Assembly (NCBI GenBank): GCA_029941115.1
Contig: JAPYRK010000011.1
Span: forward strand, 1-61,361
Length of the DNA stretch: 61,361 bases
Source of the DNA: Dehalococcoidia bacterium
GTDB lineage: Bacteria; Chloroflexota; Dehalococcoidia; UBA2979
Direction of reading: 5' to 3'
Position 1 is the stretch's first letter; each line of letters begins with the position of its first letter. This document shows, in pieces, positions 1 through 61,361 of this stretch. The notes under the pieces were generated by a model. The model saw nothing but the letters and a program-made list of their open reading frames with translations. It did no database searches and was not told the origin of the DNA. The translations under genes were made by a program, and so were the position numbers.

Positions 1-55
1 GCGTCGTCAGATACTGTGTCGTCAGATACTGTGTCGTCAGATACTGCGTCGTCAG
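1..55 (-). repeat. 15-bp tandem repeat in the rpsF C-terminal tail
   Basis: Units at 1-15, 16-30, 31-45 and a partial one at 46-55; on the plus strand the unit reads g(c/t)gtcgtcagatact. Units differ only at the second base. The unit length is a multiple of three, so the frame is kept and each unit adds five residues, mostly Asp. Such arrays can vary in copy number by slippage. The window begins inside the array. Confidence 0.95.
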
Positions 56-404
56 TTCGGGGCGTATAAGCCACTCTCTCACGCATACCCTGAGCAATCG
101 ATTGGGGAGCCTTCTCATATGCCACGATGCCCTTCACTATCAGGTGTCTGATGACGGATTCCTGAAGGTGTAGCCATCTCTCAATCAGCGCAATAGTTTG
201 ACCAGAAACATCTATCGTGTAGTGGACATAGGTGCCTTCCATGACTTTCTGAATTGGATAGGCCAAACGCATGCGGCCCCAAACATCCTTGGACAATACC
301 GCACCGTGCGAGTCGATTTCACTTTCAACTCGGTCGACTAGAGCAGATACTTCATCAGTCGAAAGACTTGGATGAAAAATACAGGTGAGTTCATAACTAG
401 GCAT
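1..404 (-). CDS. rpsF: 30S ribosomal protein bS6, 3' end cut by window edge
   Basis: Protein of the small-subunit platform; S6 binds S18 and 16S rRNA. The reading frame starts at an ATG (402-404) behind GGAGGT and encodes MPSYELTCIFHPSLS..., with the S6 signatures WGRMRLAYPIQK and a C-terminal VIRHLIVKG. It is about 134 codons to the edge and still open. After the normal S6 end the protein continues into a repeated acidic pentapeptide, (A/T)VSDD, encoded by a 15-bp tandem repeat at 1-55. The true C-terminus lies outside the window. rpsF is usually followed by ssb and rpsR; those would lie to the left. The fold assignment is firm; the length of the repeat tail is unknown. Confidence 0.93.
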   Translation of the reverse strand, partial: MPSYELTCIFHPSLSTDEVSALVDRVESEIDSHGAVLSKDVWGRMRLAYPIQKVMEGTYVHYTIDVSGQTIALIERWLHLQESVIRHLIVKGIVAYEKAPQSIAQGMRERVAYTPRTDDAVSDDTVSDDTVSDD

Positions 405-500
405 ATTACCTCCGCCCATCATGGCCTGAGGAGATAAACTTTTTTGGCTTATCCCGATCAGCGGTTTTTAGTTCTAAATTTAATTTACCCTAACTTGTGC

Positions 501-1718
501 CTATCCTCTAGGTAGTCCGAGGCCTCTCGTAGCAATAATATTTCGCTGAATCTCACTGGTACCCGCCGCTATCGTTGCACTTACACTCGATACGTACGAT
601 TTCGTGAATGAAGCTTTCAACACAGATCGGTCATCAGACTCATCCCATAAATTGCTATAAAGACCAAATGCCTTAACTCCAGTGTTTGCCAGCCGTTGGC
701 TCAACTCAGAATTAAATAATTTGGAAGTAGATGCCTCATAGTTTGGAATGAGACCGCGCCCCTGCATCGATACAATTCGAAATGAAAAGTTAAACATAAC
801 TTCACTCTCAATAAATCGATCTGCAACTTCCTGCTTTATATTAGGAAACTCGTTCAGACGAGATCTACTCGCTCCTTCACCCTGCGAGTATTCAATCAAT
901 CGCCCAATTGATCGACGTGCAATGACTGCTCCCGTTATGTTTGATCTCTCAAAGTCCAGAAGGGTTGCGCCAACATACCATCCTCGATTTTCTTCACCAA
1001 CTCGATTTTCGACGGGAACTTTAACATCCTCAAAGAATGTCTCATTAAACACATGTCCCCAGCCCATATCAATTAGCGGTCTTACTGAAAGTCCAGGGGT
1101 TTTACCATCCATTAATAGGAATGAAATGCCTCGGTGCTTTGGTGCATCCGGATCTGTCCGAGCAAGCGCAAAAAACCAATCAGCATTGTGGGCACCAGAC
1201 GTCCATATCTTTTGACCATTTAGCGTGTACTCGTCTCCATCGCGAACAGCTCTTGTTTGAAGAGACGCTAGATCCGAACCAGATCCGGGTTCAGAGTAAC
1301 CTTGAGCCCATATAACCTCTCCATTAAGAATCCTGGGGAGATGCTCTTTCTTTTGATCTTCCGTGCCATGAACAATTAATGTTGGACCTAACATTGCGAC
1401 GCCAGAACCACCAATACTTGGTGCACCAGCATCTGTCATCTCCATATTGAAAATAAACTGCTCAATCGTAGTTAGCCCTGCGCCGCCATACTCCTTTGGC
1501 CATTGGGGAGCGACCCAGCCTCTTTCACCCAAGGCATTAGCCCAACTCTTTGCTGGGCCGGATGCATTGCCGTCCTCTGACTTTCTATCCTCGACCCAAG
1601 AGGCCTCCGACGGAAATCCATCTCCATCTCGCTGATAACGATCTGGAAGATTACTTACAAGAAAATTTTGAACATCCGAGCGAAACGCTGACTGCTCTGG
1701 ACTATCGTTCCAATCCAT
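501..1718 (-). CDS. acyl-CoA dehydrogenase (FadE-like)
   Basis: FAD-dependent alpha,beta-dehydrogenation of an acyl-CoA, passing electrons to ETF; cytosolic. The 405-aa protein has the family N-terminal helical domain, the flavin/substrate segment GYSEPGSGSDLASLQT, the middle beta-domain with LNGQKIWTSGAH, and the C-terminal GTSEIQRNIIATRGLGLPR motif. In this last motif the residue at the MCAD-type catalytic Glu position is Ala (AAGTSEIQ); many FadE-like subfamilies place the base elsewhere, so this does not by itself mean inactivity. It begins at an ATG and lies 100 bp downstream of glpK on the same strand. Substrate chain length cannot be read from sequence. It could equally act in steroid side-chain or branched-chain acyl-CoA breakdown. 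Confidence 0.92.
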   Translation of the reverse strand: MDWNDSPEQSAFRSDVQNFLVSNLPDRYQRDGDGFPSEASWVEDRKSEDGNASGPAKSWANALGERGWVAPQWPKEYGGAGLTTIEQFIFNMEMTDAGAPSIGGSGVAMLGPTLIVHGTEDQKKEHLPRILNGEVIWAQGYSEPGSGSDLASLQTRAVRDGDEYTLNGQKIWTSGAHNADWFFALARTDPDAPKHRGISFLLMDGKTPGLSVRPLIDMGWGHVFNETFFEDVKVPVENRVGEENRGWYVGATLLDFERSNITGAVIARRSIGRLIEYSQGEGASRSRLNEFPNIKQEVADRFIESEVMFNFSFRIVSMQGRGLIPNYEASTSKLFNSELSQRLANTGVKAFGLYSNLWDESDDRSVLKASFTKSYVSSVSATIAAGTSEIQRNIIATRGLGLPRG

Positions 1719-1818
1719 CGTGCTTACTCCTTGGTTTATATATTCTTAATCAATAATGGGACATCAGTGTAGCTTACCCAGATATCGTGCGCCACGTTCT
1801 GGTAAAAATTAGAGCCAC

Positions 1819-3318
1819 CTAACCCAACAGCTCACTTCCATAGACCTGTGTAGATTTCACTGCTCGATGCCATCTGTCTCGAGACCTGAGTCGCTCGTCC
1901 TCTGTCCACTTAGGCAAAAAATGGTCCGCCTCCTCGGCACTTATTGGCCATCTGTCGATCAAGTTCGACTCAAGTGCTGCCAAAGCAGCGACTCCTCGCG
2001 CTGTGTTCTCCAAAACTGCTGATCGTAAAACTGGCAAATTAAGAATATTGGCCTGCTGCTGCATCAACCAATCGTTTGCCGCGACTCCTCCATCTACATT
2101 TAGTTGGTTGACTGAAAAATTCGCTTTATCAAAAGCGTCAATGACGTCTGCCGATTGATGAGCAATAGATTCCAATGTGGCACGAATGAGATGCGATCCA
2201 TCAGTAGCTCGTGTAAGTCCAAAAATAGCACCTCGTGCACCTTCGTCCCAGTAGGGTGAACCAAGTCCCGTAAACGCAGGTACCACCACCACTCCTCCAC
2301 TGTCCTCCAAATTCAAAGATATTTGGTCTGTTACCTCGACTGAATTGATGAGCTTCAATCCGTCCCGTAGCCACTGAACAGCTGCTCCAGCCATAAAAAC
2401 AGATCCTTCTATCACATAGTTTCGTGTCTCATGCGAATTACGAGCTGCAACCGAGGTAAGGATTCCGTCAATATTGTCGGGCGCCTTATCTCCGGCAAAT
2501 GCCAAAACGAAACATCCTGTCCCGTAAGTGCTTTTCACCTGCCCTATCGAGTTACAGCCATGACCAAAAAGAGAAGCTTGTTGATCTCCAGCAACGGCTT
2601 TTATCGGTATTTCCTCACCAAATATCTCCTTTTGTGTTACGCCAAAATCATTTCCGGACGTTTTAACCTCGGGCAGAGCGATATCCGGAATATTTAACAC
2701 ACTCATTAGTTTCTTATCCCATTCGCCACTGTGAATATTCCAAATCATGGTTCGCGAGGCATTGGTCTCATCTGTCACGTGTTTGGTGCCATCTGTAAGA
2801 GACCATATGATCCAAGAATCAACTGTCCCCAAAAGCAACTCTCCGTTTTCTGCCCGGCTCTGTCCGTTCGTCACGTGATCTAAAATAAAGCGCCACTTCG
2901 GCGCTGAAAAATAGGAATCGATAGTAAGGCCAGTCCTCGAACGAACAGCTGAATTTAAATCAGAGTCTCTAAGTGCTTGGCAAATCTCTGTTGTTTGCCG
3001 CGATTGCCAGACGATAGCTGGATAGACCGGGCGGCCTGTAGATTTTTCCCAAACAAGCGCAGTCTCACGTTGATTCGCAATTGCTATCGATGCAATATCT
3101 TTTCCACTTAATCCTTGATTTTTTATTAGCCTTTGAGCAACACCGATCAATCCATCCAGCAACTCGACAGGATCATGCTCCACCCAGCCATCGTTGGGAT
3201 AAGATTGGCTAACCTCAACCTGTTCGATTCCCAGTATTTGTAGATTAGTATCAAATAAAATAGCTCTTGAGGATGTTGTCCCTTGATCCAGAGCTAGAAT
3301 AAATCGCTGGTCTGACAT
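1819..3318 (-). CDS. glpK: glycerol kinase
   Basis: ATP + glycerol to sn-glycerol-3-phosphate; a FGGY-family kinase of 499 aa, the usual length. Seen: N-terminal ATPase motif LALDQGTTSSRAILFD, the glycerol-binding stretch GWVEHDP, GDQQASLFGHGC, STYGTGCF, and the FGGY C-terminal signature region GLGSPYWDEGARGAIFGLTR followed by LNVDGGVAANDWLMQ. It sits 39 bp downstream of an MFS transporter and upstream of an acyl-CoA dehydrogenase, all on the minus strand. This suggests a small lipid/glycerol utilisation cluster, though no glpF or glpD is present here. Start at ATG, consistent with the family N-terminus. Confidence 0.97.
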   Translation of the reverse strand: MSDQRFILALDQGTTSSRAILFDTNLQILGIEQVEVSQSYPNDGWVEHDPVELLDGLIGVAQRLIKNQGLSGKDIASIAIANQRETALVWEKSTGRPVYPAIVWQSRQTTEICQALRDSDLNSAVRSRTGLTIDSYFSAPKWRFILDHVTNGQSRAENGELLLGTVDSWIIWSLTDGTKHVTDETNASRTMIWNIHSGEWDKKLMSVLNIPDIALPEVKTSGNDFGVTQKEIFGEEIPIKAVAGDQQASLFGHGCNSIGQVKSTYGTGCFVLAFAGDKAPDNIDGILTSVAARNSHETRNYVIEGSVFMAGAAVQWLRDGLKLINSVEVTDQISLNLEDSGGVVVVPAFTGLGSPYWDEGARGAIFGLTRATDGSHLIRATLESIAHQSADVIDAFDKANFSVNQLNVDGGVAANDWLMQQQANILNLPVLRSAVLENTARGVAALAALESNLIDRWPISAEEADHFLPKWTEDERLRSRDRWHRAVKSTQVYGSELLG

Positions 3319-3357
3319 ACTGAGTACTGTAACTGATTGACCTCAATCACTCAGAGG

Positions 3358-4665
3358 CTAATCCTGCTTATCTATTATCGTCTGGCGAGGATCACCGAAC
3401 GTATATTGCCTGTTGGTCAGACCGATTAGAATAATAAGTCCAGTCATAATTATGCCTAATACTCCAAACAAGCCGGCGGCGGTGATCAGGTCAGCGACCT
3501 TTCCCATCGGGGCCGCACTCAAAGAAAGAAACGCCATGCTAAACATAAAAAGGCTCATCACGCGCCCTCTATATTCGGGTGCAGCAGTATCCATCAACAT
3601 GGCCTGATTAATCCCCATAAAAGCGGTCATCGCAGCTCCAGACACAAATATTGGAAGAATTACTCCAAAAAATCCAAACGGAGCTCCAATCCAAATACTG
3701 CCAATGCTAACTGCACCGATAATCCCAGCGATCCACTGAATTAGCGTTTTTCTAGGTGACTGAGTCAAGCGGGCGACAAAAACAGATCCTAAAAGGCCAC
3801 CAACGCCACCGATAGCAACGAGAATTCCTGCATATACCTGCCAATTTGAAACATTTAGCTCGCTCTCCACGAATCCAGGAAATTGTGTCTGGATAGGCAT
3901 GCCCATCACGGCGATTATCATCATCATCAAAACCAGTCGACGTATCTGTGGATTCGAAGAGACGTATCGTAATCCATCACGTATCGAACTAGATAAATTC
4001 ATGGACGGAGTGTCAGTCGTAGACGGCTTATCATCACGTCCAATCCCAATGGGAACACTTAAAACCGTCAGAACAGAAATCAAATAACAGATTCCCGATC
4101 CAAAATAACCCCACTCAAAACCAACAAACCCAGCTGTTAATCCGCCAAGTGCCGGCCCAATAGCTCGCATAGCCGTCATAGGCATCATCGAGAATGCGAC
4201 AGCACTCAATCTTTGCTCAGGTGGCACCGTGTCAATCATTAGTGGTGTTCTTGCCGGCATCCCGACGGCCACAAAGCTGCCTTGAAAGATACCTATAGCG
4301 AAGAGAAGCCAAAAGCTAATTAAATCAAACATGACCAAAAAGCCCACGAAAGTTGCGACCAACATCGAAGCAACCTGCGAAAGTATAATTAAGTTCCGTT
4401 TCTCAAAGCGATCTGCGAGAGCACCACCCAACAAAGAAAACAATCCCATCGGTATACCAAAAGAAAGCACTAGTATGGCTGTCATTCCAAAACTACCAGT
4501 TAAATCCCAGGCCAACATGCCCCTTATGATCTGTTGAGCATTCATGCCTAGCATGGAGACCGCTGACGAAATCCACAGCAGCTTGTAATTTCTATATTGA
4601 AAAACCTGAGCGGCCACACGAAGAGATGGACGGGGATTTTGATTCTGCGAGCCAAGACTTCCCAT
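3358..4665 (-). CDS. MFS transporter, MFS_3/EntS-like
   Basis: Polytopic inner-membrane transporter of the major facilitator superfamily, with about 12 hydrophobic segments. The loop motif GGALADRFEKRNLI after helix 2 is the classic MFS G-x-x-x-D-R motif. Overall pattern resembles the MFS_3 group, which includes enterobactin- and drug-exporter-like proteins; substrate unknown. I place the start at the ATG at 4663-4665 (435 aa). A TTG 51 bp upstream (4716) is in frame but would add a charged, non-conserved stretch. Neither start has a convincing Shine-Dalgarno sequence. It is divergent from the cytochrome bc operon, with a 27-bp palindrome between them. Possibly cotranscribed with glpK. Confidence 0.88.
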   Translation of the reverse strand: MGSLGSQNQNPRPSLRVAAQVFQYRNYKLLWISSAVSMLGMNAQQIIRGMLAWDLTGSFGMTAILVLSFGIPMGLFSLLGGALADRFEKRNLIILSQVASMLVATFVGFLVMFDLISFWLLFAIGIFQGSFVAVGMPARTPLMIDTVPPEQRLSAVAFSMMPMTAMRAIGPALGGLTAGFVGFEWGYFGSGICYLISVLTVLSVPIGIGRDDKPSTTDTPSMNLSSSIRDGLRYVSSNPQIRRLVLMMMIIAVMGMPIQTQFPGFVESELNVSNWQVYAGILVAIGGVGGLLGSVFVARLTQSPRKTLIQWIAGIIGAVSIGSIWIGAPFGFFGVILPIFVSGAAMTAFMGINQAMLMDTAAPEYRGRVMSLFMFSMAFLSLSAAPMGKVADLITAAGLFGVLGIIMTGLIILIGLTNRQYTFGDPRQTIIDKQD

Positions 4666-4825
4666 ATGCGCCAATCTGTAATTTAGAATCAACTCCCATT
4701 GTTGCTTCAACTTCAACCAGGGTTAAGAGTTTCAAAATTCTAATCAGCTTAGCGTAATTCTTGTTTAAAAAATTAAGAGTGTCTTAGGGAGGTAGTGCAG
4801 ATACACGAAAAATGACTTAATCTAA

Positions 4826-4876
4826 GGTCCTGTCAGTGGAAGTAATGACGGACCGTTGAGCTAAGGTCAACGGTCC
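4826..4876. promoter_or_regulatory. overlapping inverted repeats upstream of the bc operon
   Basis: A perfect 10-bp inverted repeat, GGACCGTTGA (4850-4859) and TCAACGGTCC (4867-4876), separated by 7 bp. Its left arm also begins a second, competing pairing: GGTCC-T-GTCA (4826-4835) with TGAC-GGACC (4846-4854). The octamer CTAAGGTC occurs at 4822-4829 and 4861-4868. The palindrome ends 12 bp before a good -35 box, so on the plus strand it more likely acts as a DNA operator than as an RNA hairpin. On the minus strand it lies ahead of the MFS gene and could be in its leader. No T-run follows, so it is not a typical terminator. Confidence 0.6.
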
Positions 4877-4888
4877 CATTAGATTTCT

Positions 4889-4917
4889 TCGACATGTCTT
4901 TAAAATTAGATTGTAAT
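4889..4917 (+). promoter_or_regulatory. predicted sigma-70 promoter of the bc operon
   Basis: TCGACA at 4889-4894 (5 of 6 to TTGACA), a 17-bp spacer, and TGTAAT at 4912-4917 (5 of 6 to TATAAT). Start of transcription would be near 4924, leaving a short leader before the ATG at 4938. Predicted from sequence only. Confidence 0.6.
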
Positions 4918-4937
4918 GAGATGCTTTGGAGGTACGA

Positions 4938-5039
4938 ATGCTAGGTGAAGGTGAAGGTCTAGAGTTATTAGGCGTATTTTTCACTTTTATAATTGGCCTA
5001 GGTATCATGGTGGCATTTGGTCGCTGGTGGGAGTCTTAA
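4938..5039 (+). CDS. 33-aa single-helix membrane peptide, candidate small subunit of the bc complex
   Basis: Too short for most gene finders. ATG at 4938, with GGAGGT at 4928-4933 four bases ahead, the best ribosome binding site in this region. The peptide starts MLGEGEGLELLG, then has one hydrophobic helix (VFFTFIIGLGIMVAF), and ends GRWWES. It is the first gene of the respiratory operon, 65 bp ahead of cytochrome b6. The shape, an acidic short N-terminus, one helix and an Arg/Trp-rich end, recalls the single-helix subunits PetG, PetL, PetM and PetN of the cytochrome b6f complex. I cannot show homology to any of them; a structural role in the complex is inferred from position and topology. 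Confidence 0.7.
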   Translation: MLGEGEGLELLGVFFTFIIGLGIMVAFGRWWES

Positions 5040-5104
5040 GAAAACTTGTCGTAAGACTTGCTTAAATAGAATGAGAATTTTTTTGAAAAGGATTGGTGAG
5101 TGAA

Positions 5105-5860
5105 ATGGCTTCAAACGAGCGGCCGCAGAGAGGAACTCTCGGGGATAGGCTTTATGACGCTGCGTTTCAAAATCGATTATGGCGGTCAATATTCCGATCA
5201 GGTTACCCAAACACACCTAGAAATCAAATGCTGGCAGTTGCAACGAATGTTTTTTTGCATCTTCACCCGACCCGTATTCACAGAACACACGTTAAGATTA
5301 CGCATACTTTTTGCTTAGGTGGATTATCCTTCTTTCTGTTTCTGGGACTCACTATTACCGGCGTTTTACTCATGTTCTATTACGTTCCGTCCATCGAGCG
5401 AGCTTATCAAGACATACTCGCACTAGAAACGGATGTGCGATTCGGTCAGTTGATGCGCAATATGCACAGGTGGATGGCCCACGGAATGGTACTGACGGTC
5501 ATTATGCATATGATGCGAGTCTTTTATACGGGCGCTTATAAACCGCCACGAGAGTTCAATTGGGTAATTGGTGTTGTACTCTTGGTCCTGACTCTTCTCC
5601 TATCGTTTACGGGTTACCTTTTGCCTTGGGATCAATTAGCTCTCTGGGCCATAACTGTGGGTACAAACATGGTCGGATCTGCGCCCATTCTGGGTGAGCC
5701 GAATAGGTTTGTACTGGTGGGTGGTTATCAAGTAGGTCAAGCTGCCCTTATTCGTTTCTATACTCTTCATGTGATCGGACTGCCACTTATCGCCGCGGTC
5801 TTTATGATGGTTCATTTCTGGCGAATCCGCCGTGATGGTGGACTTGCGAGACCCCTGTAG
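5105..5860 (+). CDS. cytochrome b6-type subunit (N-terminal half of cytochrome b)
   Basis: Membrane subunit holding hemes b of a quinol:acceptor oxidoreductase. 251 aa from the ATG at 5105 (GGTGAG lies 4 nt ahead; TTG 5093 and GTG 5096 are in-frame alternatives). Four helices with heme ligands H121/H135 and H222/H237. The second pair is separated by 14 residues, as in cytochrome b6 rather than 13 as in mitochondrial-type b. A cysteine at residue 70 (THTFCLGGLS) aligns with Cys35 of cytochrome b6 (FYCLGG), which binds heme c_n covalently. PWDQLALWA and the end RIRRDGG also match the b6/menaquinol-type family. The next gene, 32 bp on, supplies the C-terminal half, so cytochrome b is split. Confidence 0.95.
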   Translation: MASNERPQRGTLGDRLYDAAFQNRLWRSIFRSGYPNTPRNQMLAVATNVFLHLHPTRIHRTHVKITHTFCLGGLSFFLFLGLTITGVLLMFYYVPSIERAYQDILALETDVRFGQLMRNMHRWMAHGMVLTVIMHMMRVFYTGAYKPPREFNWVIGVVLLVLTLLLSFTGYLLPWDQLALWAITVGTNMVGSAPILGEPNRFVLVGGYQVGQAALIRFYTLHVIGLPLIAAVFMMVHFWRIRRDGGLARPL

Positions 5861-5892
5861 GAAGTAACAAAAAGGCAAAAGGGACTTACACT

Positions 5893-6957
5893 ATGACTAC
5901 AGTCACTCCTGAAAATTCGTTGGAACCTATATCAAAGGCTGTTCGCGGACGTAAAAGCAGGGCCCGAGAAGAGGAACTGCTGGTCTGGCCCGATCTTGTC
6001 TTTATAGAATTTATCTGTGCGGTACTATTCACCGTGCTAATACTCATCCTTTCTGTTCTGGTCGACGCAGTGCTTCTAGATAGAGCGAATCCTGCGATCA
6101 CACCAAATCCATCAAAGGCTCCCTGGTATTTCTTAAATCTCCAAGAACTACTACTGCACATGCATCCGGCACTTGCTGGCGTAATTGTCCCTACTGTTGC
6201 GCTTGTTGCACTCGGAGCTATTCCTTATTTCGATTCATCAAGTGAAGGACAAGGGGAGTGGTTGTCAACTCCGCGAGCTTGGCTAAATCTCTGGGTTGGT
6301 GCACTTGTTGGATTCTTCGGTACGCTGCTCCTAATTTTGTATGACGCATCTAAGCACGTGAAAATTTTTGAGATGATAGCTAATGGAACACTGAGCCCCA
6401 GAGCTCCGTCCACCCCATCCGCTGAGCAATACGCTGCGGCTTTAGAAGCACGTGGAGATGCTGTTCCATCTGGGCTTCAGGAAATCATAAATGGAGCTAA
6501 TCCCGTTCTGTCGGCAACGGATACAGTGCCCTCAGAATTTTACTCACAGTCGATTTGGAACGGAGCAAGCGGCTACACTGCCTGGCCCGAATCACTAGAA
6601 TTCCTAACAACTATGAGAGGAATTCAAAACAATATTCCTTGGCCAGAATGGTCCAAAAGTATCCCATTAGGTAACTTGCTAAGAACCGACCTGTTTGGCT
6701 TTCCCCGCATTGAACTGAACATTGATATAGCTGCGCTAATTGTGGAGCAAATAATTCCCGTCACAGCAATGATTGGACTGCCGGTTCTTTTGGCCGCAGT
6801 TGCCTCTAAGACTGGAATAGCACAGACAAAGCGCGATCATATGATTATGCAATTTTCTGGGTTCATTGCCGTCTATGTAATATTGACGGTAGTAGGCACT
6901 TACTTCAGGGGTATAGGCCTTGAGCTGGAGCCCTACACGATTTTCTCACACGGATAA
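5893..6957 (+). CDS. cytochrome b C-terminal subunit (subunit IV/QcrC-like) with a large soluble insertion
   Basis: Second half of the split cytochrome b. Residues 33-62 are helix E. The quinol-oxidation loop reads APWYFLNLQELL (76-87) in place of the canonical PEWY, as in several menaquinol-type complexes. Helices F and G follow at about 93-112 and 131-150. A predicted soluble stretch of roughly 125 residues (about 151-275) then precedes two more helices (281-303 and 318-337) and the end GTYFRGIGLELEP. At 354 aa it is about twice the length of plant or cyanobacterial subunit IV (about 160 aa). Start ATG at 5893 with AAAAGGGA upstream. The insertion has no recognisable domain. Part of the bc operon between cytochrome b6 and the Rieske protein. 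Confidence 0.92.
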   Translation: MTTVTPENSLEPISKAVRGRKSRAREEELLVWPDLVFIEFICAVLFTVLILILSVLVDAVLLDRANPAITPNPSKAPWYFLNLQELLLHMHPALAGVIVPTVALVALGAIPYFDSSSEGQGEWLSTPRAWLNLWVGALVGFFGTLLLILYDASKHVKIFEMIANGTLSPRAPSTPSAEQYAAALEARGDAVPSGLQEIINGANPVLSATDTVPSEFYSQSIWNGASGYTAWPESLEFLTTMRGIQNNIPWPEWSKSIPLGNLLRTDLFGFPRIELNIDIAALIVEQIIPVTAMIGLPVLLAAVASKTGIAQTKRDHMIMQFSGFIAVYVILTVVGTYFRGIGLELEPYTIFSHG

Positions 6958-6977
6958 ACAGATAAGGAACATGATTA

Positions 6978-7646
6978 ATGTCTAGTGAGTCTACGCAACA
7001 ATCACCGAGTGACGCATGGCGAGCAGCCATTGCTTCTCGCAAAACTCAACTGGCTGACACGGATGGTATTCCTGCAGCCCCAGTTACTCCAATCGATTAT
7101 GACGTTTCGCGAAGACAATTCATCAGAGCCTCGTTCTGGAGTGGACTTGGTGTAACTCTCTTAGGATCCGTCGGACTTCTATTAGACTTCTTATACCCAA
7201 GGAACGTAAAGGGTTTCGGCGGTCCGGTACCTGCCGGCAAAGTCACTGACTATAAACCTGGAGCCGCACCTAAGGCCAACTCAGAAGGCCAATTTTGGAT
7301 TGCCAACCTAGACGAGAATGAATCCCGGCCCGGCGGTTCGGGAGGTGGACAAGGTTTAATCGCATTGTGGCGAAAATGTCCTCACCTAGGCTGCACCGTT
7401 CCTTGGAAGGAAAATCAGGGTTCTGTGCCATTCCCAGGAGATCCAGGATGGTTTATATGCCCGTGCCATGGGTCGACATACACAAAAGCAGGAGTTCGCG
7501 TATATGGCCCAGCGCCAAGATCGATGGATACCATGCAAATCGATATTGATGAAGCCGGAAACATTACTGTCCAAACAGGAGCCGTGGAAAAAGGCGGTCC
7601 GGATAACCCAGAGCGAGCAGTTAATCACCCCTTACTGCCGAGTTAG
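6978..7646 (+). CDS. Rieske iron-sulfur protein
   Basis: Carries the 2Fe-2S cluster that takes electrons from quinol at the Qo site and delivers them to cytochrome c. 222 aa. Cluster ligands C134 and H136 (CPHLGC) and C161 and H164 (CPCH), with C139 and C163 forming the conserved disulfide. A single membrane anchor (about residues 50-73) follows the twin arginines at 45-46 (SRRQFIRAS), so export is probably through the Tat system with the anchor retained. The cluster-binding fold has a Gly/Ser-rich loop (RPGGSGGGQG) before the first motif. A gap of 20 bp separates it from the b subunit and 52 bp from the cytochrome c gene. Confidence 0.97.
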   Translation: MSSESTQQSPSDAWRAAIASRKTQLADTDGIPAAPVTPIDYDVSRRQFIRASFWSGLGVTLLGSVGLLLDFLYPRNVKGFGGPVPAGKVTDYKPGAAPKANSEGQFWIANLDENESRPGGSGGGQGLIALWRKCPHLGCTVPWKENQGSVPFPGDPGWFICPCHGSTYTKAGVRVYGPAPRSMDTMQIDIDEAGNITVQTGAVEKGGPDNPERAVNHPLLPS

Positions 7647-7698
7647 TTACGCAAGAAAAATCTTAGCCACGAGTGAATAAGGAAAAGAAGGCTCAGGG

Positions 7699-8742
7699 AT
7701 GAATACAAGTAAACAAGTGAATGCGATGATAGGTCTGCTTTTTATAGCATTCTTGTTTTTTGGCGGCTATATTGCGAGAGAGCAGCTTCGTGCTGAAGAG
7801 GCTTCGATTCATCAAAATGAAGAGCTCGTTCACAGAGGAGCAGAACTATTTCATAATAACTGTGTGTCCTGTCATGGTTTAGTTGGTGAAGGCAACATCG
7901 GTCCAGCACTTAATTCAGACTTCTTTAGAACAACAGACTCAACACCTGATGGAGAAGCAAGAGAAGTTTACACATACCTATTCAATACTCTCTCTTGCGG
8001 TCGCTCAGGTGCATATATGCCTTTATGGAGTGAGCGATTCGGTGGCTCAATGTCAGAAACACAAATTGACTATCTAGTCAAGCTGATCATGCAAGGTCGC
8101 TGGGATTTAGTTGAGCACGCAAATGAGGAACACTTTGAACACAGGCTAGACAGTTGGGAAATACAAAAAGCTGACGCTGAACGCCGAGCAAGCACCATTC
8201 CTGATCGACCAGAGCTCACGGACTACCTAACAAGCCTTGAAGACTCCGCTAATCTCGCGATCACGGCTGATAATTGTGGTCAATACTCGATGGATACAAG
8301 AAGTAAAATCTATGCTCGTACTCCTTTCTCAGCTGACGCTGCTTCCGTAGAAGCCTCTCAGAGTACTGCCGAATCAGCAGCAACAGAAGCCCCACCGGGT
8401 GTGCTAGCTGTAGAGCTGGCAAAAGACGGCCCCTACGCAATCACTGCACCAGACACATTTAGCGCCGACGGCGAAATTTCGCTTCAAGTCAAGAATAACG
8501 CTGCGCTAATTCACAACCTGCGATTATTGCGTACAGATATTTCAGCTGACAGCCTTCCTACAAATGACCAGGGTATGGTCGATGTTGAGTCGGCAGGCGA
8601 AGTATTATTTGCAAGCGATGACCTACAAAATGGTGGTGAAGAAGAAACAAACCTATCGCTTGACGCCGGAACCTATGTATTATTTTGTGACATTCCAGGT
8701 CACTACCAATTAAGAATGTACAAAGCAATAACTATCGAATAA
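7699..8742 (+). CDS. membrane-anchored cytochrome c fused to a C-terminal cupredoxin
   Basis: Last catalytic gene of the bc operon; likely the electron exit of the complex. 347 aa: an N-terminal membrane anchor (about 11-23), a class-I cytochrome c domain with CVSCH at 55-59 and a candidate axial Met at 107 (AYMPLW), a linker rich in Ala/Ser/Glu (about 212-235), then a cupredoxin domain (about 236-347). The type-I copper ligands are all present: H272 (IHNL), C330, H335 and M340 (FCDIPGHYQLRM). C100 and C193 may form a disulfide. One protein therefore carries both heme c and Cu. Separate plastocyanin-like and cytochrome c carriers are usual; the fusion would permit internal electron transfer toward a terminal oxidase. 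Confidence 0.93.
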   Translation: MNTSKQVNAMIGLLFIAFLFFGGYIAREQLRAEEASIHQNEELVHRGAELFHNNCVSCHGLVGEGNIGPALNSDFFRTTDSTPDGEAREVYTYLFNTLSCGRSGAYMPLWSERFGGSMSETQIDYLVKLIMQGRWDLVEHANEEHFEHRLDSWEIQKADAERRASTIPDRPELTDYLTSLEDSANLAITADNCGQYSMDTRSKIYARTPFSADAASVEASQSTAESAATEAPPGVLAVELAKDGPYAITAPDTFSADGEISLQVKNNAALIHNLRLLRTDISADSLPTNDQGMVDVESAGEVLFASDDLQNGGEEETNLSLDAGTYVLFCDIPGHYQLRMYKAITIE

Positions 8743-8768
8743 TAGTAAAAAGCTAGGGAGGTAACTAG

Positions 8769-8885
8769 ATGGCTACAACAGGGAAACGTTATAAATGTCC
8801 AGCATGTGAAGCTGAATTTATTGTCACGCGAGGTGCAGACGAATCCGAGCTTCGCTGCGGTGATAATGTACTTGAGCAAATATAA
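8769..8885 (+). CDS. 38-aa desulforedoxin-like Cys protein
   Basis: ATG at 8769 behind GGGAGGT. The peptide begins MATTGKRYKCPACEAEFIV and ends LRCGDNVLEQI. The start resembles desulforedoxin and the desulfoferrodoxin N-terminal domain (YKC-x2-C, then a second Cys group near the end). Desulforedoxin uses four Cys (CxxC and CC) to bind iron; here only three remain (C10, C13, C30), so the metal site is incomplete unless the protein dimerises or uses another ligand. Located 26 bp after the cytochrome c-cupredoxin gene, and 41 bp before a related small gene. Function unknown. Confidence 0.72.
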   Translation: MATTGKRYKCPACEAEFIVTRGADESELRCGDNVLEQI

Positions 8886-8926
8886 GAAATATGTCACCAC
8901 AAATAATCTGGAGCTGGAGGAATTAA

Positions 8927-9070
8927 ATGGCAGTTGCATTAGGGAAAAGATATAAGGACGAAGAATCTGGTGTAGAGGTGCTATGCATTAAACCAGGTGA
9001 ATGTAATCTAAACGTTGACGGACGACCGATGGAAGAACTGCAACCCAAAGTTCTGCCCTCAGCTGACTAA
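8927..9070 (+). CDS. 47-aa desulforedoxin-like microprotein
   Basis: ATG at 8927 with GGAGG ahead. It begins MAVALGKRYKDEESGVEVLC, contains IKPGECNLNVDGRPMEEL, and ends KVLPSAD. It shares GKRYK and the overall small beta layout with the preceding 38-aa protein, so the two look like divergent copies. The CxxC position of the first copy is replaced by D-E-E-S; only C20 and C26 remain. Probably not an iron-binding rubredoxin-type site any more, or it binds metal differently. Downstream is rpsU with its own candidate -10 box. Confidence 0.68.
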   Translation: MAVALGKRYKDEESGVEVLCIKPGECNLNVDGRPMEELQPKVLPSAD

Positions 9071-9091
9071 CTTATTAAGCAGAAGAAGCAG

Positions 9092-9097
9092 TATAAT
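9092..9097 (+). promoter_or_regulatory. candidate -10 box ahead of rpsU
   Basis: Exact TATAAT at 9092-9097, about 65-80 bp before the rpsU start. The -35 region (about 9069-9074, AACTTA) is poor, so this is a weak prediction. Confidence 0.35.
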
Positions 9098-9155
9098 TAG
9101 CAACCTCTACCGCTAATCGTAGACACACGATTTATCAACCGCTGTAGAATCGAGA

Positions 9156-9386
9156 ATGAGAGAGATTAGTTTGAGCGAGATCCAAGTCGGACACAACGAG
9201 TCGTTAGAGCAAGCGCTTCGCAGATTTACGAAACGAGTGCAAACTGATGGCATACTCATGGACTACCGTAAACATGAATATTACGAAAAGCCATCAGAGC
9301 GGCGCAAGAAAAAAGAAGCTGCTCGGGTTCGAAAAATGCGAAAAGCTATAATAAAGGCTACGCATCGCAAAGGTCCAAGTTTTTAG
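9156..9386 (+). CDS. rpsU: 30S ribosomal protein bS21
   Basis: Small basic ribosomal protein near the anti-Shine-Dalgarno end of 16S rRNA. Seen: [39 protein letters not shown] and a Lys/Arg-rich tail, matching bS21 along its length. The ATG at 9156 gives 76 aa, but the family usually begins M-S-x-(I/V)-x-V-G-x-N-E, which would fit a TTG at 9171 ([10 protein letters not shown], 71 aa). Neither has a strong ribosome binding site, so the start is uncertain. The gene is followed by yqeY, an arrangement (rpsU-yqeY) common in many bacteria. Confidence 0.93.
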
Positions 9387-9531
9387 ACTAAACCGATAAG
9401 TCAAAATGCCAGACATGTATTTCAATTATATTCCCTGAAATATTCTGAGTTGCAAGCCAAAAAAACCACAAACACTTATGGCTAAGCGGTGTTGCTAATT
9501 AAGTGCAGACTTGAATGTACGAGGCTCGACT

Positions 9532-9987
9532 ATGACGAATGATCCTACTCTTCTCGAGACTATTAGAACTCACATGAAACAAGCTTGGAAAAATGGTGAC
9601 AATGAGCGCCGTGACACTCTACGTCTTGTAATTGCGTCAATCGATTATGCTCGAATCGCCAACAAGGAAAAACTTAACGACAGCCAAGTAATGCAGGTCA
9701 TCCAAAAAGAAGCTAAGCAAAGAAAAGAGTCTATCGATGAATTTACCAAAGGAAACCGGCAAGATCTTGTTGCTAAAGAAGAATTAGAACTCGCAATTAT
9801 CTCTGAGTACCTACCGGAGGAGTTAACGGAAATGGAATTAACTCAGATAATAAAAGACGTGATAATCGAAACAAATGCGGCAGACCTGAGCGACGTTGGA
9901 ATCGTAATGAAAACACTCATGCCTAAGCTCGGTGGTCGTGCGGACGGTAAGCAAGCTAACATCTTGGTGAGAGAACTACTAAGCTAA
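9532..9987 (+). CDS. yqeY: YqeY/GatB-tail family protein
   Basis: Soluble helical protein related to the C-terminal tRNA-binding domain of GatB. 151 aa from the ATG at 9532, which has CGAGGC ahead; a TTG at 9511 is in frame but less likely. Family features: DTLRLVIASIDYARI, VIQKEAKQRKESIDEF, EYLPEELTEMEL, and the end MPKLGGRADGKQANILVRELL. Proposed to act with tRNA or aminoacyl-tRNA amidation, but its molecular role is not settled. It follows rpsU. Confidence 0.93.
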   Translation: MTNDPTLLETIRTHMKQAWKNGDNERRDTLRLVIASIDYARIANKEKLNDSQVMQVIQKEAKQRKESIDEFTKGNRQDLVAKEELELAIISEYLPEELTEMELTQIIKDVIIETNAADLSDVGIVMKTLMPKLGGRADGKQANILVRELLS

Positions 9988-10013
9988 CCACCAGCTAAGC
10001 AGGTTTTATAACA

Positions 10014-11513
10014 GTGTCAGAACTAAAGCTAGCATTCAGCCCTCCATCAATTAGCCATAGCAAGTTCACGATTTCCCTCTTCGGAATTTGTACAACAATT
10101 GTGCTCATTGGAATACTTATACTTCCATCCGGACGTTTAGCACTTGGGACGAATGATCTCTCCGAGATAAGCTGGATCGTTACAGCAATATGTTTGTCGT
10201 TGCTACTCGGGGTGCTGTCGGCCGCTCATTTGGCAAGCGATGCGTCGCCAAATCTTTCTGGAATACGGCGACTGTTGCTCTTCATCGTGCTTCTGATCGC
10301 TATTAACTTATCCATTCGAGTAAGCCTTCCATTACTTACTGAGAATTCCTCAAATCTTAAAATTTTCATAGCGCTACCTATATCAGCGTTCGCATTAGTA
10401 GCGACAGTGTTATTGGGATTTAATACAGGAGTCTTGTCAACGCTGATATCGTCTCTCGTTGGGGTATTTGTAATTGCAAGTCTGCCGAATTCAGAGGCGG
10501 CCGACGTAGTGTTAGTCTTCTCCATCATCACCGCAGGAGGGCTCTCAGCCTCGTTTGTTGCACTAGGGGCAAAGCGAATCAATGACTACCTAAAGGGTGG
10601 CTTCACTATCGCCGCCGTGATTCTTTTAAGTACGGCTTTTAGCCTACCACTTAGCAAAGAATTCGAGCCTTCGCAATTTATAAATGCTGGTGCCTCGGCC
10701 CTTATTAATGGGCTACTCTCGGCCACAGTAGGAGTCGGTATTTATAACGTACTCAGCCGCCCTTTTGGAATTATTACCCGGGTGGAATTAATGGAGTTAG
10801 CTCAGCCCGGCACCAGACTGCTCCGACTAATGCAAGAACAAGCCCCCGGCACTTATGCACATGCAACCGCAGTTGCGGATCTTGCGTCTCGAGGAGCAGC
10901 TGAAATTGGAGCTGATGAACAACTCGTTCGAGCGGGTGGAATGTTTCATGATGTAGGTAAGCTGTTTCGCCCCGATTTCTTCATTGAGAACAGAAATTCT
11001 GAACAATCCGACAATCCTCACGACGCGCTAGATGAACTGCAGTCAACTCGTGTCCTTCATGGACACGTCGCCAAGGGGATCGAACGAGCGAGAGAGGATA
11101 AATTACCTGAAGCCGTTATACGCTTCATTCCCGAACACCACGGCACCACGTATCCAGCCTACTTCTACCGCCGGGCACTCGAAAAGGATCCTAATATCGA
11201 CCAATCAAAATTTAGGTATCCTGGACCTGCTCCCAGATCTAGAGAAACTGCTCTCGTAATGATCGCTGACGGATGTGAAGCTGCGGTTAGGGCATCATCT
11301 GACCGAAGCTCGGACCAAGTCTTAGCTATCGTCAAATCGATTATTCGAGACAGGCTAGAGGATGGGCAATTTGATAACTGCGACCTTACGGTCAGAGATC
11401 TACGAACAATTGAGAAAGCCTTCACGTTAGCTTTAGTGGCTGCCTACCATCCTCGTATTGAATATCCAGAAGGAGATTCTAGCTCAGGTAGACTGTCTCG
11501 TGATCAGGCTTGA
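10014..11513 (+). CDS. PgpH-like membrane HD phosphohydrolase lacking the usual extracellular domain
   Basis: Predicted c-di-AMP phosphodiesterase or a related HD hydrolase. The first ~255 residues form multiple membrane helices. A cytoplasmic HD domain follows with ELAQPGTRLLRLMQEQAPGTYAHA, the metal site H312-D313 (MFHDVGKL), RPDFFIENR and PEHHGT, closely matching the PgpH (7TMR-HD) family. PgpH from Listeria is about 720 aa and has an N-terminal extracellular domain ahead of the helices; this 499-aa protein starts directly with helices. GTG start at 10014. In many bacteria this gene neighbours ybeY and era; not here. Its stop overlaps the end of purQ by 10 bp, convergently. Confidence 0.88.
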   Translation: MSELKLAFSPPSISHSKFTISLFGICTTIVLIGILILPSGRLALGTNDLSEISWIVTAICLSLLLGVLSAAHLASDASPNLSGIRRLLLFIVLLIAINLSIRVSLPLLTENSSNLKIFIALPISAFALVATVLLGFNTGVLSTLISSLVGVFVIASLPNSEAADVVLVFSIITAGGLSASFVALGAKRINDYLKGGFTIAAVILLSTAFSLPLSKEFEPSQFINAGASALINGLLSATVGVGIYNVLSRPFGIITRVELMELAQPGTRLLRLMQEQAPGTYAHATAVADLASRGAAEIGADEQLVRAGGMFHDVGKLFRPDFFIENRNSEQSDNPHDALDELQSTRVLHGHVAKGIERAREDKLPEAVIRFIPEHHGTTYPAYFYRRALEKDPNIDQSKFRYPGPAPRSRETALVMIADGCEAAVRASSDRSSDQVLAIVKSIIRDRLEDGQFDNCDLTVRDLRTIEKAFTLALVAAYHPRIEYPEGDSSSGRLSRDQA

Positions 11514-12187
11514 GAAAGTACCGACTCCCAGATACGATTGCCATCCTCGCTTCCAAGTAACATCTCACAAGCCCTCTCAGGATGTGGCATCATCCCGAGC
11601 ACATTCTTCTGACTGTTAAAAATCCCAGCGATATTTGCTATCGACCCGTTAGGGTTCGCTTCCGGAGAAACTTCACCTGATTGACTAGCATAACGAAATG
11701 CAATCTGGTCATTCTGCTCCAACATCTCCAGATCGGCCGAAGAGGCAACGTATCTCCCTTCACCGTGTGACATAGGAATTTGGTAAGTTCGATTCCTATC
11801 CAATCCGGACGTAAAGGCAGAATCGAAAGTTTCCGAAATTAGATAGGTATCCTTGCATCGAAACTGAAGTGAACTGTTACGCATCAAGACACCTGGCAAG
11901 ATGCCTGCCTCACATAAAATCTGAAATCCATTACAAATTCCAATCAGCAGGCCTCCATTTTCAGCATGCATTCGCACAGCCCCCATAACCGGAGAAAAAC
12001 GTGCAATTGCACCACACCGAAGATAATCTCCATAAGAAAAACCGCCGGGAAGCACCACAAGATCATATCCAGTTAAGTCGCTCGTGCGGTGCCAAATTTT
12101 ATCTGCTTTAAACCCACACCTCTCTAATGCCCACACCGTATCAGAATCGCTCCAAGTTCCAGGAAAGACAATTACAGCAGCTCTCAT
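11504..12187 (-). CDS. purQ: phosphoribosylformylglycinamidine synthase, glutaminase subunit
   Basis: Glutaminase that feeds ammonia to PurL in step 4 of purine synthesis. 227 aa from the ATG at 12187, which shares one base with the purL stop (TGATG); a TTG one codon ahead is also possible. Class-I glutamine amidotransferase triad: Cys in GICNGFQ, His and Glu in MPHPERA. Also VLPGGFSYGDYLRCGAIAR and SHGEGRY, characteristic of PurQ. Translationally coupled to purL. The third small subunit, PurS, needed by this short-PurL type, is not nearby. Confidence 0.97.
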   Translation of the reverse strand: MRAAVIVFPGTWSDSDTVWALERCGFKADKIWHRTSDLTGYDLVVLPGGFSYGDYLRCGAIARFSPVMGAVRMHAENGGLLIGICNGFQILCEAGILPGVLMRNSSLQFRCKDTYLISETFDSAFTSGLDRNRTYQIPMSHGEGRYVASSADLEMLEQNDQIAFRYASQSGEVSPEANPNGSIANIAGIFNSQKNVLGMMPHPERACEMLLGSEDGNRIWESVLSQA

Positions 12188-14427
12188 CAAAAATCTCCAT
12201 TGCCATCATCGGTAAAATCTTGCCCGATGATTCGATCCAGACCTAGATTCCATCTCGTATAGGCCTCACCTAAGTCAACATCAATAGGGCCAAAGCTAAA
12301 ATTCTGCGTGGCCTCAACTTCACCTAATTCAGTAACTGGTATCGAATATCCGTCGGTTAATGAAATAAGTAAATCCGGCTTATCTGTCGCTACCAAAAAT
12401 CGAGAAGGCCCCTCGCCGAACAAAGCTGCATCCAATCGCTCTCCTAAATCTAACGCATTCGCTCTGAAACCATAACCACTAGCAAAACTCATCTCAATCA
12501 AAGCCACTGCAATTCCGCCATCCCCTACGTCATGAGCCGCCGACAAAAGTCCTTCATCGTGCATAAGTAAAATCAAATCACCAGTTTCTCGAGCCAATTT
12601 AAGATCAATTGACAGACTTCCCGCGATTCTTCCGGTTCGAGTCCACTGAAATTCGGAAGCAGCTAAGGTGCTAGCCGATTGCTCTACGGATCCACCGATC
12701 AGAAATATGCGATTACCTATCTTGGGCGATATAGTTAGTCGGCTCGCGGCATCTGATATCACTCCCAGCATACCAATTGTAGGAGTAGGCATTATTTGAC
12801 CACCCGGCGTCTCATTATATAGAGATGCGTTTCCCGAAATCACAGGTGTCTCAAATGCGCGCGACGCGTCTGATAGGCCAATAATGGACTTCTCGAGCTG
12901 ATAGGCCACCTCATTTTTTTCGGGATTGCCGAAATTAAGGCAGTCAGTGACCGCAACGGGACGAGCGCCAGTAGCTATTACATTTCGTGCGGCTTCGGCA
13001 ACGGCCAAAGCAGCTCCCACCTGAGGATTCAAATAAACAGCTCTTCCATTGCAGTCCGTAGAGACTGCGAGACCTTGCTTTAGTCCTTTAATGCGTATAA
13101 CAGCTGCATCTCCACCGGGCTTTAAAACTGTATTATTCAGTACCTGATGGTCATATTGTTGATATACCCATCTTCGCGAAGAAAGATTCTCTGACTGAAG
13201 TAAATCAAAAAGTATGTCAGTTGTTATCAATGGATCAATGTCAGGTTCGAGCGACAAATTCTCGAGTGCAAGTAATTCGACTACTGGATCAATCGCCGTA
13301 TCATTCGTATACATTGGAGGATTTGTCATGATGTTTACTGGCATCGAGGCAACTACCGTGTCGTTTTCTCGAATAGTGACCTGACCATTTGATGTGACAA
13401 TACCTATCTCAGTCGCATTAATTTCCCAAGACTTGAAATACTCTATCACCTCTTTGAGATATTTCCGGTGAGGTATAACCAGCATACGTTCCTGTGATTC
13501 AGAAAGCATTACCTCATAGGCAGTCATATTTTCAGCACGTCGAGGCACAAGTGTCACATCTATGTCAATTCCAGAATTACCACGATCAGCAGCCTCAACT
13601 GCCGAAGATGTTAGTCCAGCTGCTCCTAAATCTTGAAGACCAACTATCCAGTCCGAATGATCTTCCGCGAGTCCAACACATGCTTCCATCAAAAGTTTCT
13701 CTAGAAAAGGATGTCCCACCTGTACTGCCGGTCGACGTGAGGCTGAGTCCTCATCTAACTCAACCGAGGCAAATGTCGCACCATGAATTCCGTCTCTTCC
13801 AGTATCAGCTCCCACTAAAACAATCGGATTTCCTTCTCCCTCAGCCACAGCGGATAACAAGTTTGTCTTCAGTCCAACACCCACACACATTGCATTGACG
13901 AGGGGATTTCCACTGTATGATGTGTGCATCTGAATCTCGCCACCCACAGTCGGGACACCGACGCAATTTCCGTAGCCACCAATACCCGAAACAACACCCC
14001 GTAAAAGGGTCCTATTATGCGCCTCAGTTAACGGCCCAAATCTTAGAGAGTTTAGTAGAGCGACAGGGCGCATACCCATCGCAAATATATCGCGTAAAAT
14101 CCCACCAACTCCGGTTGCTGCTCCTTCATATGGCTCGAGCGCGGACGGGTGATTATGTGATTCAATTTTGAAAACCACTACCCAGCCGTCCCCAATATCG
14201 ATAGCTCCAGCATTTTCAGCTCCAGCTTCCGTCAGAACATGAGGCCCTGTAGTGGGGAAATGATGAAATAACGGCTTCGAGTGCTTGTAGCCACAATGCT
14301 CTGACCACAGTGCTCCTGTCATACCCAATTCAACTTCAGTCGGCTCACGGTCCAACATATCCACAAGACGACCATATTCCTCCTCTGACATTGCGACCTG
14401 TGACAAAAGCGTTTCTAGGTGTTCCAT
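12187..14427 (-). CDS. purL: phosphoribosylformylglycinamidine synthase, large subunit
   Basis: ATP-dependent amidation of FGAR to FGAM. 746 aa from the ATG at 14425-14427 (MEHLETLLSQVAMSEEEY), the small-PurL type that works with PurQ and PurS. Seen: ELGMTGALWSEHCGYKHS, the nucleotide and FGAR segments KIESHNHPSALEPYEGAATG, VGGILRDIFAMGMRP, QDLGAAGL, and the C-terminal HDVGDGGIAVALIEM. A TTG 66 bp upstream is in frame, but the extension has no family match and would overlap the upstream gene. The natural start has no clear ribosome binding site. Order purA - two membrane genes - purL - purQ, all minus. Confidence 0.97.
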   Translation of the reverse strand: MEHLETLLSQVAMSEEEYGRLVDMLDREPTEVELGMTGALWSEHCGYKHSKPLFHHFPTTGPHVLTEAGAENAGAIDIGDGWVVVFKIESHNHPSALEPYEGAATGVGGILRDIFAMGMRPVALLNSLRFGPLTEAHNRTLLRGVVSGIGGYGNCVGVPTVGGEIQMHTSYSGNPLVNAMCVGVGLKTNLLSAVAEGEGNPIVLVGADTGRDGIHGATFASVELDEDSASRRPAVQVGHPFLEKLLMEACVGLAEDHSDWIVGLQDLGAAGLTSSAVEAADRGNSGIDIDVTLVPRRAENMTAYEVMLSESQERMLVIPHRKYLKEVIEYFKSWEINATEIGIVTSNGQVTIRENDTVVASMPVNIMTNPPMYTNDTAIDPVVELLALENLSLEPDIDPLITTDILFDLLQSENLSSRRWVYQQYDHQVLNNTVLKPGGDAAVIRIKGLKQGLAVSTDCNGRAVYLNPQVGAALAVAEAARNVIATGARPVAVTDCLNFGNPEKNEVAYQLEKSIIGLSDASRAFETPVISGNASLYNETPGGQIMPTPTIGMLGVISDAASRLTISPKIGNRIFLIGGSVEQSASTLAASEFQWTRTGRIAGSLSIDLKLARETGDLILLMHDEGLLSAAHDVGDGGIAVALIEMSFASGYGFRANALDLGERLDAALFGEGPSRFLVATDKPDLLISLTDGYSIPVTELGEVEATQNFSFGPIDVDLGEAYTRWNLGLDRIIGQDFTDDGNGDF

Positions 14428-14450
14428 TTTTTTAAGATTACCAACAATCT

Positions 14451-14984
14451 CTACTGCGAAGATATTCGATTTTTCGAACGATACGCATCCCAAGCCTTTA
14501 TAGTCTGAGCCCGTCCCTTACTATACCCAATCTGGTCGCCAAAATAACCACCCAAAAAACCGGCTAGCACCCTGCTTCCGATCAATAAAATTAGACCGTA
14601 GGCTACCGTTGCGTAAATCAATCGATCATTAAATATCGGAGTAGCCAAAACAAACGCAATACCGCCAACAACAGCGATTAGAACTCCAAGATACGCAAAA
14701 CTATTAACCCAACGCGATTCTATCGATCTCTGATTTTTCATAGCGAGTACGATCTCTTCGGGCACTTGATCAAGTCGCTCAGTGGACGTTGAATCGAATT
14801 GACACTCAACACATAATGCGTCCAGTAATCCCATCGGAGAGAAACAATACGCACAAAAATTTCCCCGATTGGGGACTGCGCCGTTAATCACATCAACAAG
14901 ATGATTTTCAAGTCTCAAAGAAAAAAGCGGACAATTGTCATCGGGCTTAAACCGACGCTCACCAGGGAAATCTTGATTTGTCAC
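14451..14984 (-). CDS. zinc-ribbon protein with membrane hairpin, unknown
   Basis: 177 aa, GTG start with GAGAGGA six bases ahead. The N-terminal soluble part has CAYC and CVEC pairs (about residues 44-61), a treble-clef or zinc-ribbon arrangement. Two membrane helices follow (about 95-116 and 122-145, with IAVVGGIAFVLATPIF) and a basic tail (SKGRAQTIKAWDAYRSKNR). It lies between copD-like and purL genes in the purA-purL-purQ run. No family recognised; a membrane-tethered zinc-ribbon accessory is all I can support. Confidence 0.8.
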   Translation of the reverse strand: MTNQDFPGERRFKPDDNCPLFSLRLENHLVDVINGAVPNRGNFCAYCFSPMGLLDALCVECQFDSTSTERLDQVPEEIVLAMKNQRSIESRWVNSFAYLGVLIAVVGGIAFVLATPIFNDRLIYATVAYGLILLIGSRVLAGFLGGYFGDQIGYSKGRAQTIKAWDAYRSKNRISSQ

Positions 14985-15019
14985 CCACTATCCTCTCTAC
15001 CACAAATTTAGACACTAGC

Positions 15020-15520
15020 TTAGCCCAGAGAAAATTGGTGATTCCCTAAGGCAATACCCAGCCACAGAGTACCGGTAGTTACAAGCAGCATAAGAAAAGA
15101 AAATAGCCATGATTGTCGCCGTAAATAATCTAAGTCGCCCACTTTGTCCTCGTCTCCATTAATTACTTCATCTGATAACATTCGAATCTTTTTACTAAAA
15201 TATGTTGTATGAATCATTAACAAAATCATCAAAACTACAAAAGCGATCATCTTCACTACCAAGATAGATCCCCACGTCGTTTCAATTAGGTCAGATGGTG
15301 CAAATACTTGTATTTGATATATTCCCGTTATCGCCAAAACAAGGATAGATGCAGCGCTCATTATTCCAAAACGGCGTGCAACTGTGGAAACTACATTTCT
15401 TTTGAGTTGCTCATCATCAATGAACCATGTCGCCGGAGTCAACGCAAAAAACATTAGCACTTGCGGTCCGAAAAGAAGTGCCGCCGCAGATACATGCAAT
15501 ATAAGAGATATCGTTTCCAT
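15020..15520 (-). CDS. CopD-like/DUF2269-type four-helix membrane protein
   Basis: 166-aa integral membrane protein with about four helices. Begins METISLILHVSAAALLFGPQVLMFF with a membrane His, and has RRFGIMSAASILVLAITGIYQI, typical of the CopD copper-resistance domain and DUF2269 families. These proteins have conserved His in the first helix and are linked to copper handling or heme. Another His-containing helix occurs at about residues 85-108 (LLMIHTTYFSKK). Substrate not shown. It sits between purA and an unknown membrane gene. Confidence 0.65.
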   Translation of the reverse strand: METISLILHVSAAALLFGPQVLMFFALTPATWFIDDEQLKRNVVSTVARRFGIMSAASILVLAITGIYQIQVFAPSDLIETTWGSILVVKMIAFVVLMILLMIHTTYFSKKIRMLSDEVINGDEDKVGDLDYLRRQSWLFSFLMLLVTTGTLWLGIALGNHQFSLG

Positions 15521-15538
15521 ATTCGCCCTTGGACGCCT

Positions 15539-16888
<1,350 letters not shown>

Positions 16889-16935
16889 TCACAAATACTC
16901 AAAAAAACACAAACCAATTTACTCTACATGATTGG

Positions 16936-17775
16936 TTATCCTGCGTCTATTTTGTTCGCCGAATCAACAAGATATCTAGCCCTCTTCAAAGTTTGAATCA
17001 TAACCCCATTCTCTTGAGCAGCGAGCGCATTATTTGACCACTGTTGACTGATGGTCTGAGCTCGTTCAACCACTGCACGGCTAAGCTTAAATTCATGATT
17101 CAACGACGAGATAGAGGTTGCATCCCGTGTCAGCATCCCTGTGCCGCCAGTGCTTGCGATCATCTTCATTTTATCGCTACTCAATCGAACATCTGAATTC
17201 ATCACGATAACCGGAAAGTTATGAGCCGCTACCTTGATAGCCACGTCAGTCAATATATGCCTCTGAAGAAATAAATCATCCGAAGAATTTGAATTCGCTA
17301 CAGCAAGATCAGCACAAATAGAGTCAAGATCTAGAGCTACACCAACGACACGATCCGCAGCGGTCAATATGCCATCTAGCTTACTGATTGGATAAACTGC
17401 GTTTAGTTCTGGAATCAAGGATATAGTTCCAGGTTTTATTCCGTGCTCCATTTCTAATCTACGAACCTCCACATCCGCGTCCCGAACCTGTTGAGCCTCG
17501 GAAATACCAGCAATCCATACTGAGCTTATGTTCGAAGAAAACACCACATTCAATTGCGATCTAAAATTACTGGAAGTACTGACAGCAAATCTTAAGTGAC
17601 ACAAGGGAGACAGGCCTCCTGTCAGCTGGCTGATTTTGTGCTTCACGGTCAAAGAATTAAGGGTCGCGAGTGCTGAACTAGATAGGTCAAAGACAATCAC
17701 ATCGGGTGCCATCGCCTCGTCGAAATCCAAAGACTCTTGTTCGCTAATTAACAATGCCGAACGTATATGTGTCAT
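16936..17775 (-). CDS. CitE/HpcH-HpaI aldolase-like protein, possibly degenerate
   Basis: 279 aa, about the size of CitE-like lyases (TIM barrel, Mg-dependent cleavage of acyl-CoA or 2-keto acids). Seen: VIVFDLSSSALATLN near the start, GIKPGTISLIPELNAVY, GVALDLDSICADLAV, and the C-terminal barrel with SDKMKMIASTGGTGMLTRDATSI. Compared with the family, the strand that should read LPKVESA reads WIAGISEAQQV, so the lysine and glutamate at this site are missing, and RVN reads RFA. It may be inactive or act on another substrate. ATG start; divergent from the alpha/beta hydrolase at 17845. Confidence 0.62.
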   Translation of the reverse strand: MTHIRSALLISEQESLDFDEAMAPDVIVFDLSSSALATLNSLTVKHKISQLTGGLSPLCHLRFAVSTSSNFRSQLNVVFSSNISSVWIAGISEAQQVRDADVEVRRLEMEHGIKPGTISLIPELNAVYPISKLDGILTAADRVVGVALDLDSICADLAVANSNSSDDLFLQRHILTDVAIKVAAHNFPVIVMNSDVRLSSDKMKMIASTGGTGMLTRDATSISSLNHEFKLSRAVVERAQTISQQWSNNALAAQENGVMIQTLKRARYLVDSANKIDAG

Positions 17776-17844
17776 ATAGGCATCTTACCTTGCATAGCTC
17801 GCAATTTCTCAACAACCCAAGACCATTGCTATATTTATCTAACC

Positions 17845-18555
17845 ATGAATTTCCTGAACGCATCAAATAACATCCGAATTCGATACTCGGATAACGGCGA
17901 TCAATCTGGAACGCCGCTAATATTGTGCCACGGCTTGACCGCTACTCTCGAAATGTGGCGTAATCAAGTGCATTTTTTTGAGAGCAAGTATAGAGTTATT
18001 ACCTGGGATAATAGAGGGCATGGCTCTTCTTCAGCTCCGGCAAACGCTGACGAGTATTCAACAGAAATTTTTGCGAATGATCTTCTTAATTTGATAAGAA
18101 ATCTTAATATTCAAGAAAAGGTAATCCTCGGTGGAATGTCATTTGGTGGACATACGGCGCTTCAATTTGCTTATCAATTTCCAGGACTCACCAAGGCGCT
18201 TATTCTATCCGACACTACTACAAATACTGTGCCCATTGACCCAGACATACCTCCTGAAATATATAGTTCTGACCCTGGAATTAACGGCTGCTATTTAGCG
18301 ATGAGGCAACGTCCTGACCTAACGATGCACCTGAAAGAGCTAGAAATTCCCACTCTTATAATTGCTGGCACAGACGATCCGATGATCTTCCCACACCTTG
18401 CTCATTTGACTGATAATATCCCTCGAAGAAAATTGGCGCTCATGAAATCATGCTTCCATGGGACCAGCTCACAAAGACCAGATACTTGGAACCAACTTGT
18501 CTCAGATTTTTTAGACCATCTCAACAATTTCGAAAACTCAGAACATGTAGTGTAA
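17845..18555 (+). CDS. alpha/beta-fold hydrolase
   Basis: 236 aa from the ATG at 17845. Core hydrolase fold with a very short cap. Oxyanion segment CHGLTATLEMW, nucleophile S99 in GGMSFGG, an acid at D177 or D178 (AGTDDP) and H205 (SCFHGTSS). The motif WDNRGHGSS is typical of the 3-oxoadipate enol-lactonase/BioH-like group. Substrate unknown. A long in-frame N-terminal extension to 17767 exists but would run into the divergent gene and has no match. It ends 30 bases before a bidirectional terminator. Confidence 0.88.
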   Translation: MNFLNASNNIRIRYSDNGDQSGTPLILCHGLTATLEMWRNQVHFFESKYRVITWDNRGHGSSSAPANADEYSTEIFANDLLNLIRNLNIQEKVILGGMSFGGHTALQFAYQFPGLTKALILSDTTTNTVPIDPDIPPEIYSSDPGINGCYLAMRQRPDLTMHLKELEIPTLIIAGTDDPMIFPHLAHLTDNIPRRKLALMKSCFHGTSSQRPDTWNQLVSDFLDHLNNFENSEHVV

Positions 18556-18585
18556 AAAAGAGGACCCGTCACGGTCCTTCTTTTT
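18554..18585. terminator. bidirectional intrinsic terminator
   Basis: Stem AGGACC (18561-18566) and GGTCCT (18573-18578) with a 6-base loop, flanked by an A-run on the left and T-run (18581-18585) on the right. With a one-base bulge the stem extends through the A/T tracts. It lies between the stops of two convergent genes (hydrolase plus, AOR minus), so it can serve both. Confidence 0.88.
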
Positions 18586-18622
18586 CACAATTCATAGCCT
18601 AAGTTGGGCCTAATTAAGAAGT

Positions 18623-20497
18623 TTATACTCCTAGCGCTTCAGCCACATCGCTCAATCCCAAAGACTCAAGTTTAGATCTCGAAGGGGCACTCGTTGTCTG
18701 ATCCCACCCAGCCTCTTCATACCACTCACGTTTCATAGTCTCAAGATCAATCTCAAAACCCGCATGCGGACCTTCAGACTGAGGTGGTGAACCTAAAATT
18801 CGTCCTGGAACCGCTCGCGCCGCTGGATTATTACCGTGCTTAACCGCGAAAGCCATTCTGAGATTAGCTATTCTCTCACCAACTTCTTCTAACTCCTCAT
18901 GTGTAGTATCCCAACCAGTTACTAAATTAATCCATTCAGGAATTCGATCAGTTGGCGACATTGTGTATATGAAATAACACATGCCAGCTGAATTCATTAT
19001 ATGAGCCTGCTCGTGTGCTGCTTTATGTATGGGGCCTCGACCAGCAAATTGCTTCTTATCTTCCGGTGGTTTTGGCATATTCGGAAACTTACTTGAGCTC
19101 CCTGGAGACCATATAGTGTGGCGAGCTGGCGTTGGATCCAAAGAATACGACACTGCAAATCCCAAGTCGAGCTTAGGATCATGCATTGGTGGTTCTTCGC
19201 CATCAATAGCAGTTAAGTATTCCTTGGCATCATCACCGATTTTCTCTGCCGCTACGGTAGTGCCGTCCGCCAGTAATTCTCCCAAATCACCCTCGCGACG
19301 CCCAATCTTATGTATTGCGGATAAAACAGCAGATGCATTGCCCCAAACTAAATCAAGTCCATCAGTGTCTTCTTTGGTCAATACTCCATTCGTATAGCAC
19401 TCAATGGCAAAGGAAATTGCAGCACCCGTAGATATCGTGTCTAATCCATACTCATTACACCAGTGATTCACTGCCCACATTGCATCTGTGTCATTGACAC
19501 CATTCATGACACCAAACGCGCCCATAGTTTCATATTCAGGCCGATGCGTATGCAACGGAAATGCGAATTCACCTCGATCTGAACCATCAATAGATTCTGC
19601 ACCACACGCAACGGGACAATGCCAGCACGCATATTTCTTCTCTTTTGACTCGTTCATAGCCGGGCCATTCAGATTTTCCATTGAAAATTCATTAACTAAA
19701 TCGATAACTCCAACACCACCCCAATTCAAAACTGGAGCGTCTCCTGAAATCGCAGAGTTCGCAGTAATTCCAGTCGTACCAAAAGTTGTAAAAAATTGCT
19801 TAGTTGCCTGATTAAATCCATCCAAACTAGATCTAACTGTTTTGATAACTTCTGGGGTCTGTGACATTATCTTCTTGGTCGGTTTCGCTACAACTGCCTT
19901 CAAGTTCTTTGAGCCCATCACTGCGCCGACGCCCGATCGAGCAGCCAGTCTGCCACGCTCATTACAGATCCCCGCCATAATGCTCATATTTTCACCGGCA
20001 GGTCCAATTAGTGCGACACTTATCTTCTTACCTAGGTCTTCTTTCAACTGATCTTCAACTTCGATAGCAAGGCCGCCCCAATATTCTGAGGCATCTCGAA
20101 TTTCAGGAGTCTCACCTTCTTCAATGTATATATATACCGGCTTTTCCGACTTACCATAGACCAATACTGCGTCATAACCGGTGAATTTAAGCATGGGGCC
20201 AAAGTCACCTCCGCAATTTGCATCGCCCCAGCCACCATTCTTGGGTGACTTACACACCACACTAAATCGCTGACCGAAAAGGGGTGTGCCTGTTAACAAG
20301 CCAGGCATAAAACCTAGAACGTTATCGGGCCCTAACGGATCTGCTCCCGCCGGAATTCGGTCAAACAATAGACGAGCTCCGAGACCATACCCACCAAGAA
20401 GTGATCGATAAACCTCTTCCGAGATTATCTCTTCCTCGACTTCATTTTTAGTTAAATTAACATTTAAAATTTTTCCGTTGAACGCCACATCGGACAT
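18623..20497 (-). CDS. tungsten-containing aldehyde:ferredoxin oxidoreductase family
   Basis: Oxidises an aldehyde to a carboxylate (or reduces acids) with ferredoxin; tungsten-bis-pyranopterin and 4Fe-4S. 624 aa from the ATG at 20495-20497, which has GAGGGG eight bases ahead; the ATG 27 bp upstream has none. N-terminal AOR start FNGKILNVNLTKNEV and GGYGLGARLLFDRIP, cofactor motif AGICNERGRLAARSGVGAVM, cluster cysteines C291, C294 and C298 (CWHCPVAC), and a further Cys near SAGMCYF. Isolated gene, no ferredoxin or moaA neighbours here. Divergent from rho. Strongly resembles the AOR family; substrate class (short aliphatic, aromatic, formaldehyde) unknown. Confidence 0.93.
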   Translation of the reverse strand: MSDVAFNGKILNVNLTKNEVEEEIISEEVYRSLLGGYGLGARLLFDRIPAGADPLGPDNVLGFMPGLLTGTPLFGQRFSVVCKSPKNGGWGDANCGGDFGPMLKFTGYDAVLVYGKSEKPVYIYIEEGETPEIRDASEYWGGLAIEVEDQLKEDLGKKISVALIGPAGENMSIMAGICNERGRLAARSGVGAVMGSKNLKAVVAKPTKKIMSQTPEVIKTVRSSLDGFNQATKQFFTTFGTTGITANSAISGDAPVLNWGGVGVIDLVNEFSMENLNGPAMNESKEKKYACWHCPVACGAESIDGSDRGEFAFPLHTHRPEYETMGAFGVMNGVNDTDAMWAVNHWCNEYGLDTISTGAAISFAIECYTNGVLTKEDTDGLDLVWGNASAVLSAIHKIGRREGDLGELLADGTTVAAEKIGDDAKEYLTAIDGEEPPMHDPKLDLGFAVSYSLDPTPARHTIWSPGSSSKFPNMPKPPEDKKQFAGRGPIHKAAHEQAHIMNSAGMCYFIYTMSPTDRIPEWINLVTGWDTTHEELEEVGERIANLRMAFAVKHGNNPAARAVPGRILGSPPQSEGPHAGFEIDLETMKREWYEEAGWDQTTSAPSRSKLESLGLSDVAEALGV

Positions 20498-20840
20498 ATA
20501 TAAGGTCCCCTCGCTATCCTTCATAGGCTTATTTCACATCAATAAGCACAGGTACAGACGACAGGTTAACACGTTAGGTGAATTTTAAGCAGCCAAAAAA
20601 TGGAAGTATTTAAAAATTCTCTAGAAGCCACTTGCACCCTAGGGTAAAACCTGTCTAGGATCATAGTCAGTGGATACTTATCTGAATCCGCTGTAACCAA
20701 TCTATATATCTTTAAGAATTATATTGGACTCGATTTCATCGAAGAGACTGCTTCAAGATCGAAACTTAAACTACTGAATCTAAAGATATTTGTGCGTATC
20801 CAATCTAAATTAAATTAATTAGCGATGAGTGAGAAATATT
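20498..20840. other. 343-bp intergenic region between divergent AOR and rho
   Basis: No convincing gene. Contains a 5-bp stem, TCGAT-TTC-ATCGA (20730-20742), and a long-range inverted repeat ATATCTTTA (20706-20714)/TAAAGATAT (20781-20789). A 17-codon out-of-frame reading frame starts at the ATG at 20825 and overlaps the rho start. Rho genes in other bacteria are often autoregulated through their leaders; whether this is so here is not shown. Confidence 0.4.
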
Positions 20841-22310
20841 ATGACAACTACCGAAGACACCACATCTTCACCCTCTAGAGATTATTCGTCTAAGTCACCA
20901 CAGCGACCCAGGCGAAAATCCAGGCGGCGAGGTGGTGGCAACGAAGGTCAAGGCAATGGATCCAAAACAAGTCAGTGGGATCCCTCCTCCAATATGCCAG
21001 AAATAGATGAAAATGTACCGGCAATCAATATTTCAGACCTACAGTTATTATCTAGGAATTCGCTGATCGAAATAGCTGAAAAGCAATTCGAACTTGACAC
21101 AGCATCCGGGCTTCCAAAGCAAGACTTAATTGTAGGAATCCTAGAAAAGCAAGCTGAAAAACTCGGTGCCATTTTTTCTTCCGGAATTCTCGCCGTTGTT
21201 GATGATGGATTTGGATTCCTAAGAGGCGAACGACTTTTGCCGGGTCCTAATGATATCTACGTATCGCAAGGATTAGTGAAACGCCATGGATTACGAAATG
21301 GTGACTCGGTATCAGGTCAGGTACGTCAACCACGTGGTGGGGACAAATACTACGGGCTTATGAGTGTTACAGATGTAAATCATATGGACCCACAAAAGGC
21401 TGCACTCCGACCCGACTTCGATGCATTAACTGCTATTTTCCCGGATGACATGTTCCACCTAGAATCTGGTGCTGGAGAAATTAGCCAACGAATGATCGAC
21501 TTATTTTCACCGGTCGGAAAAGGTCAAAGAGGGCTGATTGTGTCTCCACCAAAGGCGGGGAAAAGCCTCCTGCTAAAGGCTATCGCTAACGGCATCATGG
21601 AAAACTATCCCGAATGCGTGCTAATGGTTGTTCTAATCGGAGAGAGACCAGAGGAGGTAACTGACATGCGCCGCTCGGTAACTGGTACCGGTGGGGAACA
21701 ACGAGGCCTGGTATATGCCTCAACTTTTGACGAACCCGTCGATGACCATACACGAGTAGCCGAAGCCGCCCTCGAACAAGCTCGCCGCCTTGTTGAAGGA
21801 GGACAAGATGTCGTTATCCTGATGGACTCTCTTACCCGCCTGGCTCGCGCGTACAACACAGCAATCCCAAATTCTGGTCGAACATTATCAGGTGGAATGG
21901 ATCCGGTTGCATTATATCCTCCAAAAAGATTTTTTGGTTCTGCTAGAAATACTGAGGAAGCAGCATCACTAACAATTATCGCCACCTGCCTCGTGGAAAC
22001 TGGGTCGCGAATGGATGAAGTCATCTTTGAGGAATTCAAAGGTACTGGCAATATGGAATTAAGGCTCGCACGAAAGCTCGCTGAAAAACAAATATTTCCG
22101 GCAATTGACGTTTTAGCTTCATCTACTCGACGAGATGACTTGCTTTTTAATGAAGAAGAAAGAGGTCAAATCTGGTTACTCCGCAGAATGGCCGCGATGC
22201 TCGAGGAAGACTCGCATGACGCCGCCGAAAGAGTAATCGAACGACTCGGTAAAACCGAAAATAATGCTGAATTTCTGGGCACCTTGAAGACAGATCTAGG
22301 TCAACTTTAA
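20841..22310 (+). CDS. rho: transcription termination factor Rho
   Basis: Hexameric RNA-dependent ATPase that ends transcription. 489 aa from the ATG at 20841 (an in-frame GTG lies at 20829). A low-complexity basic N-terminus (RPRRKSRRRGGG...) precedes the N-terminal RNA-binding fold (GILAVVDDGFGFLRG, DIYVSQGLVKRHGLR). ATPase domain: SPPKAGKSLLLKAIANGI (P-loop), VLIGERPEEVTDM, and MDSLTRLARAYN. Q- and R-loop sequences look intact. It is followed by a LysM-M23 peptidase gene 118 bp on. The basic N-terminal insertion is found in Rho of several high-GC or Chloroflexota-type bacteria. Confidence 0.98.
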   Translation: MTTTEDTTSSPSRDYSSKSPQRPRRKSRRRGGGNEGQGNGSKTSQWDPSSNMPEIDENVPAINISDLQLLSRNSLIEIAEKQFELDTASGLPKQDLIVGILEKQAEKLGAIFSSGILAVVDDGFGFLRGERLLPGPNDIYVSQGLVKRHGLRNGDSVSGQVRQPRGGDKYYGLMSVTDVNHMDPQKAALRPDFDALTAIFPDDMFHLESGAGEISQRMIDLFSPVGKGQRGLIVSPPKAGKSLLLKAIANGIMENYPECVLMVVLIGERPEEVTDMRRSVTGTGGEQRGLVYASTFDEPVDDHTRVAEAALEQARRLVEGGQDVVILMDSLTRLARAYNTAIPNSGRTLSGGMDPVALYPPKRFFGSARNTEEAASLTIIATCLVETGSRMDEVIFEEFKGTGNMELRLARKLAEKQIFPAIDVLASSTRRDDLLFNEEERGQIWLLRRMAAMLEEDSHDAAERVIERLGKTENNAEFLGTLKTDLGQL

Positions 22311-22428
22311 CGCCCAAGCTTGTTCTGCTTATGAACTTATTGCCAAGTACTCGGCCCGGCCGATTGCGTCTTTTCCCTCCCGTGAAATACAGTAGAGATC
22401 AATCCGAAAATCGAGTAGTAGATTTGTC

Positions 22429-23556
22429 ATGAAAAAAATCAACCGCATCGACTTTATAAAACGTTTAGGGTTACTTGCGAGCCTAGCGGTAGCAACGCCA
22501 GTCGCCCTATTTATCAAAAATGAAGAAACTCTCTCATCTGAAACCAAGTCAGAAACATTAGAACTACCTCAATATAATAGGAACCACTTGCCACGTATTG
22601 CTGACGACCAATATTTTGTAGACCATAAGAAAACTGACCTGCTTGCAGATGAAATGGACAACGCAAGACCCACAATACCAGACGCCCGCTTGGAGCCTTT
22701 ACTCCCTAGTGAGGCTACTATCTATTCTGACTCTCCGAGCGGACTACAACAAGAGTTAGATTCAAGTGGAATAAATTCAACTTCAGTAGCTGCTGAACAA
22801 ATTCTTCCAATCTCATACGAGTATATAATTCGAGCTGGTGATAATTTAACAGCGATTTCAAAGGAAGCAAATATTGATCTCGACTATATCATTTGGAATA
22901 ACGTAGGCGTCAGCACGCCTGACAGAATATACCCGGGCGTCTTGCTCAGAATACCTAGTGTCCCAGGTATTATTCACGCGGTTCGATACGGGGAAAATTT
23001 AACCGAAATAGCTGCGCAATATGGTGCGTCGATGGTTGATATTATCAACTTTAAGGGCAATCAAATAGAGAGTCCGGACAATATTCCCGTGGGCAAGGAA
23101 ATCCTTGTACCGGGCGGAAGAAAACGTATAAATATCACTGCGTGGGACGGATCTCTCACTACGCTAGATTGGAACTGGCCAGTTCCCTCGCGAAACATAA
23201 CTTCGAAAATGGATTGGAGACATCCATTGGGGATCGATATAGGGACAAAAAATTGGGACGAAGTCTACGCCGCACGCGACGGAATAGTCGCGTTTGCTGG
23301 AGGCGATCCAAGATACTCATATGGCTATTACATCATTGTCGACCATGGATATGGTTACGAATCATTGTACGCACATTTAGCCAGAAATAGTCGTGGATAT
23401 GCAGCGTTTAACGTTCGAGTAGGTGAGCAAGTGTCCGCTGGAGATTTGATTGCTTGGATCGGACTGACTGGTAGAACTACAGGGCCGCACATACACTTTG
23501 AGATATCGAGATATAACAATCGGACAGATCCGTTGGGTGTATTACCAGAGAACTAA
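22429..23556 (+). CDS. secreted M23 peptidase with two LysM domains
   Basis: Murein endopeptidase-type protein acting at the cell wall. 375 aa: signal/anchor helix (about 13-30), two LysM modules (about residues 128-175 and 183-230, YIIRAGDNLTAISKEANI and HAVRYGENLTEIAAQYGA), and a C-terminal M23 domain with zinc ligands in HPLGIDIG and GPHIHFEIS plus LYAHLA. These motifs are complete, so activity as a D,D- or D,L-endopeptidase is plausible. Its stop lies 1 bp from the end of the convergent TgpA-like gene. Confidence 0.93.
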   Translation: MKKINRIDFIKRLGLLASLAVATPVALFIKNEETLSSETKSETLELPQYNRNHLPRIADDQYFVDHKKTDLLADEMDNARPTIPDARLEPLLPSEATIYSDSPSGLQQELDSSGINSTSVAAEQILPISYEYIIRAGDNLTAISKEANIDLDYIIWNNVGVSTPDRIYPGVLLRIPSVPGIIHAVRYGENLTEIAAQYGASMVDIINFKGNQIESPDNIPVGKEILVPGGRKRINITAWDGSLTTLDWNWPVPSRNITSKMDWRHPLGIDIGTKNWDEVYAARDGIVAFAGGDPRYSYGYYIIVDHGYGYESLYAHLARNSRGYAAFNVRVGEQVSAGDLIAWIGLTGRTTGPHIHFEISRYNNRTDPLGVLPEN

Positions 23557-23557
23557 C

Positions 23558-25963
23558 TTATTCAGCCGAGATTTCTTCGAGTCTTGGAATTCTTACCATC
23601 TTTCTTCCCAAAGATTTTATCCGCCATAATATCAAAGCATTTCTCATCAACCGATAAGTTTCAACAAGTTCTTGTTCCATTTGGCCACTAACATACAAAT
23701 CACGTCGGGAATAAAGTGCGCGCGAATATTCACGCGCGAATTCTTGGATTAAGGTTCCGGAAATATTCAAGAATGATAAGTAATCTGCTGTTTCGACCGC
23801 GGTCAGATTCTGATAAGGCTGAGCCCCGCTAACCCTCAGCCAAAACTCTAATCTCTTCCAAGTACCTATGGTTCCCTGATATTCTTGAAACTGTCTCAAC
23901 CACCAGAACCTAAAACTCAAGGCTGCGACCAAAGCGACCAAAAATACTAGCGTGAGGCTTCGGAAAATGACTCCCGACAATAACTCCTTCACGACATTTC
24001 GATCATCAACTTGAAACGCATTCTCAATCTCATTTCCAACCTCCAGCTCTGCAAACATATCGAGTAACTCTGCGTCGTCATACATAAAAGAACCGGATGC
24101 TCCCAAACTTCGATTTGCTACCAAATCCTTGTCCCTCTTGTTCTGATCAGATCGCATTATCAAATCTCGTGAAGGTGTCGGATTGAAATCTATCCATCCT
24201 AGATTCTCGAAATATACTTGGGGCCACGCCCAAGCCTGCTTGTCAGTTAATTCAAAGCTCTTCGTAGCAGAATTGAAAGAGGAGTTATCGAGCACGAAGC
24301 CAACCGTGATTCGAGCTGGAATTTCAATAGCCCGTAGTAAAATAACCATGGCACTTGCAAAGTGATCGAAATGGCCCTGACGGGTATCAAATAAAAATAC
24401 CTCAACGACGTCTGAGCGGGGATTGATCTTAGCGGTCGAAAGAGAAAACAAATAATTAGATCGAAGATAGTCCTCGACTCTTCGGGTCGCTTCGTAAGGC
24501 GTGTTCGAGCCATTAGTAATTGTCTCAGCCAATTTCCTAATACTGTTATATGAGTCTTCAGGAACTTGGGTGTAAGAAGCTTTAATTGCTTCAGGAAAAA
24601 CCCAATTACTATTCTGCAGAGAAGAAATTGACACGGAAGATTCCGCACCAACGGTCTGGTAATTTTCTCCAACGTTTAGTCGCTTAAGTGGTGACAGTCC
24701 GATGCTTGAATAGCCTGGTCCTATAAGGATATTTGAAGGCCTGCCGGAGGCGAGCGGCTCCCCGGCGGTAAGCAATCTATTAGCTGATGAAAAGGAAGCT
24801 CTGGTATTCACTGTGACTTTTACCGGCTGGCGGCGCTCGTTTCTTGATTCAATGGTCCCAAACTGAGCAGCTGCGATCCCCATCTCATCAAATTCCTCGA
24901 GAGCAACTTGAGAAATAGTCCAACCCTGGCCAGTATAAAAATCGTAAGCAGCGCCACGCAAAAGCTCTACCTCAGAGGCAGTAACCTCGAGTAAGATTTC
25001 TGTGTCAATTATATGTGTTGACCTTATGGGAAAATTTCGACCAAATGAATGAACTCCCGCTGAGTCTTTGCCTCCAACCCCTAAAAATAAACGCCCCCAT
25101 GATTCAGCATTCTCTGCGGCCGGAGACAATACCTCACCAAGCGCTGACGTTAGCGGCTTCCAGTTATTGGCTGACGGTAGAACCCATGCAAAAGCAACAA
25201 GGCTGACGGCAATGGTCATGGCCGAAAGCATAACTTCGACTGACATAAGTTCAGAGGGTCTTGTTCCTTCGACTTCCCACCGCGCGGAGGATTTGAGAAA
25301 ATAAACCCAAACAATCAGAAGAACGGATGCAAACAAATATAAAACGAACGCAAATACTGGCTGTCCTGGCAGATAAGAAATATTTGTCAGTAGTATGAAT
25401 CCACCTGGAATCAAAGCCAACCACGGGTTTTTCAACCGACTTGCTGACCAAACAGCTGTAAACGTGAAGATGCTCACCAATAAAACTAAGAAAAAGATAA
25501 AGGGCAAAGGATCAGTTGAAATGCCTCCCGTAACCAGCGCCTTGACCCAGTCCCACAAGCGAATCAATGTTTCGACATACCGTTCTCCGTAACCATTATT
25601 TAATGACTCAGATAAATCGACGGAAAACGCCGAAATAAAAAATGTGCTGGCAAATATCGGTAATAATCCAGAGACTAATAAGAAGATTACTCCTCTGGAC
25701 GATCGAACAAGAAGGCTTGCTAACAGAAACGAAAAACCTAATGGGATAAATAGTGAAGGCATACTTGCTACCCAATTTGCAGACTCCAGTGAGGCAATAA
25801 CTGGAAATAAAAGAAACAGAATCAGAATATGAGTAGTCAAATTCTTTGGGCTAATTGACCACCCTGATCCTCTCTCAAAACTTGCTGACGATGGTGCTTG
25901 AGATTGTTCGTTAGTTTTTGACGACTGAGCAAGGTCTAGGTCCGGATTGGTACGGTACTTCAT
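23558..25963 (-). CDS. TgpA-like membrane protein with transglutaminase-fold domain lacking the catalytic triad
   Basis: 801 aa: several N-terminal helices (about 30-250, DUF3488-like), a large extracytoplasmic transglutaminase-like domain (about 300-620), a further helix (about 670-690) and a cytoplasmic C-tail. The fold is clear (TRQG-x2-DHFASAMVILLRAIEIPARITVGFV and WAWPQVYFENLGWIDFNPTP). The catalytic Cys is Phe at 532 (QGHFDHFAS), the His is Trp at 578 (QAWAWP), and the third position is Asn at 594. It overlaps the DUF58 gene by 4 bp (ATGA) and belongs to the MoxR-DUF58-TgpA module at the end of the heat-shock operon. Likely a binding or scaffold protein rather than a protease. Confidence 0.88.
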   Translation of the reverse strand: MKYRTNPDLDLAQSSKTNEQSQAPSSASFERGSGWSISPKNLTTHILILFLLFPVIASLESANWVASMPSLFIPLGFSFLLASLLVRSSRGVIFLLVSGLLPIFASTFFISAFSVDLSESLNNGYGERYVETLIRLWDWVKALVTGGISTDPLPFIFFLVLLVSIFTFTAVWSASRLKNPWLALIPGGFILLTNISYLPGQPVFAFVLYLFASVLLIVWVYFLKSSARWEVEGTRPSELMSVEVMLSAMTIAVSLVAFAWVLPSANNWKPLTSALGEVLSPAAENAESWGRLFLGVGGKDSAGVHSFGRNFPIRSTHIIDTEILLEVTASEVELLRGAAYDFYTGQGWTISQVALEEFDEMGIAAAQFGTIESRNERRQPVKVTVNTRASFSSANRLLTAGEPLASGRPSNILIGPGYSSIGLSPLKRLNVGENYQTVGAESSVSISSLQNSNWVFPEAIKASYTQVPEDSYNSIRKLAETITNGSNTPYEATRRVEDYLRSNYLFSLSTAKINPRSDVVEVFLFDTRQGHFDHFASAMVILLRAIEIPARITVGFVLDNSSFNSATKSFELTDKQAWAWPQVYFENLGWIDFNPTPSRDLIMRSDQNKRDKDLVANRSLGASGSFMYDDAELLDMFAELEVGNEIENAFQVDDRNVVKELLSGVIFRSLTLVFLVALVAALSFRFWWLRQFQEYQGTIGTWKRLEFWLRVSGAQPYQNLTAVETADYLSFLNISGTLIQEFAREYSRALYSRRDLYVSGQMEQELVETYRLMRNALILWRIKSLGRKMVRIPRLEEISAE

Positions 25964-27201
25964 TGAAATAGATGCTCACGGCCAGCTGCCAGTGCCTCTG
26001 AAAGAACGTCGCCCCGAGCAAGGCCATATGAATATATTTGACTTGTAGCCAGAATTTTTCTTAGCGAGTTCTGCGCCCCGAATTCGCCACCAAACGACTC
26101 GCTACTAATCAATATTGCCGCCGCATTAAGCCCCCTGCTTCTGAATTTGGCCAGCCTTTGAGCCCACAGAACATCAGAACTTGAAGTTATACAAACAACC
26201 GTTGTATGTCTGCTGAATCTCCTCACTTCTCGATTTAGCAGCTCCTCCATTTCAACTTGACCTCTAGCATCAGCCAAAGCTAGTGATTCCATAGCTAGAC
26301 CCAGATGAGAACTACTTCTATCAGGTTGATGAACCACATCGCTCGTGCCAGACATAATTAATCCGACCGACCGTTTCTGCATCACCATCCACTTCAATAT
26401 CGCAGCAGTCGCAAGGATTGCCAATTCCGACGCACTCTCATCACCTGAGCCCAAATCAACTCCTTCATATAAATCCAAAACAATCCATATGTCAGAAGAT
26501 GGATCCAGATCAAATAATTTAACCATTGGCGTTCCAGTTCGCGCAGTAGCTGGCCAATGAAAGCGATTAGTTGAATCTCCGGAAATGTATTCGCGGACGC
26601 CTGACACATTTGGTGTCACCTGTGAAGTGGGTTTACGAATTTTACCCTCGGACTGAAGGCTTGCTGGAGGTAAATAGAAATTAGGTAAATTTGGTGGATC
26701 TGGATATACCAAAACTTCCATCTCTTCTCCGAAATATATCCTACGTTCGAAAAATCCGAAGGGATCGCTAACACGAATACTCACTGGGCCAAACTTATAA
26801 AGCCCGCGGCGCGAAAGCTTCAGTCTATAATCCCAACCGTGAACACCCTTCGACGACAGTGTAAATATTCGTTTCGAAAGGTCAGAATTCGGTATCGAAC
26901 TATCTTGAACTTCTAGCCAGATTTTTGGAATCCAGCTGGTAGAGCGAACAGTTATGCTAGTCGTTAAATAGCCACCTTGAGCGAGTCGAGAACTTCCTCT
27001 GGAGATATCAACCTCTAAATTCTTTGACATTGACCGCGTCCAAAGCCATAAAACAGGTATAGCCGCAAAAATAAGATATGTAAGCCGGAATAATGTCCAA
27101 AATCCTGTTGCATAAGCAATAAACAAACACAAAAGCCCAATAAATAAAGCCAAAAGTGGATCGCTGTGACTTCTAATACTCCGTAAAATAACTTTGTTCA
27201 T
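25960..27201 (-). CDS. DUF58 protein (MoxR-associated)
   Basis: 413 aa with two N-terminal membrane helices (about 15-55) and a C-terminal von Willebrand A-like DUF58 domain. The family signature is VREYISGDSTNRFHWPATARTG, with FDLDPSSDIWIVLDLYEG following. DUF58 proteins work beside MoxR-type AAA ATPases; in other bacteria they support envelope or cofactor assembly, although targets are mostly unknown. Ends overlapping the TgpA-like gene, and begins 14 bp after MoxR. Confidence 0.92.
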   Translation of the reverse strand: MNKVILRSIRSHSDPLLALFIGLLCLFIAYATGFWTLFRLTYLIFAAIPVLWLWTRSMSKNLEVDISRGSSRLAQGGYLTTSITVRSTSWIPKIWLEVQDSSIPNSDLSKRIFTLSSKGVHGWDYRLKLSRRGLYKFGPVSIRVSDPFGFFERRIYFGEEMEVLVYPDPPNLPNFYLPPASLQSEGKIRKPTSQVTPNVSGVREYISGDSTNRFHWPATARTGTPMVKLFDLDPSSDIWIVLDLYEGVDLGSGDESASELAILATAAILKWMVMQKRSVGLIMSGTSDVVHQPDRSSSHLGLAMESLALADARGQVEMEELLNREVRRFSRHTTVVCITSSSDVLWAQRLAKFRSRGLNAAAILISSESFGGEFGAQNSLRKILATSQIYSYGLARGDVLSEALAAGREHLFQ

Positions 27202-27215
27202 TAAATCTTTATAGC

Positions 27216-28172
27216 CTACGCGCCTTGTCTTGATTGAACGCCGGGAACAGCTGTGGTTTCAAGTATCTGAGAGATCACCTCGTTTGCAGTGAGGTTGCCA
27301 AATTCACTTGCGGGGTTAATTATCAAACGGTGAGCAAGCACAGAATATGCTAGCTTCTTAACATCGTCCGGTTCGACGAAATCACGTCCATTGAGTAATG
27401 CAAAAGACTGTGCACATCGAAGAAGCCCAAGTGATCCACGAGGTGACGATCCCAAATACACCGCTTTGTGCACTCGCGTCTTATTAACTATAGAAACAAT
27501 GTACTGCTTTACCAAAGAGTCGACATAAACTTCGTTGACTGCGGCCTTCAATTCAAGTAAATCATTCTGGTCAGCAACTGCACCCAATTCTTCAATTGGG
27601 TGCCCCAGCTGTTGACCGTCCATAATTAACACTTCATCTGTTGAACTAGGATATCCAAGCTGGATTCGCATCAAGAAACGATCTAGCTGAGCTTCTGGAA
27701 GCGGGAAAGTGCCCTCATACTCGATTGGATTTTGAGTGGCAATCACCATATGCGGATCTGAGAGCTGATGAGTAACACCATCTACGGTAACTTGACCTTC
27801 TTCCATAGCTTCCAACAAAGCCGACTGAGTCTTTGGAGTTGCCCTGTTCACTTCATCCGCGAGTACTATCTGTGACAGTATTGGTCCGGGTCTAAAACGG
27901 AATTCACCTGTTTCTTGCAGAAACACAGAAACGCCTGTCACATCAGTTGGCAGTAAGTCGGGTGTAAATTGAATTCGAGAAAACTGGCATCCCAACGAAC
28001 TTGCCAGTGATCTTGCTAACATTGTTTTTCCCACACCCGGCACATCTTCCACTAGAAGGTGCCCCCCCGACATAAGAGCAATCAGAGCAAGCTGTATTTG
28101 CTGATTTTTCCCGATAATAACTTTACTCATATTATCCAGAATATTCTCAGCGATATTGATAGGTGACGTCAT
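27216..28172 (-). CDS. MoxR-family AAA ATPase (copy 1)
   Basis: 318-aa chaperone-like AAA+ ATPase. Walker A GVPGVGKTMLARSLA, Walker B LADEVNRATPKTQSALLEAMEEGQV, sensor-1 ATQNPIEYEGTFPLPEAQLDRF, and the C-terminal lid with SPRGSLGLLRCAQ. It heads the MoxR-DUF58-TgpA group and follows an M23 lipoprotein gene. A second MoxR (43287-44264) is in the window, in a different module. Confidence 0.96.
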   Translation of the reverse strand: MTSPINIAENILDNMSKVIIGKNQQIQLALIALMSGGHLLVEDVPGVGKTMLARSLASSLGCQFSRIQFTPDLLPTDVTGVSVFLQETGEFRFRPGPILSQIVLADEVNRATPKTQSALLEAMEEGQVTVDGVTHQLSDPHMVIATQNPIEYEGTFPLPEAQLDRFLMRIQLGYPSSTDEVLIMDGQQLGHPIEELGAVADQNDLLELKAAVNEVYVDSLVKQYIVSIVNKTRVHKAVYLGSSPRGSLGLLRCAQSFALLNGRDFVEPDDVKKLAYSVLAHRLIINPASEFGNLTANEVISQILETTAVPGVQSRQGA

Positions 28173-28211
28173 TATCAGTTCTTTCTCTAGATACGCGACT
28201 TATAATCGTAT

Positions 28212-29165
28212 TCACTGCGAGAGAGCGAGACTTAGCCCAGGCTCTAACCACTGTATCGGATCTGTCGGAGTTCCATAAACTAAAACTTCCCAATGCAGAT
28301 GAGGACCGGTAGAATATCCAGTGGAACCCACTTCTCCAAGATACCCACCCGCATTTATCCATGATCCACCAGCTAAATACACCTTCGATAAATGATGGTA
28401 TCCACTAAAGACGCCACTGCCATGATCAATTACTACGCTTTTACCACGCACCGGCATCATGGCTGAGAAAATAACGTAACCGGCTGCTGCTGCACTCACC
28501 AATGTTCCTTTGGGAGCAGCGAAATCAACTCCGGAGTGAGGATTTCTTGGGGGACCGTCTTCGTAAGCTCGCATATCCCCAAAAAAAGTGCTTATAACAC
28601 CAGCCACCGGGACTCGCATAAACTTGGACTGATACTGCCGAGTTGAGTAGGTTTTTGTTTGCTGTTCGCGGAGATCGACTTCTTCAACAAAACTTGACCC
28701 ATCGGTCGAAATTCGAACCATCTCGTCAGTTCTGTAAATTCTATCCACCCTAACTGGTCTCTCTAAAATTTCTAATTGCATAACTTTGCTAATTTGCCAA
28801 TTAATCCCGGTGACCACGAATTCCAATGCAACCGTGCCACTCCGTTGTCCAATTGGGACAGCCACTACCGACGATAGTACGTCACTATCGACTAATAAAA
28901 GTGGCGTCGAATTGCCAAATACTTTTAGAGAACCTAATAAACCTCCACTACTTGAAATCATTACTCTGAAACTATCTCCAGCATATACCTCGCTGGGAAT
29001 CTCGATTACATCGATGCTATGCTCACGATCAAGTAATTCAACTAGCTCAACCTGAGGATTATTTTCCGCTGACGACACGAGATTCGCTTGATTAAAGTCA
29101 TCAGAGGACCTGCAACTCATAAGTATTAAGGTCAGGCCTACGGCCAGAAACATTCGTTGACTCAC
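28212..29165 (-). CDS. M23 peptidase lipoprotein
   Basis: 317 aa. N-terminal signal with lipobox ending LILMSC, so it is probably lipid-anchored outside the membrane. Two beta-rich segments follow, then the M23 domain with HSGVDFAAPKG, VIDHGSGVFSGYHHL, and GPHLHWEVLV, whose His/Asp ligands are intact. GTG start at 29165 with AGGAAG upstream inside the end of prmA; an ATG four codons in is possible. It sits one base after prmA and ahead of MoxR. Confidence 0.9.
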   Translation of the reverse strand: MSQRMFLAVGLTLILMSCRSSDDFNQANLVSSAENNPQVELVELLDREHSIDVIEIPSEVYAGDSFRVMISSSGGLLGSLKVFGNSTPLLLVDSDVLSSVVAVPIGQRSGTVALEFVVTGINWQISKVMQLEILERPVRVDRIYRTDEMVRISTDGSSFVEEVDLREQQTKTYSTRQYQSKFMRVPVAGVISTFFGDMRAYEDGPPRNPHSGVDFAAPKGTLVSAAAAGYVIFSAMMPVRGKSVVIDHGSGVFSGYHHLSKVYLAGGSWINAGGYLGEVGSTGYSTGPHLHWEVLVYGTPTDPIQWLEPGLSLALSQ

Positions 29166-29166
29166 A

Positions 29167-30093
29167 CTAAAACTTCCTAGTCATAACCAAAGCACTCCAT
29201 TCATCCCTCGCGATATGACCGCTAAGCTCAAAGCCTGCCTCAGTTCCAAATGTAACAAGATTATCCACCGCGGATGGTTCAAATCCACTCATAATCAATT
29301 GGCCGCCTAATTTTGTGGAAAAACTGAAGTTATACATCATGCTTACGATGGCCGGCTCTGAAATATTAGCAACGATGAGATCAGCCCAATCGTGTAAATC
29401 ACAAGAATTCTCAAGGATTTCCTGAGAAAAATCTAATACCTCATAGTCAATCGAATCAGAAACACCATTCACGCGCGCGTTTACTTGGGCTATTTCAATT
29501 GAATCGCTATCAATATCAAATGCGCGGACACGACACGTACCTAAAAGAGCTGAGCCAATCGAGAGAATTCCCGACCCAGTACCAACATCTACCACATTCA
29601 TTACTGCAGTCTGGCTAAAGATCTTTTGCTCTATCAACTCGAGACACAGTTGTGTGGTGATATGCAGACCACTACCAAAGGCAAATCCCGGATCCAAGAT
29701 CATTTCAACTTCGTCAGGTGAGGGTTCATCACTTATCCAGCTTGGTCGAAGCATTAGCCTGCCAAATCTCTGAACCGGAAAGAATTTCCGCCATTCATTT
29801 GAAAAATCTTGGGTCTCCACATATCGATATCGAATACGTGGCAAGGGTGTCTGAAGTACTAATTGATTTAAACGTCTTCTAAATAAAACTTTGTTGCTCC
29901 GAGCAAATGGAGACTTAAACGTAGCAATAACAAGATACGGATCGCTATGAGATTCTTTATACGTGCCAAGGTCCAGCTCATCCGTAAAAAAAGGCGTCCT
30001 GACCGTTACACCAATCGCACCCAGTCCGTAGGCACAATTAATTATTAATTCAACGTCATCTGAATGACTTTTAATTTCTGCTTCCACCCACAT
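29167..30093 (-). CDS. prmA: ribosomal protein L11 methyltransferase
   Basis: SAM-dependent lysine methylation of L11. 308 aa with the N-terminal substrate-binding domain and a Rossmann methyltransferase: MILDPGFAFGSGLHITTQLC, VVDVGTGSGILSI (SAM motif I), and VANISEPAIV. The common motif FGTGTHPTT reads FGSGLHITT. The dnaJ-prmA order is common in Gram-positive-like genomes. Gap of 12 bp after dnaJ; start ATG at 30093. Confidence 0.93.
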   Translation of the reverse strand: MWVEAEIKSHSDDVELIINCAYGLGAIGVTVRTPFFTDELDLGTYKESHSDPYLVIATFKSPFARSNKVLFRRRLNQLVLQTPLPRIRYRYVETQDFSNEWRKFFPVQRFGRLMLRPSWISDEPSPDEVEMILDPGFAFGSGLHITTQLCLELIEQKIFSQTAVMNVVDVGTGSGILSIGSALLGTCRVRAFDIDSDSIEIAQVNARVNGVSDSIDYEVLDFSQEILENSCDLHDWADLIVANISEPAIVSMMYNFSFSTKLGGQLIMSGFEPSAVDNLVTFGTEAGFELSGHIARDEWSALVMTRKF

Positions 30094-30105
30094 AAGTGCG
30101 AAGAG

Positions 30106-31224
30106 TTAACCACCAAAAGCCGATTTAATTCGATCAAACATAGATTCTTCAGTTTGTGGCTTGTGGTCTTCAGTCAAAGATTCTCCAAATTCGCGAATAA
30201 TGCTTTCCTGCTCGCTCGAGAGTCGGGTGGGAGTCATTACTCTGATTTGCAAATATAAATCTCCTCTTGCTCTCCCTCGAACATCCGGAACACCTTCCCC
30301 TCTTAATACTCGACGATCCCCCGACTGAGTTCCTGGATCTATAGATAAGACTTTTATGGACCCATCCAAAGTATTAATTTCAAGTTTAGTACCAAGCATC
30401 GCCTCCACAATATTCAATTCGCACTCAGTTACTAAGTCTCGACCATAACGCAGAAATTTAGAGTGCTCTTTAATTCGGATCTCCGCATATAAACTTCCAG
30501 CCTCTGCACCTCGCGCGCCCTGATCGCCTTCTCCTCTAATTCGAAGTGTCTCACCGCTATCAATACCGGCAGGCACTGATATTGATCGCTCGACCTCCGA
30601 CTCGCTTACTCCTCGACCCCTACAAGATACACAAGCATTGCGAACTTTCGTACCTTCGCCCTGGCAAATATTACAAACTGTAACATTTACAAACTGACCA
30701 AAAAGTGATCGTTGAACCTGTCTTAGTTCTCCTGTTCCTGAGCACTCATCACATTTCGGCCTATCTGCAGCGTCCGTTTCTCCCGTTCCCTTGCACGGCT
30801 GACAACGAACAACTCTAGAAAAATTAAGTGGGTATTCAATTCCCGATAGCACGTCTTCAAGATCTATTTCAATGGTAGTTCTTAAATCTGAACCCTGTTG
30901 TGGTTCAGCCCGGCGAGCACCGGTGGACCGAAAAAATGAGTCAAATATATCTCCGAAGCCACCGAATCCGCCCCCATCAAAACCATGTGCACCGGAGCCA
31001 CCAATACCTCCATGACCAAATTGATCATATCTACCACGTTTTTCAGGATCAGACAAAACTTCGTAGGCTGTTGAGACTTCCTTAAATCTTTCTTCAGCAC
31101 CCTCTGATTTATTTACGTCTGGATGGAATTCCTTTGCTAGAAGTCGATAAGCTTTTTTGATATCGCTTGCGGAAGCTTCGCGACTGACCCCAAGTGTCTC
31201 ATAAAGATCAGGCGCAGCTGCCAT
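30106..31224 (-). CDS. dnaJ: chaperone DnaJ
   Basis: Co-chaperone of DnaK. 372 aa with J domain ([23 protein letters not shown] in FHPDVN), a Gly/Phe-rich region, four zinc motifs ([32 protein letters not shown]), and the C-terminal substrate domains. 56 bp after dnaK on the same strand. Confidence 0.98.
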
Positions 31225-31280
31225 ATTTTGTTAATCCTTTGAAAATTTTATTCGTACAAACATCATCCGGTCCTTCAAAT

Positions 31281-33185
31281 CTAAACTTCTCGGAATTCGC
31301 CCTCAATCGTGTCATCGTTAGCTTCGGTCTGCTCACCATCAAAGCCGTCATCATCAGAACCGGGCGCATTTTGTGCGGCTTGAGCCGTATAAATAGCCTG
31401 GCCTATCTCTTGTAGAATAGCCTCAAGTTCGCTTGTTTTGGTCGTCAAGAGCGTATCATCACCACTCTCAAGGCCCTGTCGGACCTCCGCTATCGATTCT
31501 TCGATCTTTGACTTCTGCTCATCCGTCACGAGTTCCTTATTATCCTCTATAAGCTTTTCCGCTGAATAACAAAGAGTATCCGCGGCATTGCGTGACTCTA
31601 TGGCCGATTTCTTCTTTGCGTCTTCCTCGGCGTGCTCTTCAGCCTCCTGCTTTAACCGCTCCACTTCATCGTCCGTGAGGCCAGATGATGATTGAATGGT
31701 GATATGTTGTTCTTTGTTAGTGGCCTTATCTTTGGCGGACACTTTTACAATCCCATTAGCATCAATATCAAAAGTTACCTCGACTTGAGGAATTCCCCTT
31801 GGTGCCGGCAAAATACCATCCAACGCAAATCTTCCCATTGTTTTGTTATCAGTTGCCATTGGTCGTTCACCCTGGAGGACATGCACATCTACCTGGGGCT
31901 GATTATCCGCAGCCGTAGAAAATGTCTCGCTTTTACTAGTAGGTATAGTGGTATTTCTTTCTATCAACGGAGTCATAACTCCACCTAATGTTTCAATACC
32001 TAAGGTCAGCGGTGTTACATCAAGTAACAACATATCCTTCACATCGCCTTTCAGGACTCCAGCTTGAATCGCAGCACCCATTGCAACTACCTCGTCAGGG
32101 TTCACTCCACGGTGCGGTTCTTTTCCAAAGAACTCTTCTATCTTCTTTTGTACAAGCGGCATTCGTGTTTGCCCACCCACCAACACAACCTCATCGATAT
32201 CAGACGGTTTCATACTTGAGTCTTTAAGTGCCTGCTTGACTGGGCCAAGAGATCGTTCGACAAGCTCATCCACTAACTGCTCAAAATAACTTCTAGAAAT
32301 AGATCGGACTAAGTGTTTAGGGCCCGACGAATCGGCTGTGATGAATGGCAAATTCACTTCAGTCTGTTGAGCCGAAGATAACTCAATCTTTGCCTTCTCA
32401 GCTGCCTCCTTTAAACGTTGGAGAGCTGATTTATCCTCAGAAAGATCAATACCCTGATCCTTCTTAAATTCGGCAACCAGATCACCTATCACGGCGTTAT
32501 CAAAATCATCTCCACCTAAAAAAGTATCCCCATTGGTTGCCTTTACTTCAAAAGCTCCGTCACCAATCTCAAGGACCGAAATGTCAAATGTGCCCCCTCC
32601 GAGATCGTAAACTGCGATAGTCTGATCGGTTGCATCCTCACCAAGGCCATATGCGAGCGACGCTGCGGTAGGCTCGTTAATTATTCTCAGGACCTCAAGG
32701 CCGGCAATTCTTCCAGCGTCTCGAGTTGCCTGACGTTGAGCGTCATTAAAATAGGCAGGAACTGTAATTACTGCTTCTGAAACATCATCACCCAAATAAG
32801 CTTCCGCATCAGCTTTGAGTTTTCCTAAGATCATTGCACTTATCTCAGGAGGGCTATAGTCGCCATCACCCATCGCCACAGCGGCATCGCCATTATCCCG
32901 TTTAACCAACTTGAACGAGGCCATCGCTTCTAATCGAGTGATTTCCTCGTCATCATACTGCCTACCCATCAACCGCTTTACTGAATAGAGAGTATTCTCT
33001 GAGTTGGTCACAGCTTGTCGCTTCGCAACCGTACCCACCAGTCTCTCCCCATCTTTGGTCTCAGCAACAACTGAAGGCGTAGTTCGACCACCCTCAGAGT
33101 TTTCAATAACACGGGCCTCGCCCGCCTCCATCACTGCTATACAAGAGTTGGTGGTTCCCAAATCAATGCCAATAACCCGACTCAT
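31281..33185 (-). CDS. dnaK: chaperone DnaK (Hsp70)
   Basis: 634-aa Hsp70. ATPase-domain signatures [29 protein letters not shown], and [17 protein letters not shown]; phosphate and adenosine motifs [17 protein letters not shown]; substrate-binding domain with [17 protein letters not shown]; Asp/Glu-rich tail ending EGEFREV. ATG start. Third gene of the hrcA operon, so under CIRCE control. Confidence 0.99.
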
Positions 33186-33226
33186 CCTGACTCCTATCCA
33201 ATTGTTTTAATTCTTAAATTTCTGTT

Positions 33227-33796
33227 TTATACTTCGTTCCATACTGACGCTGATGAATTATCGCTTGAATCATCATCCTCAGCTTCTTTTTTCTGACTCT
33301 CACCTACTATTACTAGAGCTGGCCGGATAATTTTTTCTCCAACCTCATATCCCCCAGCTATAACTTCTAAGATCTGACCATCAGGACCTGCAGCAAGGCC
33401 TACTGCTTCATGCAATTTCGGATCAAACATCTCACCAATTTCTCCATATGCCTTAACGCCACGGTTCACCAAAACGTTTTCAAATTTTTGAACTGCAAGA
33501 GTTACTCCTTGAACCCAAGGCGATTCGTTTGTGTCAGCTTCAATCGATTGGACAGCTCTCTGTAGATCGTCTAAAGCATTTAGAAACGGTTTCAATGAGT
33601 CAAGTCTCGCATTTACCAAATCTTCACTGCTTCTGCGCTGTAAATTTTGATAATCGGCCAACGATCGCAACAATTGTGCTTTCACGTCATCAAGCTCTGA
33701 TTCTAAAGAAACCGGTAAGTCAACCAATTTGTCGATTTCACCAGCAACTGTGGGATCTAATTCCTCGCTCTGTATGTTCTCATTCGTGTCAGTCAT
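33227..33796 (-). CDS. grpE: nucleotide exchange factor GrpE
   Basis: 189-aa dimeric exchange factor for DnaK. Long helix (about 20-90, with LLRSLADYQNLQRRSSEDL) and a beta-wing with FDPKLHEAVGLAAGPDGQI, then VGEKIIRPALVIVGE. Ends of hrcA and start of grpE overlap by 8 bp. Confidence 0.97.
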   Translation of the reverse strand: MTDTNENIQSEELDPTVAGEIDKLVDLPVSLESELDDVKAQLLRSLADYQNLQRRSSEDLVNARLDSLKPFLNALDDLQRAVQSIEADTNESPWVQGVTLAVQKFENVLVNRGVKAYGEIGEMFDPKLHEAVGLAAGPDGQILEVIAGGYEVGEKIIRPALVIVGESQKKEAEDDDSSDNSSASVWNEV

Positions 33797-34838
33797 TTAG
33801 ACCGTCCAAAACATTTTTACCGCTTGAATCCCTATTCAATTGTGTTATCAAACCAGCTAAATAACGCACCCTGGGCAATACATAGCCGTAAGCCATACGA
33901 GTTGGACCGACAACTGCGATCACACCCCGACTCGTATTTGGTCCATATTTCGAGGCAACAATACTCCAACCCGTTGAGATGTTTGCATCATCTTCTCGAC
34001 CAATCACAATTCGAGTGCTTAAATCTCGTCCGTCAGTCATCACCGAATTAATCAGACGCTCAAGTCGATAAATACTTAGATACCCCACTGCCTCCAACAT
34101 GCTTTCTTGATCACTAAATTCAGGTTGCTGAAGGGCAACTTCAATTCCATCAAGATAAGTGTTTTCAGACATATTCTCTTCAACTATGAGGTCCGCTATT
34201 ACAGATATTAAGTTCGACAGTTCAATATCACTTGAGGATTTAATTAACTGCTTTATTTCCAGTGAGGTAAGACCAGCGAGTAATTCATTAAGAACACTTG
34301 CATGTTGGTTTAATAGTGTTTGACTTAAATAAGGATAGATAGTTAAAAACTTTTTCTTAACAGTGCCATCATCTAAAACACAAACAAGTAATGTTGTATC
34401 ACCACTTATATCCACGAGTTGTACTTGAAGTAACTCACGCTTCTGCTCAGTTCTCCGAGTAATGATGGCCACGTTTCCCACCCAGCTCGCAAGGATGGTT
34501 GACATCAGAGGAAGCAACTCATCAACACTACCTGCTGCTTGATGCAACTGATGCTCAACCGTGATGCGTTCCTCTTCCACGATCGGCTCTTCAAACATCA
34601 GTTGCTCTACGTACGTGCGATACCCATTTTCTGTAGGAATTCTTCCTCCTGAGGTATGAGGATGAGTCAAAAGTCCATTTGCCTCTAAAAGTGCAAATTC
34701 GTTACGTACTGTTGCTGGCGAAACGCTGAGCCCCGACATATCGGCCAGAAATTTTGACGAAACAGGTTCAGCTGTCCGTATGTATTCGTCGACAACTAAG
34801 GAGAGTATTGCAGCTCGACGTTCAGTTAAAGTATCCAT
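33789..34838 (-). CDS. hrcA: heat-inducible repressor HrcA
   Basis: Represses its own operon by binding CIRCE. 349 aa from the ATG at 34838, which has TTGGGGAA upstream; a longer in-frame extension to 34976 would run through the CIRCE element and can be discarded. N-terminal winged helix (LTERRAAILSLVVDEYIRTAEPVSSKFLA, VSPATVRNEFALLEANGLLTHPHTSGGRIPTENGYR) and the C-terminal GAF-like domain. First gene of the operon hrcA-grpE-dnaK-dnaJ-prmA-M23-MoxR-DUF58-TgpA. Confidence 0.97.
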   Translation of the reverse strand: MDTLTERRAAILSLVVDEYIRTAEPVSSKFLADMSGLSVSPATVRNEFALLEANGLLTHPHTSGGRIPTENGYRTYVEQLMFEEPIVEEERITVEHQLHQAAGSVDELLPLMSTILASWVGNVAIITRRTEQKRELLQVQLVDISGDTTLLVCVLDDGTVKKKFLTIYPYLSQTLLNQHASVLNELLAGLTSLEIKQLIKSSSDIELSNLISVIADLIVEENMSENTYLDGIEVALQQPEFSDQESMLEAVGYLSIYRLERLINSVMTDGRDLSTRIVIGREDDANISTGWSIVASKYGPNTSRGVIAVVGPTRMAYGYVLPRVRYLAGLITQLNRDSSGKNVLDGLND

Positions 34839-34872
34839 AACTATTCCCCAAGAATGAATTTTAATACTAGAT

Positions 34873-34890
34873 TCCCTATGTATATAGGGA
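34873..34890 (-). promoter_or_regulatory. short inverted repeat in the hrcA leader
   Basis: TCCCTAT (34873-34879) and ATAGGGA (34884-34890) with a 4-base loop, between CIRCE and the hrcA start. It would form a small hairpin about 35 bases before the ATG in the mRNA. Function unknown; it may tune mRNA stability. Confidence 0.5.
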
Positions 34891-34891
34891 T

Positions 34892-34942
34892 ATTTACACT
34901 TTATTAGCACTCTCCGCGAGAGAGTGCTAATAAAGTGTAAAT
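34892..34942. promoter_or_regulatory. CIRCE operator within a 51-bp palindrome
   Basis: Exact CIRCE half-sites TTAGCACTC (34904-34912) and GAGTGCTAA (34922-34930) with the standard 9-bp spacer. The symmetry extends perfectly beyond both half-sites: ATTTACACTTTA at 34892-34903 mirrors TAAAGTGTAAAT at 34931-34942. Two more pairs inside the spacer give arms of 23 bp. It overlaps the predicted hrcA transcription start and is shared by the divergent sigma-factor gene. Confidence 0.97.
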
Positions 34943-34963
34943 CAGCAGGCTCGCTCTGGTCAA
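34934..34963 (-). promoter_or_regulatory. predicted hrcA operon promoter
   Basis: On the minus strand TTGACC (34958-34963), an 18-bp spacer and TACACT (34934-34939). Transcription would start near 34927, inside CIRCE, which fits repression by HrcA. Predicted from sequence only. Confidence 0.55.
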
Positions 34964-35002
34964 CGGTTAGACACAACTAGCTTCTCTCATTACGAGGTCA
35001 TT

Positions 35003-35008
35003 TATACT
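35003..35008 (+). promoter_or_regulatory. candidate -10 box; the sigma-factor mRNA may be leaderless
   Basis: TATACT ends 7 bases before the ATG at 35016, so transcription would begin at or next to the start codon. No ribosome binding site precedes this ATG. The matching -35 (TAGCTT at about 34978-34983, 19-bp spacer) is poor. Confidence 0.35.
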
Positions 35009-35015
35009 TCAAAGA

Positions 35016-35552
35016 ATGAAAACTAACGAAAAAAATGAAGACCGCGTGACTGTCGACGCATTCTCTAGACTATATGAAGAATTTGCTCCTCGGGTTTTCG
35101 GTTACCTAATACGAAGAACTCCCACAGTCTTGGATGCTGAAGAATTAACGTCAACTGTCTTTTTGCGCGCATTCACCGCTCTAGCTAATTTTCGTGGTCG
35201 GGGCTCTGATGCTTTTGGTGGGTGGATAATGACAATTGCACATAACAGCTTGGTGAACTGGTACCGAGATACGGGCCGAGCAACGACACCCGAGCTCCTC
35301 AAAGATTATGTGGACACGTTAGATGACGTTCCAAGTCCAGAACATTTAGTAGAGCATAGCGAACAAATCCAAAATCTTTGGCGAGCAGTTTCATCACTTA
35401 GCGATGATCGCCAAGAATTAATAACGTTGAAATATGTTGACGGGCTTACAAATAAAAAAATTGGTGAGAAGTTGGGTAAGAGTGAAGGCGCGATTAAACA
35501 AATGCACCGACGCACACTGATAGCTCTTGAAGCTATACTGGGGTCGTACTAA
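35016..35552 (+). CDS. ECF-type RNA polymerase sigma factor
   Basis: 178 aa with region 2 (FSRLYEEFAPRVFGYLIRRT, DAEELTSTVFLRAFTAL, FGGWIMTIAHNSLVNWYRD) and region 4 (LSDDRQELITLKYVDGLTNKKIGEKLGKSEGAIKQMHRRTLIAL). No anti-sigma factor gene is adjacent; the next gene is fabH, 38 bp downstream. It is divergent from hrcA across CIRCE, so it may be co-controlled by HrcA. Regulon unknown. Confidence 0.93.
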   Translation: MKTNEKNEDRVTVDAFSRLYEEFAPRVFGYLIRRTPTVLDAEELTSTVFLRAFTALANFRGRGSDAFGGWIMTIAHNSLVNWYRDTGRATTPELLKDYVDTLDDVPSPEHLVEHSEQIQNLWRAVSSLSDDRQELITLKYVDGLTNKKIGEKLGKSEGAIKQMHRRTLIALEAILGSY

Positions 35553-35590
35553 ATAGTTTTAAAAAACACTCTGGTAAACTAAGGTGTGGT

Positions 35591-36568
35591 ATGTCATTTT
35601 CCTCTCATATTTCAGGCTTCGGCCATGCTGTTCCAGAAAGAATCGTTACTAATCAAGAGCTTTCAGAAATGATTGATACGAGTGATGAATGGATAGTCGA
35701 GAGAACGGGAATAAGCCAAAGACACATTGCCAGTGATGAAGATTCATCGGCGACGCTTGGTGCGATAGCAGCGCAAAGGGCTCTTGAAAAAGCTGGTATA
35801 AAAGCTCTTGATTTAGATCTAATCATCACAGCAACCTGCACGCCGAGTGGCATGTTTCCATCCACTGCTAGCCGTATACAACACACTATCGGAGCTAGCT
35901 GTGGAGCATTTGATATCAATGCCGCTTGTAATGGGTTTGTTACGGCTCTCTCCACTGCGGCTCAATTGATACACTCCCGCTCAGCAGAAAAAATTCTAAT
36001 AATTGGATCGGAAGTCTTGAGTCGGATTACGGATTGGTCCGATAGAGGCACGTGCATCCTTTTCGGTGATGGTGCTGGAGCGGTAATTCTTGAGCGCAAT
36101 CAACAAAATGACACCGGTCAAATATTTCCACCAGTGCTCGGCTCAGATGGCGGTGCGGCTGAGCTGCTCTTCGCCTCAGGTCCTTGCACTGCTCCCTCCG
36201 ATCTACTAGATCAAGAGGCCAGAATAGTAATGGATGGGCGAGCCGTCTTTAAATATGCGGTTACAGCAATGGCAGAGGCCGTTGAGAAAGCTTTGGAAGA
36301 AGCTAATTTAAAAGCTGATGATATTGATATTTGTGTTCCACACCAAGCAAATAAACGTATTATAAAAGCCCTGATGGATAGGCTTGGCCTACCAATTGAA
36401 CGGGCATTTGTTAACGTACAAAAATATGGAAATACATCTTCCGCTTCAATTCCGATTGCTCTTTCCGAGGCGTTAGACGAAAAGCGTGTGAAATCGGGCA
36501 ACATGGTACTGTTTGTAGCTTTTGGGGGAGGCCTGAACTGGGGTGCAATGCTAGCTAAGTGGGGCTAA
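35591..36568 (+). CDS. fabH: 3-oxoacyl-ACP synthase III (FabH)
   Basis: Starts fatty-acid synthesis by condensing acyl-CoA with malonyl-ACP. 325 aa. Catalytic triad complete: C113 (DINAACNGF), H251 (VPHQANKRI) and N281 (KYGNTSSAS). Also RTGISQRHIA and GDGAGAVIL, typical FabH motifs. ATG start with AAGGTGTGG ahead. It is followed after 37 bp by a ketosynthase-like protein that has lost its own active site. Confidence 0.95.
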   Translation: MSFSSHISGFGHAVPERIVTNQELSEMIDTSDEWIVERTGISQRHIASDEDSSATLGAIAAQRALEKAGIKALDLDLIITATCTPSGMFPSTASRIQHTIGASCGAFDINAACNGFVTALSTAAQLIHSRSAEKILIIGSEVLSRITDWSDRGTCILFGDGAGAVILERNQQNDTGQIFPPVLGSDGGAAELLFASGPCTAPSDLLDQEARIVMDGRAVFKYAVTAMAEAVEKALEEANLKADDIDICVPHQANKRIIKALMDRLGLPIERAFVNVQKYGNTSSASIPIALSEALDEKRVKSGNMVLFVAFGGGLNWGAMLAKWG

Positions 36569-36605
36569 CAAGTTTTTTTAGCTATTTGACGAATAAACTA
36601 TTTAT

Positions 36606-37907
36606 ATGACTAATTCACATTCACAGGAAGAGAATCTACCGCCTCGGGTCGTGATTACTGGGATAGGAGTAATTACTCCGCTCGGCCGGTCGCTCGGCGC
36701 TATATGGTCAGCTCTTGAAAATAACGAGAGCGGTGTTCGTAATATAACGCGATTTGACTCCTCACACCTTGAATCAAACGTAGCCGGTGAGATTCAGAAA
36801 TCTGACCTAGTTGACAGCCGATTTCGTTCAGATTACTTCCAAAGCCTGCGTGCTAGCTCTCGATATACTGCATCAGCGGCCTTAACGGCAGTCCAAGCGG
36901 CTGGACTAAGTTTAACGCCAGAAAACTCTGGCCAAATTGCCTGTGTAATAGCATCAGCAGAAAGTCAAGATATAGCCTTCCGCACAGATGAAAAAGGAGC
37001 AGGAATCGCGGACACAAGCCACCCAGGGCAAAATGTTGCAGCTTTCCTTGGGATCACCGGTCCAGTAATGCCTCTCGATGGGACATATGTGAGTGGCCTT
37101 GAAGCAATAATTGAAGCGTCAGAAATAATTCGTCGAAAGGACGCATATGTCGCTATCGCTGGGGGAACCGATGCGCAAATTAACCCAGATACATTTGCTG
37201 AATACGAGAGTCGACAAGAACTAACAACTCAAAGCAGTATCAATCCCGATTTAGCATCTCGTCCACTAGACAGAGACAGGAATGGCAAAGTACTTTCCGA
37301 AGGGAGCGTTATCTTTGTGCTAGAAGCGCTAGAAGTGGCAGTAACCCGCGGAGCAAAAATTCTAGCCGAAATCGAAGGCAAATCTCTTACATTCTCCGCT
37401 GGCTCGAACGGAAAACCAAATACTGATCCTGTCCATATTGGTCGATCCATCCAAGGAGCTCTTCTCTCTTCAGGGCGAATACAATCTGAGATTGATGTTT
37501 TAATGTTAGATGCCTGTGGATCTCAAGAAGGTGACCTCGCTGAAGCCAGAGCAGTTCATCGAGTGTTTGGCTCCTCTGTCCGACATCACATGTACACACC
37601 GGCTCTAAAGTCCCACGTCGGTGATATGGGTGCGGCTGCAGCTCCCTTCGCACTTGCGCTCACAATTGAAGCGATGGGACGACAACAAATTCCTTCTACA
37701 CGCAATATTGAAAATGAAGCATCAGATATAGATTTAGACGCAAATACCAAAGGATTTAGATCTGATGCGTTACGGGTTGCCATGATTAATTCAGTCAGCA
37801 CAAGTAATAATTCAACTATGACAATATGTGACCCAACAGCAATGAGAGAAATTCCGTCTGACTTCAATATTCCAGAAAACCTTCCCATACCTGAGCTTAA
37901 TATATAG
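36606..37907 (+). CDS. FabF-like ketosynthase homologue without the Cys-His-His triad
   Basis: 433 aa, full thiolase fold of the KAS I/II family (PPRVVITGIGVITPLGRSL, VAIAGGTDAQ, ASRPLDRDRNGKVLSEGSVIFVLE, KSHVGDMGAAAA). Aligning with E. coli FabF, the nucleophilic Cys is Tyr161 (DGTYVSG), the first His is Cys304 (DACGSQEGD) and the second His is Asp340 (VGDMGA). The conserved Lys335 remains, and the FGFGGTN loop is replaced. This is the pattern of a non-condensing partner, comparable to chain-length factors of type II polyketide synthases, though those have a Gln at the Cys site. No other KAS II is in the window. Role with FabH unproven. Confidence 0.9.
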   Translation: MTNSHSQEENLPPRVVITGIGVITPLGRSLGAIWSALENNESGVRNITRFDSSHLESNVAGEIQKSDLVDSRFRSDYFQSLRASSRYTASAALTAVQAAGLSLTPENSGQIACVIASAESQDIAFRTDEKGAGIADTSHPGQNVAAFLGITGPVMPLDGTYVSGLEAIIEASEIIRRKDAYVAIAGGTDAQINPDTFAEYESRQELTTQSSINPDLASRPLDRDRNGKVLSEGSVIFVLEALEVAVTRGAKILAEIEGKSLTFSAGSNGKPNTDPVHIGRSIQGALLSSGRIQSEIDVLMLDACGSQEGDLAEARAVHRVFGSSVRHHMYTPALKSHVGDMGAAAAPFALALTIEAMGRQQIPSTRNIENEASDIDLDANTKGFRSDALRVAMINSVSTSNNSTMTICDPTAMREIPSDFNIPENLPIPELNI

Positions 37908-37953
37908 GGCTGCTTTATAATTAAAAAAATAGTGACGAAATGAGGCGATCGAT

Positions 37954-38640
37954 TTGGAATTAAACTGGTTAGGCAACTCTTCACTAAGGCTCCGGGGAAA
38001 AGATGCCTCAATCGTAATCGACCCATGGGCCAAAAATCTGCACGGAACAATGGGTCGCCCAAAAGCTCACATAATTTTAAATTCGCATCGCAACAACCCA
38101 CTTTGCACTGGTAACGACCAAGTGGCTCCAGCGGGAAACGAGGATCCCATAATTTTTGACCGTCCTGGTGAATTCGAGGTTTCAGGCGTACAAATTGAAG
38201 GATACGCGTCTGACACTAAGAGTAGCCAAATACAACCAGTCGACGGTGGTCAACCAAGTTTATCTAACAAGCCGTCAACAGAAGAAAAAACTAGCTGGTT
38301 CATTCAAATTGACGGAGTGTCAGTCGGAGTTCTAAGCGGTCTAACAGATGTATTGAATAGTTCTGGAAAGGACTTGTTTGGGAGCTCACAAGTAATTCTG
38401 TGCCCAACCGGCCTTAACGGAACACTACCGTCTGCCACGATGTCACGAATAATTCGAGATATCAATCCTGCTGTTGTTATTCCGTACGGATATAAAGGAC
38501 TCGAAGACGAAGAGCTTGTTACTTTGGCCAATCTACTTGGTACCACCATCTCTGACTCTACTAATGGAATCAGCTTAACAACGCGAGATATCGTTAGTGA
38601 TGGGCCAATTCAGCTTTTACTAACTAACGCTAAAAACTAG
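37954..38640 (+). CDS. metallo-beta-lactamase-fold protein without metal ligands
   Basis: 228 aa, TTG start with GAGG ahead. Fold similarity to the small MBL hydrolases that begin WLGHSxFRL: here WLGNSSLRLRGKDASIVIDPW, FDRPGEFEVSGVQIEG, GVSVGVLSGLTDVL and NPAVVIPYGYKG. The family metal motif HxHxDH is NSHRNNPLC, the GDxxH and HLGD motifs are lost, and IPMHYKT is IPYGYKG. None of the usual His/Asp metal ligands is present. It follows the inactive-looking ketosynthase by 46 bp and ends 6 bp from the convergent Bat gene. Catalysis is unlikely; function unknown. Confidence 0.72.
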   Translation: MELNWLGNSSLRLRGKDASIVIDPWAKNLHGTMGRPKAHIILNSHRNNPLCTGNDQVAPAGNEDPIIFDRPGEFEVSGVQIEGYASDTKSSQIQPVDGGQPSLSNKPSTEEKTSWFIQIDGVSVGVLSGLTDVLNSSGKDLFGSSQVILCPTGLNGTLPSATMSRIIRDINPAVVIPYGYKGLEDEELVTLANLLGTTISDSTNGISLTTRDIVSDGPIQLLLTNAKN

Positions 38641-38645
38641 CTAGC

Positions 38646-40391
38646 TCATTGCTTGATAATTAGGTCTTGCTGAAAAGTATTAAGATAATTAATTTCTCTA
38701 TTTGCTTCAGCAACTAACCCTAGAATCTCTAGTGCCTCTAACTCAGATAAAGAGATCACAGTTTCTTGAAAAATGCCATCAAGCATTTGTCTTGTTGTAA
38801 TCTGATTCCCCGCATTGCCCGTTTCTGACGTATTATCTTGAGAGCCAACGGCAGCCTTAGTGCCCCTAATTCCTGATTCATCAGATTCCGATCCAGATTG
38901 ACCGGCTGTTTTGGACTCCTGAGTACCTGAGGGGTCGTCCGAAGATTCAAACCCAGAATTCCTTGTCTGATTCTTGGAGTCTGGCGAAGTATCGGTGTTG
39001 ACCTCAGGGCTTGAGTTTAATTCTCGTAATGTAATTTCCAAGTTAATCTTTGCATCGAGATCTGTGGGATTGTGCATGAGCACCTCACTAAACCATTTAT
39101 AAGCCTCCAAAAAATCACCCTTTCGATATGAGTGTAGTCCCAACGAATACCGTATCTTTCCAGCCAATACCTGATCATCGTTAGCGAACTGCAGAGCTGA
39201 ACTTGATACGGCAAACGCTTCATCATACCTAGCCAATTGATGAAGATTATTTCCCAAATTAAAAAGAATTGACCCTATCTTCCAATCAGCTACATTAGAT
39301 ATTTCGTTGCTAATTCGCTGATACTCAATCAATGAGACACTATATTGACGGTCCACATAATAAGAATTAGCCATATCCATTTGTCTGTCGACTGACGGAG
39401 AGGTACACGACACAAATCCCAAAAATGTCCCAGTTAGTCCGACCATAAATATCGAGTTAAACAGATGACGGTATTTAAACCAACCGTAAATGGAGGGACT
39501 AGTTAACAAAAAAACCATATTTAACAAAGCTGCAACAATAAAAATACTAGATCTACTTTTTGAAATTTCTTCTACGCCGTTGGCATAATGACCTGCTCGC
39601 ATCCGTTGAAGAGAAACGGCCAAACCAGGCAAATCTTGAATTTCCCAAAATGAGGCGTCGCTCTCCTGTGCCAAGCGTTTCAACTGAGCGGACTGACCAC
39701 TCGAGACATACCCGTTCGGGAGCTGACCAGATATTTCGCCTGCCGAGAATGCTGTAAACACATTGGTATCTAAATCGGAAACAAAACTTGACAAATCATT
39801 CACATCGTCAAATTCACCGTCCGACACTAGTAAAATTGACCCACTATGGGGCATTTTATTTCGATTTAATATCTCTCTGGCCTTCTCGATACCACCGAGA
39901 ACATTCGATCCAGGGGCCAAAAGAAAACTTTCATCCTGCGCCCTTTGAATAATTAATGAAAGTGACTTGAAATCATTGGTTACTGGAGCACGCTCAAACG
40001 CATCTCCAGCAAAAATTACAAGGCCTACACGATATCCCCTTAGATGCGGAAGTAATTTTATGATTGAATCGGAAGCCACTCTCGAGCGAGTTGGTTCGAG
40101 ATCGTCCGCCAGCATTGAATAAGAGACATCGACAACTATAACTAGCTCGGGTTCCGAGGTTGGTGACTTAACAAATTCCGTACCCCAAACCGGCTTCGCA
40201 GCAGCGACTATCAATAACAATAATGACACCGCTACACAAAAATGACGCGCTAATCGAAAGTTCAAACCGTAGCTTTTGCTAAATTTCATAAATGGAGTGT
40301 TTCGATTTTTCATGTGATCAGACCGAATCATAAAAATCAGTAACGGCACTAGAGCCGAAAGTAACAACCATTGAGGTGAATCGAAACTCAT
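38646..40391 (-). CDS. BatB-BatC fusion (von Willebrand A plus TPR)
   Basis: 581 aa from the ATG at 40391 (a TTG at 40409 is in frame). N-terminal two-helix anchor, a VWA domain with MIDAS start VVDVSYSMLADDLEPTRS, and LVIFAGDAFERAPVT and LLVSDGEFDD. Further helices lie at about 285-335, followed by SCTSPSVDRQMDMANSYY. TPR-like helices (about 350-450: AFAVSSSALQFANDDQVL, SYRKGDFLEAYKWFSEVL) and a Ser/Gly/Asp-rich tail (about 465-535) complete it. In Bacteroidetes BatB and BatC are separate proteins; here they are one. Last gene of the MoxR-DUF58-BatD-BatA module. Confidence 0.88.
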   Translation of the reverse strand: MSFDSPQWLLLSALVPLLIFMIRSDHMKNRNTPFMKFSKSYGLNFRLARHFCVAVSLLLLIVAAAKPVWGTEFVKSPTSEPELVIVVDVSYSMLADDLEPTRSRVASDSIIKLLPHLRGYRVGLVIFAGDAFERAPVTNDFKSLSLIIQRAQDESFLLAPGSNVLGGIEKAREILNRNKMPHSGSILLVSDGEFDDVNDLSSFVSDLDTNVFTAFSAGEISGQLPNGYVSSGQSAQLKRLAQESDASFWEIQDLPGLAVSLQRMRAGHYANGVEEISKSRSSIFIVAALLNMVFLLTSPSIYGWFKYRHLFNSIFMVGLTGTFLGFVSCTSPSVDRQMDMANSYYVDRQYSVSLIEYQRISNEISNVADWKIGSILFNLGNNLHQLARYDEAFAVSSSALQFANDDQVLAGKIRYSLGLHSYRKGDFLEAYKWFSEVLMHNPTDLDAKINLEITLRELNSSPEVNTDTSPDSKNQTRNSGFESSDDPSGTQESKTAGQSGSESDESGIRGTKAAVGSQDNTSETGNAGNQITTRQMLDGIFQETVISLSELEALEILGLVAEANREINYLNTFQQDLIIKQ

Positions 40392-40419
40392 AATGATAAA
40401 TATACCCAAACCTTAATTA

Positions 40420-41364
40420 TTAAGGAAATCTCTTAAAGTACGTCACGGATAGCATAAAACTTATAAACAATAAGGCGGTGGCGATCAGTATAAATGGTGT
40501 CTGGTAGTGGTTGATAACGACATAGTCACGAACACCAATATTCGATCTTTCTAAGTCAGCTACAGTTGAATATGCTGTAAGTAGATCCTCTCTCGTGTAG
40601 GCATCAAATCCTTTTCCACCCGTTACTTCGGCAATACGCTGAAGGACCCCCGAGTCAAAAAATTGATCGCCAGGAGTGAAAGCTATAGCGTAAATTCTTG
40701 TATCAAGCGCTTTCGACAATTCTGCCGCTTCCAAAGGCGAAATAATACCTGCATTGTTCTCGCCATCAGTCAGAAGAACAATCACTTTTGACTTAGCAGA
40801 GGAATTTTCTAGAAGCACTAGGGCCTCTGATATTCCAAGCCCAATCGCTGTACCGTCCTTCAACCAACCTGTCTCGAGTCGGTCAATCTGGCTTTCGACT
40901 GCATCAATGTCGTATGTAAGCGGTGACAGTATCAAGGCGGACGACTGGAAAACCACAACACCAATGCGGTTACCCTCCTGCCCGTCAAGAAATTCGCTAA
41001 TGACCTCTTGAGCCGTGACTAATTTACTGTCACCACTCATATTCTTTAGATTCATTGAAGAGGACAAATCAATGGTCAAGACTATATCCAAGCCTTCTAA
41101 CTCCGTTGAATTCGATGCAATTCCGTACTGTGGGCCAGCGAGAGCGATAATCCCTACCAGAGTACTTAACCAAAGGATAAATTCTGCAAGCCAGCGATAT
41201 CGTACTCGCCTAGTTTGAGTTTCCGGTACCTCAACAATTGATATTGAGGAGACCGGTATCGCAATTGACAGCCCCCATCGCCATCTCACAAAACCAAACA
41301 ATACAAGTACAGGAATTAGACCAAGCCAGGCAACGGTAGAAAAATAATTATCAGCTAGATTCAT
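40420..41364 (-). CDS. BatA-like von Willebrand A membrane protein
   Basis: 314 aa. Helices at the N-terminus (about 8-26 and 58-78) and C-terminus (about 285-308) flank a VWA domain with intact MIDAS motif LTIDLSSSMNLKNM, plus VVVFQSSALILSPLTYD and LLTDGENNAGI. BatA-type proteins form membrane complexes with BatB and a MoxR ATPase, associated with oxygen tolerance and envelope stress in Bacteroides and Francisella. Downstream of BatD-like gene by 2 bp. Confidence 0.9.
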   Translation of the reverse strand: MNLADNYFSTVAWLGLIPVLVLFGFVRWRWGLSIAIPVSSISIVEVPETQTRRVRYRWLAEFILWLSTLVGIIALAGPQYGIASNSTELEGLDIVLTIDLSSSMNLKNMSGDSKLVTAQEVISEFLDGQEGNRIGVVVFQSSALILSPLTYDIDAVESQIDRLETGWLKDGTAIGLGISEALVLLENSSAKSKVIVLLTDGENNAGIISPLEAAELSKALDTRIYAIAFTPGDQFFDSGVLQRIAEVTGGKGFDAYTREDLLTAYSTVADLERSNIGVRDYVVINHYQTPFILIATALLFISFMLSVTYFKRFP

Positions 41365-41366
41365 CT

Positions 41367-42287
41367 TTAGCGCTCTCTCGCGAATTCAACTATTTCATAA
41401 GCAAGCGTCAAGTCGGAATTGGCAGAGTCTGGATCGGGGTAAATATGTGCATAGATAGCCGAGTCACAACGTTTCAGCAGTTCTCCCACGAGTCGCGCTT
41501 GCCAACGCTCGATACCATTCTCTATCATCAGCTTGTTTAACTCTGACGAGGTATATATCAAGGCATCAAGATTAAACCTGTTCAAAAGATATAAACGAAT
41601 GACTCTAGATAAAGTGCTATAAAATTTCTGCAAATCAGCAACCTCATCTAACTCGAGGCTATGAAGCTCAGCTAGCTGTGACCTAGCGATATCTTCAGAG
41701 CCAGGTTCTTCAATTTCAGTGAGCTTATTTCGGCGCAAATATAAAGTCAAAGCGAAGATAAACAAAAAAACAATCATGATGCCAAGCACCACTCGATATG
41801 AAAAAGTATTGCCGTAATCACTCGTGGTGATTTGTTGTGGTTTTAGATCTCGTACAGTAGTAGAGGCGTCTGTGACCAATCTAATGACTGTGGGCAAATT
41901 AACAAAATTATTAACTAACCCAGTTTGACCGTCTTCAGTAACCCAAAGCACCTCAATTTCTAATTGTTGAGGAAGATTGAAATTAAATATCTGAAGCTCA
42001 TAAATAAAAGAAGTTACACTTGAGTTGTCTGACAACCTGCCAAACTCTTCAGTTCGACTACCCACTGACTCAATCCCCAAAATCATGGCCAGAGTGGTGC
42101 TCACTGCAACTGCATTACTATGGCGTACTAACACTTCTAAATAAAAAGTATCTCCAATATTTATTTCTAATGGGGTTATTGTGGAGATTATCTCAATATC
42201 GGGTCTTGATTGAGCTTCTGTATGTTGAAAAGAAACAAGTATTAGAGTGATTATTACTATGCACAATAACAGCCTAGTCAACATCAT
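41367..42287 (-). CDS. BatD/DUF4381-like membrane protein
   Basis: 306 aa. Signal sequence (RLLLCIVIITLILVSF), a beta-rich extracytoplasmic domain (about 30-155), a helix (about 170-187, VVLGIMIVFLFIFALTLYL), and a cytoplasmic helical domain with LQKFYSTLSRVIRLYLLNRF and YTSSELNKLM, the pattern of the BatD/DUF4381 group. It overlaps the DUF58 gene by 4 bp (ATGA) and precedes BatA. The exact family is uncertain but position supports the call. Confidence 0.78.
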   Translation of the reverse strand: MMLTRLLLCIVIITLILVSFQHTEAQSRPDIEIISTITPLEINIGDTFYLEVLVRHSNAVAVSTTLAMILGIESVGSRTEEFGRLSDNSSVTSFIYELQIFNFNLPQQLEIEVLWVTEDGQTGLVNNFVNLPTVIRLVTDASTTVRDLKPQQITTSDYGNTFSYRVVLGIMIVFLFIFALTLYLRRNKLTEIEEPGSEDIARSQLAELHSLELDEVADLQKFYSTLSRVIRLYLLNRFNLDALIYTSSELNKLMIENGIERWQARLVGELLKRCDSAIYAHIYPDPDSANSDLTLAYEIVEFARER

Positions 42288-43273
42288 GATTGCCTAAACA
42301 TGCGGCGCGAACGCACACGTAAATAAGTCAACATCTCGGACGTGATATCCGAATTAGTATTAAGTACTAATTCCGAGACCCCTAACTCCTCAAAAATTGA
42401 CCCACTACTCTTCTTCCTAACTCCACTAAGAAAAAATTCATCTGAGTCTTTAAAGTCAGACAGATCAACAATTCGAGATTTACCTGTCTCCACGTCAAGT
42501 AAATCAATCAATCCATCTTCCATACTGAAATCGGAGTCTGGACCATCAATACGAACCACAGTCACGTCATGTTTGCGGGCAAGCAGTCTAATGGTTTCTA
42601 ATGACGTAGTATCCACAAAATCTGACAAAATAAAAACGACCGAACCTTGCTTGAGAAGTCGATTTGAAAATTGAATCACCTTTGCAACATCGGTTCCTTG
42701 TCTAGATTTCACGCTAATATCCGATGAATCCCGCAAGATCCTGCGTATTATTTGCAATATATTTCCCTTGCCTTTGCGAGGCTTCATTACGCTATGTACG
42801 TCAGAAGAAAACGTTATCAATCCTACCAAATCACCTGCATTCACAGCTGAATATCCAAGCAGCGAGAGTACTTGCAAAACGACTAGCGTCTTCGCATTAA
42901 ATGGTGGCGGAGTAATCATCGACATGGAATTATCTACTAAAAATAAAACTGTGCGCCCACGTTCTTCTCGAAACTCTTTACTCCAGATCTCATTAGATTT
43001 GGCGGTACGATTCCAATCGATAAATCGAGTGTCATCGCCTTGTGTATATTCTCTAGTGCCTTCGTAATCTATACCTACACCTTTAAAAACAGATCGGTAT
43101 TGCCCGTAAAGATCTGCCGATTCAGAGCGCGTAATTTGAAACTCTAATTCTTGAATATGTCGATCCAAGCTTGGATTTGATAAATTCCACTGTGATATTT
43201 CCTCTAGCCGTTGCCAAATACCGTGGTTTGATTTGTTCAACCGTCGCAAGAAATAATTTATTTTACGGAACAT
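42284..43273 (-). CDS. DUF58 protein (module 2)
   Basis: 329 aa, soluble, no membrane helix. Signature YEGTREYTQGDDTRFIDWNRTAKSNEIW followed by a VWA-like core with VLFLVDNSMSMITPP and VVFILSDFVD. Downstream of the second MoxR by 13 bp. Compared with the membrane-anchored DUF58 at 25960 it is a different subfamily, more like the one paired with Bat proteins. Confidence 0.93.
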   Translation of the reverse strand: MFRKINYFLRRLNKSNHGIWQRLEEISQWNLSNPSLDRHIQELEFQITRSESADLYGQYRSVFKGVGIDYEGTREYTQGDDTRFIDWNRTAKSNEIWSKEFREERGRTVLFLVDNSMSMITPPPFNAKTLVVLQVLSLLGYSAVNAGDLVGLITFSSDVHSVMKPRKGKGNILQIIRRILRDSSDISVKSRQGTDVAKVIQFSNRLLKQGSVVFILSDFVDTTSLETIRLLARKHDVTVVRIDGPDSDFSMEDGLIDLLDVETGKSRIVDLSDFKDSDEFFLSGVRKKSSGSIFEELGVSELVLNTNSDITSEMLTYLRVRSRRMFRQS

Positions 43274-43286
43274 AGAATCGCTTGAA

Positions 43287-44264
43287 TCAAGGAATTGGCA
43301 CGTTTTCCAACAGTTGATCTATAACATCGTCAGAAGTTATTCCTTCAGCTTCTGCCTGATAAGTGAGCACTAGGCGATGTCGCAAAATCGGCTTAGCAAT
43401 TTGCTTCACATCCTCGGGGAGAACATACTCTCTGGAATTGAGCAACGCCAGTGCTTGAGTTCCTTCGACGAAGAATATTGATGCTCGGGGTGATGCCCCA
43501 TACTCAATCCAGCGAGACGCGTTCCCTTTTTCCTCCTCACCCATGACTCGGCTCGCTCGCACTAACCTCAAAATATAATCACGTATTCTTGGATCGATGT
43601 TGATCTGACTCGTAACATCTTGAATGGTTCGTAATTCACTCGCACTAATGACTGCTTGCGGCAAAACCGTTGATCGAGATAATCGCTGATCAAGCATGCT
43701 CCTTTCATCTTCCACTTCAGGATATTTCACTACGATTTTCAACATAAAACGATCTAGTTGTGCTTCAGGAAGTCTATAAGTTGCCTCGTGCTCAATAGGA
43801 TTTTGAGTAGCTAAAACTAAAAATGGATCAGGAAGCTTTAATGTACTGCCTCCGATCGTCACTGAGCTTTCTTCCATAGCCTCGAGTAACGCGGAGTGAA
43901 CTTTAGCCGGTGCTCTATTTATCTCATCAGCCAAAATCACGTTGGAAAATATTGGCCCTCTTCTGGTGTGAAATTGAGTATCTCTAGGATCGAAAATCTG
44001 AGTTCCTGTTAGGTCAGCCGGAAGTAGATCAGGGGTAAATTGAATACGCGTAAAGCTACTCTCTATAGTAGCCGCAAAAGTAGACACAGCGAGCGACTTC
44101 GCCAAACCAGGAAGTCCCTCAATCAAAGCGTGATTATTGGTCATAGCAGCGATCAGAAGCCCCGATATTAGCTCATCTTGACCCAAGACGATTGAGCCAA
44201 TAGCCGTTCGGATATCGATAAGTTTACGATAACTCTCTACCACACTATCAGTTGAAATAGCCAT
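43287..44264 (-). CDS. MoxR-family AAA ATPase (copy 2)
   Basis: 325 aa, MoxR proper. P-loop region EGLPGLAKSLAVSTFAA (Gly-x4-Gly-Lys reads LPGLAKS), Walker B LADEINRAPAKVHSALLEAMEESSV, and ATQNPIEHEATYRLPEAQLDRF, then YGASPRASIFF in the lid. It begins the aerotolerance-type module MoxR-DUF58-BatD-BatA-BatB/C. Preceded by dnaE, 73 bp upstream on the same strand. Confidence 0.95.
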   Translation of the reverse strand: MAISTDSVVESYRKLIDIRTAIGSIVLGQDELISGLLIAAMTNNHALIEGLPGLAKSLAVSTFAATIESSFTRIQFTPDLLPADLTGTQIFDPRDTQFHTRRGPIFSNVILADEINRAPAKVHSALLEAMEESSVTIGGSTLKLPDPFLVLATQNPIEHEATYRLPEAQLDRFMLKIVVKYPEVEDERSMLDQRLSRSTVLPQAVISASELRTIQDVTSQINIDPRIRDYILRLVRASRVMGEEEKGNASRWIEYGASPRASIFFVEGTQALALLNSREYVLPEDVKQIAKPILRHRLVLTYQAEAEGITSDDVIDQLLENVPIP

Positions 44265-44337
44265 ACAGATTACGTTACAACATTCTACGAGTTCATGGGC
44301 TAGTGGCTAAAGTGATCTACCGTCGATAATTTGTTAT

Positions 44338-47300
44338 TCAGTTTCCACCCACAGCCTTAAGAGGTTTGGTGTCAATAACTGCTGAATCAATACTAGAGCT
44401 AAAAGGCTCATCGTACTGGACAGACCCGAGCACGCCTAAAGTTTTACGCAGGCGAGTTGCAATATCTGAAATCATTCGCTCGTCGATCCCCTGGCGGCTA
44501 ACCTGACTTCTTAGATGATTCCTGTCTTCAATTTCGAGAGTAACAGAATAAGAACCAGGTGACTCGTCCAAGATTTCAAACAAATGATGAATGCGACGCC
44601 GATCAGCTCCGGCATCTCGCGTCTCATCAATCCTTATCAATAAACCGTTATCAAGCGTTGCAGATGTCTCAAAGGTATCACTTTGCAGTTTATTCAATTT
44701 CATCTCCCGTGGTGCTAGAGAATCAGCCGAGAAAGACTTCATATTTAAAGGCTTAATCGGGCTTCCCTCAGCCCTAGGATCGTCTTTTATATCCACCAAA
44801 TTATTATCACGTTCGCCGCCTCGCCGCTGAGTTTGAAATTGCCTCTCATTGAAATTCGGTCCGAGAGTTTTCAAATGTGGGTCATAAGCAACAACAAATT
44901 TTACCGCGACCGTAGTTCTGGAATTTTTGTTACTTCTAATCGCCACTCTAGCCAAAATGATATTACCTTCCGTCAAAATTCCTGTCCTGAAATAGTGCTC
45001 ATACTCCTTGTTCCAAAACATTATTTCAGAAGATCCAGTGAAGCCTTCAACTCTAATAGCGCAGAATGGTCGATTGCTAACACGCGCCGTAAGCTCTCTG
45101 ACATCGGTGATGATTCCAGCCACGACAGCCTCCTCGCCGTGCAAAAAGGACGTTAGTTCAGCCGGCGAATGCGTTACGTACTTATTAAGGATCAAAGAAG
45201 CCTCAGTTAAAGGATGATCACTTATATATGTGCCTAGGTATTCACGCTCCCATAGTTGAATCTGGCGACTGGGAAGTTGCATCGGATCAGACATGTCAAG
45301 GCCACCTAAGCCATGTGAACCATCAGAACTTAACAAGTCAAACATAGTAGTCTGACCAGTCTCCTTTAATCGTTTTTGCTCCTTGGAAATATCGATGATT
45401 CTATCAATATTCTGAAGCACAACTCCTCGGTCGCATAAGGTATCGAATGATCCCGCTCTAGCTAAAGCTTCAATAATCCTCCTATTTGCTGACTTGCTAG
45501 GCAATCGAGCCGCAAAATCCTCCATAGACAAATATTCGCCATTTCCTAACCTTTCAGCAACGATCAACTCAGCGCTTCCTGCTCCCACATCTTTAACTTG
45601 GCCTAGTCCATATCTAATCGACGGTGCCCTATCAGTCGACTCAAATACTTCCACATTAAAATTAACGTTACTTCTATTAATGTCAGGTAAAGAAATTAAT
45701 ATCCCCAGCCGTTGGCATTCTGCGGCTGCCAACGCGGTTCGGTCACCACTCGATGAACAAAGAACCGCAGCCATGTATTCAATCGGGTAATGAGCCTTCA
45801 GGTATGCCGTCTGATACGCGATAAGTCCGTAACACACGGCATGAGCTTTGTTAAATGCATAACCGGCAAATGGTTCGATTAGATCAAATAATTTTTCACC
45901 TAGACTCTTCTTATGCCCTTGGAGCTCAATGCCAGAGACAAAGCGGTCTCGTTCTTCAACCATCACCTCAGCTATCTTCTTCCCCATGGCTTTTCTCATG
46001 ACATCAGCCTGGCCTAATGAATAGCCCGCAAATTTTTGAGCAATTTGTAACACCTGCTCCTGATAGGTAATGACACCATAGGTCTCAGCCAATATAGGTT
46101 CGAGCGCAGGATCCAAGTAATGAGGCTCCTTAAGTCCTTTTTTTACTTCAGCAAATCGCGGTATGTGCTCCATGGGACCTGGACGATACAGAGCAACCAA
46201 CGCCGCCATATCTGAAATTCCAGACGGCTCCAGCAATCTAGAGGCGTCCGTCATTCCAGAGCCTTCCATTTGAAAAACTCCAAAAGTATGCCCTAATGAC
46301 ATCATTCGGGCAGTCACCGGATCCTTATCAGGAATATTTAACAAATCGATGGTCTCACCTGAAGTTGACTCAATGATCTCCAATGCCTTACCTAAAATAG
46401 TTAGGTTTGTTAAACCTAGATAGTCAATCTTCAAAAGACCAACATCTGCTATATCGTCCATACCCCACTGGGCTATAGAAAATCCCGTATCCGGATCTGG
46501 TCTCTGCAGCGGTATAAGATCAAGAAGTGGATCCTTAGAAATAACTATCCCCGCCGCATGGGTACTCGAATGACGAGACACTCCTTCCAGCCTCATAGCA
46601 AGATCGACAATCTCCTTCGAGTCCTTTGCTTGTTTATACTCGGGACCCAGATCCGATGTTTCTAAAGCCCCCTTAAGCGTCGTATTGACCACACCAGGAA
46701 CCATACGAGCCAACCGGTCACCAACACTTGGTGGATATCCAAGAACTCTCGCCGTATCACGAATAGAACCTCGTGCTCCCATGGTGCCAAATGTGCCTAT
46801 TTGCGCTACTCTATCGTGCCCATACTTGTTGACCGTGTAATCTATTACTTCACCACGTCTGTCATCAGCAAAATCAAAGTCAACATCTGGCATACCAATA
46901 CGCTCAGGATTCAAGAATCGCTCAAAGACCAACCCCCAGCCGACGGGATCTACATCAGTAACACCTAGACAATATAGAACTATTGAAGAAGCTGCTGAAC
47001 CTCTAACCCCCATACGAATCCCTGCTCGACGTGCGAATTCAGCTATATCCTTAACTATGAGCATGTACTCGTCGAAGCCTGTTTCTGCAATTACGGTCAG
47101 CTCGTACTTCAGGCGTTCCTGATGTTCACCTGTAACAACTGGATAATGATGCTTGAGGCCAGAAACAGCTAAGTTTTGCAAGTGATCACGTGAAGATAAT
47201 CCATCTGGTATGCCCGGGTTCGGCAAAGTTAGTTGCTCAAAGCTCAACTCCAACTCAACTGAATCGGCAATAATATTTGTGTTGTTAACAGCCTCAGGTA

Positions 47301-48060
47301 AATCTGGATAAATCTGGCGCATCTCATCTTCACCTCTGAGATAAAATTTGTCGCTATCGAATTTCATTCTTTTCGGGTCATTCATTGTTGAATTTGTGCC
47401 GATACACAGAAGTGCTTCATGAGCCTTGTCGTCCTCCGCAAACGTATAATGAGAATCATTAGTCAAAACTAACGGTAAATTTAGGCTCGCAGAGAGAGCT
47501 ATGGCCTGATTAGTCGGCTCAGCAAATTTATCAATGCCATGACCCATAATCTCTATATAATACCGACCAGAAAATACCTCGGAATACCAGCCAGCTACCC
47601 GTCTAGCCTCGTCGATATCATCATTTCTGATTGCAGACATTAACTCTCCAGATGGACAACCTGAGAGCACTATTAGACCTTCTGAATGCTTAGCTAGTAG
47701 TTCTTTATCAACGCGGGGTTTTTGATAGAACCCCTGTGTGTGGGCCAATGACGTCAGCGTAAGTAGATTTTGATAGCCTGCTGAATTTTGGGCGATAATC
47801 GTTAAGTGGTTGGGTTGCCTCTCACGTGGATTTCTGTCCGACATCGCTCCATGGGCGACATACGCTTCCATTCCAATAATTGGCTTTATCCCGTTTTTCT
47901 TTGCAGCCTTGTAAAAGGCCAGAGCACCGTGCATATTACCGTGATCAGTTATAGCCAACGCCGACTGACCTAGTTCTCGGGCCCTTTGCGTAAGCGTTTC
48001 CATTTTTGACATTCCATCGAGAAGAGAATATTCAGTGTGTGTGTGTAAATGAGTGAACAT
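44338..48060 (-). CDS. dnaE: DNA polymerase III alpha subunit
   Basis: Replicative polymerase, 1240 aa. PHP domain at the N-terminus with all nine metal-site residues I can place: H6, H8, D39, H40, E65, H85, C135, D202 and H204 (HLHTHTEYSLLDG, ITDHGNMHG, NDSHYTF). Polymerase palm motif PDVDFDFADDRRGEVIDY with two catalytic Asp, the third in the fingers region, then the HhH and OB-fold regions. E. coli has a degenerate PHP; an intact one suggests built-in 3'-5' exonuclease activity. It has its own predicted promoter and lies downstream of lysC. Confidence 0.97.
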   Translation of the reverse strand: MFTHLHTHTEYSLLDGMSKMETLTQRARELGQSALAITDHGNMHGALAFYKAAKKNGIKPIIGMEAYVAHGAMSDRNPRERQPNHLTIIAQNSAGYQNLLTLTSLAHTQGFYQKPRVDKELLAKHSEGLIVLSGCPSGELMSAIRNDDIDEARRVAGWYSEVFSGRYYIEIMGHGIDKFAEPTNQAIALSASLNLPLVLTNDSHYTFAEDDKAHEALLCIGTNSTMNDPKRMKFDSDKFYLRGEDEMRQIYPDLPEAVNNTNIIADSVELELSFEQLTLPNPGIPDGLSSRDHLQNLAVSGLKHHYPVVTGEHQERLKYELTVIAETGFDEYMLIVKDIAEFARRAGIRMGVRGSAASSIVLYCLGVTDVDPVGWGLVFERFLNPERIGMPDVDFDFADDRRGEVIDYTVNKYGHDRVAQIGTFGTMGARGSIRDTARVLGYPPSVGDRLARMVPGVVNTTLKGALETSDLGPEYKQAKDSKEIVDLAMRLEGVSRHSSTHAAGIVISKDPLLDLIPLQRPDPDTGFSIAQWGMDDIADVGLLKIDYLGLTNLTILGKALEIIESTSGETIDLLNIPDKDPVTARMMSLGHTFGVFQMEGSGMTDASRLLEPSGISDMAALVALYRPGPMEHIPRFAEVKKGLKEPHYLDPALEPILAETYGVITYQEQVLQIAQKFAGYSLGQADVMRKAMGKKIAEVMVEERDRFVSGIELQGHKKSLGEKLFDLIEPFAGYAFNKAHAVCYGLIAYQTAYLKAHYPIEYMAAVLCSSSGDRTALAAAECQRLGILISLPDINRSNVNFNVEVFESTDRAPSIRYGLGQVKDVGAGSAELIVAERLGNGEYLSMEDFAARLPSKSANRRIIEALARAGSFDTLCDRGVVLQNIDRIIDISKEQKRLKETGQTTMFDLLSSDGSHGLGGLDMSDPMQLPSRQIQLWEREYLGTYISDHPLTEASLILNKYVTHSPAELTSFLHGEEAVVAGIITDVRELTARVSNRPFCAIRVEGFTGSSEIMFWNKEYEHYFRTGILTEGNIILARVAIRSNKNSRTTVAVKFVVAYDPHLKTLGPNFNERQFQTQRRGGERDNNLVDIKDDPRAEGSPIKPLNMKSFSADSLAPREMKLNKLQSDTFETSATLDNGLLIRIDETRDAGADRRRIHHLFEILDESPGSYSVTLEIEDRNHLRSQVSRQGIDERMISDIATRLRKTLGVLGSVQYDEPFSSSIDSAVIDTKPLKAVGGN

Positions 48061-48122
48061 TACAATCTTTTTCCTTTTAAAATGTCTAAGTGCCTATACA
48101 CTTGAACTCTTGTGGGGAGCAA

Positions 48123-48152
48123 ATAATACCACTCTTGAACCCTACCTTGCAA
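48123..48152 (-). promoter_or_regulatory. predicted dnaE promoter
   Basis: Minus-strand TTGCAA (48147-48152), 18-bp spacer, TATTAT (48123-48128), in the 110-bp gap between lysC and dnaE. The transcript would start near 48116, leaving about 55 bases of leader. A 5-bp stem, AAGTG/CACTT, lies in the leader. Sequence match only. Confidence 0.45.
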
Positions 48153-48170
48153 GATTTTAAGGAATACAAC

Positions 48171-49403
48171 CTAGTCAATTCCGAGATCGAATGCCGCATT
48201 TAAGGCTACTACTGATTTCTCGACATCTTCTGATCTAACTACGCAAGTAATACGTATGTCCGACGTGGATATCATGTCTATGTTCACATCTGAATCTGTA
48301 AGAGTTCTAAACATTCGAGCGGCATACCCCGGAGAATTAGTCATCCCCGACCCCACAACAGACACTGTACCTAAGTCAGGGTTGGTTATGACTTCCGCTA
48401 TACCTAATGTTGTTTGAGCTACCTTGACAGCCTCGACTGCCTCTTCCAAAAGATTCGGTGTTACCGTGAACGTCAGATCTGTTTTACCTTCGACTGACGC
48501 ATTCTGAACTATCGTGTCAACTGAAACGCCGGCGTCAGATAACGGTTCAAATAATTTCGCTGCTATGCCTGGTTGATCCTCTAGTCCTCGGAGAGTTATT
48601 TTGGCCACCTTAAGTTGGTGAGTAACAGCCCGCGCTTTTCTTTCTTTCTCCATCAATGCCTCTTTCCGAATAAGGGTACCTGCTGACTCCGGATCAATAG
48701 TGGACCGGACATGAATTGTTACATCATAATCTTGTCCTACTTCTACTGCTCGCGGATGCAGTACACCAGCTCCAGTGGTGGCCATCTCCAGCATTTCATC
48801 GTATGAAATGTCGAGTAATGGTCGTGCCAATGGGCAAATACGTGGATCCGACGTATAAACACCGGCAACGTCCGTAAAAATTTCACAGGTGTCGGCATTT
48901 AATGCTGCAGCTAGAGCGACCGCGGTTGTATCTGACCCCCCTCTACCCAAAGTCGTGGTGTCCTGATTCTCGTTTACGCCTTGAAATCCCGCAATTATTA
49001 AACAACCTCTGTCCGGTAACCGCTCCAGCAGCTTGCGGATATCTATGTTTTCTATTCGAGCATCTCTAAACATGGCTGTTGTCTTTATTCCAGCTTGTGC
49101 CCCGCTCAACGACAAAGCCTCGACTCCTCTTTTATGTAAGGCCATTGACAACAATGCGCTCGATACGATTTCGCCTGTTGAAAGTAATGCATCGTACTCT
49201 CGTCCCGAAGGATGGTCTGTTATTTCTGACACCATTGCTACGAGCTGATCAGTGGTAGCACCCATTGCCGAAACAACCACAACAGCCGATAGGCCATCAG
49301 CGCAAACCTGTGATATCTGTTCCGCTACACGCTCAATATGGCCTGTCGTCGCAAGCGATGAGCCACCATATTTCCTCACCCGGACTTGAGATCTTTGGCT
49401 CAT
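48171..49403 (-). CDS. lysC: aspartate kinase
   Basis: Makes 4-phospho-L-aspartate, the first step to Lys, Thr and Met. 410 aa. Kinase start VRKYGGSSLATTGHIERVA, core TTLGRGGSDTTAVALAAALNADTCEIFTDVAGVYTSDPR, then two ACT domains (about residues 265-335 and 345-410, LRGLEDQPGIAAKLFEPL and VVGSGMTNSPGYAARMFRTL) that usually sense Lys or Thr. Two bp after thrB, so probably cotranscribed. Confidence 0.97.
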   Translation of the reverse strand: MSQRSQVRVRKYGGSSLATTGHIERVAEQISQVCADGLSAVVVVSAMGATTDQLVAMVSEITDHPSGREYDALLSTGEIVSSALLSMALHKRGVEALSLSGAQAGIKTTAMFRDARIENIDIRKLLERLPDRGCLIIAGFQGVNENQDTTTLGRGGSDTTAVALAAALNADTCEIFTDVAGVYTSDPRICPLARPLLDISYDEMLEMATTGAGVLHPRAVEVGQDYDVTIHVRSTIDPESAGTLIRKEALMEKERKARAVTHQLKVAKITLRGLEDQPGIAAKLFEPLSDAGVSVDTIVQNASVEGKTDLTFTVTPNLLEEAVEAVKVAQTTLGIAEVITNPDLGTVSVVGSGMTNSPGYAARMFRTLTDSDVNIDMISTSDIRITCVVRSEDVEKSVVALNAAFDLGID

Positions 49404-49405
49404 TA

Positions 49406-50335
49406 TTATGGGTTCTCCGATTTTGTGTGAACAACATATGCACCTCGTACTCCGATTTTACTTATTCGGTCCTGAAATCTAAGTCCATTTTCCGAAGCAC
49501 AAGCTTGCAATGCTCCTAAAACCGACTGACTTTTTGTAGGATCTGATAGCGCTGCCACGGTTGACCCTCCCCCTGATAAGAAAGATCCGTATGCACCAGC
49601 GCTATTGGCGGACTCTAGCAACGAATACATCGCTGGAAATAGCTTACTCCTGACTGGTTGGTGTAAAACATCTCGACAGGCTTCACCTAACAACTCATAC
49701 CGCTTTTCATACAACGCCGTAATCAGAAGCGCTACCCGACTCATATTATGGACTGCGTCTTTGATACTCACTAACTCGGGGATGATTTCCCTCGATTCGT
49801 CGGTAGGCATAGGAAATTCAGGTATCAACATTACGACATCTAGATCATCACCATATTGCAAAGATAAATGAGTCAAGTCTGAAGTTTCAGAGTCAGGAAT
49901 CGCCAGCTGAATTCCTCCGTAAAAAGCTGGATATAAGTTATCAGCATGGCCTTCCAATTCAAGCGCGATCGCAAATAGTTCATCGTGTTTTATTTGACGT
50001 CCCGTCACTTCTGCAGCCGCGATTACGCCAGCGGACCGAGCCATTGCTGAGGTGCCCAGTCCGCTACCAACTGGCATATCACCCTTGTAAATAACAGAGA
50101 CCGCCATAGCCAATTCACCCATCACGGATAATCCGTAGCGGGCTGCCTCAGATGCCATCAAGCTTATTATCTGGGCTGAAGATGAATAGCTATCTATGCT
50201 TTCATTATCTACATCTTCCCCAAACGTGAATTCAAATTCACCAAACCAGTCCAAAGCCATACCTAGGCAGTCAAACCCTGAGCCCATATTTCCCGAACTT
50301 GCCGGTGCTTTAACCACTACCTTGGAGTTAATCAT
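49406..50335 (-). CDS. thrB: homoserine kinase
   Basis: GHMP-family kinase for threonine synthesis. 309 aa. Start VKAPASSGNMGSGFDCLGMALD, GHMP motif MPVGSGLGTSAMARSAGVIAA, and GAYGSFLSGGGSTVAAL. Upstream of lysC. A stem-loop (50357-50383) lies between it and the thiolase gene. Confidence 0.95.
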   Translation of the reverse strand: MINSKVVVKAPASSGNMGSGFDCLGMALDWFGEFEFTFGEDVDNESIDSYSSSAQIISLMASEAARYGLSVMGELAMAVSVIYKGDMPVGSGLGTSAMARSAGVIAAAEVTGRQIKHDELFAIALELEGHADNLYPAFYGGIQLAIPDSETSDLTHLSLQYGDDLDVVMLIPEFPMPTDESREIIPELVSIKDAVHNMSRVALLITALYEKRYELLGEACRDVLHQPVRSKLFPAMYSLLESANSAGAYGSFLSGGGSTVAALSDPTKSQSVLGALQACASENGLRFQDRISKIGVRGAYVVHTKSENP

Positions 50336-50356
50336 TAGTCTCCGATTAGGCTAATA

Positions 50357-50383
50357 ACGTTCATGAAAACTATTTATGAACGT
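50357..50383 (-). other. 8-bp inverted repeat between thiolase and thrB
   Basis: ACGTTCAT (50357-50364) and ATGAACGT (50376-50383), 11-base loop. On the minus strand it lies after the thiolase stop and before thrB. No T-run follows. It may be an operator or a weak processing or terminator stem. Confidence 0.4.
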
Positions 50384-50411
50384 GTCCCTCCTGCTACATT
50401 CGTTGTTTTAT

Positions 50412-51596
50412 CTATGAGGCCGGAAGTCTCTCAAATACACTAGCGATTCCTTGCCCTCCCCCAATACAAAGTGAAACTAAGCCATACTTTCCTTTAATAC
50501 GCTCAAGTTCATACATTGCCTTCACGACGAGAATTGTTCCAGTCGCTCCGACTGGATGTCCTAGAGCTATTGCTCCACCATTAGGATTTGTTTTCTCCAC
50601 TGGAAGGTCCAAAGCTGTCGAACAGGCTGCAGCCACTGACGCAAATGCTTCATTAAGTTCGATAACATCCATATCGTCAACCGAGAGTTCGGCCCTGCCA
50701 AGTACCTTTCTAATAGCTGGGATTGGTCCCGAACCCATTATTTTCCAGTCAACGCCTGACTCCGCTCGAGCGACCATTCTGAGTTTTGGAGTCAATCCAA
50801 GTTCAGCCGCCTTCTTAGCCGTAGTGACCACCACAGCCGCTGCGCCATCATTTATTCCCGAAGAATTACCGGCGGTAACGGAGCCGTCAGTTTTGAACGC
50901 CGAACGCAGACCACCTAATCTATCAATAGTAGTTTCCCGAGGGTGCTCGTCCGTATCAAAAACAAAGATTTTCCTACCTTGTTTTGCCTCAATTGGATGA
51001 ATTTGGTCTGTAAATCTTCCATCCGAGATAGCTATCGCCGCACGCTGTTGTGATCGTAAAGCATACTCATCCTGCAATGATCTCGAAACCTCAAATTGCT
51101 CTGCTAAATTCTCGGCAGTTATACCCATCGGATAGTTCTCAAATGGATCCGTTACTAGATCCTGAGTGCCGTCTTCAAGAGCACCATCCCCATAGCGATA
51201 ACCATAGCGAGCCTTTCGGACATAATATGGCATTAGTGACATGTTCTCAGCGCCACCGGCTACTACGATTTCGGCGTCACCGGTTTCGATCCAACGCGCT
51301 GCAGTATTAATTGCCTCCAAGCCGGAACCGCATATTCTATTAACTGTATAAGCTGGCGTCTCAATCGGAAGTCCAGCCTTAATTGAAGCATGTCGTGCAA
51401 TGTATCCATCTTCAGCTACCTGACCCACACACCCAAGTACCACTTGATCAATTTGGTCAGGCTTCAACTTTGCTCTCACGACGCTCTCTTTAATTACATG
51501 AGCAGCTAAGTCAGATGCAGGAGTTTCGCTCAGCGCACCCCCAAATGTCCCTATCGCGGTCCGGCAACCACTAATTATCACTATTTCGTCCATCAT
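50412..51596 (-). CDS. acetyl-CoA acetyltransferase/thiolase
   Basis: 394-aa thiolase: reversible thiolysis/condensation of acyl-CoA. Nucleophile Cys in NRICGSGLEAI, GGAENMS, NGGAIALGHPVGATG (His) and CIGGGQG (second Cys). Two adjacent ATG codons (51596 and 51593); an AGGGGGC favours the second. It fits beta-oxidation or acetoacetyl-CoA formation, and may work with the acyl-CoA dehydrogenase at 501. Neighbours are tmk upstream and thrB downstream. Confidence 0.95.
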   Translation of the reverse strand: MMDEIVIISGCRTAIGTFGGALSETPASDLAAHVIKESVVRAKLKPDQIDQVVLGCVGQVAEDGYIARHASIKAGLPIETPAYTVNRICGSGLEAINTAARWIETGDAEIVVAGGAENMSLMPYYVRKARYGYRYGDGALEDGTQDLVTDPFENYPMGITAENLAEQFEVSRSLQDEYALRSQQRAAIAISDGRFTDQIHPIEAKQGRKIFVFDTDEHPRETTIDRLGGLRSAFKTDGSVTAGNSSGINDGAAAVVVTTAKKAAELGLTPKLRMVARAESGVDWKIMGSGPIPAIRKVLGRAELSVDDMDVIELNEAFASVAAACSTALDLPVEKTNPNGGAIALGHPVGATGTILVVKAMYELERIKGKYGLVSLCIGGGQGIASVFERLPAS

Positions 51597-51663
51597 GCCC
51601 CCTGACTAGCAAATTGAACCCGTTACTTACGGATTCGCTCAGATACTCATTATATATCTAAAA

Positions 51664-52392
51664 CTAAAGTTTAAAGTGAGCAATATTATTAGATCTCAGA
51701 TACAAAGCCATTCTATCAAAAGCTAAACGGGTCAATTCACTTGGTGAAAGGTTAGCGTCCAGCACCATCCACCTCTCCTGATCTTTCGCTGCCATTTCAA
51801 GGTAGCCAGACCGAACTCGATTATGAAAGTCTAATGACTCAAAATCGAGGTAGTTGTTTCCCCCCATGCGCTCAGAATCGCCAAATAAGTTCACCTGATC
51901 TTCTATTCCGTGACGACGAAGACCTTCCCGAGGATCCAAATCCAAAAGAAAGGTTATGGAAGGCATCAATCCACTTATTGTTAAATTGACAGCTTCATCA
52001 ATTAACTCATAACTCAAACCGCGACCATAATGCTGATAGGCAAAAGTTGAATCAACATATCGATCACAAATAACTATCTTTCCCAAATCCAATGCCGGCC
52101 GTATAACCTCTGTGATGAGCTGCGAACGAGCTGCTGAAAAGACGAGTAATTCTGTCCTAGGATCGGGGCTGCTAAAAGTCTTCTCACTCTCGTACCGATC
52201 AGCATTATTGAACAATGCGTTTCGCAGACGCTCACCTAGAACAGTTCCACCAGGCTCTCGACATATTGTTACATCCAGACCCAATTCTATTAACTTTGCA
52301 CTGAGAGTGCTGCTAAGTGAACTTTTACCGGTTCCTTCCCCACCTTCGAGAGTCAGGAACAATCCCTTAGGTGCCTCGGAAATATCGCTCAT
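51664..52392 (-). CDS. tmk: thymidylate kinase
   Basis: dTMP to dTDP. 242 aa. P-loop LTLEGGEGTGKSSLSSTL, DR(Y/H) motif VICDRYVDSTFAYQHYGRG, and LLDLDPREGLRRHG. The ATG at 52392 overlaps the TGA of the upstream R3H-ATPase gene (ATGA), which marks translational coupling. A few residues longer at each end than typical. Confidence 0.95.
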   Translation of the reverse strand: MSDISEAPKGLFLTLEGGEGTGKSSLSSTLSAKLIELGLDVTICREPGGTVLGERLRNALFNNADRYESEKTFSSPDPRTELLVFSAARSQLITEVIRPALDLGKIVICDRYVDSTFAYQHYGRGLSYELIDEAVNLTISGLMPSITFLLDLDPREGLRRHGIEDQVNLFGDSERMGGNNYLDFESLDFHNRVRSGYLEMAAKDQERWMVLDANLSPSELTRLAFDRMALYLRSNNIAHFKL

Positions 52393-53939
52393 GACCACAC
52401 CACCACACGCTTGTAGGGCTCTCGCCCTTTTGAAGCAGATCTCAAGCCGTGCCGCTCTACCAACTCGTGCTGCAATCTTCGAACGTAAGAGTTCTGTGGC
52501 GACAGCTCCACCTGCCCTCCGCCATACATCCTAATAGAAGTAGATGCTTCCTCAGTCTCCTCCAAAGCTTTATTAGTTAGGTCGTTAGTTCCTGGGTTGA
52601 TATCTGTTATTAGCAATAACTGGCGTTCTATCTGATGCTGTGTATTGTTTCTTAACACGTATATTGGAATTCCCTCATTCTCAGCGGCTTTCAAAGGACC
52701 TGATCGCCTTCGGTAATATGGTCGCAAGGTCATAATGGCGTCAGCTTCAGTCAATGAATCCACCACAATTGCATTAGATTTCGTGACTTGAATAGCTTTC
52801 TCGAGCCTCGCTCTTGAAACTCCAAAAGGCAATAGTCTCTGCGTGGGTCCGTTTTTCGCGTCAAGTATCTCGCTTTCTGCGAAGATCTCAATCTCCTCGA
52901 CGGGTATGGGATCAAGAACCGAATCTAGTACTAATTCCTGAGCAGACTCTATTACCCCTGTCTGATCTACTCTGCGAAGTTCTGCACGTACGTCCTCTCC
53001 ACGCAAAAGTTTATCAACAGTGAGGGCTACATCTCTATGGATCGCGTATTCGTAAAAGGAATTGATCTCTACCAACGATTCAAATGTCGGTGAATTTCTT
53101 CGCTCTAAAACCGTTTTCTGAGTGTTACGACGTCGAGCTTCCTCATCTGACAAAGTAACCGACTCAATTCCACCTATAAGATCAGATAATGTCGGGTTTT
53201 GCATCAAATTTATGAGATGAGTACCATGTGCCGTAGCTATTAAAGTCACTCCGCGTTCTGCTATGGTTCTCGCCGCCTCAGCCTCGGCTAAACTGCCTAT
53301 TTCATCAATTACTATAACCTCGGGAGTGTGATTTTCTACGGCTTCAATCATCACTTCGTGCTGTGACTGAGGTTTGGGAACCTGCATGCGCCGAGCCGAC
53401 CCGATCCCAGAATGAGGAATATCTCCGTCACCGCCGATCTCATTCGATGTGTCGACTATTACAACACGTTTGGATAGTTCATCAGCATAAGTTCGCGCTA
53501 TATCCCGCAGCATTGTTGTTTTACCTACACCAGGTGCGCCAAGTAGAAGCACGCTGCTTCCCAACTCAATTAGATCACTAAGTGCCTTTCCAGAGCCGCC
53601 TATTGATCTCCCAACCCTACAGGTGAGACCAACGATAACTCCACCACGATTTCTCAGAGCTGAAATCCGATGAAGCGTCCTGGGAATTCCTGCTCTATTA
53701 TCTGAACCGAATTCCGATAACTGCGCCACTATTCCGGCAATCTCTTGTTCTGTAACTGGCCCATGCTCAATCAATTCGTCGCCATCAACAAAACGAACTA
53801 TTGGAAATCTACCAAGATCAAGAACAATTTCTACCAAGTTAGCCAGATTTTTTAACCGAACAAATGAGGATATTCTTTCAGGGATTATCTTTACTAGTAA
53901 TTCAATCTCTGCAATTTGTTCTCGTTCGCCTAAGGACAA
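52389..53939 (-). CDS. R3H-domain AAA ATPase (Ycf45/SpoIIIAA-like)
   Basis: 516 aa. RecA/AAA core with P-loop LLGAPGVGKTTMLRDIARTYA, VVIVDTSNEIGGDGDIPHSGIG, Walker B-like EVIVIDEIG and ATAHG. A C-terminal R3H single-strand nucleic-acid-binding region contains RRLQHELVERHGL. TTG start at 53939 with AGAGGA eight bases ahead. This family is widespread in cyanobacteria and Chloroflexota, and often lies before tmk, as here. Function is unclear; possibly nucleic-acid or DNA-repair related. Confidence 0.93.
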   Translation of the reverse strand: MSLGEREQIAEIELLVKIIPERISSFVRLKNLANLVEIVLDLGRFPIVRFVDGDELIEHGPVTEQEIAGIVAQLSEFGSDNRAGIPRTLHRISALRNRGGVIVGLTCRVGRSIGGSGKALSDLIELGSSVLLLGAPGVGKTTMLRDIARTYADELSKRVVIVDTSNEIGGDGDIPHSGIGSARRMQVPKPQSQHEVMIEAVENHTPEVIVIDEIGSLAEAEAARTIAERGVTLIATAHGTHLINLMQNPTLSDLIGGIESVTLSDEEARRRNTQKTVLERRNSPTFESLVEINSFYEYAIHRDVALTVDKLLRGEDVRAELRRVDQTGVIESAQELVLDSVLDPIPVEEIEIFAESEILDAKNGPTQRLLPFGVSRARLEKAIQVTKSNAIVVDSLTEADAIMTLRPYYRRRSGPLKAAENEGIPIYVLRNNTQHQIERQLLLITDINPGTNDLTNKALEETEEASTSIRMYGGGQVELSPQNSYVRRLQHELVERHGLRSASKGREPYKRVVVWS

Positions 53940-53966
53940 GTCCGCGTTCCTCTACTCTGTCGCATA

Positions 53967-54572
53967 TCAATGCAATTGTTCAAGCCAGGCATCCACCTTG
54001 CCGTTTCGTAAATCAAGAAATCCAATAGTACCTAATTGAGTCTGCAAATTTCTTGGGAAAGTAGGAGAACCTGAATTTACTATCAGTACGTCGTCCCATT
54101 GGACAACAACCGGAACGTGTGTGTCACCTGCCACAACTATATCAACTGGCCCTTCAAAGTGTCTGTCCATCCTTTCCTCAATGGAGGATAAATGAGCATA
54201 GGGTCTATCAGGAAAATCATGAGTCATACCTATTCTTGTATTCCCAAGCACAATTGACTGGTTGTAAGGTAATCGCGGATCAACTGGAGCAATCTCACGG
54301 CCACTTGAACCATCATCACCATTTCCACATACCCCAAGAACACGAGTAGCGGATCGACTCTCGAAGTAATCTAAAACCGCTATGTCGTGCATATCTCCAG
54401 CGTGTAAAATAAGGTCTACTCCTCGCAGGGTCTCATATGCTTCATCAAAAACATCAAATCGTGCTTCGGGAATATGAGTATCAGAAACTAACCCTATTAA
54501 CATTCCATTAGGAAATTCCTCGGTCAAATCATGATGATCAAGCCATGAGCGTTGGGGCTGAATTGAAGTCAT
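53967..54572 (-). CDS. YfcE-type metallophosphoesterase
   Basis: About 201 aa from the ATG at 54572; an upstream GTG (54599) and an internal ATG (54503, MLIGLVSDTH) are alternatives. The latter matches the family start best. Calcineurin-like motifs: SDTH, LILHAGDMHD, VCGNGDD and VVAGDTHVP, with NSGSPTFPR at the end. Likely a phosphodiesterase of the YfcE/MJ0936 type. Divergent from pdxS. Confidence 0.92.
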   Translation of the reverse strand: MTSIQPQRSWLDHHDLTEEFPNGMLIGLVSDTHIPEARFDVFDEAYETLRGVDLILHAGDMHDIAVLDYFESRSATRVLGVCGNGDDGSSGREIAPVDPRLPYNQSIVLGNTRIGMTHDFPDRPYAHLSSIEERMDRHFEGPVDIVVAGDTHVPVVVQWDDVLIVNSGSPTFPRNLQTQLGTIGFLDLRNGKVDAWLEQLH

Positions 54573-54639
54573 GATAAAACTATAAGGATATTTCGTCACT
54601 AAAGGTTACAATTGAGCTAAAGCTATATAGGAGCACACC

Positions 54640-55587
54640 ATGTCAGCTAATTCGTCGAGTGAAAATAATTCTTCTACCGGTACTTGGACAGTTAAATCTG
54701 GTCTTGCCCAAATGCTAAAAGGAGGGGTCATAATGGATGTTGTGACTGCCCAGCAAGCTGAAGTTGCTCAGGAATCGGGAGCGGTAGCTGTCATGGCTCT
54801 CGAAAGAGTTCCCTCTGATATCCGTAAAGACGGTGGTGTTGCTCGAATGAGTCACGTAAAGCTTATTAAGGAAATTCAAGCATCAGTCTCTATTCCAGTT
54901 ATGGCTAAAGCTCGCATCGGACATTTTGTAGAGGCTCAAATTCTGGAATCACTAGGTGTTGACTATATCGATGAATCTGAGGTTCTTACGGTTGCTGACG
55001 AAGACAATCATATTGACAAGTCCAACTTTGCGGTGCCTTTTGTCTGCGGTGCCCGAAACCTCGGGGAGGCCTTGAGAAGAATTTCTGAAGGAGCAGCCAT
55101 GATTAGGACAAAGGGTGAGGCGGGAACCGGCGATATAGTTGAAGCAGTTCGACACTTGAGAACGATTAATGGAGAAATTCGAAAACTCTCCTCGATGCTG
55201 AAGGACGAGTTATTTACAGCTGCCAAGAATCTTCAGGTGCCTATAGAACTGTTGACCACAGTAGCTGACACGGGAAAGTTACCTGTTGTTAATTTCTCGG
55301 CTGGTGGAGTGGCAAGCCCGGCTGACGCTGCATTAATGATGCAACTTGGGGCCGAAGGCGTTTTCGTTGGATCTGGAATATTCAAATCTGCTGCCGATAT
55401 AACCAATGAGACTGACCGCTTAAATCAGCAAAAAGCAATGGCGACTGCAATTGTAAAAGCTGTTACTTACTACGAAGACCCACGAATACTTGCGGAAGTA
55501 TCGGAAGCAATTCCTGACAATGCGATGCGTGGACTTTCCGTAGCGCAACTTCCATCGGAAGAGCTTATGGCGGGGCGTGGTAATTAA
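54640..55587 (+). CDS. pdxS: pyridoxal 5'-phosphate synthase, PdxS
   Basis: Lyase subunit that builds PLP from ribose-5-P, glyceraldehyde-3-P and ammonia (DXP-independent route). 315 aa, TIM barrel. Seen: [49 protein letters not shown]-like [22 protein letters not shown], and [20 protein letters not shown] behind ATAGGAG. The next gene, pdxT, starts right after the stop. Confidence 0.98.
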
Positions 55588-56178
55588 ATGTCCAAAAGAC
55601 CTCTTGTGGGTGTGCTCGCCTTACAAGGAGATTTTCGCGAACATGCAACGTCCTTAAGTGAGGCCGGAGCAGAAGTTACCGAGATTCGACATGCCGAAAA
55701 TCTAAAAAATATTCAAGGGTTAATCATTCCAGGTGGTGAAAGTACTGCGATCGCCCGATTACTAATTGCCTACAACTTGACGGATCCGATACGAAGACAT
55801 ATCGAACAGGGACTGCCTACTTGGGGGACATGCGCTGGAGCGATTCTGCTAGCAAAAAATGCCCCCGATCTGGATCGCCCAACTATCTCAGTGATGAATA
55901 TAACTGTCCAAAGAAATGCATTCGGACCTCAGATTAATTCTTTTGAAGAAAATATCTACGTTAACGGAATAAGTGGCCTACCAATAAAAGCAATTCTTAT
56001 TAGGGCTCCAATCATCTCAGATACCGGGCCCGAAGTGAGTATTTTGGGCAAACTTTCAGATGGCTCAATCGTTGCCGTGAAAGAAAATAACCTACTTGCT
56101 ACTTCGTTCCATCCAGAATTAACGAATGATTCCCGAATGCACGGATTGTTCGTAGATATGACTCGTCAATACAGCTAG
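55588..56178 (+). CDS. pdxT: pyridoxal 5'-phosphate synthase, PdxT glutaminase
   Basis: Glutaminase that channels ammonia to PdxS. 196 aa. VGVLALQGDFREH, LIIPGGESTAI, active Cys in TWGTCAGAILLA, and His/Glu in SFHPEL. Its ATG is the codon directly after the pdxS stop. Confidence 0.98.
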   Translation: MSKRPLVGVLALQGDFREHATSLSEAGAEVTEIRHAENLKNIQGLIIPGGESTAIARLLIAYNLTDPIRRHIEQGLPTWGTCAGAILLAKNAPDLDRPTISVMNITVQRNAFGPQINSFEENIYVNGISGLPIKAILIRAPIISDTGPEVSILGKLSDGSIVAVKENNLLATSFHPELTNDSRMHGLFVDMTRQYS

Positions 56179-56218
56179 TAAGTTAAAAGATCCGAGAGTA
56201 ACGCAAAATGAAATCAAA

Positions 56219-56389
56219 ATGCCTCAATTAATTATTAAAAAAATCACGCCGTCAGTTTTAGGAATCTTTGTTAGTTTATTGCTGCTTAATACCTTGGATG
56301 AAGCAACTCTTCCCCTCTCTTTCTTGGCTTTTTTCTTTATGCTTTCCGCTTCCCTTAAGGCACTAGAATCGATCAATTCAAAGAAATAA
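56219..56389 (+). CDS. 56-aa membrane protein, unknown
   Basis: Not in standard gene lists because of size. ATG at 56219 and TAA at 56387. Encodes MPQLIIKKITPSVLGIFVSL..., two hydrophobic segments (about 11-25 and 31-47, LPLSFLAFFFMLSASL) and a short basic tail. No clear ribosome binding site (GAGAG about 20 bases ahead). It sits between pdxT and pheA on the same strand. No family recognised. Confidence 0.45.
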   Translation: MPQLIIKKITPSVLGIFVSLLLLNTLDEATLPLSFLAFFFMLSASLKALESINSKK

Positions 56390-56493
56390 ATTAAGCTACT
56401 CCTAGACTGATAAGAATTTGAGGTAAAAAAACGATAAAATATGCAAAGTATTACAAGTCGTTCTTAATACCTCACTCGATAGAGGCTACTAAT

Positions 56494-57318
56494 ATGAAAA
56501 TATCGCACCTAGGACCACCAGGCACATATACTGAAGCAGCCGCGCGACTCTACTCTGACGATGCTGAGTTGATTACATATCCGACTGTTCCAGAAGTGAT
56601 AAAAAGCGTGATAGCAGATAATTCAGATGTTGCTGTCTGTGCTTTTGAGAATTCCATAGCTGGAACGGTATCAATAGAAACAATAGATTTGCTATTGACC
56701 GATGGCTTTCCTCTTGTGATTTGCGGTGAAATTGTTCTTAAAATACAACATGGTTTAATTGCTAAAGTTGGCACCACGATAGAATCAATCCGAACGGTAT
56801 ATAGCCACCCTTCGGCTTTAGCTCAGTGTCGCACTACACTGGAGAAAATACTCCCCAACGCTACTCAGGTAGCTTTGCTATCAACCACTGCTGCTGTCGA
56901 GGCCGCAACGACAAACGATGCGAGTGCAGCAATTGCGGGTGAGTCTGCAGCAATCCGATATGATGCCACGATTCTGCTGCCTGATATAGGAGATGAACAA
57001 CAAAACGCAACGCGTTTTTTAGTCCTGTCGAAACAAGCTACCCAACCTAGTGGCGATGACAAAACTACTCTGGTATTTACGACTTCTGATGCTGCGGAGT
57101 CAGGTTCACTTGTTAGAGTTTTGCAGTTATTTGCAGAGAGAAAAATTAATCTCTCCCGTATTGAGTCAAGACCCACACGTCAACAACTCGGTAACTATGT
57201 CTTTTCGATTGACATACATGGTCACGAAAAAGATGACAATGTCAGTCAAGCTTTGGCAGAAATCAGTAAACATACTTCTTGGGTTAACGTGCTAGGTTCA
57301 TATCCAAGATGGAAATAA
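56494..57318 (+). CDS. pheA: prephenate dehydratase
   Basis: Prephenate to phenylpyruvate for Phe synthesis. 274 aa. ISHLGPPGTYTEAA start, AFENSIAGTVSIETIDLL, and QNATRFLVLSK, then a C-terminal ACT domain (about 195-270, GSLVRVLQLFAERKINLSRIESRPTR) that normally gives Phe feedback control. ATG with GAGGCT ahead. No chorismate mutase domain. Confidence 0.96.
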   Translation: MKISHLGPPGTYTEAAARLYSDDAELITYPTVPEVIKSVIADNSDVAVCAFENSIAGTVSIETIDLLLTDGFPLVICGEIVLKIQHGLIAKVGTTIESIRTVYSHPSALAQCRTTLEKILPNATQVALLSTTAAVEAATTNDASAAIAGESAAIRYDATILLPDIGDEQQNATRFLVLSKQATQPSGDDKTTLVFTTSDAAESGSLVRVLQLFAERKINLSRIESRPTRQQLGNYVFSIDIHGHEKDDNVSQALAEISKHTSWVNVLGSYPRWK

Positions 57319-57381
57319 ATAATCCAACCACACTGTCGAGTTTACCTAATCCAGGCACTCGCTTAATGGAATGAGCAGTCA

Positions 57382-58089
57382 ATGAACGTAATTGGAAAGA
57401 ATATAGGCAATTCACTAGATGAAATGTATGAAGAAATTAGCTCCCAAGCTTTTGCTAATGGTCGTAGTGAAATAGTCCTGGAAAGCTTCGAGGGTGGTAC
57501 TTTTTCTTCGGTGATTTGGGAAGCTGAGAAAATTAAAATCCGACTACATAACGGTGTTCCCACCCATGCTATGCCAAGAATCCTAGGGGTGGCTTTACAG
57601 CATATTCGGCAAAGGCTTGATAAATTTCCTTCTGTGCAGAAAACTGATAATGACGTTATCGGTGGGTCTCTGGTTCGAGATGCACTTCGCGAACTAGTTC
57701 TTGCGCCTGAGGCTAATGAACATTTAGCACATCTTAACTTAGATACCGAATGGGAAGATGAACAGCGCCATCAAGGTCTAAAGCAGCTTATTAAAGATGC
57801 GCCTGAAGAATTCCACCACATCGGTGAGCCAGGAAATGCCTTTGCTTCACTGCTCTACGCTCGTTACTGCTTCGATCATCCCGAAACTATGTGGAACCAA
57901 CTAAAGAAACAATTTGCTGCTGAATTACCCGCTGCAGCAGAAAATGGTGAAAGCATTGCTGAGATCGTTGGTAAGAATGGATGGACCACACCGACCGCCG
58001 CACTTAGTTCGCTCCGCTTAACACGTGAAGAGCTCAATCTAGGCGCATATGTAGCAATCGAAGACAGATTAAAGTCTGAGCTGATCTAG
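57382..58089 (+). CDS. conserved-looking soluble protein, unknown
   Basis: 235 aa, acidic, with no signal sequence or membrane helix. Mostly helical in the C-terminal half (SLVRDALRELVLAPEANEHLAHL, HHIGEPGNAFASLLYARYCFDH). His/Glu-rich segment EWEDEQRHQGLKQL and EEFHHIG. I do not recognise the family. It follows pheA by 63 bp on the same strand, and the convergent HNH gene ends 20 bp away. Codon use is like its neighbours, so it is probably a real gene. Confidence 0.75.
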   Translation: MNVIGKNIGNSLDEMYEEISSQAFANGRSEIVLESFEGGTFSSVIWEAEKIKIRLHNGVPTHAMPRILGVALQHIRQRLDKFPSVQKTDNDVIGGSLVRDALRELVLAPEANEHLAHLNLDTEWEDEQRHQGLKQLIKDAPEEFHHIGEPGNAFASLLYARYCFDHPETMWNQLKKQFAAELPAAAENGESIAEIVGKNGWTTPTAALSSLRLTREELNLGAYVAIEDRLKSELI

Positions 58090-58108
58090 GTTTAAATTTT
58101 GCTAATCT

Positions 58109-58633
58109 TCAGGCCGCGGATTTTCTATACCACGGCGCAAGATATTGCTCCCACTCACCGTATTGGGCGACATAAGAAATAAAAGTCCTGCCTATATCTG
58201 TTCGAGGTCGTATAGGCTCCGCATTAAGTCGCATTCCAGCCTGCGAAGGAGTTCTACCACCTTTCTTATGATTGCACTTGGAGCAAGCAGTAGTTATATT
58301 CTCCCACTCATGCTGCCCGCCTAAACGACGGGGTATCACATGATCAAGAGTTAAATGCTGTGAATCTAATCTGATAGCGCAATACTGACATTTATAACTA
58401 TCTCGTGAAAATATTTCCTTACGAGTCAGTCTCGGTCGAGGTGTTGGCCGCTTAATATAGTTCTGCAATCTAATCACAGATGGTGTACTAAATAATCTAC
58501 CCCCCGCACTTTTAATATCTTCGTCACCCTGCTCCAGTAAATCTGCCCGCCCAGTTATCGTAAGTACTACCGCTCTCCGAACAGCACACACGTGTAATGG
58601 TTCATAGTTTTGATTGAGCACTAGAGTCGACAA
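58109..58633 (-). CDS. HNH endonuclease
   Basis: 174 aa, TTG start fitting the family N-terminus (MSTLVLNQNYEPLHVCAVRRA). Treble-clef HNH motif CQYCAIRLDSQHLTLDHVIPRRLGG, then ENITTACSKCNHKKGGRTP, with two CxxC pairs and His/Asn catalytic residues. Common stand-alone HNH proteins of this type are conserved in many bacteria, likely housekeeping nucleases rather than intron homing enzymes. Confidence 0.9.
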   Translation of the reverse strand: MSTLVLNQNYEPLHVCAVRRAVVLTITGRADLLEQGDEDIKSAGGRLFSTPSVIRLQNYIKRPTPRPRLTRKEIFSRDSYKCQYCAIRLDSQHLTLDHVIPRRLGGQHEWENITTACSKCNHKKGGRTPSQAGMRLNAEPIRPRTDIGRTFISYVAQYGEWEQYLAPWYRKSAA

Positions 58634-58689
58634 ATTTTTAATCGCAGTCAGCTTACAGCTCCTTCATAAAAGTGGCTATAGTGTAGCAA

Positions 58690-59226
58690 TTATTTTATGT
58701 TGAAATTATCGTACTGTATTCTCCATTCAAGCAACTTCAATAACGGATCCTCAAACTCAGCTGGAAATCCAATCTCTATGAAACTGTACGCACCCAACAA
58801 TTCCCTCGCAAAATATGACTCGTCTATACCATGAATTAACGACTGAGACGCGGGGAAACTAGATGCTGAAGCTAAAACGGCTGTGATAATTAAGGTAGAT
58901 GATACAAAGCCAAGAATTCCACCCCCGAATCGATCAAGCCAACCTAGCATTAAAATTCTAGTAAAGCTTCTCAGAACAAAACCGGACGTATAGCCAAGCA
59001 ACAAAATTCCAAATGTAATAGATAAAAATGCTATTAACTTGGTAGACACTTCATCGTCAATAACTAATAGGAGGCTGCCTGATAAATCAGAATAAAGCTG
59101 ACCTGCTACAAGTATCCCTACCACCGCACTCGACAGCACGGCAAGTTGCATTAGAATCCCCGAACGAAACGAGTTCCAAGTCACAAACCCAACCACTATT
59201 ACAATACACGCGTCAAACCAATTCAT
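58690..59226 (-). CDS. CvpA family membrane protein
   Basis: 178 aa with four helices: NWFDACIVIVVGFVTWNSFRSG, LIAFLSITFGILLLGYTSGFV, and DRFGGGILGFVSSTLII are typical of CvpA (colicin V production/membrane organisation). ATG start. In a minus-strand group below rplL. Confidence 0.85.
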   Translation of the reverse strand: MNWFDACIVIVVGFVTWNSFRSGILMQLAVLSSAVVGILVAGQLYSDLSGSLLLVIDDEVSTKLIAFLSITFGILLLGYTSGFVLRSFTRILMLGWLDRFGGGILGFVSSTLIITAVLASASSFPASQSLIHGIDESYFARELLGAYSFIEIGFPAEFEDPLLKLLEWRIQYDNFNIK

Positions 59227-59237
59227 TTACCAGTCAC

Positions 59238-59978
59238 CTAATTTGATTCCTGATTTTCGGGCTCCTCGACGCTCTGAATAGAAATTACGATGTTGCTGTG
59301 CGGCCAATGATGAATACGAACATAAGGTTTCGCAATCGCTTTCAGTTGATGATAAGCGAACGCCGAAATTTCAAATAATCTCTTGTCGATCAAAAGATAG
59401 TAGACTTGTCCGAAAATTATGAGTCTGCCCTTTTGCCACAAACGCGAAATCCGAGCCTCTGTAATTACAGGTTGGCTAAATATATCTCTAACAACCGAAA
59501 ATCCTTCGATGAATATGGCCACCGAAAATATACTCACCACAACCAAACCCACTGTGGTCTGAGGTAGAGAACGTATTAACCAAGCTAATAATAAACAGCA
59601 GCACAACGACAAGGGAACAAATAGAGAAACTCTAATCCAGACAGAGCGTTTGCTAGATCTTTCTTCGTTGAATTGAAGATACAGATCATCAATTGGCGAA
59701 ATCTCACTTGTTCGAGTCGTCAACCATATGGTCGAAGCCTTAATAATAGTGATACAGGCTCCGGCAAAAGATGCCAAGAGCAGTAAATCAGAGTTTATAC
59801 CTCGATCATCAACAAGATCCGTAAACGACTCCCTGATTATCAAACTGGCCGCTACATATAGCGTGAACACTAATCCCGCGAAACTCCAATAAATTAGAGC
59901 ACGTCGATCTGGTGAGTCAGAGGCTGAAATCGCAGTCTCATTTTTTTTGTCGTTACTGTCATTCTCGTATCTGAACAT
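59238..59978 (-). CDS. membrane protein, unknown
   Basis: 246 aa with about four helices (LIYWSFAGLVFTLYVAASLII, DLLLLASFAGACITIIKAST, VSLFVPLSLCCCLLLAWLI, TTVGLVVVSIFSVAIFI) and a C-terminal soluble domain of about 85 residues that may be beta-rich (GRLIIFGQVYYLLIDKRLFEISAFAYHQL). No family recognised. It lies between CvpA and a LysM protein. Confidence 0.75.
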   Translation of the reverse strand: MFRYENDSNDKKNETAISASDSPDRRALIYWSFAGLVFTLYVAASLIIRESFTDLVDDRGINSDLLLLASFAGACITIIKASTIWLTTRTSEISPIDDLYLQFNEERSSKRSVWIRVSLFVPLSLCCCLLLAWLIRSLPQTTVGLVVVSIFSVAIFIEGFSVVRDIFSQPVITEARISRLWQKGRLIIFGQVYYLLIDKRLFEISAFAYHQLKAIAKPYVRIHHWPHSNIVISIQSVEEPENQESN

Positions 59979-59984
59979 AATAGG

Positions 59985-60686
59985 TTAGTGGTTCGCATCT
60001 CTGATTTGTGGAATTAGTAATTCCATGCCAATCGATAAATCATCGCTATCTTCAATCGAATTAGCTTCCCTTATCAACTGCGTGTATTCATCGAGATAAA
60101 AATCGGGAGGGAGAAATTGCTCAGCGATCGCATACAAAGAATCTCCCGATACAACAACATATCTCTTATAGCCAGCTTCAGCATTAATCACATTTAAGCT
60201 TGGTGGTGGATGGAGAGACTGAATCGGTGGCTCAGTGGAAGTCACATTTCTCCGAACGGGATCCTCCTTAGTGCCCAACTGACCAGGTTCTCTGATAGTT
60301 TGCCTAGTAATTGGTGTCACTAATGGAGTGGTAATCGTTACTCCAGATCTCTCCAACTTACTTGAACTTGAGGACACAACAGCAGTCATATTTCCTGAAG
60401 GCTCCTCTGGATTTGTCATTTGCTCTAACCGGCTTAATGGAACATAACTATTACTCGCTATCGACATATCTAAAAGTGATATTAAAAAAATAACCGTTAG
60501 GGACGCAACAACAACAAAGATAGCCGAACTCATGCGGCTTATCCCTAACCTCGGCTCTAACGCTGAACAATCACCACAAAATAAAGCTACACCAGGCGGA
60601 CCAGTAATCTGGAAATCTATTCCGCAACGATGACACTTAGAAAAAGAGTCGCCGTCAACGATCTGGTCGAGATTATCTGCATCCAC
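59985..60686 (-). CDS. membrane protein with N-terminal zinc ribbon and C-terminal LysM
   Basis: 233 aa, GTG start. Cytoplasmic zinc ribbon (CHRCG and CGDC, residues 18-40), one helix (about 52-73), a Ser/Thr/Pro-rich linker, and an extracellular LysM domain (about 171-228, YVVVSGDSLYAIAEQFLPPDF). It links an internal metal module with external peptidoglycan binding. Next to rplL, where rpoB is usually found. Confidence 0.83.
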   Translation of the reverse strand: MDADNLDQIVDGDSFSKCHRCGIDFQITGPPGVALFCGDCSALEPRLGISRMSSAIFVVVASLTVIFLISLLDMSIASNSYVPLSRLEQMTNPEEPSGNMTAVVSSSSSKLERSGVTITTPLVTPITRQTIREPGQLGTKEDPVRRNVTSTEPPIQSLHPPPSLNVINAEAGYKRYVVVSGDSLYAIAEQFLPPDFYLDEYTQLIREANSIEDSDDLSIGMELLIPQIRDANH

Positions 60687-60754
60687 ACAAAAAGATTATC
60701 CTAGATCTCCCACTGCAAGCAACGACCTCGCCAAAAAACTAGAATATCTCTCGT

Positions 60755-61132
60755 CTACTTAACCTCAACCGAAGCACCTGCTGCCTCGAGCTGCTCTTTT
60801 ATAGAATTAGCCTCTTCTTTATTGAGTCCGTCTTTAACTACTCCAGGTGCACTTTCCACAAATTCCTTGGCTTCTTTGAGGCCTAGATCAGTTACAGAAC
60901 GAACTGCTTTAATGACGTCAATTTTCTTTTCGCCAAAATTCGCCAAAGTAACGGTTAGATTGTCTTCGTCTGCGGCATCGCCGCCGCCACCATCCACCGG
61001 AGCTGCAGCCACAGCCGCAACTGGTGCTGCGGCCGTAACACCAAACTCTTCCTCAATTGCATTATTCAAATCACGCAATTCTATAAGTGTCATTTCTTTG
61101 ACAATTGTCATCACATCTTCAACGTGTCCCAT
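60755..61132 (-). CDS. rplL: 50S ribosomal protein bL12
   Basis: Stalk protein that recruits translational GTPases. 125 aa. N-terminal dimer domain ([20 protein letters not shown]), Ala/Pro/Gly hinge (about 34-52), and C-terminal domain [22 protein letters not shown] with [20 protein letters not shown]. Downstream of rplJ by 57 bp, as in most bacteria. Confidence 0.98.
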
Positions 61133-61189
61133 ATTTTCTCCTTACTTCTAAAAGTCTCAAATCTCGATTTCAAGACCTTTTTACTATTC

Positions 61190-61361
61190 TTATTCCTCTT
61201 CTAGCACTGAATCCTCAGCAACTACGTCCGTTTCTGCTACCGAATCCCCAGCAACTACGTCCGTTTCTGCTACCGAATCCCCAGCAACTACGTCCGTTTC
61301 TGCTACCGAATCCTCAGCAACAACTCCACCGGTCAACTCCAACTGGCTCGCTCTCGCTTCA
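61190..61361 (-). CDS. rplJ: 50S ribosomal protein uL10, C-terminal part with an acidic repeat tail
   Basis: Only the end of the gene is visible: the L10 C-terminal helix (EARASQLELTGG) followed by an extension of about 40 residues made of repeated VAETDVVAGDS units, and the stop TAA at 61190. Identity rests on position directly ahead of rplL and on the L10-like helix end. Tail is rich in Asp, Glu and Val. The usual L10 has no such tail. Start lies beyond the window. Confidence 0.8.
   Translation of the reverse strand, partial: EARASQLELTGGVVAEDSVAETDVVAGDSVAETDVVAGDSVAETDVVAEDSVLEEE
61209..61322 (-). repeat. 33-bp tandem repeat in the rplJ tail
   Basis: Units at 61209-61241, 61242-61274, and 61275-61307, plus a partial copy from 61308. 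Units 2 and 3 are identical and unit 1 differs at one base (tcctca versus tcccca). The unit encodes 11 residues in frame, so copies can change without frameshift. Confidence 0.96.

Follow-up and report, generated by a model that had tools for sequence, protein, structure and literature searches.

A conserved 33-residue single-helix peptide encoded with cytochrome bc genes in Chloroflexota, a probable small subunit of the complex

The window (the whole 61,361-nucleotide stretch of Dehalococcoidia DNA analysed here) carries on its forward strand an operon with the gene order peptide, cytochrome b6, subunit IV, Rieske protein, cytochrome c-cupredoxin fusion, 38-residue zinc-ribbon-like protein and 47-residue protein. 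The first gene (4938–5039, stop codon included) encodes MLGEGEGLELLGVFFTFIIGLGIMVAFGRWWES, a product of 33 residues that starts at an ATG and is followed by TAA; its frame conservation, selection and helix lead us to propose it as a small bc-complex subunit. The TAA is separated by 65 nt from the ATG of a petB-like cytochrome b6 gene (5105–5860; Pfam PF00033, Cytochrome_B, E = 4.5e-45), followed by a petD-like subunit IV gene (5893–6957; 354 residues with an APWY motif; PF00032, E = 8.5e-6), a Rieske iron-sulfur protein gene (6978–7646; PF00355, E = 6.7e-7), and a gene for a membrane-anchored cytochrome c fused to a cupredoxin-like domain (7699–8742; PF13442/PF00034, with a weak SoxE/Copper-bind match). 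This fusion, a single membrane-anchored protein, possibly carries its own electron acceptor.

A Shine-Dalgarno sequence, GGAGGT (4928–4933), lies 4 nt ahead of the ATG at 4938, and a comparable purine-rich site is found at the homologous peptide start in most relatives. The open reading frame program had picked an alternative in-frame TTG at 4926, which adds four residues; conservation begins only at the ATG. The first-pass annotation of this DNA had described a 33-residue single-helix reading frame with a good ribosome binding site and cytochrome b6 as the next gene, and each of these descriptions was confirmed, the helix by AlphaFold prediction. The same annotation placed a promoter 21 bp ahead of the gene. 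A possible sigma-70-type promoter, TCGACA (4889–4894)-17 nt-TGTAAT (4912–4917), is visible by eye on the forward strand (10/12), but it was not listed by the promoter scanner, which accepts only A as the second base of the −10 element, and is poorly kept in the two same-genus relatives; a promoter at 4889–4917 is plausible but unproven. Further upstream on the same strand, a conserved stem, AATCTAA (4819–4825)/TTAGATT (4879–4885), encloses a perfect 10-bp inverted repeat (4850–4876) of terminator- or operator-like form. The outer stem (4819–4885) is kept in one same-genus relative (L032), where it extends to 9 bp; the fold z of the stem region was −2.1 in the window and −0.8 in L032, and an Rfam search of the upstream hairpin region returned no credible match. 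This stem-hairpin may serve as an operator or belong to a leader RNA, in which case the predicted promoter would not be the start.

Conservation was followed among relatives titled Chloroflexi or Dehalococcoidia bacteria, which were fetched via cytochrome b6 with the peptide ignored in the choice. The first-pass annotation had named loss of the reading frame in relatives that keep the operon as the finding that would refute a new small subunit; instead, of the 58 genomes whose cytochrome b gene (cytb) is at least 75% identical, 57 have the frame directly upstream of that gene. The exception (G097) has none upstream of cytb and exactly one copy on another contig. The small hydrophobic reading frame upstream of cytb follows the pattern GE..LEL..V..T....L.IMV.LGKWWE. 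Whole-genome searches of 119 relatives revealed 61 carriers, each with one copy and all with cytb, and no peptide in any of the 39 genomes without cytb. A family profile gave exactly one match per sequence in 101 sequences (100 loci and the window; 18,040 stop-to-stop frames), the worst E among them being 1.2e-9, and no match when run against reversed frames.

Comparing synonymous with non-synonymous change, a check proposed in the first-pass annotation, came out in favour of the gene. Over 13 within-genus comparisons, the coding frame had a pooled pN/pS of 0.15, the two shifted frames had 1.16 and 5.60, and differences in the peptide at codon positions 1, 2 and 3 numbered 168, 35 and 449, respectively. 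These values show strong purifying selection on the protein, and 4938–5039 is a genuine gene.

Weaker matches were found in other Chloroflexota families in a phylum-wide search. Against the Dehalococcoidia profile, hhalign gave the F92 group (..TEVGEANEFYMVLITVVILIALMYFLQKWWTTYR) a probability of 97.8% and the F111 group (VVSEGMELIIVLLVILANLGILVGLQKWSGLT) one of 97.5%, compared with at most 16% for column-shuffled controls. The window peptide has the features of this Chloroflexota family, namely the invariant Glu9 where the helix starts (E-[LFM]), the helix, a Trp-containing C-terminal end and a match to profile A2/A3. In a sample of 400 genomes from the phylum, 37 carry one peptide copy; cytb was detected at E ≤ 1e-60 in 35 of these 37, against a background of 167/400, and one more has a partial cytb. 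One carrier (G250) lacks cytb at the threshold used. The match in that genome (locus L249, VISETMQLVIVLIVLAFTIGSMYFIQKYTGV) is weak, is without the invariant Glu and is possibly a false positive.

The position of the gene relative to the bc genes varies between lineages. In other families, the peptide lies 3′ of cytochrome c at six loci (L184, L187, L200, L248, L250 and L251); by family and genome, it closes the series cytb-subunit IV-Rieske-cytochrome c at the 3′ end in family f92, in G233 (family f102) and in f100. At L202 and L247 it is found 5′ of an Fe-S oxidoreductase-cytb operon. By genome, it lies in G049 between an oxidoreductase-like gene and cytb, and in G069 and G387 about 2 kb ahead of the operon, the intervening gene in G069 being a pyridine-nucleotide/4Fe-4S oxidoreductase. 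The F111-type homolog stands apart from the bc genes in about ten genomes, where the link is one of co-occurrence only; every F111 genome checked contained a cytb of 63–69% identity (partial only in G276). Co-occurrence and linkage with the core Rieske and cytochrome b subunits are seen across lineages, and the peptide is present essentially only alongside this type of cytochrome b6. The repeated re-linking to bc genes in differing orders is the strongest evidence of a functional tie to the complex. Since the linkage moves yet persists, it points to a physical subunit or a dedicated assembly partner rather than a leader.

Carriers occupy several clades of the cytb tree (the F92 loci L181, L182 and L186 counted as carriers), and the Thermomicrobiales, which have no recognisable copy, adjoin the Dehalococcoidia clade. 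A search of 27 genomes, from Thermomicrobiales, Acidimicrobiia and others, detected no peptide copy but had no built-in positive; Thermomicrobiales and Acidimicrobiia possess a cytb of 58–68% identity. Because their complexes work without a recognisable copy, the peptide is not universally needed by related complexes.

AlphaFold predictions for 22 sequences gave one helix spanning residues 4–32, with a mean pLDDT of 91.9. The conserved residues E9, V13, M24, F27/G28 and W31 share one helix face (permutation p = 0.008), as would be expected if one side of the helix packs against a protein while the opposite side faces lipid. Across family members, the N-terminal flank contains 108 Asp and Glu against 8 Lys and Arg, and the C-terminal flank 50 Lys and Arg against 14 Asp and Glu; because the flank is acidic before the helix and basic after it, the predicted orientation is N-out/C-in. 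The Pet subunits of the cytochrome b6f complex are likewise oriented N-out. The helix and the charge bias together suggest that the peptide, with fewer than 40 residues, forms a single transmembrane helix in this orientation.

Database searches returned no relative of known family. Neither Pfam nor NCBIfam has a model that matches the window peptide, scanning 40 family members against both yielded only scattered chance matches, and a PDB profile search with the peptide family gave no match up to E = 10. In the open-access literature searched, we found no paper on small bc subunits of Chloroflexota/SAR202.

The first-pass annotation had likened the peptide to PetG, PetL, PetM and PetN, the small subunits of the b6f complex in cyanobacteria and chloroplasts. 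The resemblance in kind is real: these subunits are 29–38 residues long with one transmembrane helix, and like the peptide they accompany a complex built on cytochrome b6 and subunit IV, that is, a split cytochrome b. Kinship by descent was not borne out. The end '..LMVAFGRWW' looks somewhat like PetN '..MVVWGRNG' by eye, and size and topology class are the same, but hhalign comparisons with the Pet families (3–5 sequences each) gave probabilities of 0.3–2.2%, no better than column-shuffled or reversed controls; none of the 40 members matched the Pfam PetN, PetG, PetL or PetM models, and the PDB search gave no link to them. The PetN family was absent from the window genome in a search that detected its positive control. 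We consider true homology to any of the four very improbable; a very ancient kinship would still be compatible with these values, because helices this short contain little signal and each Pet profile was built from only 3–5 sequences. The conserved residues also differ (an invariant Glu9 and a G-x-W-W end, with no detectable sequence relation), the peptide genes lie inside the bc operon of a non-cyanobacterial Chloroflexota host, and the complex has a cytochrome c/cupredoxin protein instead of the cytochrome f of b6f.

Taken together, we favour the reading, with a probability of roughly 0.77, in which the Chloroflexota complex of cytochrome b6, subunit IV, Rieske protein and cytochrome c includes the peptide as a structural (supernumerary) subunit, most likely one that has not been described before. 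The acidic N-terminus would lie on the p-side (outside) and the basic, Trp-rich C-terminus in the cytoplasm, and the conserved face of E9, V13, M24, G28 and W31 would pack on outer helices of cytochrome b6, subunit IV or the Rieske anchor. In this position, the peptide may clamp the transmembrane bundle formed by these three proteins and so help the complex, which is probably dimeric, to assemble, to stay stable as a dimer or to maintain its quinone pocket. Both position and function are drawn by analogy, the proposed role matching the one that PetG/PetN play in b6f, or that Rhodobacter subunit IV or QCR9 plays in bc1. The suggestion of a new small subunit made in the first-pass annotation is thus well supported as regards the frame, selection, one copy per genome and bc linkage in several orders, and its binding to the complex is predicted.

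The main rival is a dedicated factor that helps to assemble or insert cytochrome b6 (or its haems) without remaining a stable component once the complex is mature. Genomic linkage alone would look the same for a subunit and for such a factor, as would the co-occurrence pattern, and the peptide is very small and usually encoded first, ahead of cytb; moreover, plants have separate b6f assembly factors, DEIP1 and the CCB proteins (PMC9279372). We nevertheless judge it unlikely: small size, a helix conserved on one side and the lack of any soluble or catalytic part are features seen in structural subunits, and the place 3′ of cytochrome c, as found in other families, gives no support to early action. 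A helix bridging the bc complex to a terminal oxidase or a quinone-reducing module, like the supernumerary subunits of respirasomes, would agree with the one-sided conserved face and with the location elsewhere in some genomes. The repeated co-localisation, however, is with bc genes, and no oxidase genes were identified beside the peptide in the neighbourhoods examined, which makes such a bridge distinctly improbable. A regulatory leader peptide or spurious reading frame, to which the shortness, the first place in the operon and the nearby hairpin might point, is refuted: the amino-acid sequence itself is conserved (pN/pS 0.15) and the frame intact in all relatives. A leader or attenuator would be expected only 5′ of the operon and under weak amino-acid constraint, and copies occur at 3′ ends of operons and, unlinked, on other contigs.

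As a structural subunit, the peptide would have several counterparts. The PetG, PetL, PetN and PetM helices occupy peripheral positions in b6f and are believed to lend it stability (PMC9279372, PMC5126843) or to regulate it (PMC9279372). Subunit IV (FbcQ) of the Rhodobacter sphaeroides bc1 complex has one transmembrane helix, which spans across the Rieske and cytochrome c1 helices, and brings a threefold gain in activity (PMC10041115). FbcQ is, like the peptide, a bacterial supernumerary bc subunit with a single transmembrane helix; unlike it, FbcQ has 124 residues, a soluble part and a gene outside the operon, and shows no homology to the supernumerary subunits of other species. Small subunits of mitochondrial complex III, such as QCR9/UQCR10, are needed for Rieske incorporation and dimer stability (reviewed in PMC10041115). 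These are also single helices, but eukaryotic, longer and unmatched in the PDB search. Tiny single-helix subunits encoded within or near the operon are also found in bacterial respiratory oxidases (CcoQ/FixQ and the CydX type); those are different enzymes, and the peptides had no Pfam match to their models.

The family would be a new one within a known kind of tiny single-helix subunits, described in cyanobacterial and chloroplast b6f and in mitochondrial complex III, whereas the usual description of a bacterial bc complex lists three or four large proteins. That Chloroflexota, uncultured lineages included, have an independent family suggests that single-helix subunits were recruited more than once onto the cytochrome b6/subunit IV core, and why they were recruited becomes testable in cultured carriers, for instance Tepidiforma. 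It would also mean that the family libraries searched miss a conserved component of the respiratory chain.

We also considered the invariant glutamate. At its quinol-oxidation motif, the subunit IV of the window reads APWY rather than PEWY, and so does that of 146 of 150 loci, whether or not they carry the peptide. The idea that the Glu of the peptide stands in for the missing Glu of PEWY was rejected, since the occurrence of APWY both with and without the peptide lends it no specific support. That E9, on the p-side, aids quinol oxidation or proton exit beside an APWY complex, in a new phylum-level family independent of PetG/L/M/N, is speculative and a long shot.

Several smaller observations were made alongside. 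F111-type homologs (VVSEGMEL...LQRWSGLT) at five loci (L191, L192, L193, L194 and L197) do not adjoin bc genes; a protein with a 'ESEWTRFSRALG'-like start lies upstream of the homolog at two of them, L191 and L197, and L193 has a similar protein there. The 38-residue zinc-ribbon-like microprotein of the window (MATTGKRYKCPACEAEFIVTRGADESELRCGDNVLEQI; 8769–8885, forward strand) has matches in 46 of 60 relatives, and its gene is the operon's second small one to show conservation. Where same-family genomes were compared, this gene lies about 3 kb 3′ of cytochrome b6. Next after the zinc-ribbon gene, the 47-residue reading frame (8927–9070, forward strand; MAVALGKRYKDEESGVEVLCIKPGECNLNVDGRPMEELQPKVLPSAD) gave no Pfam match and has a similar GKRYK motif at its start.
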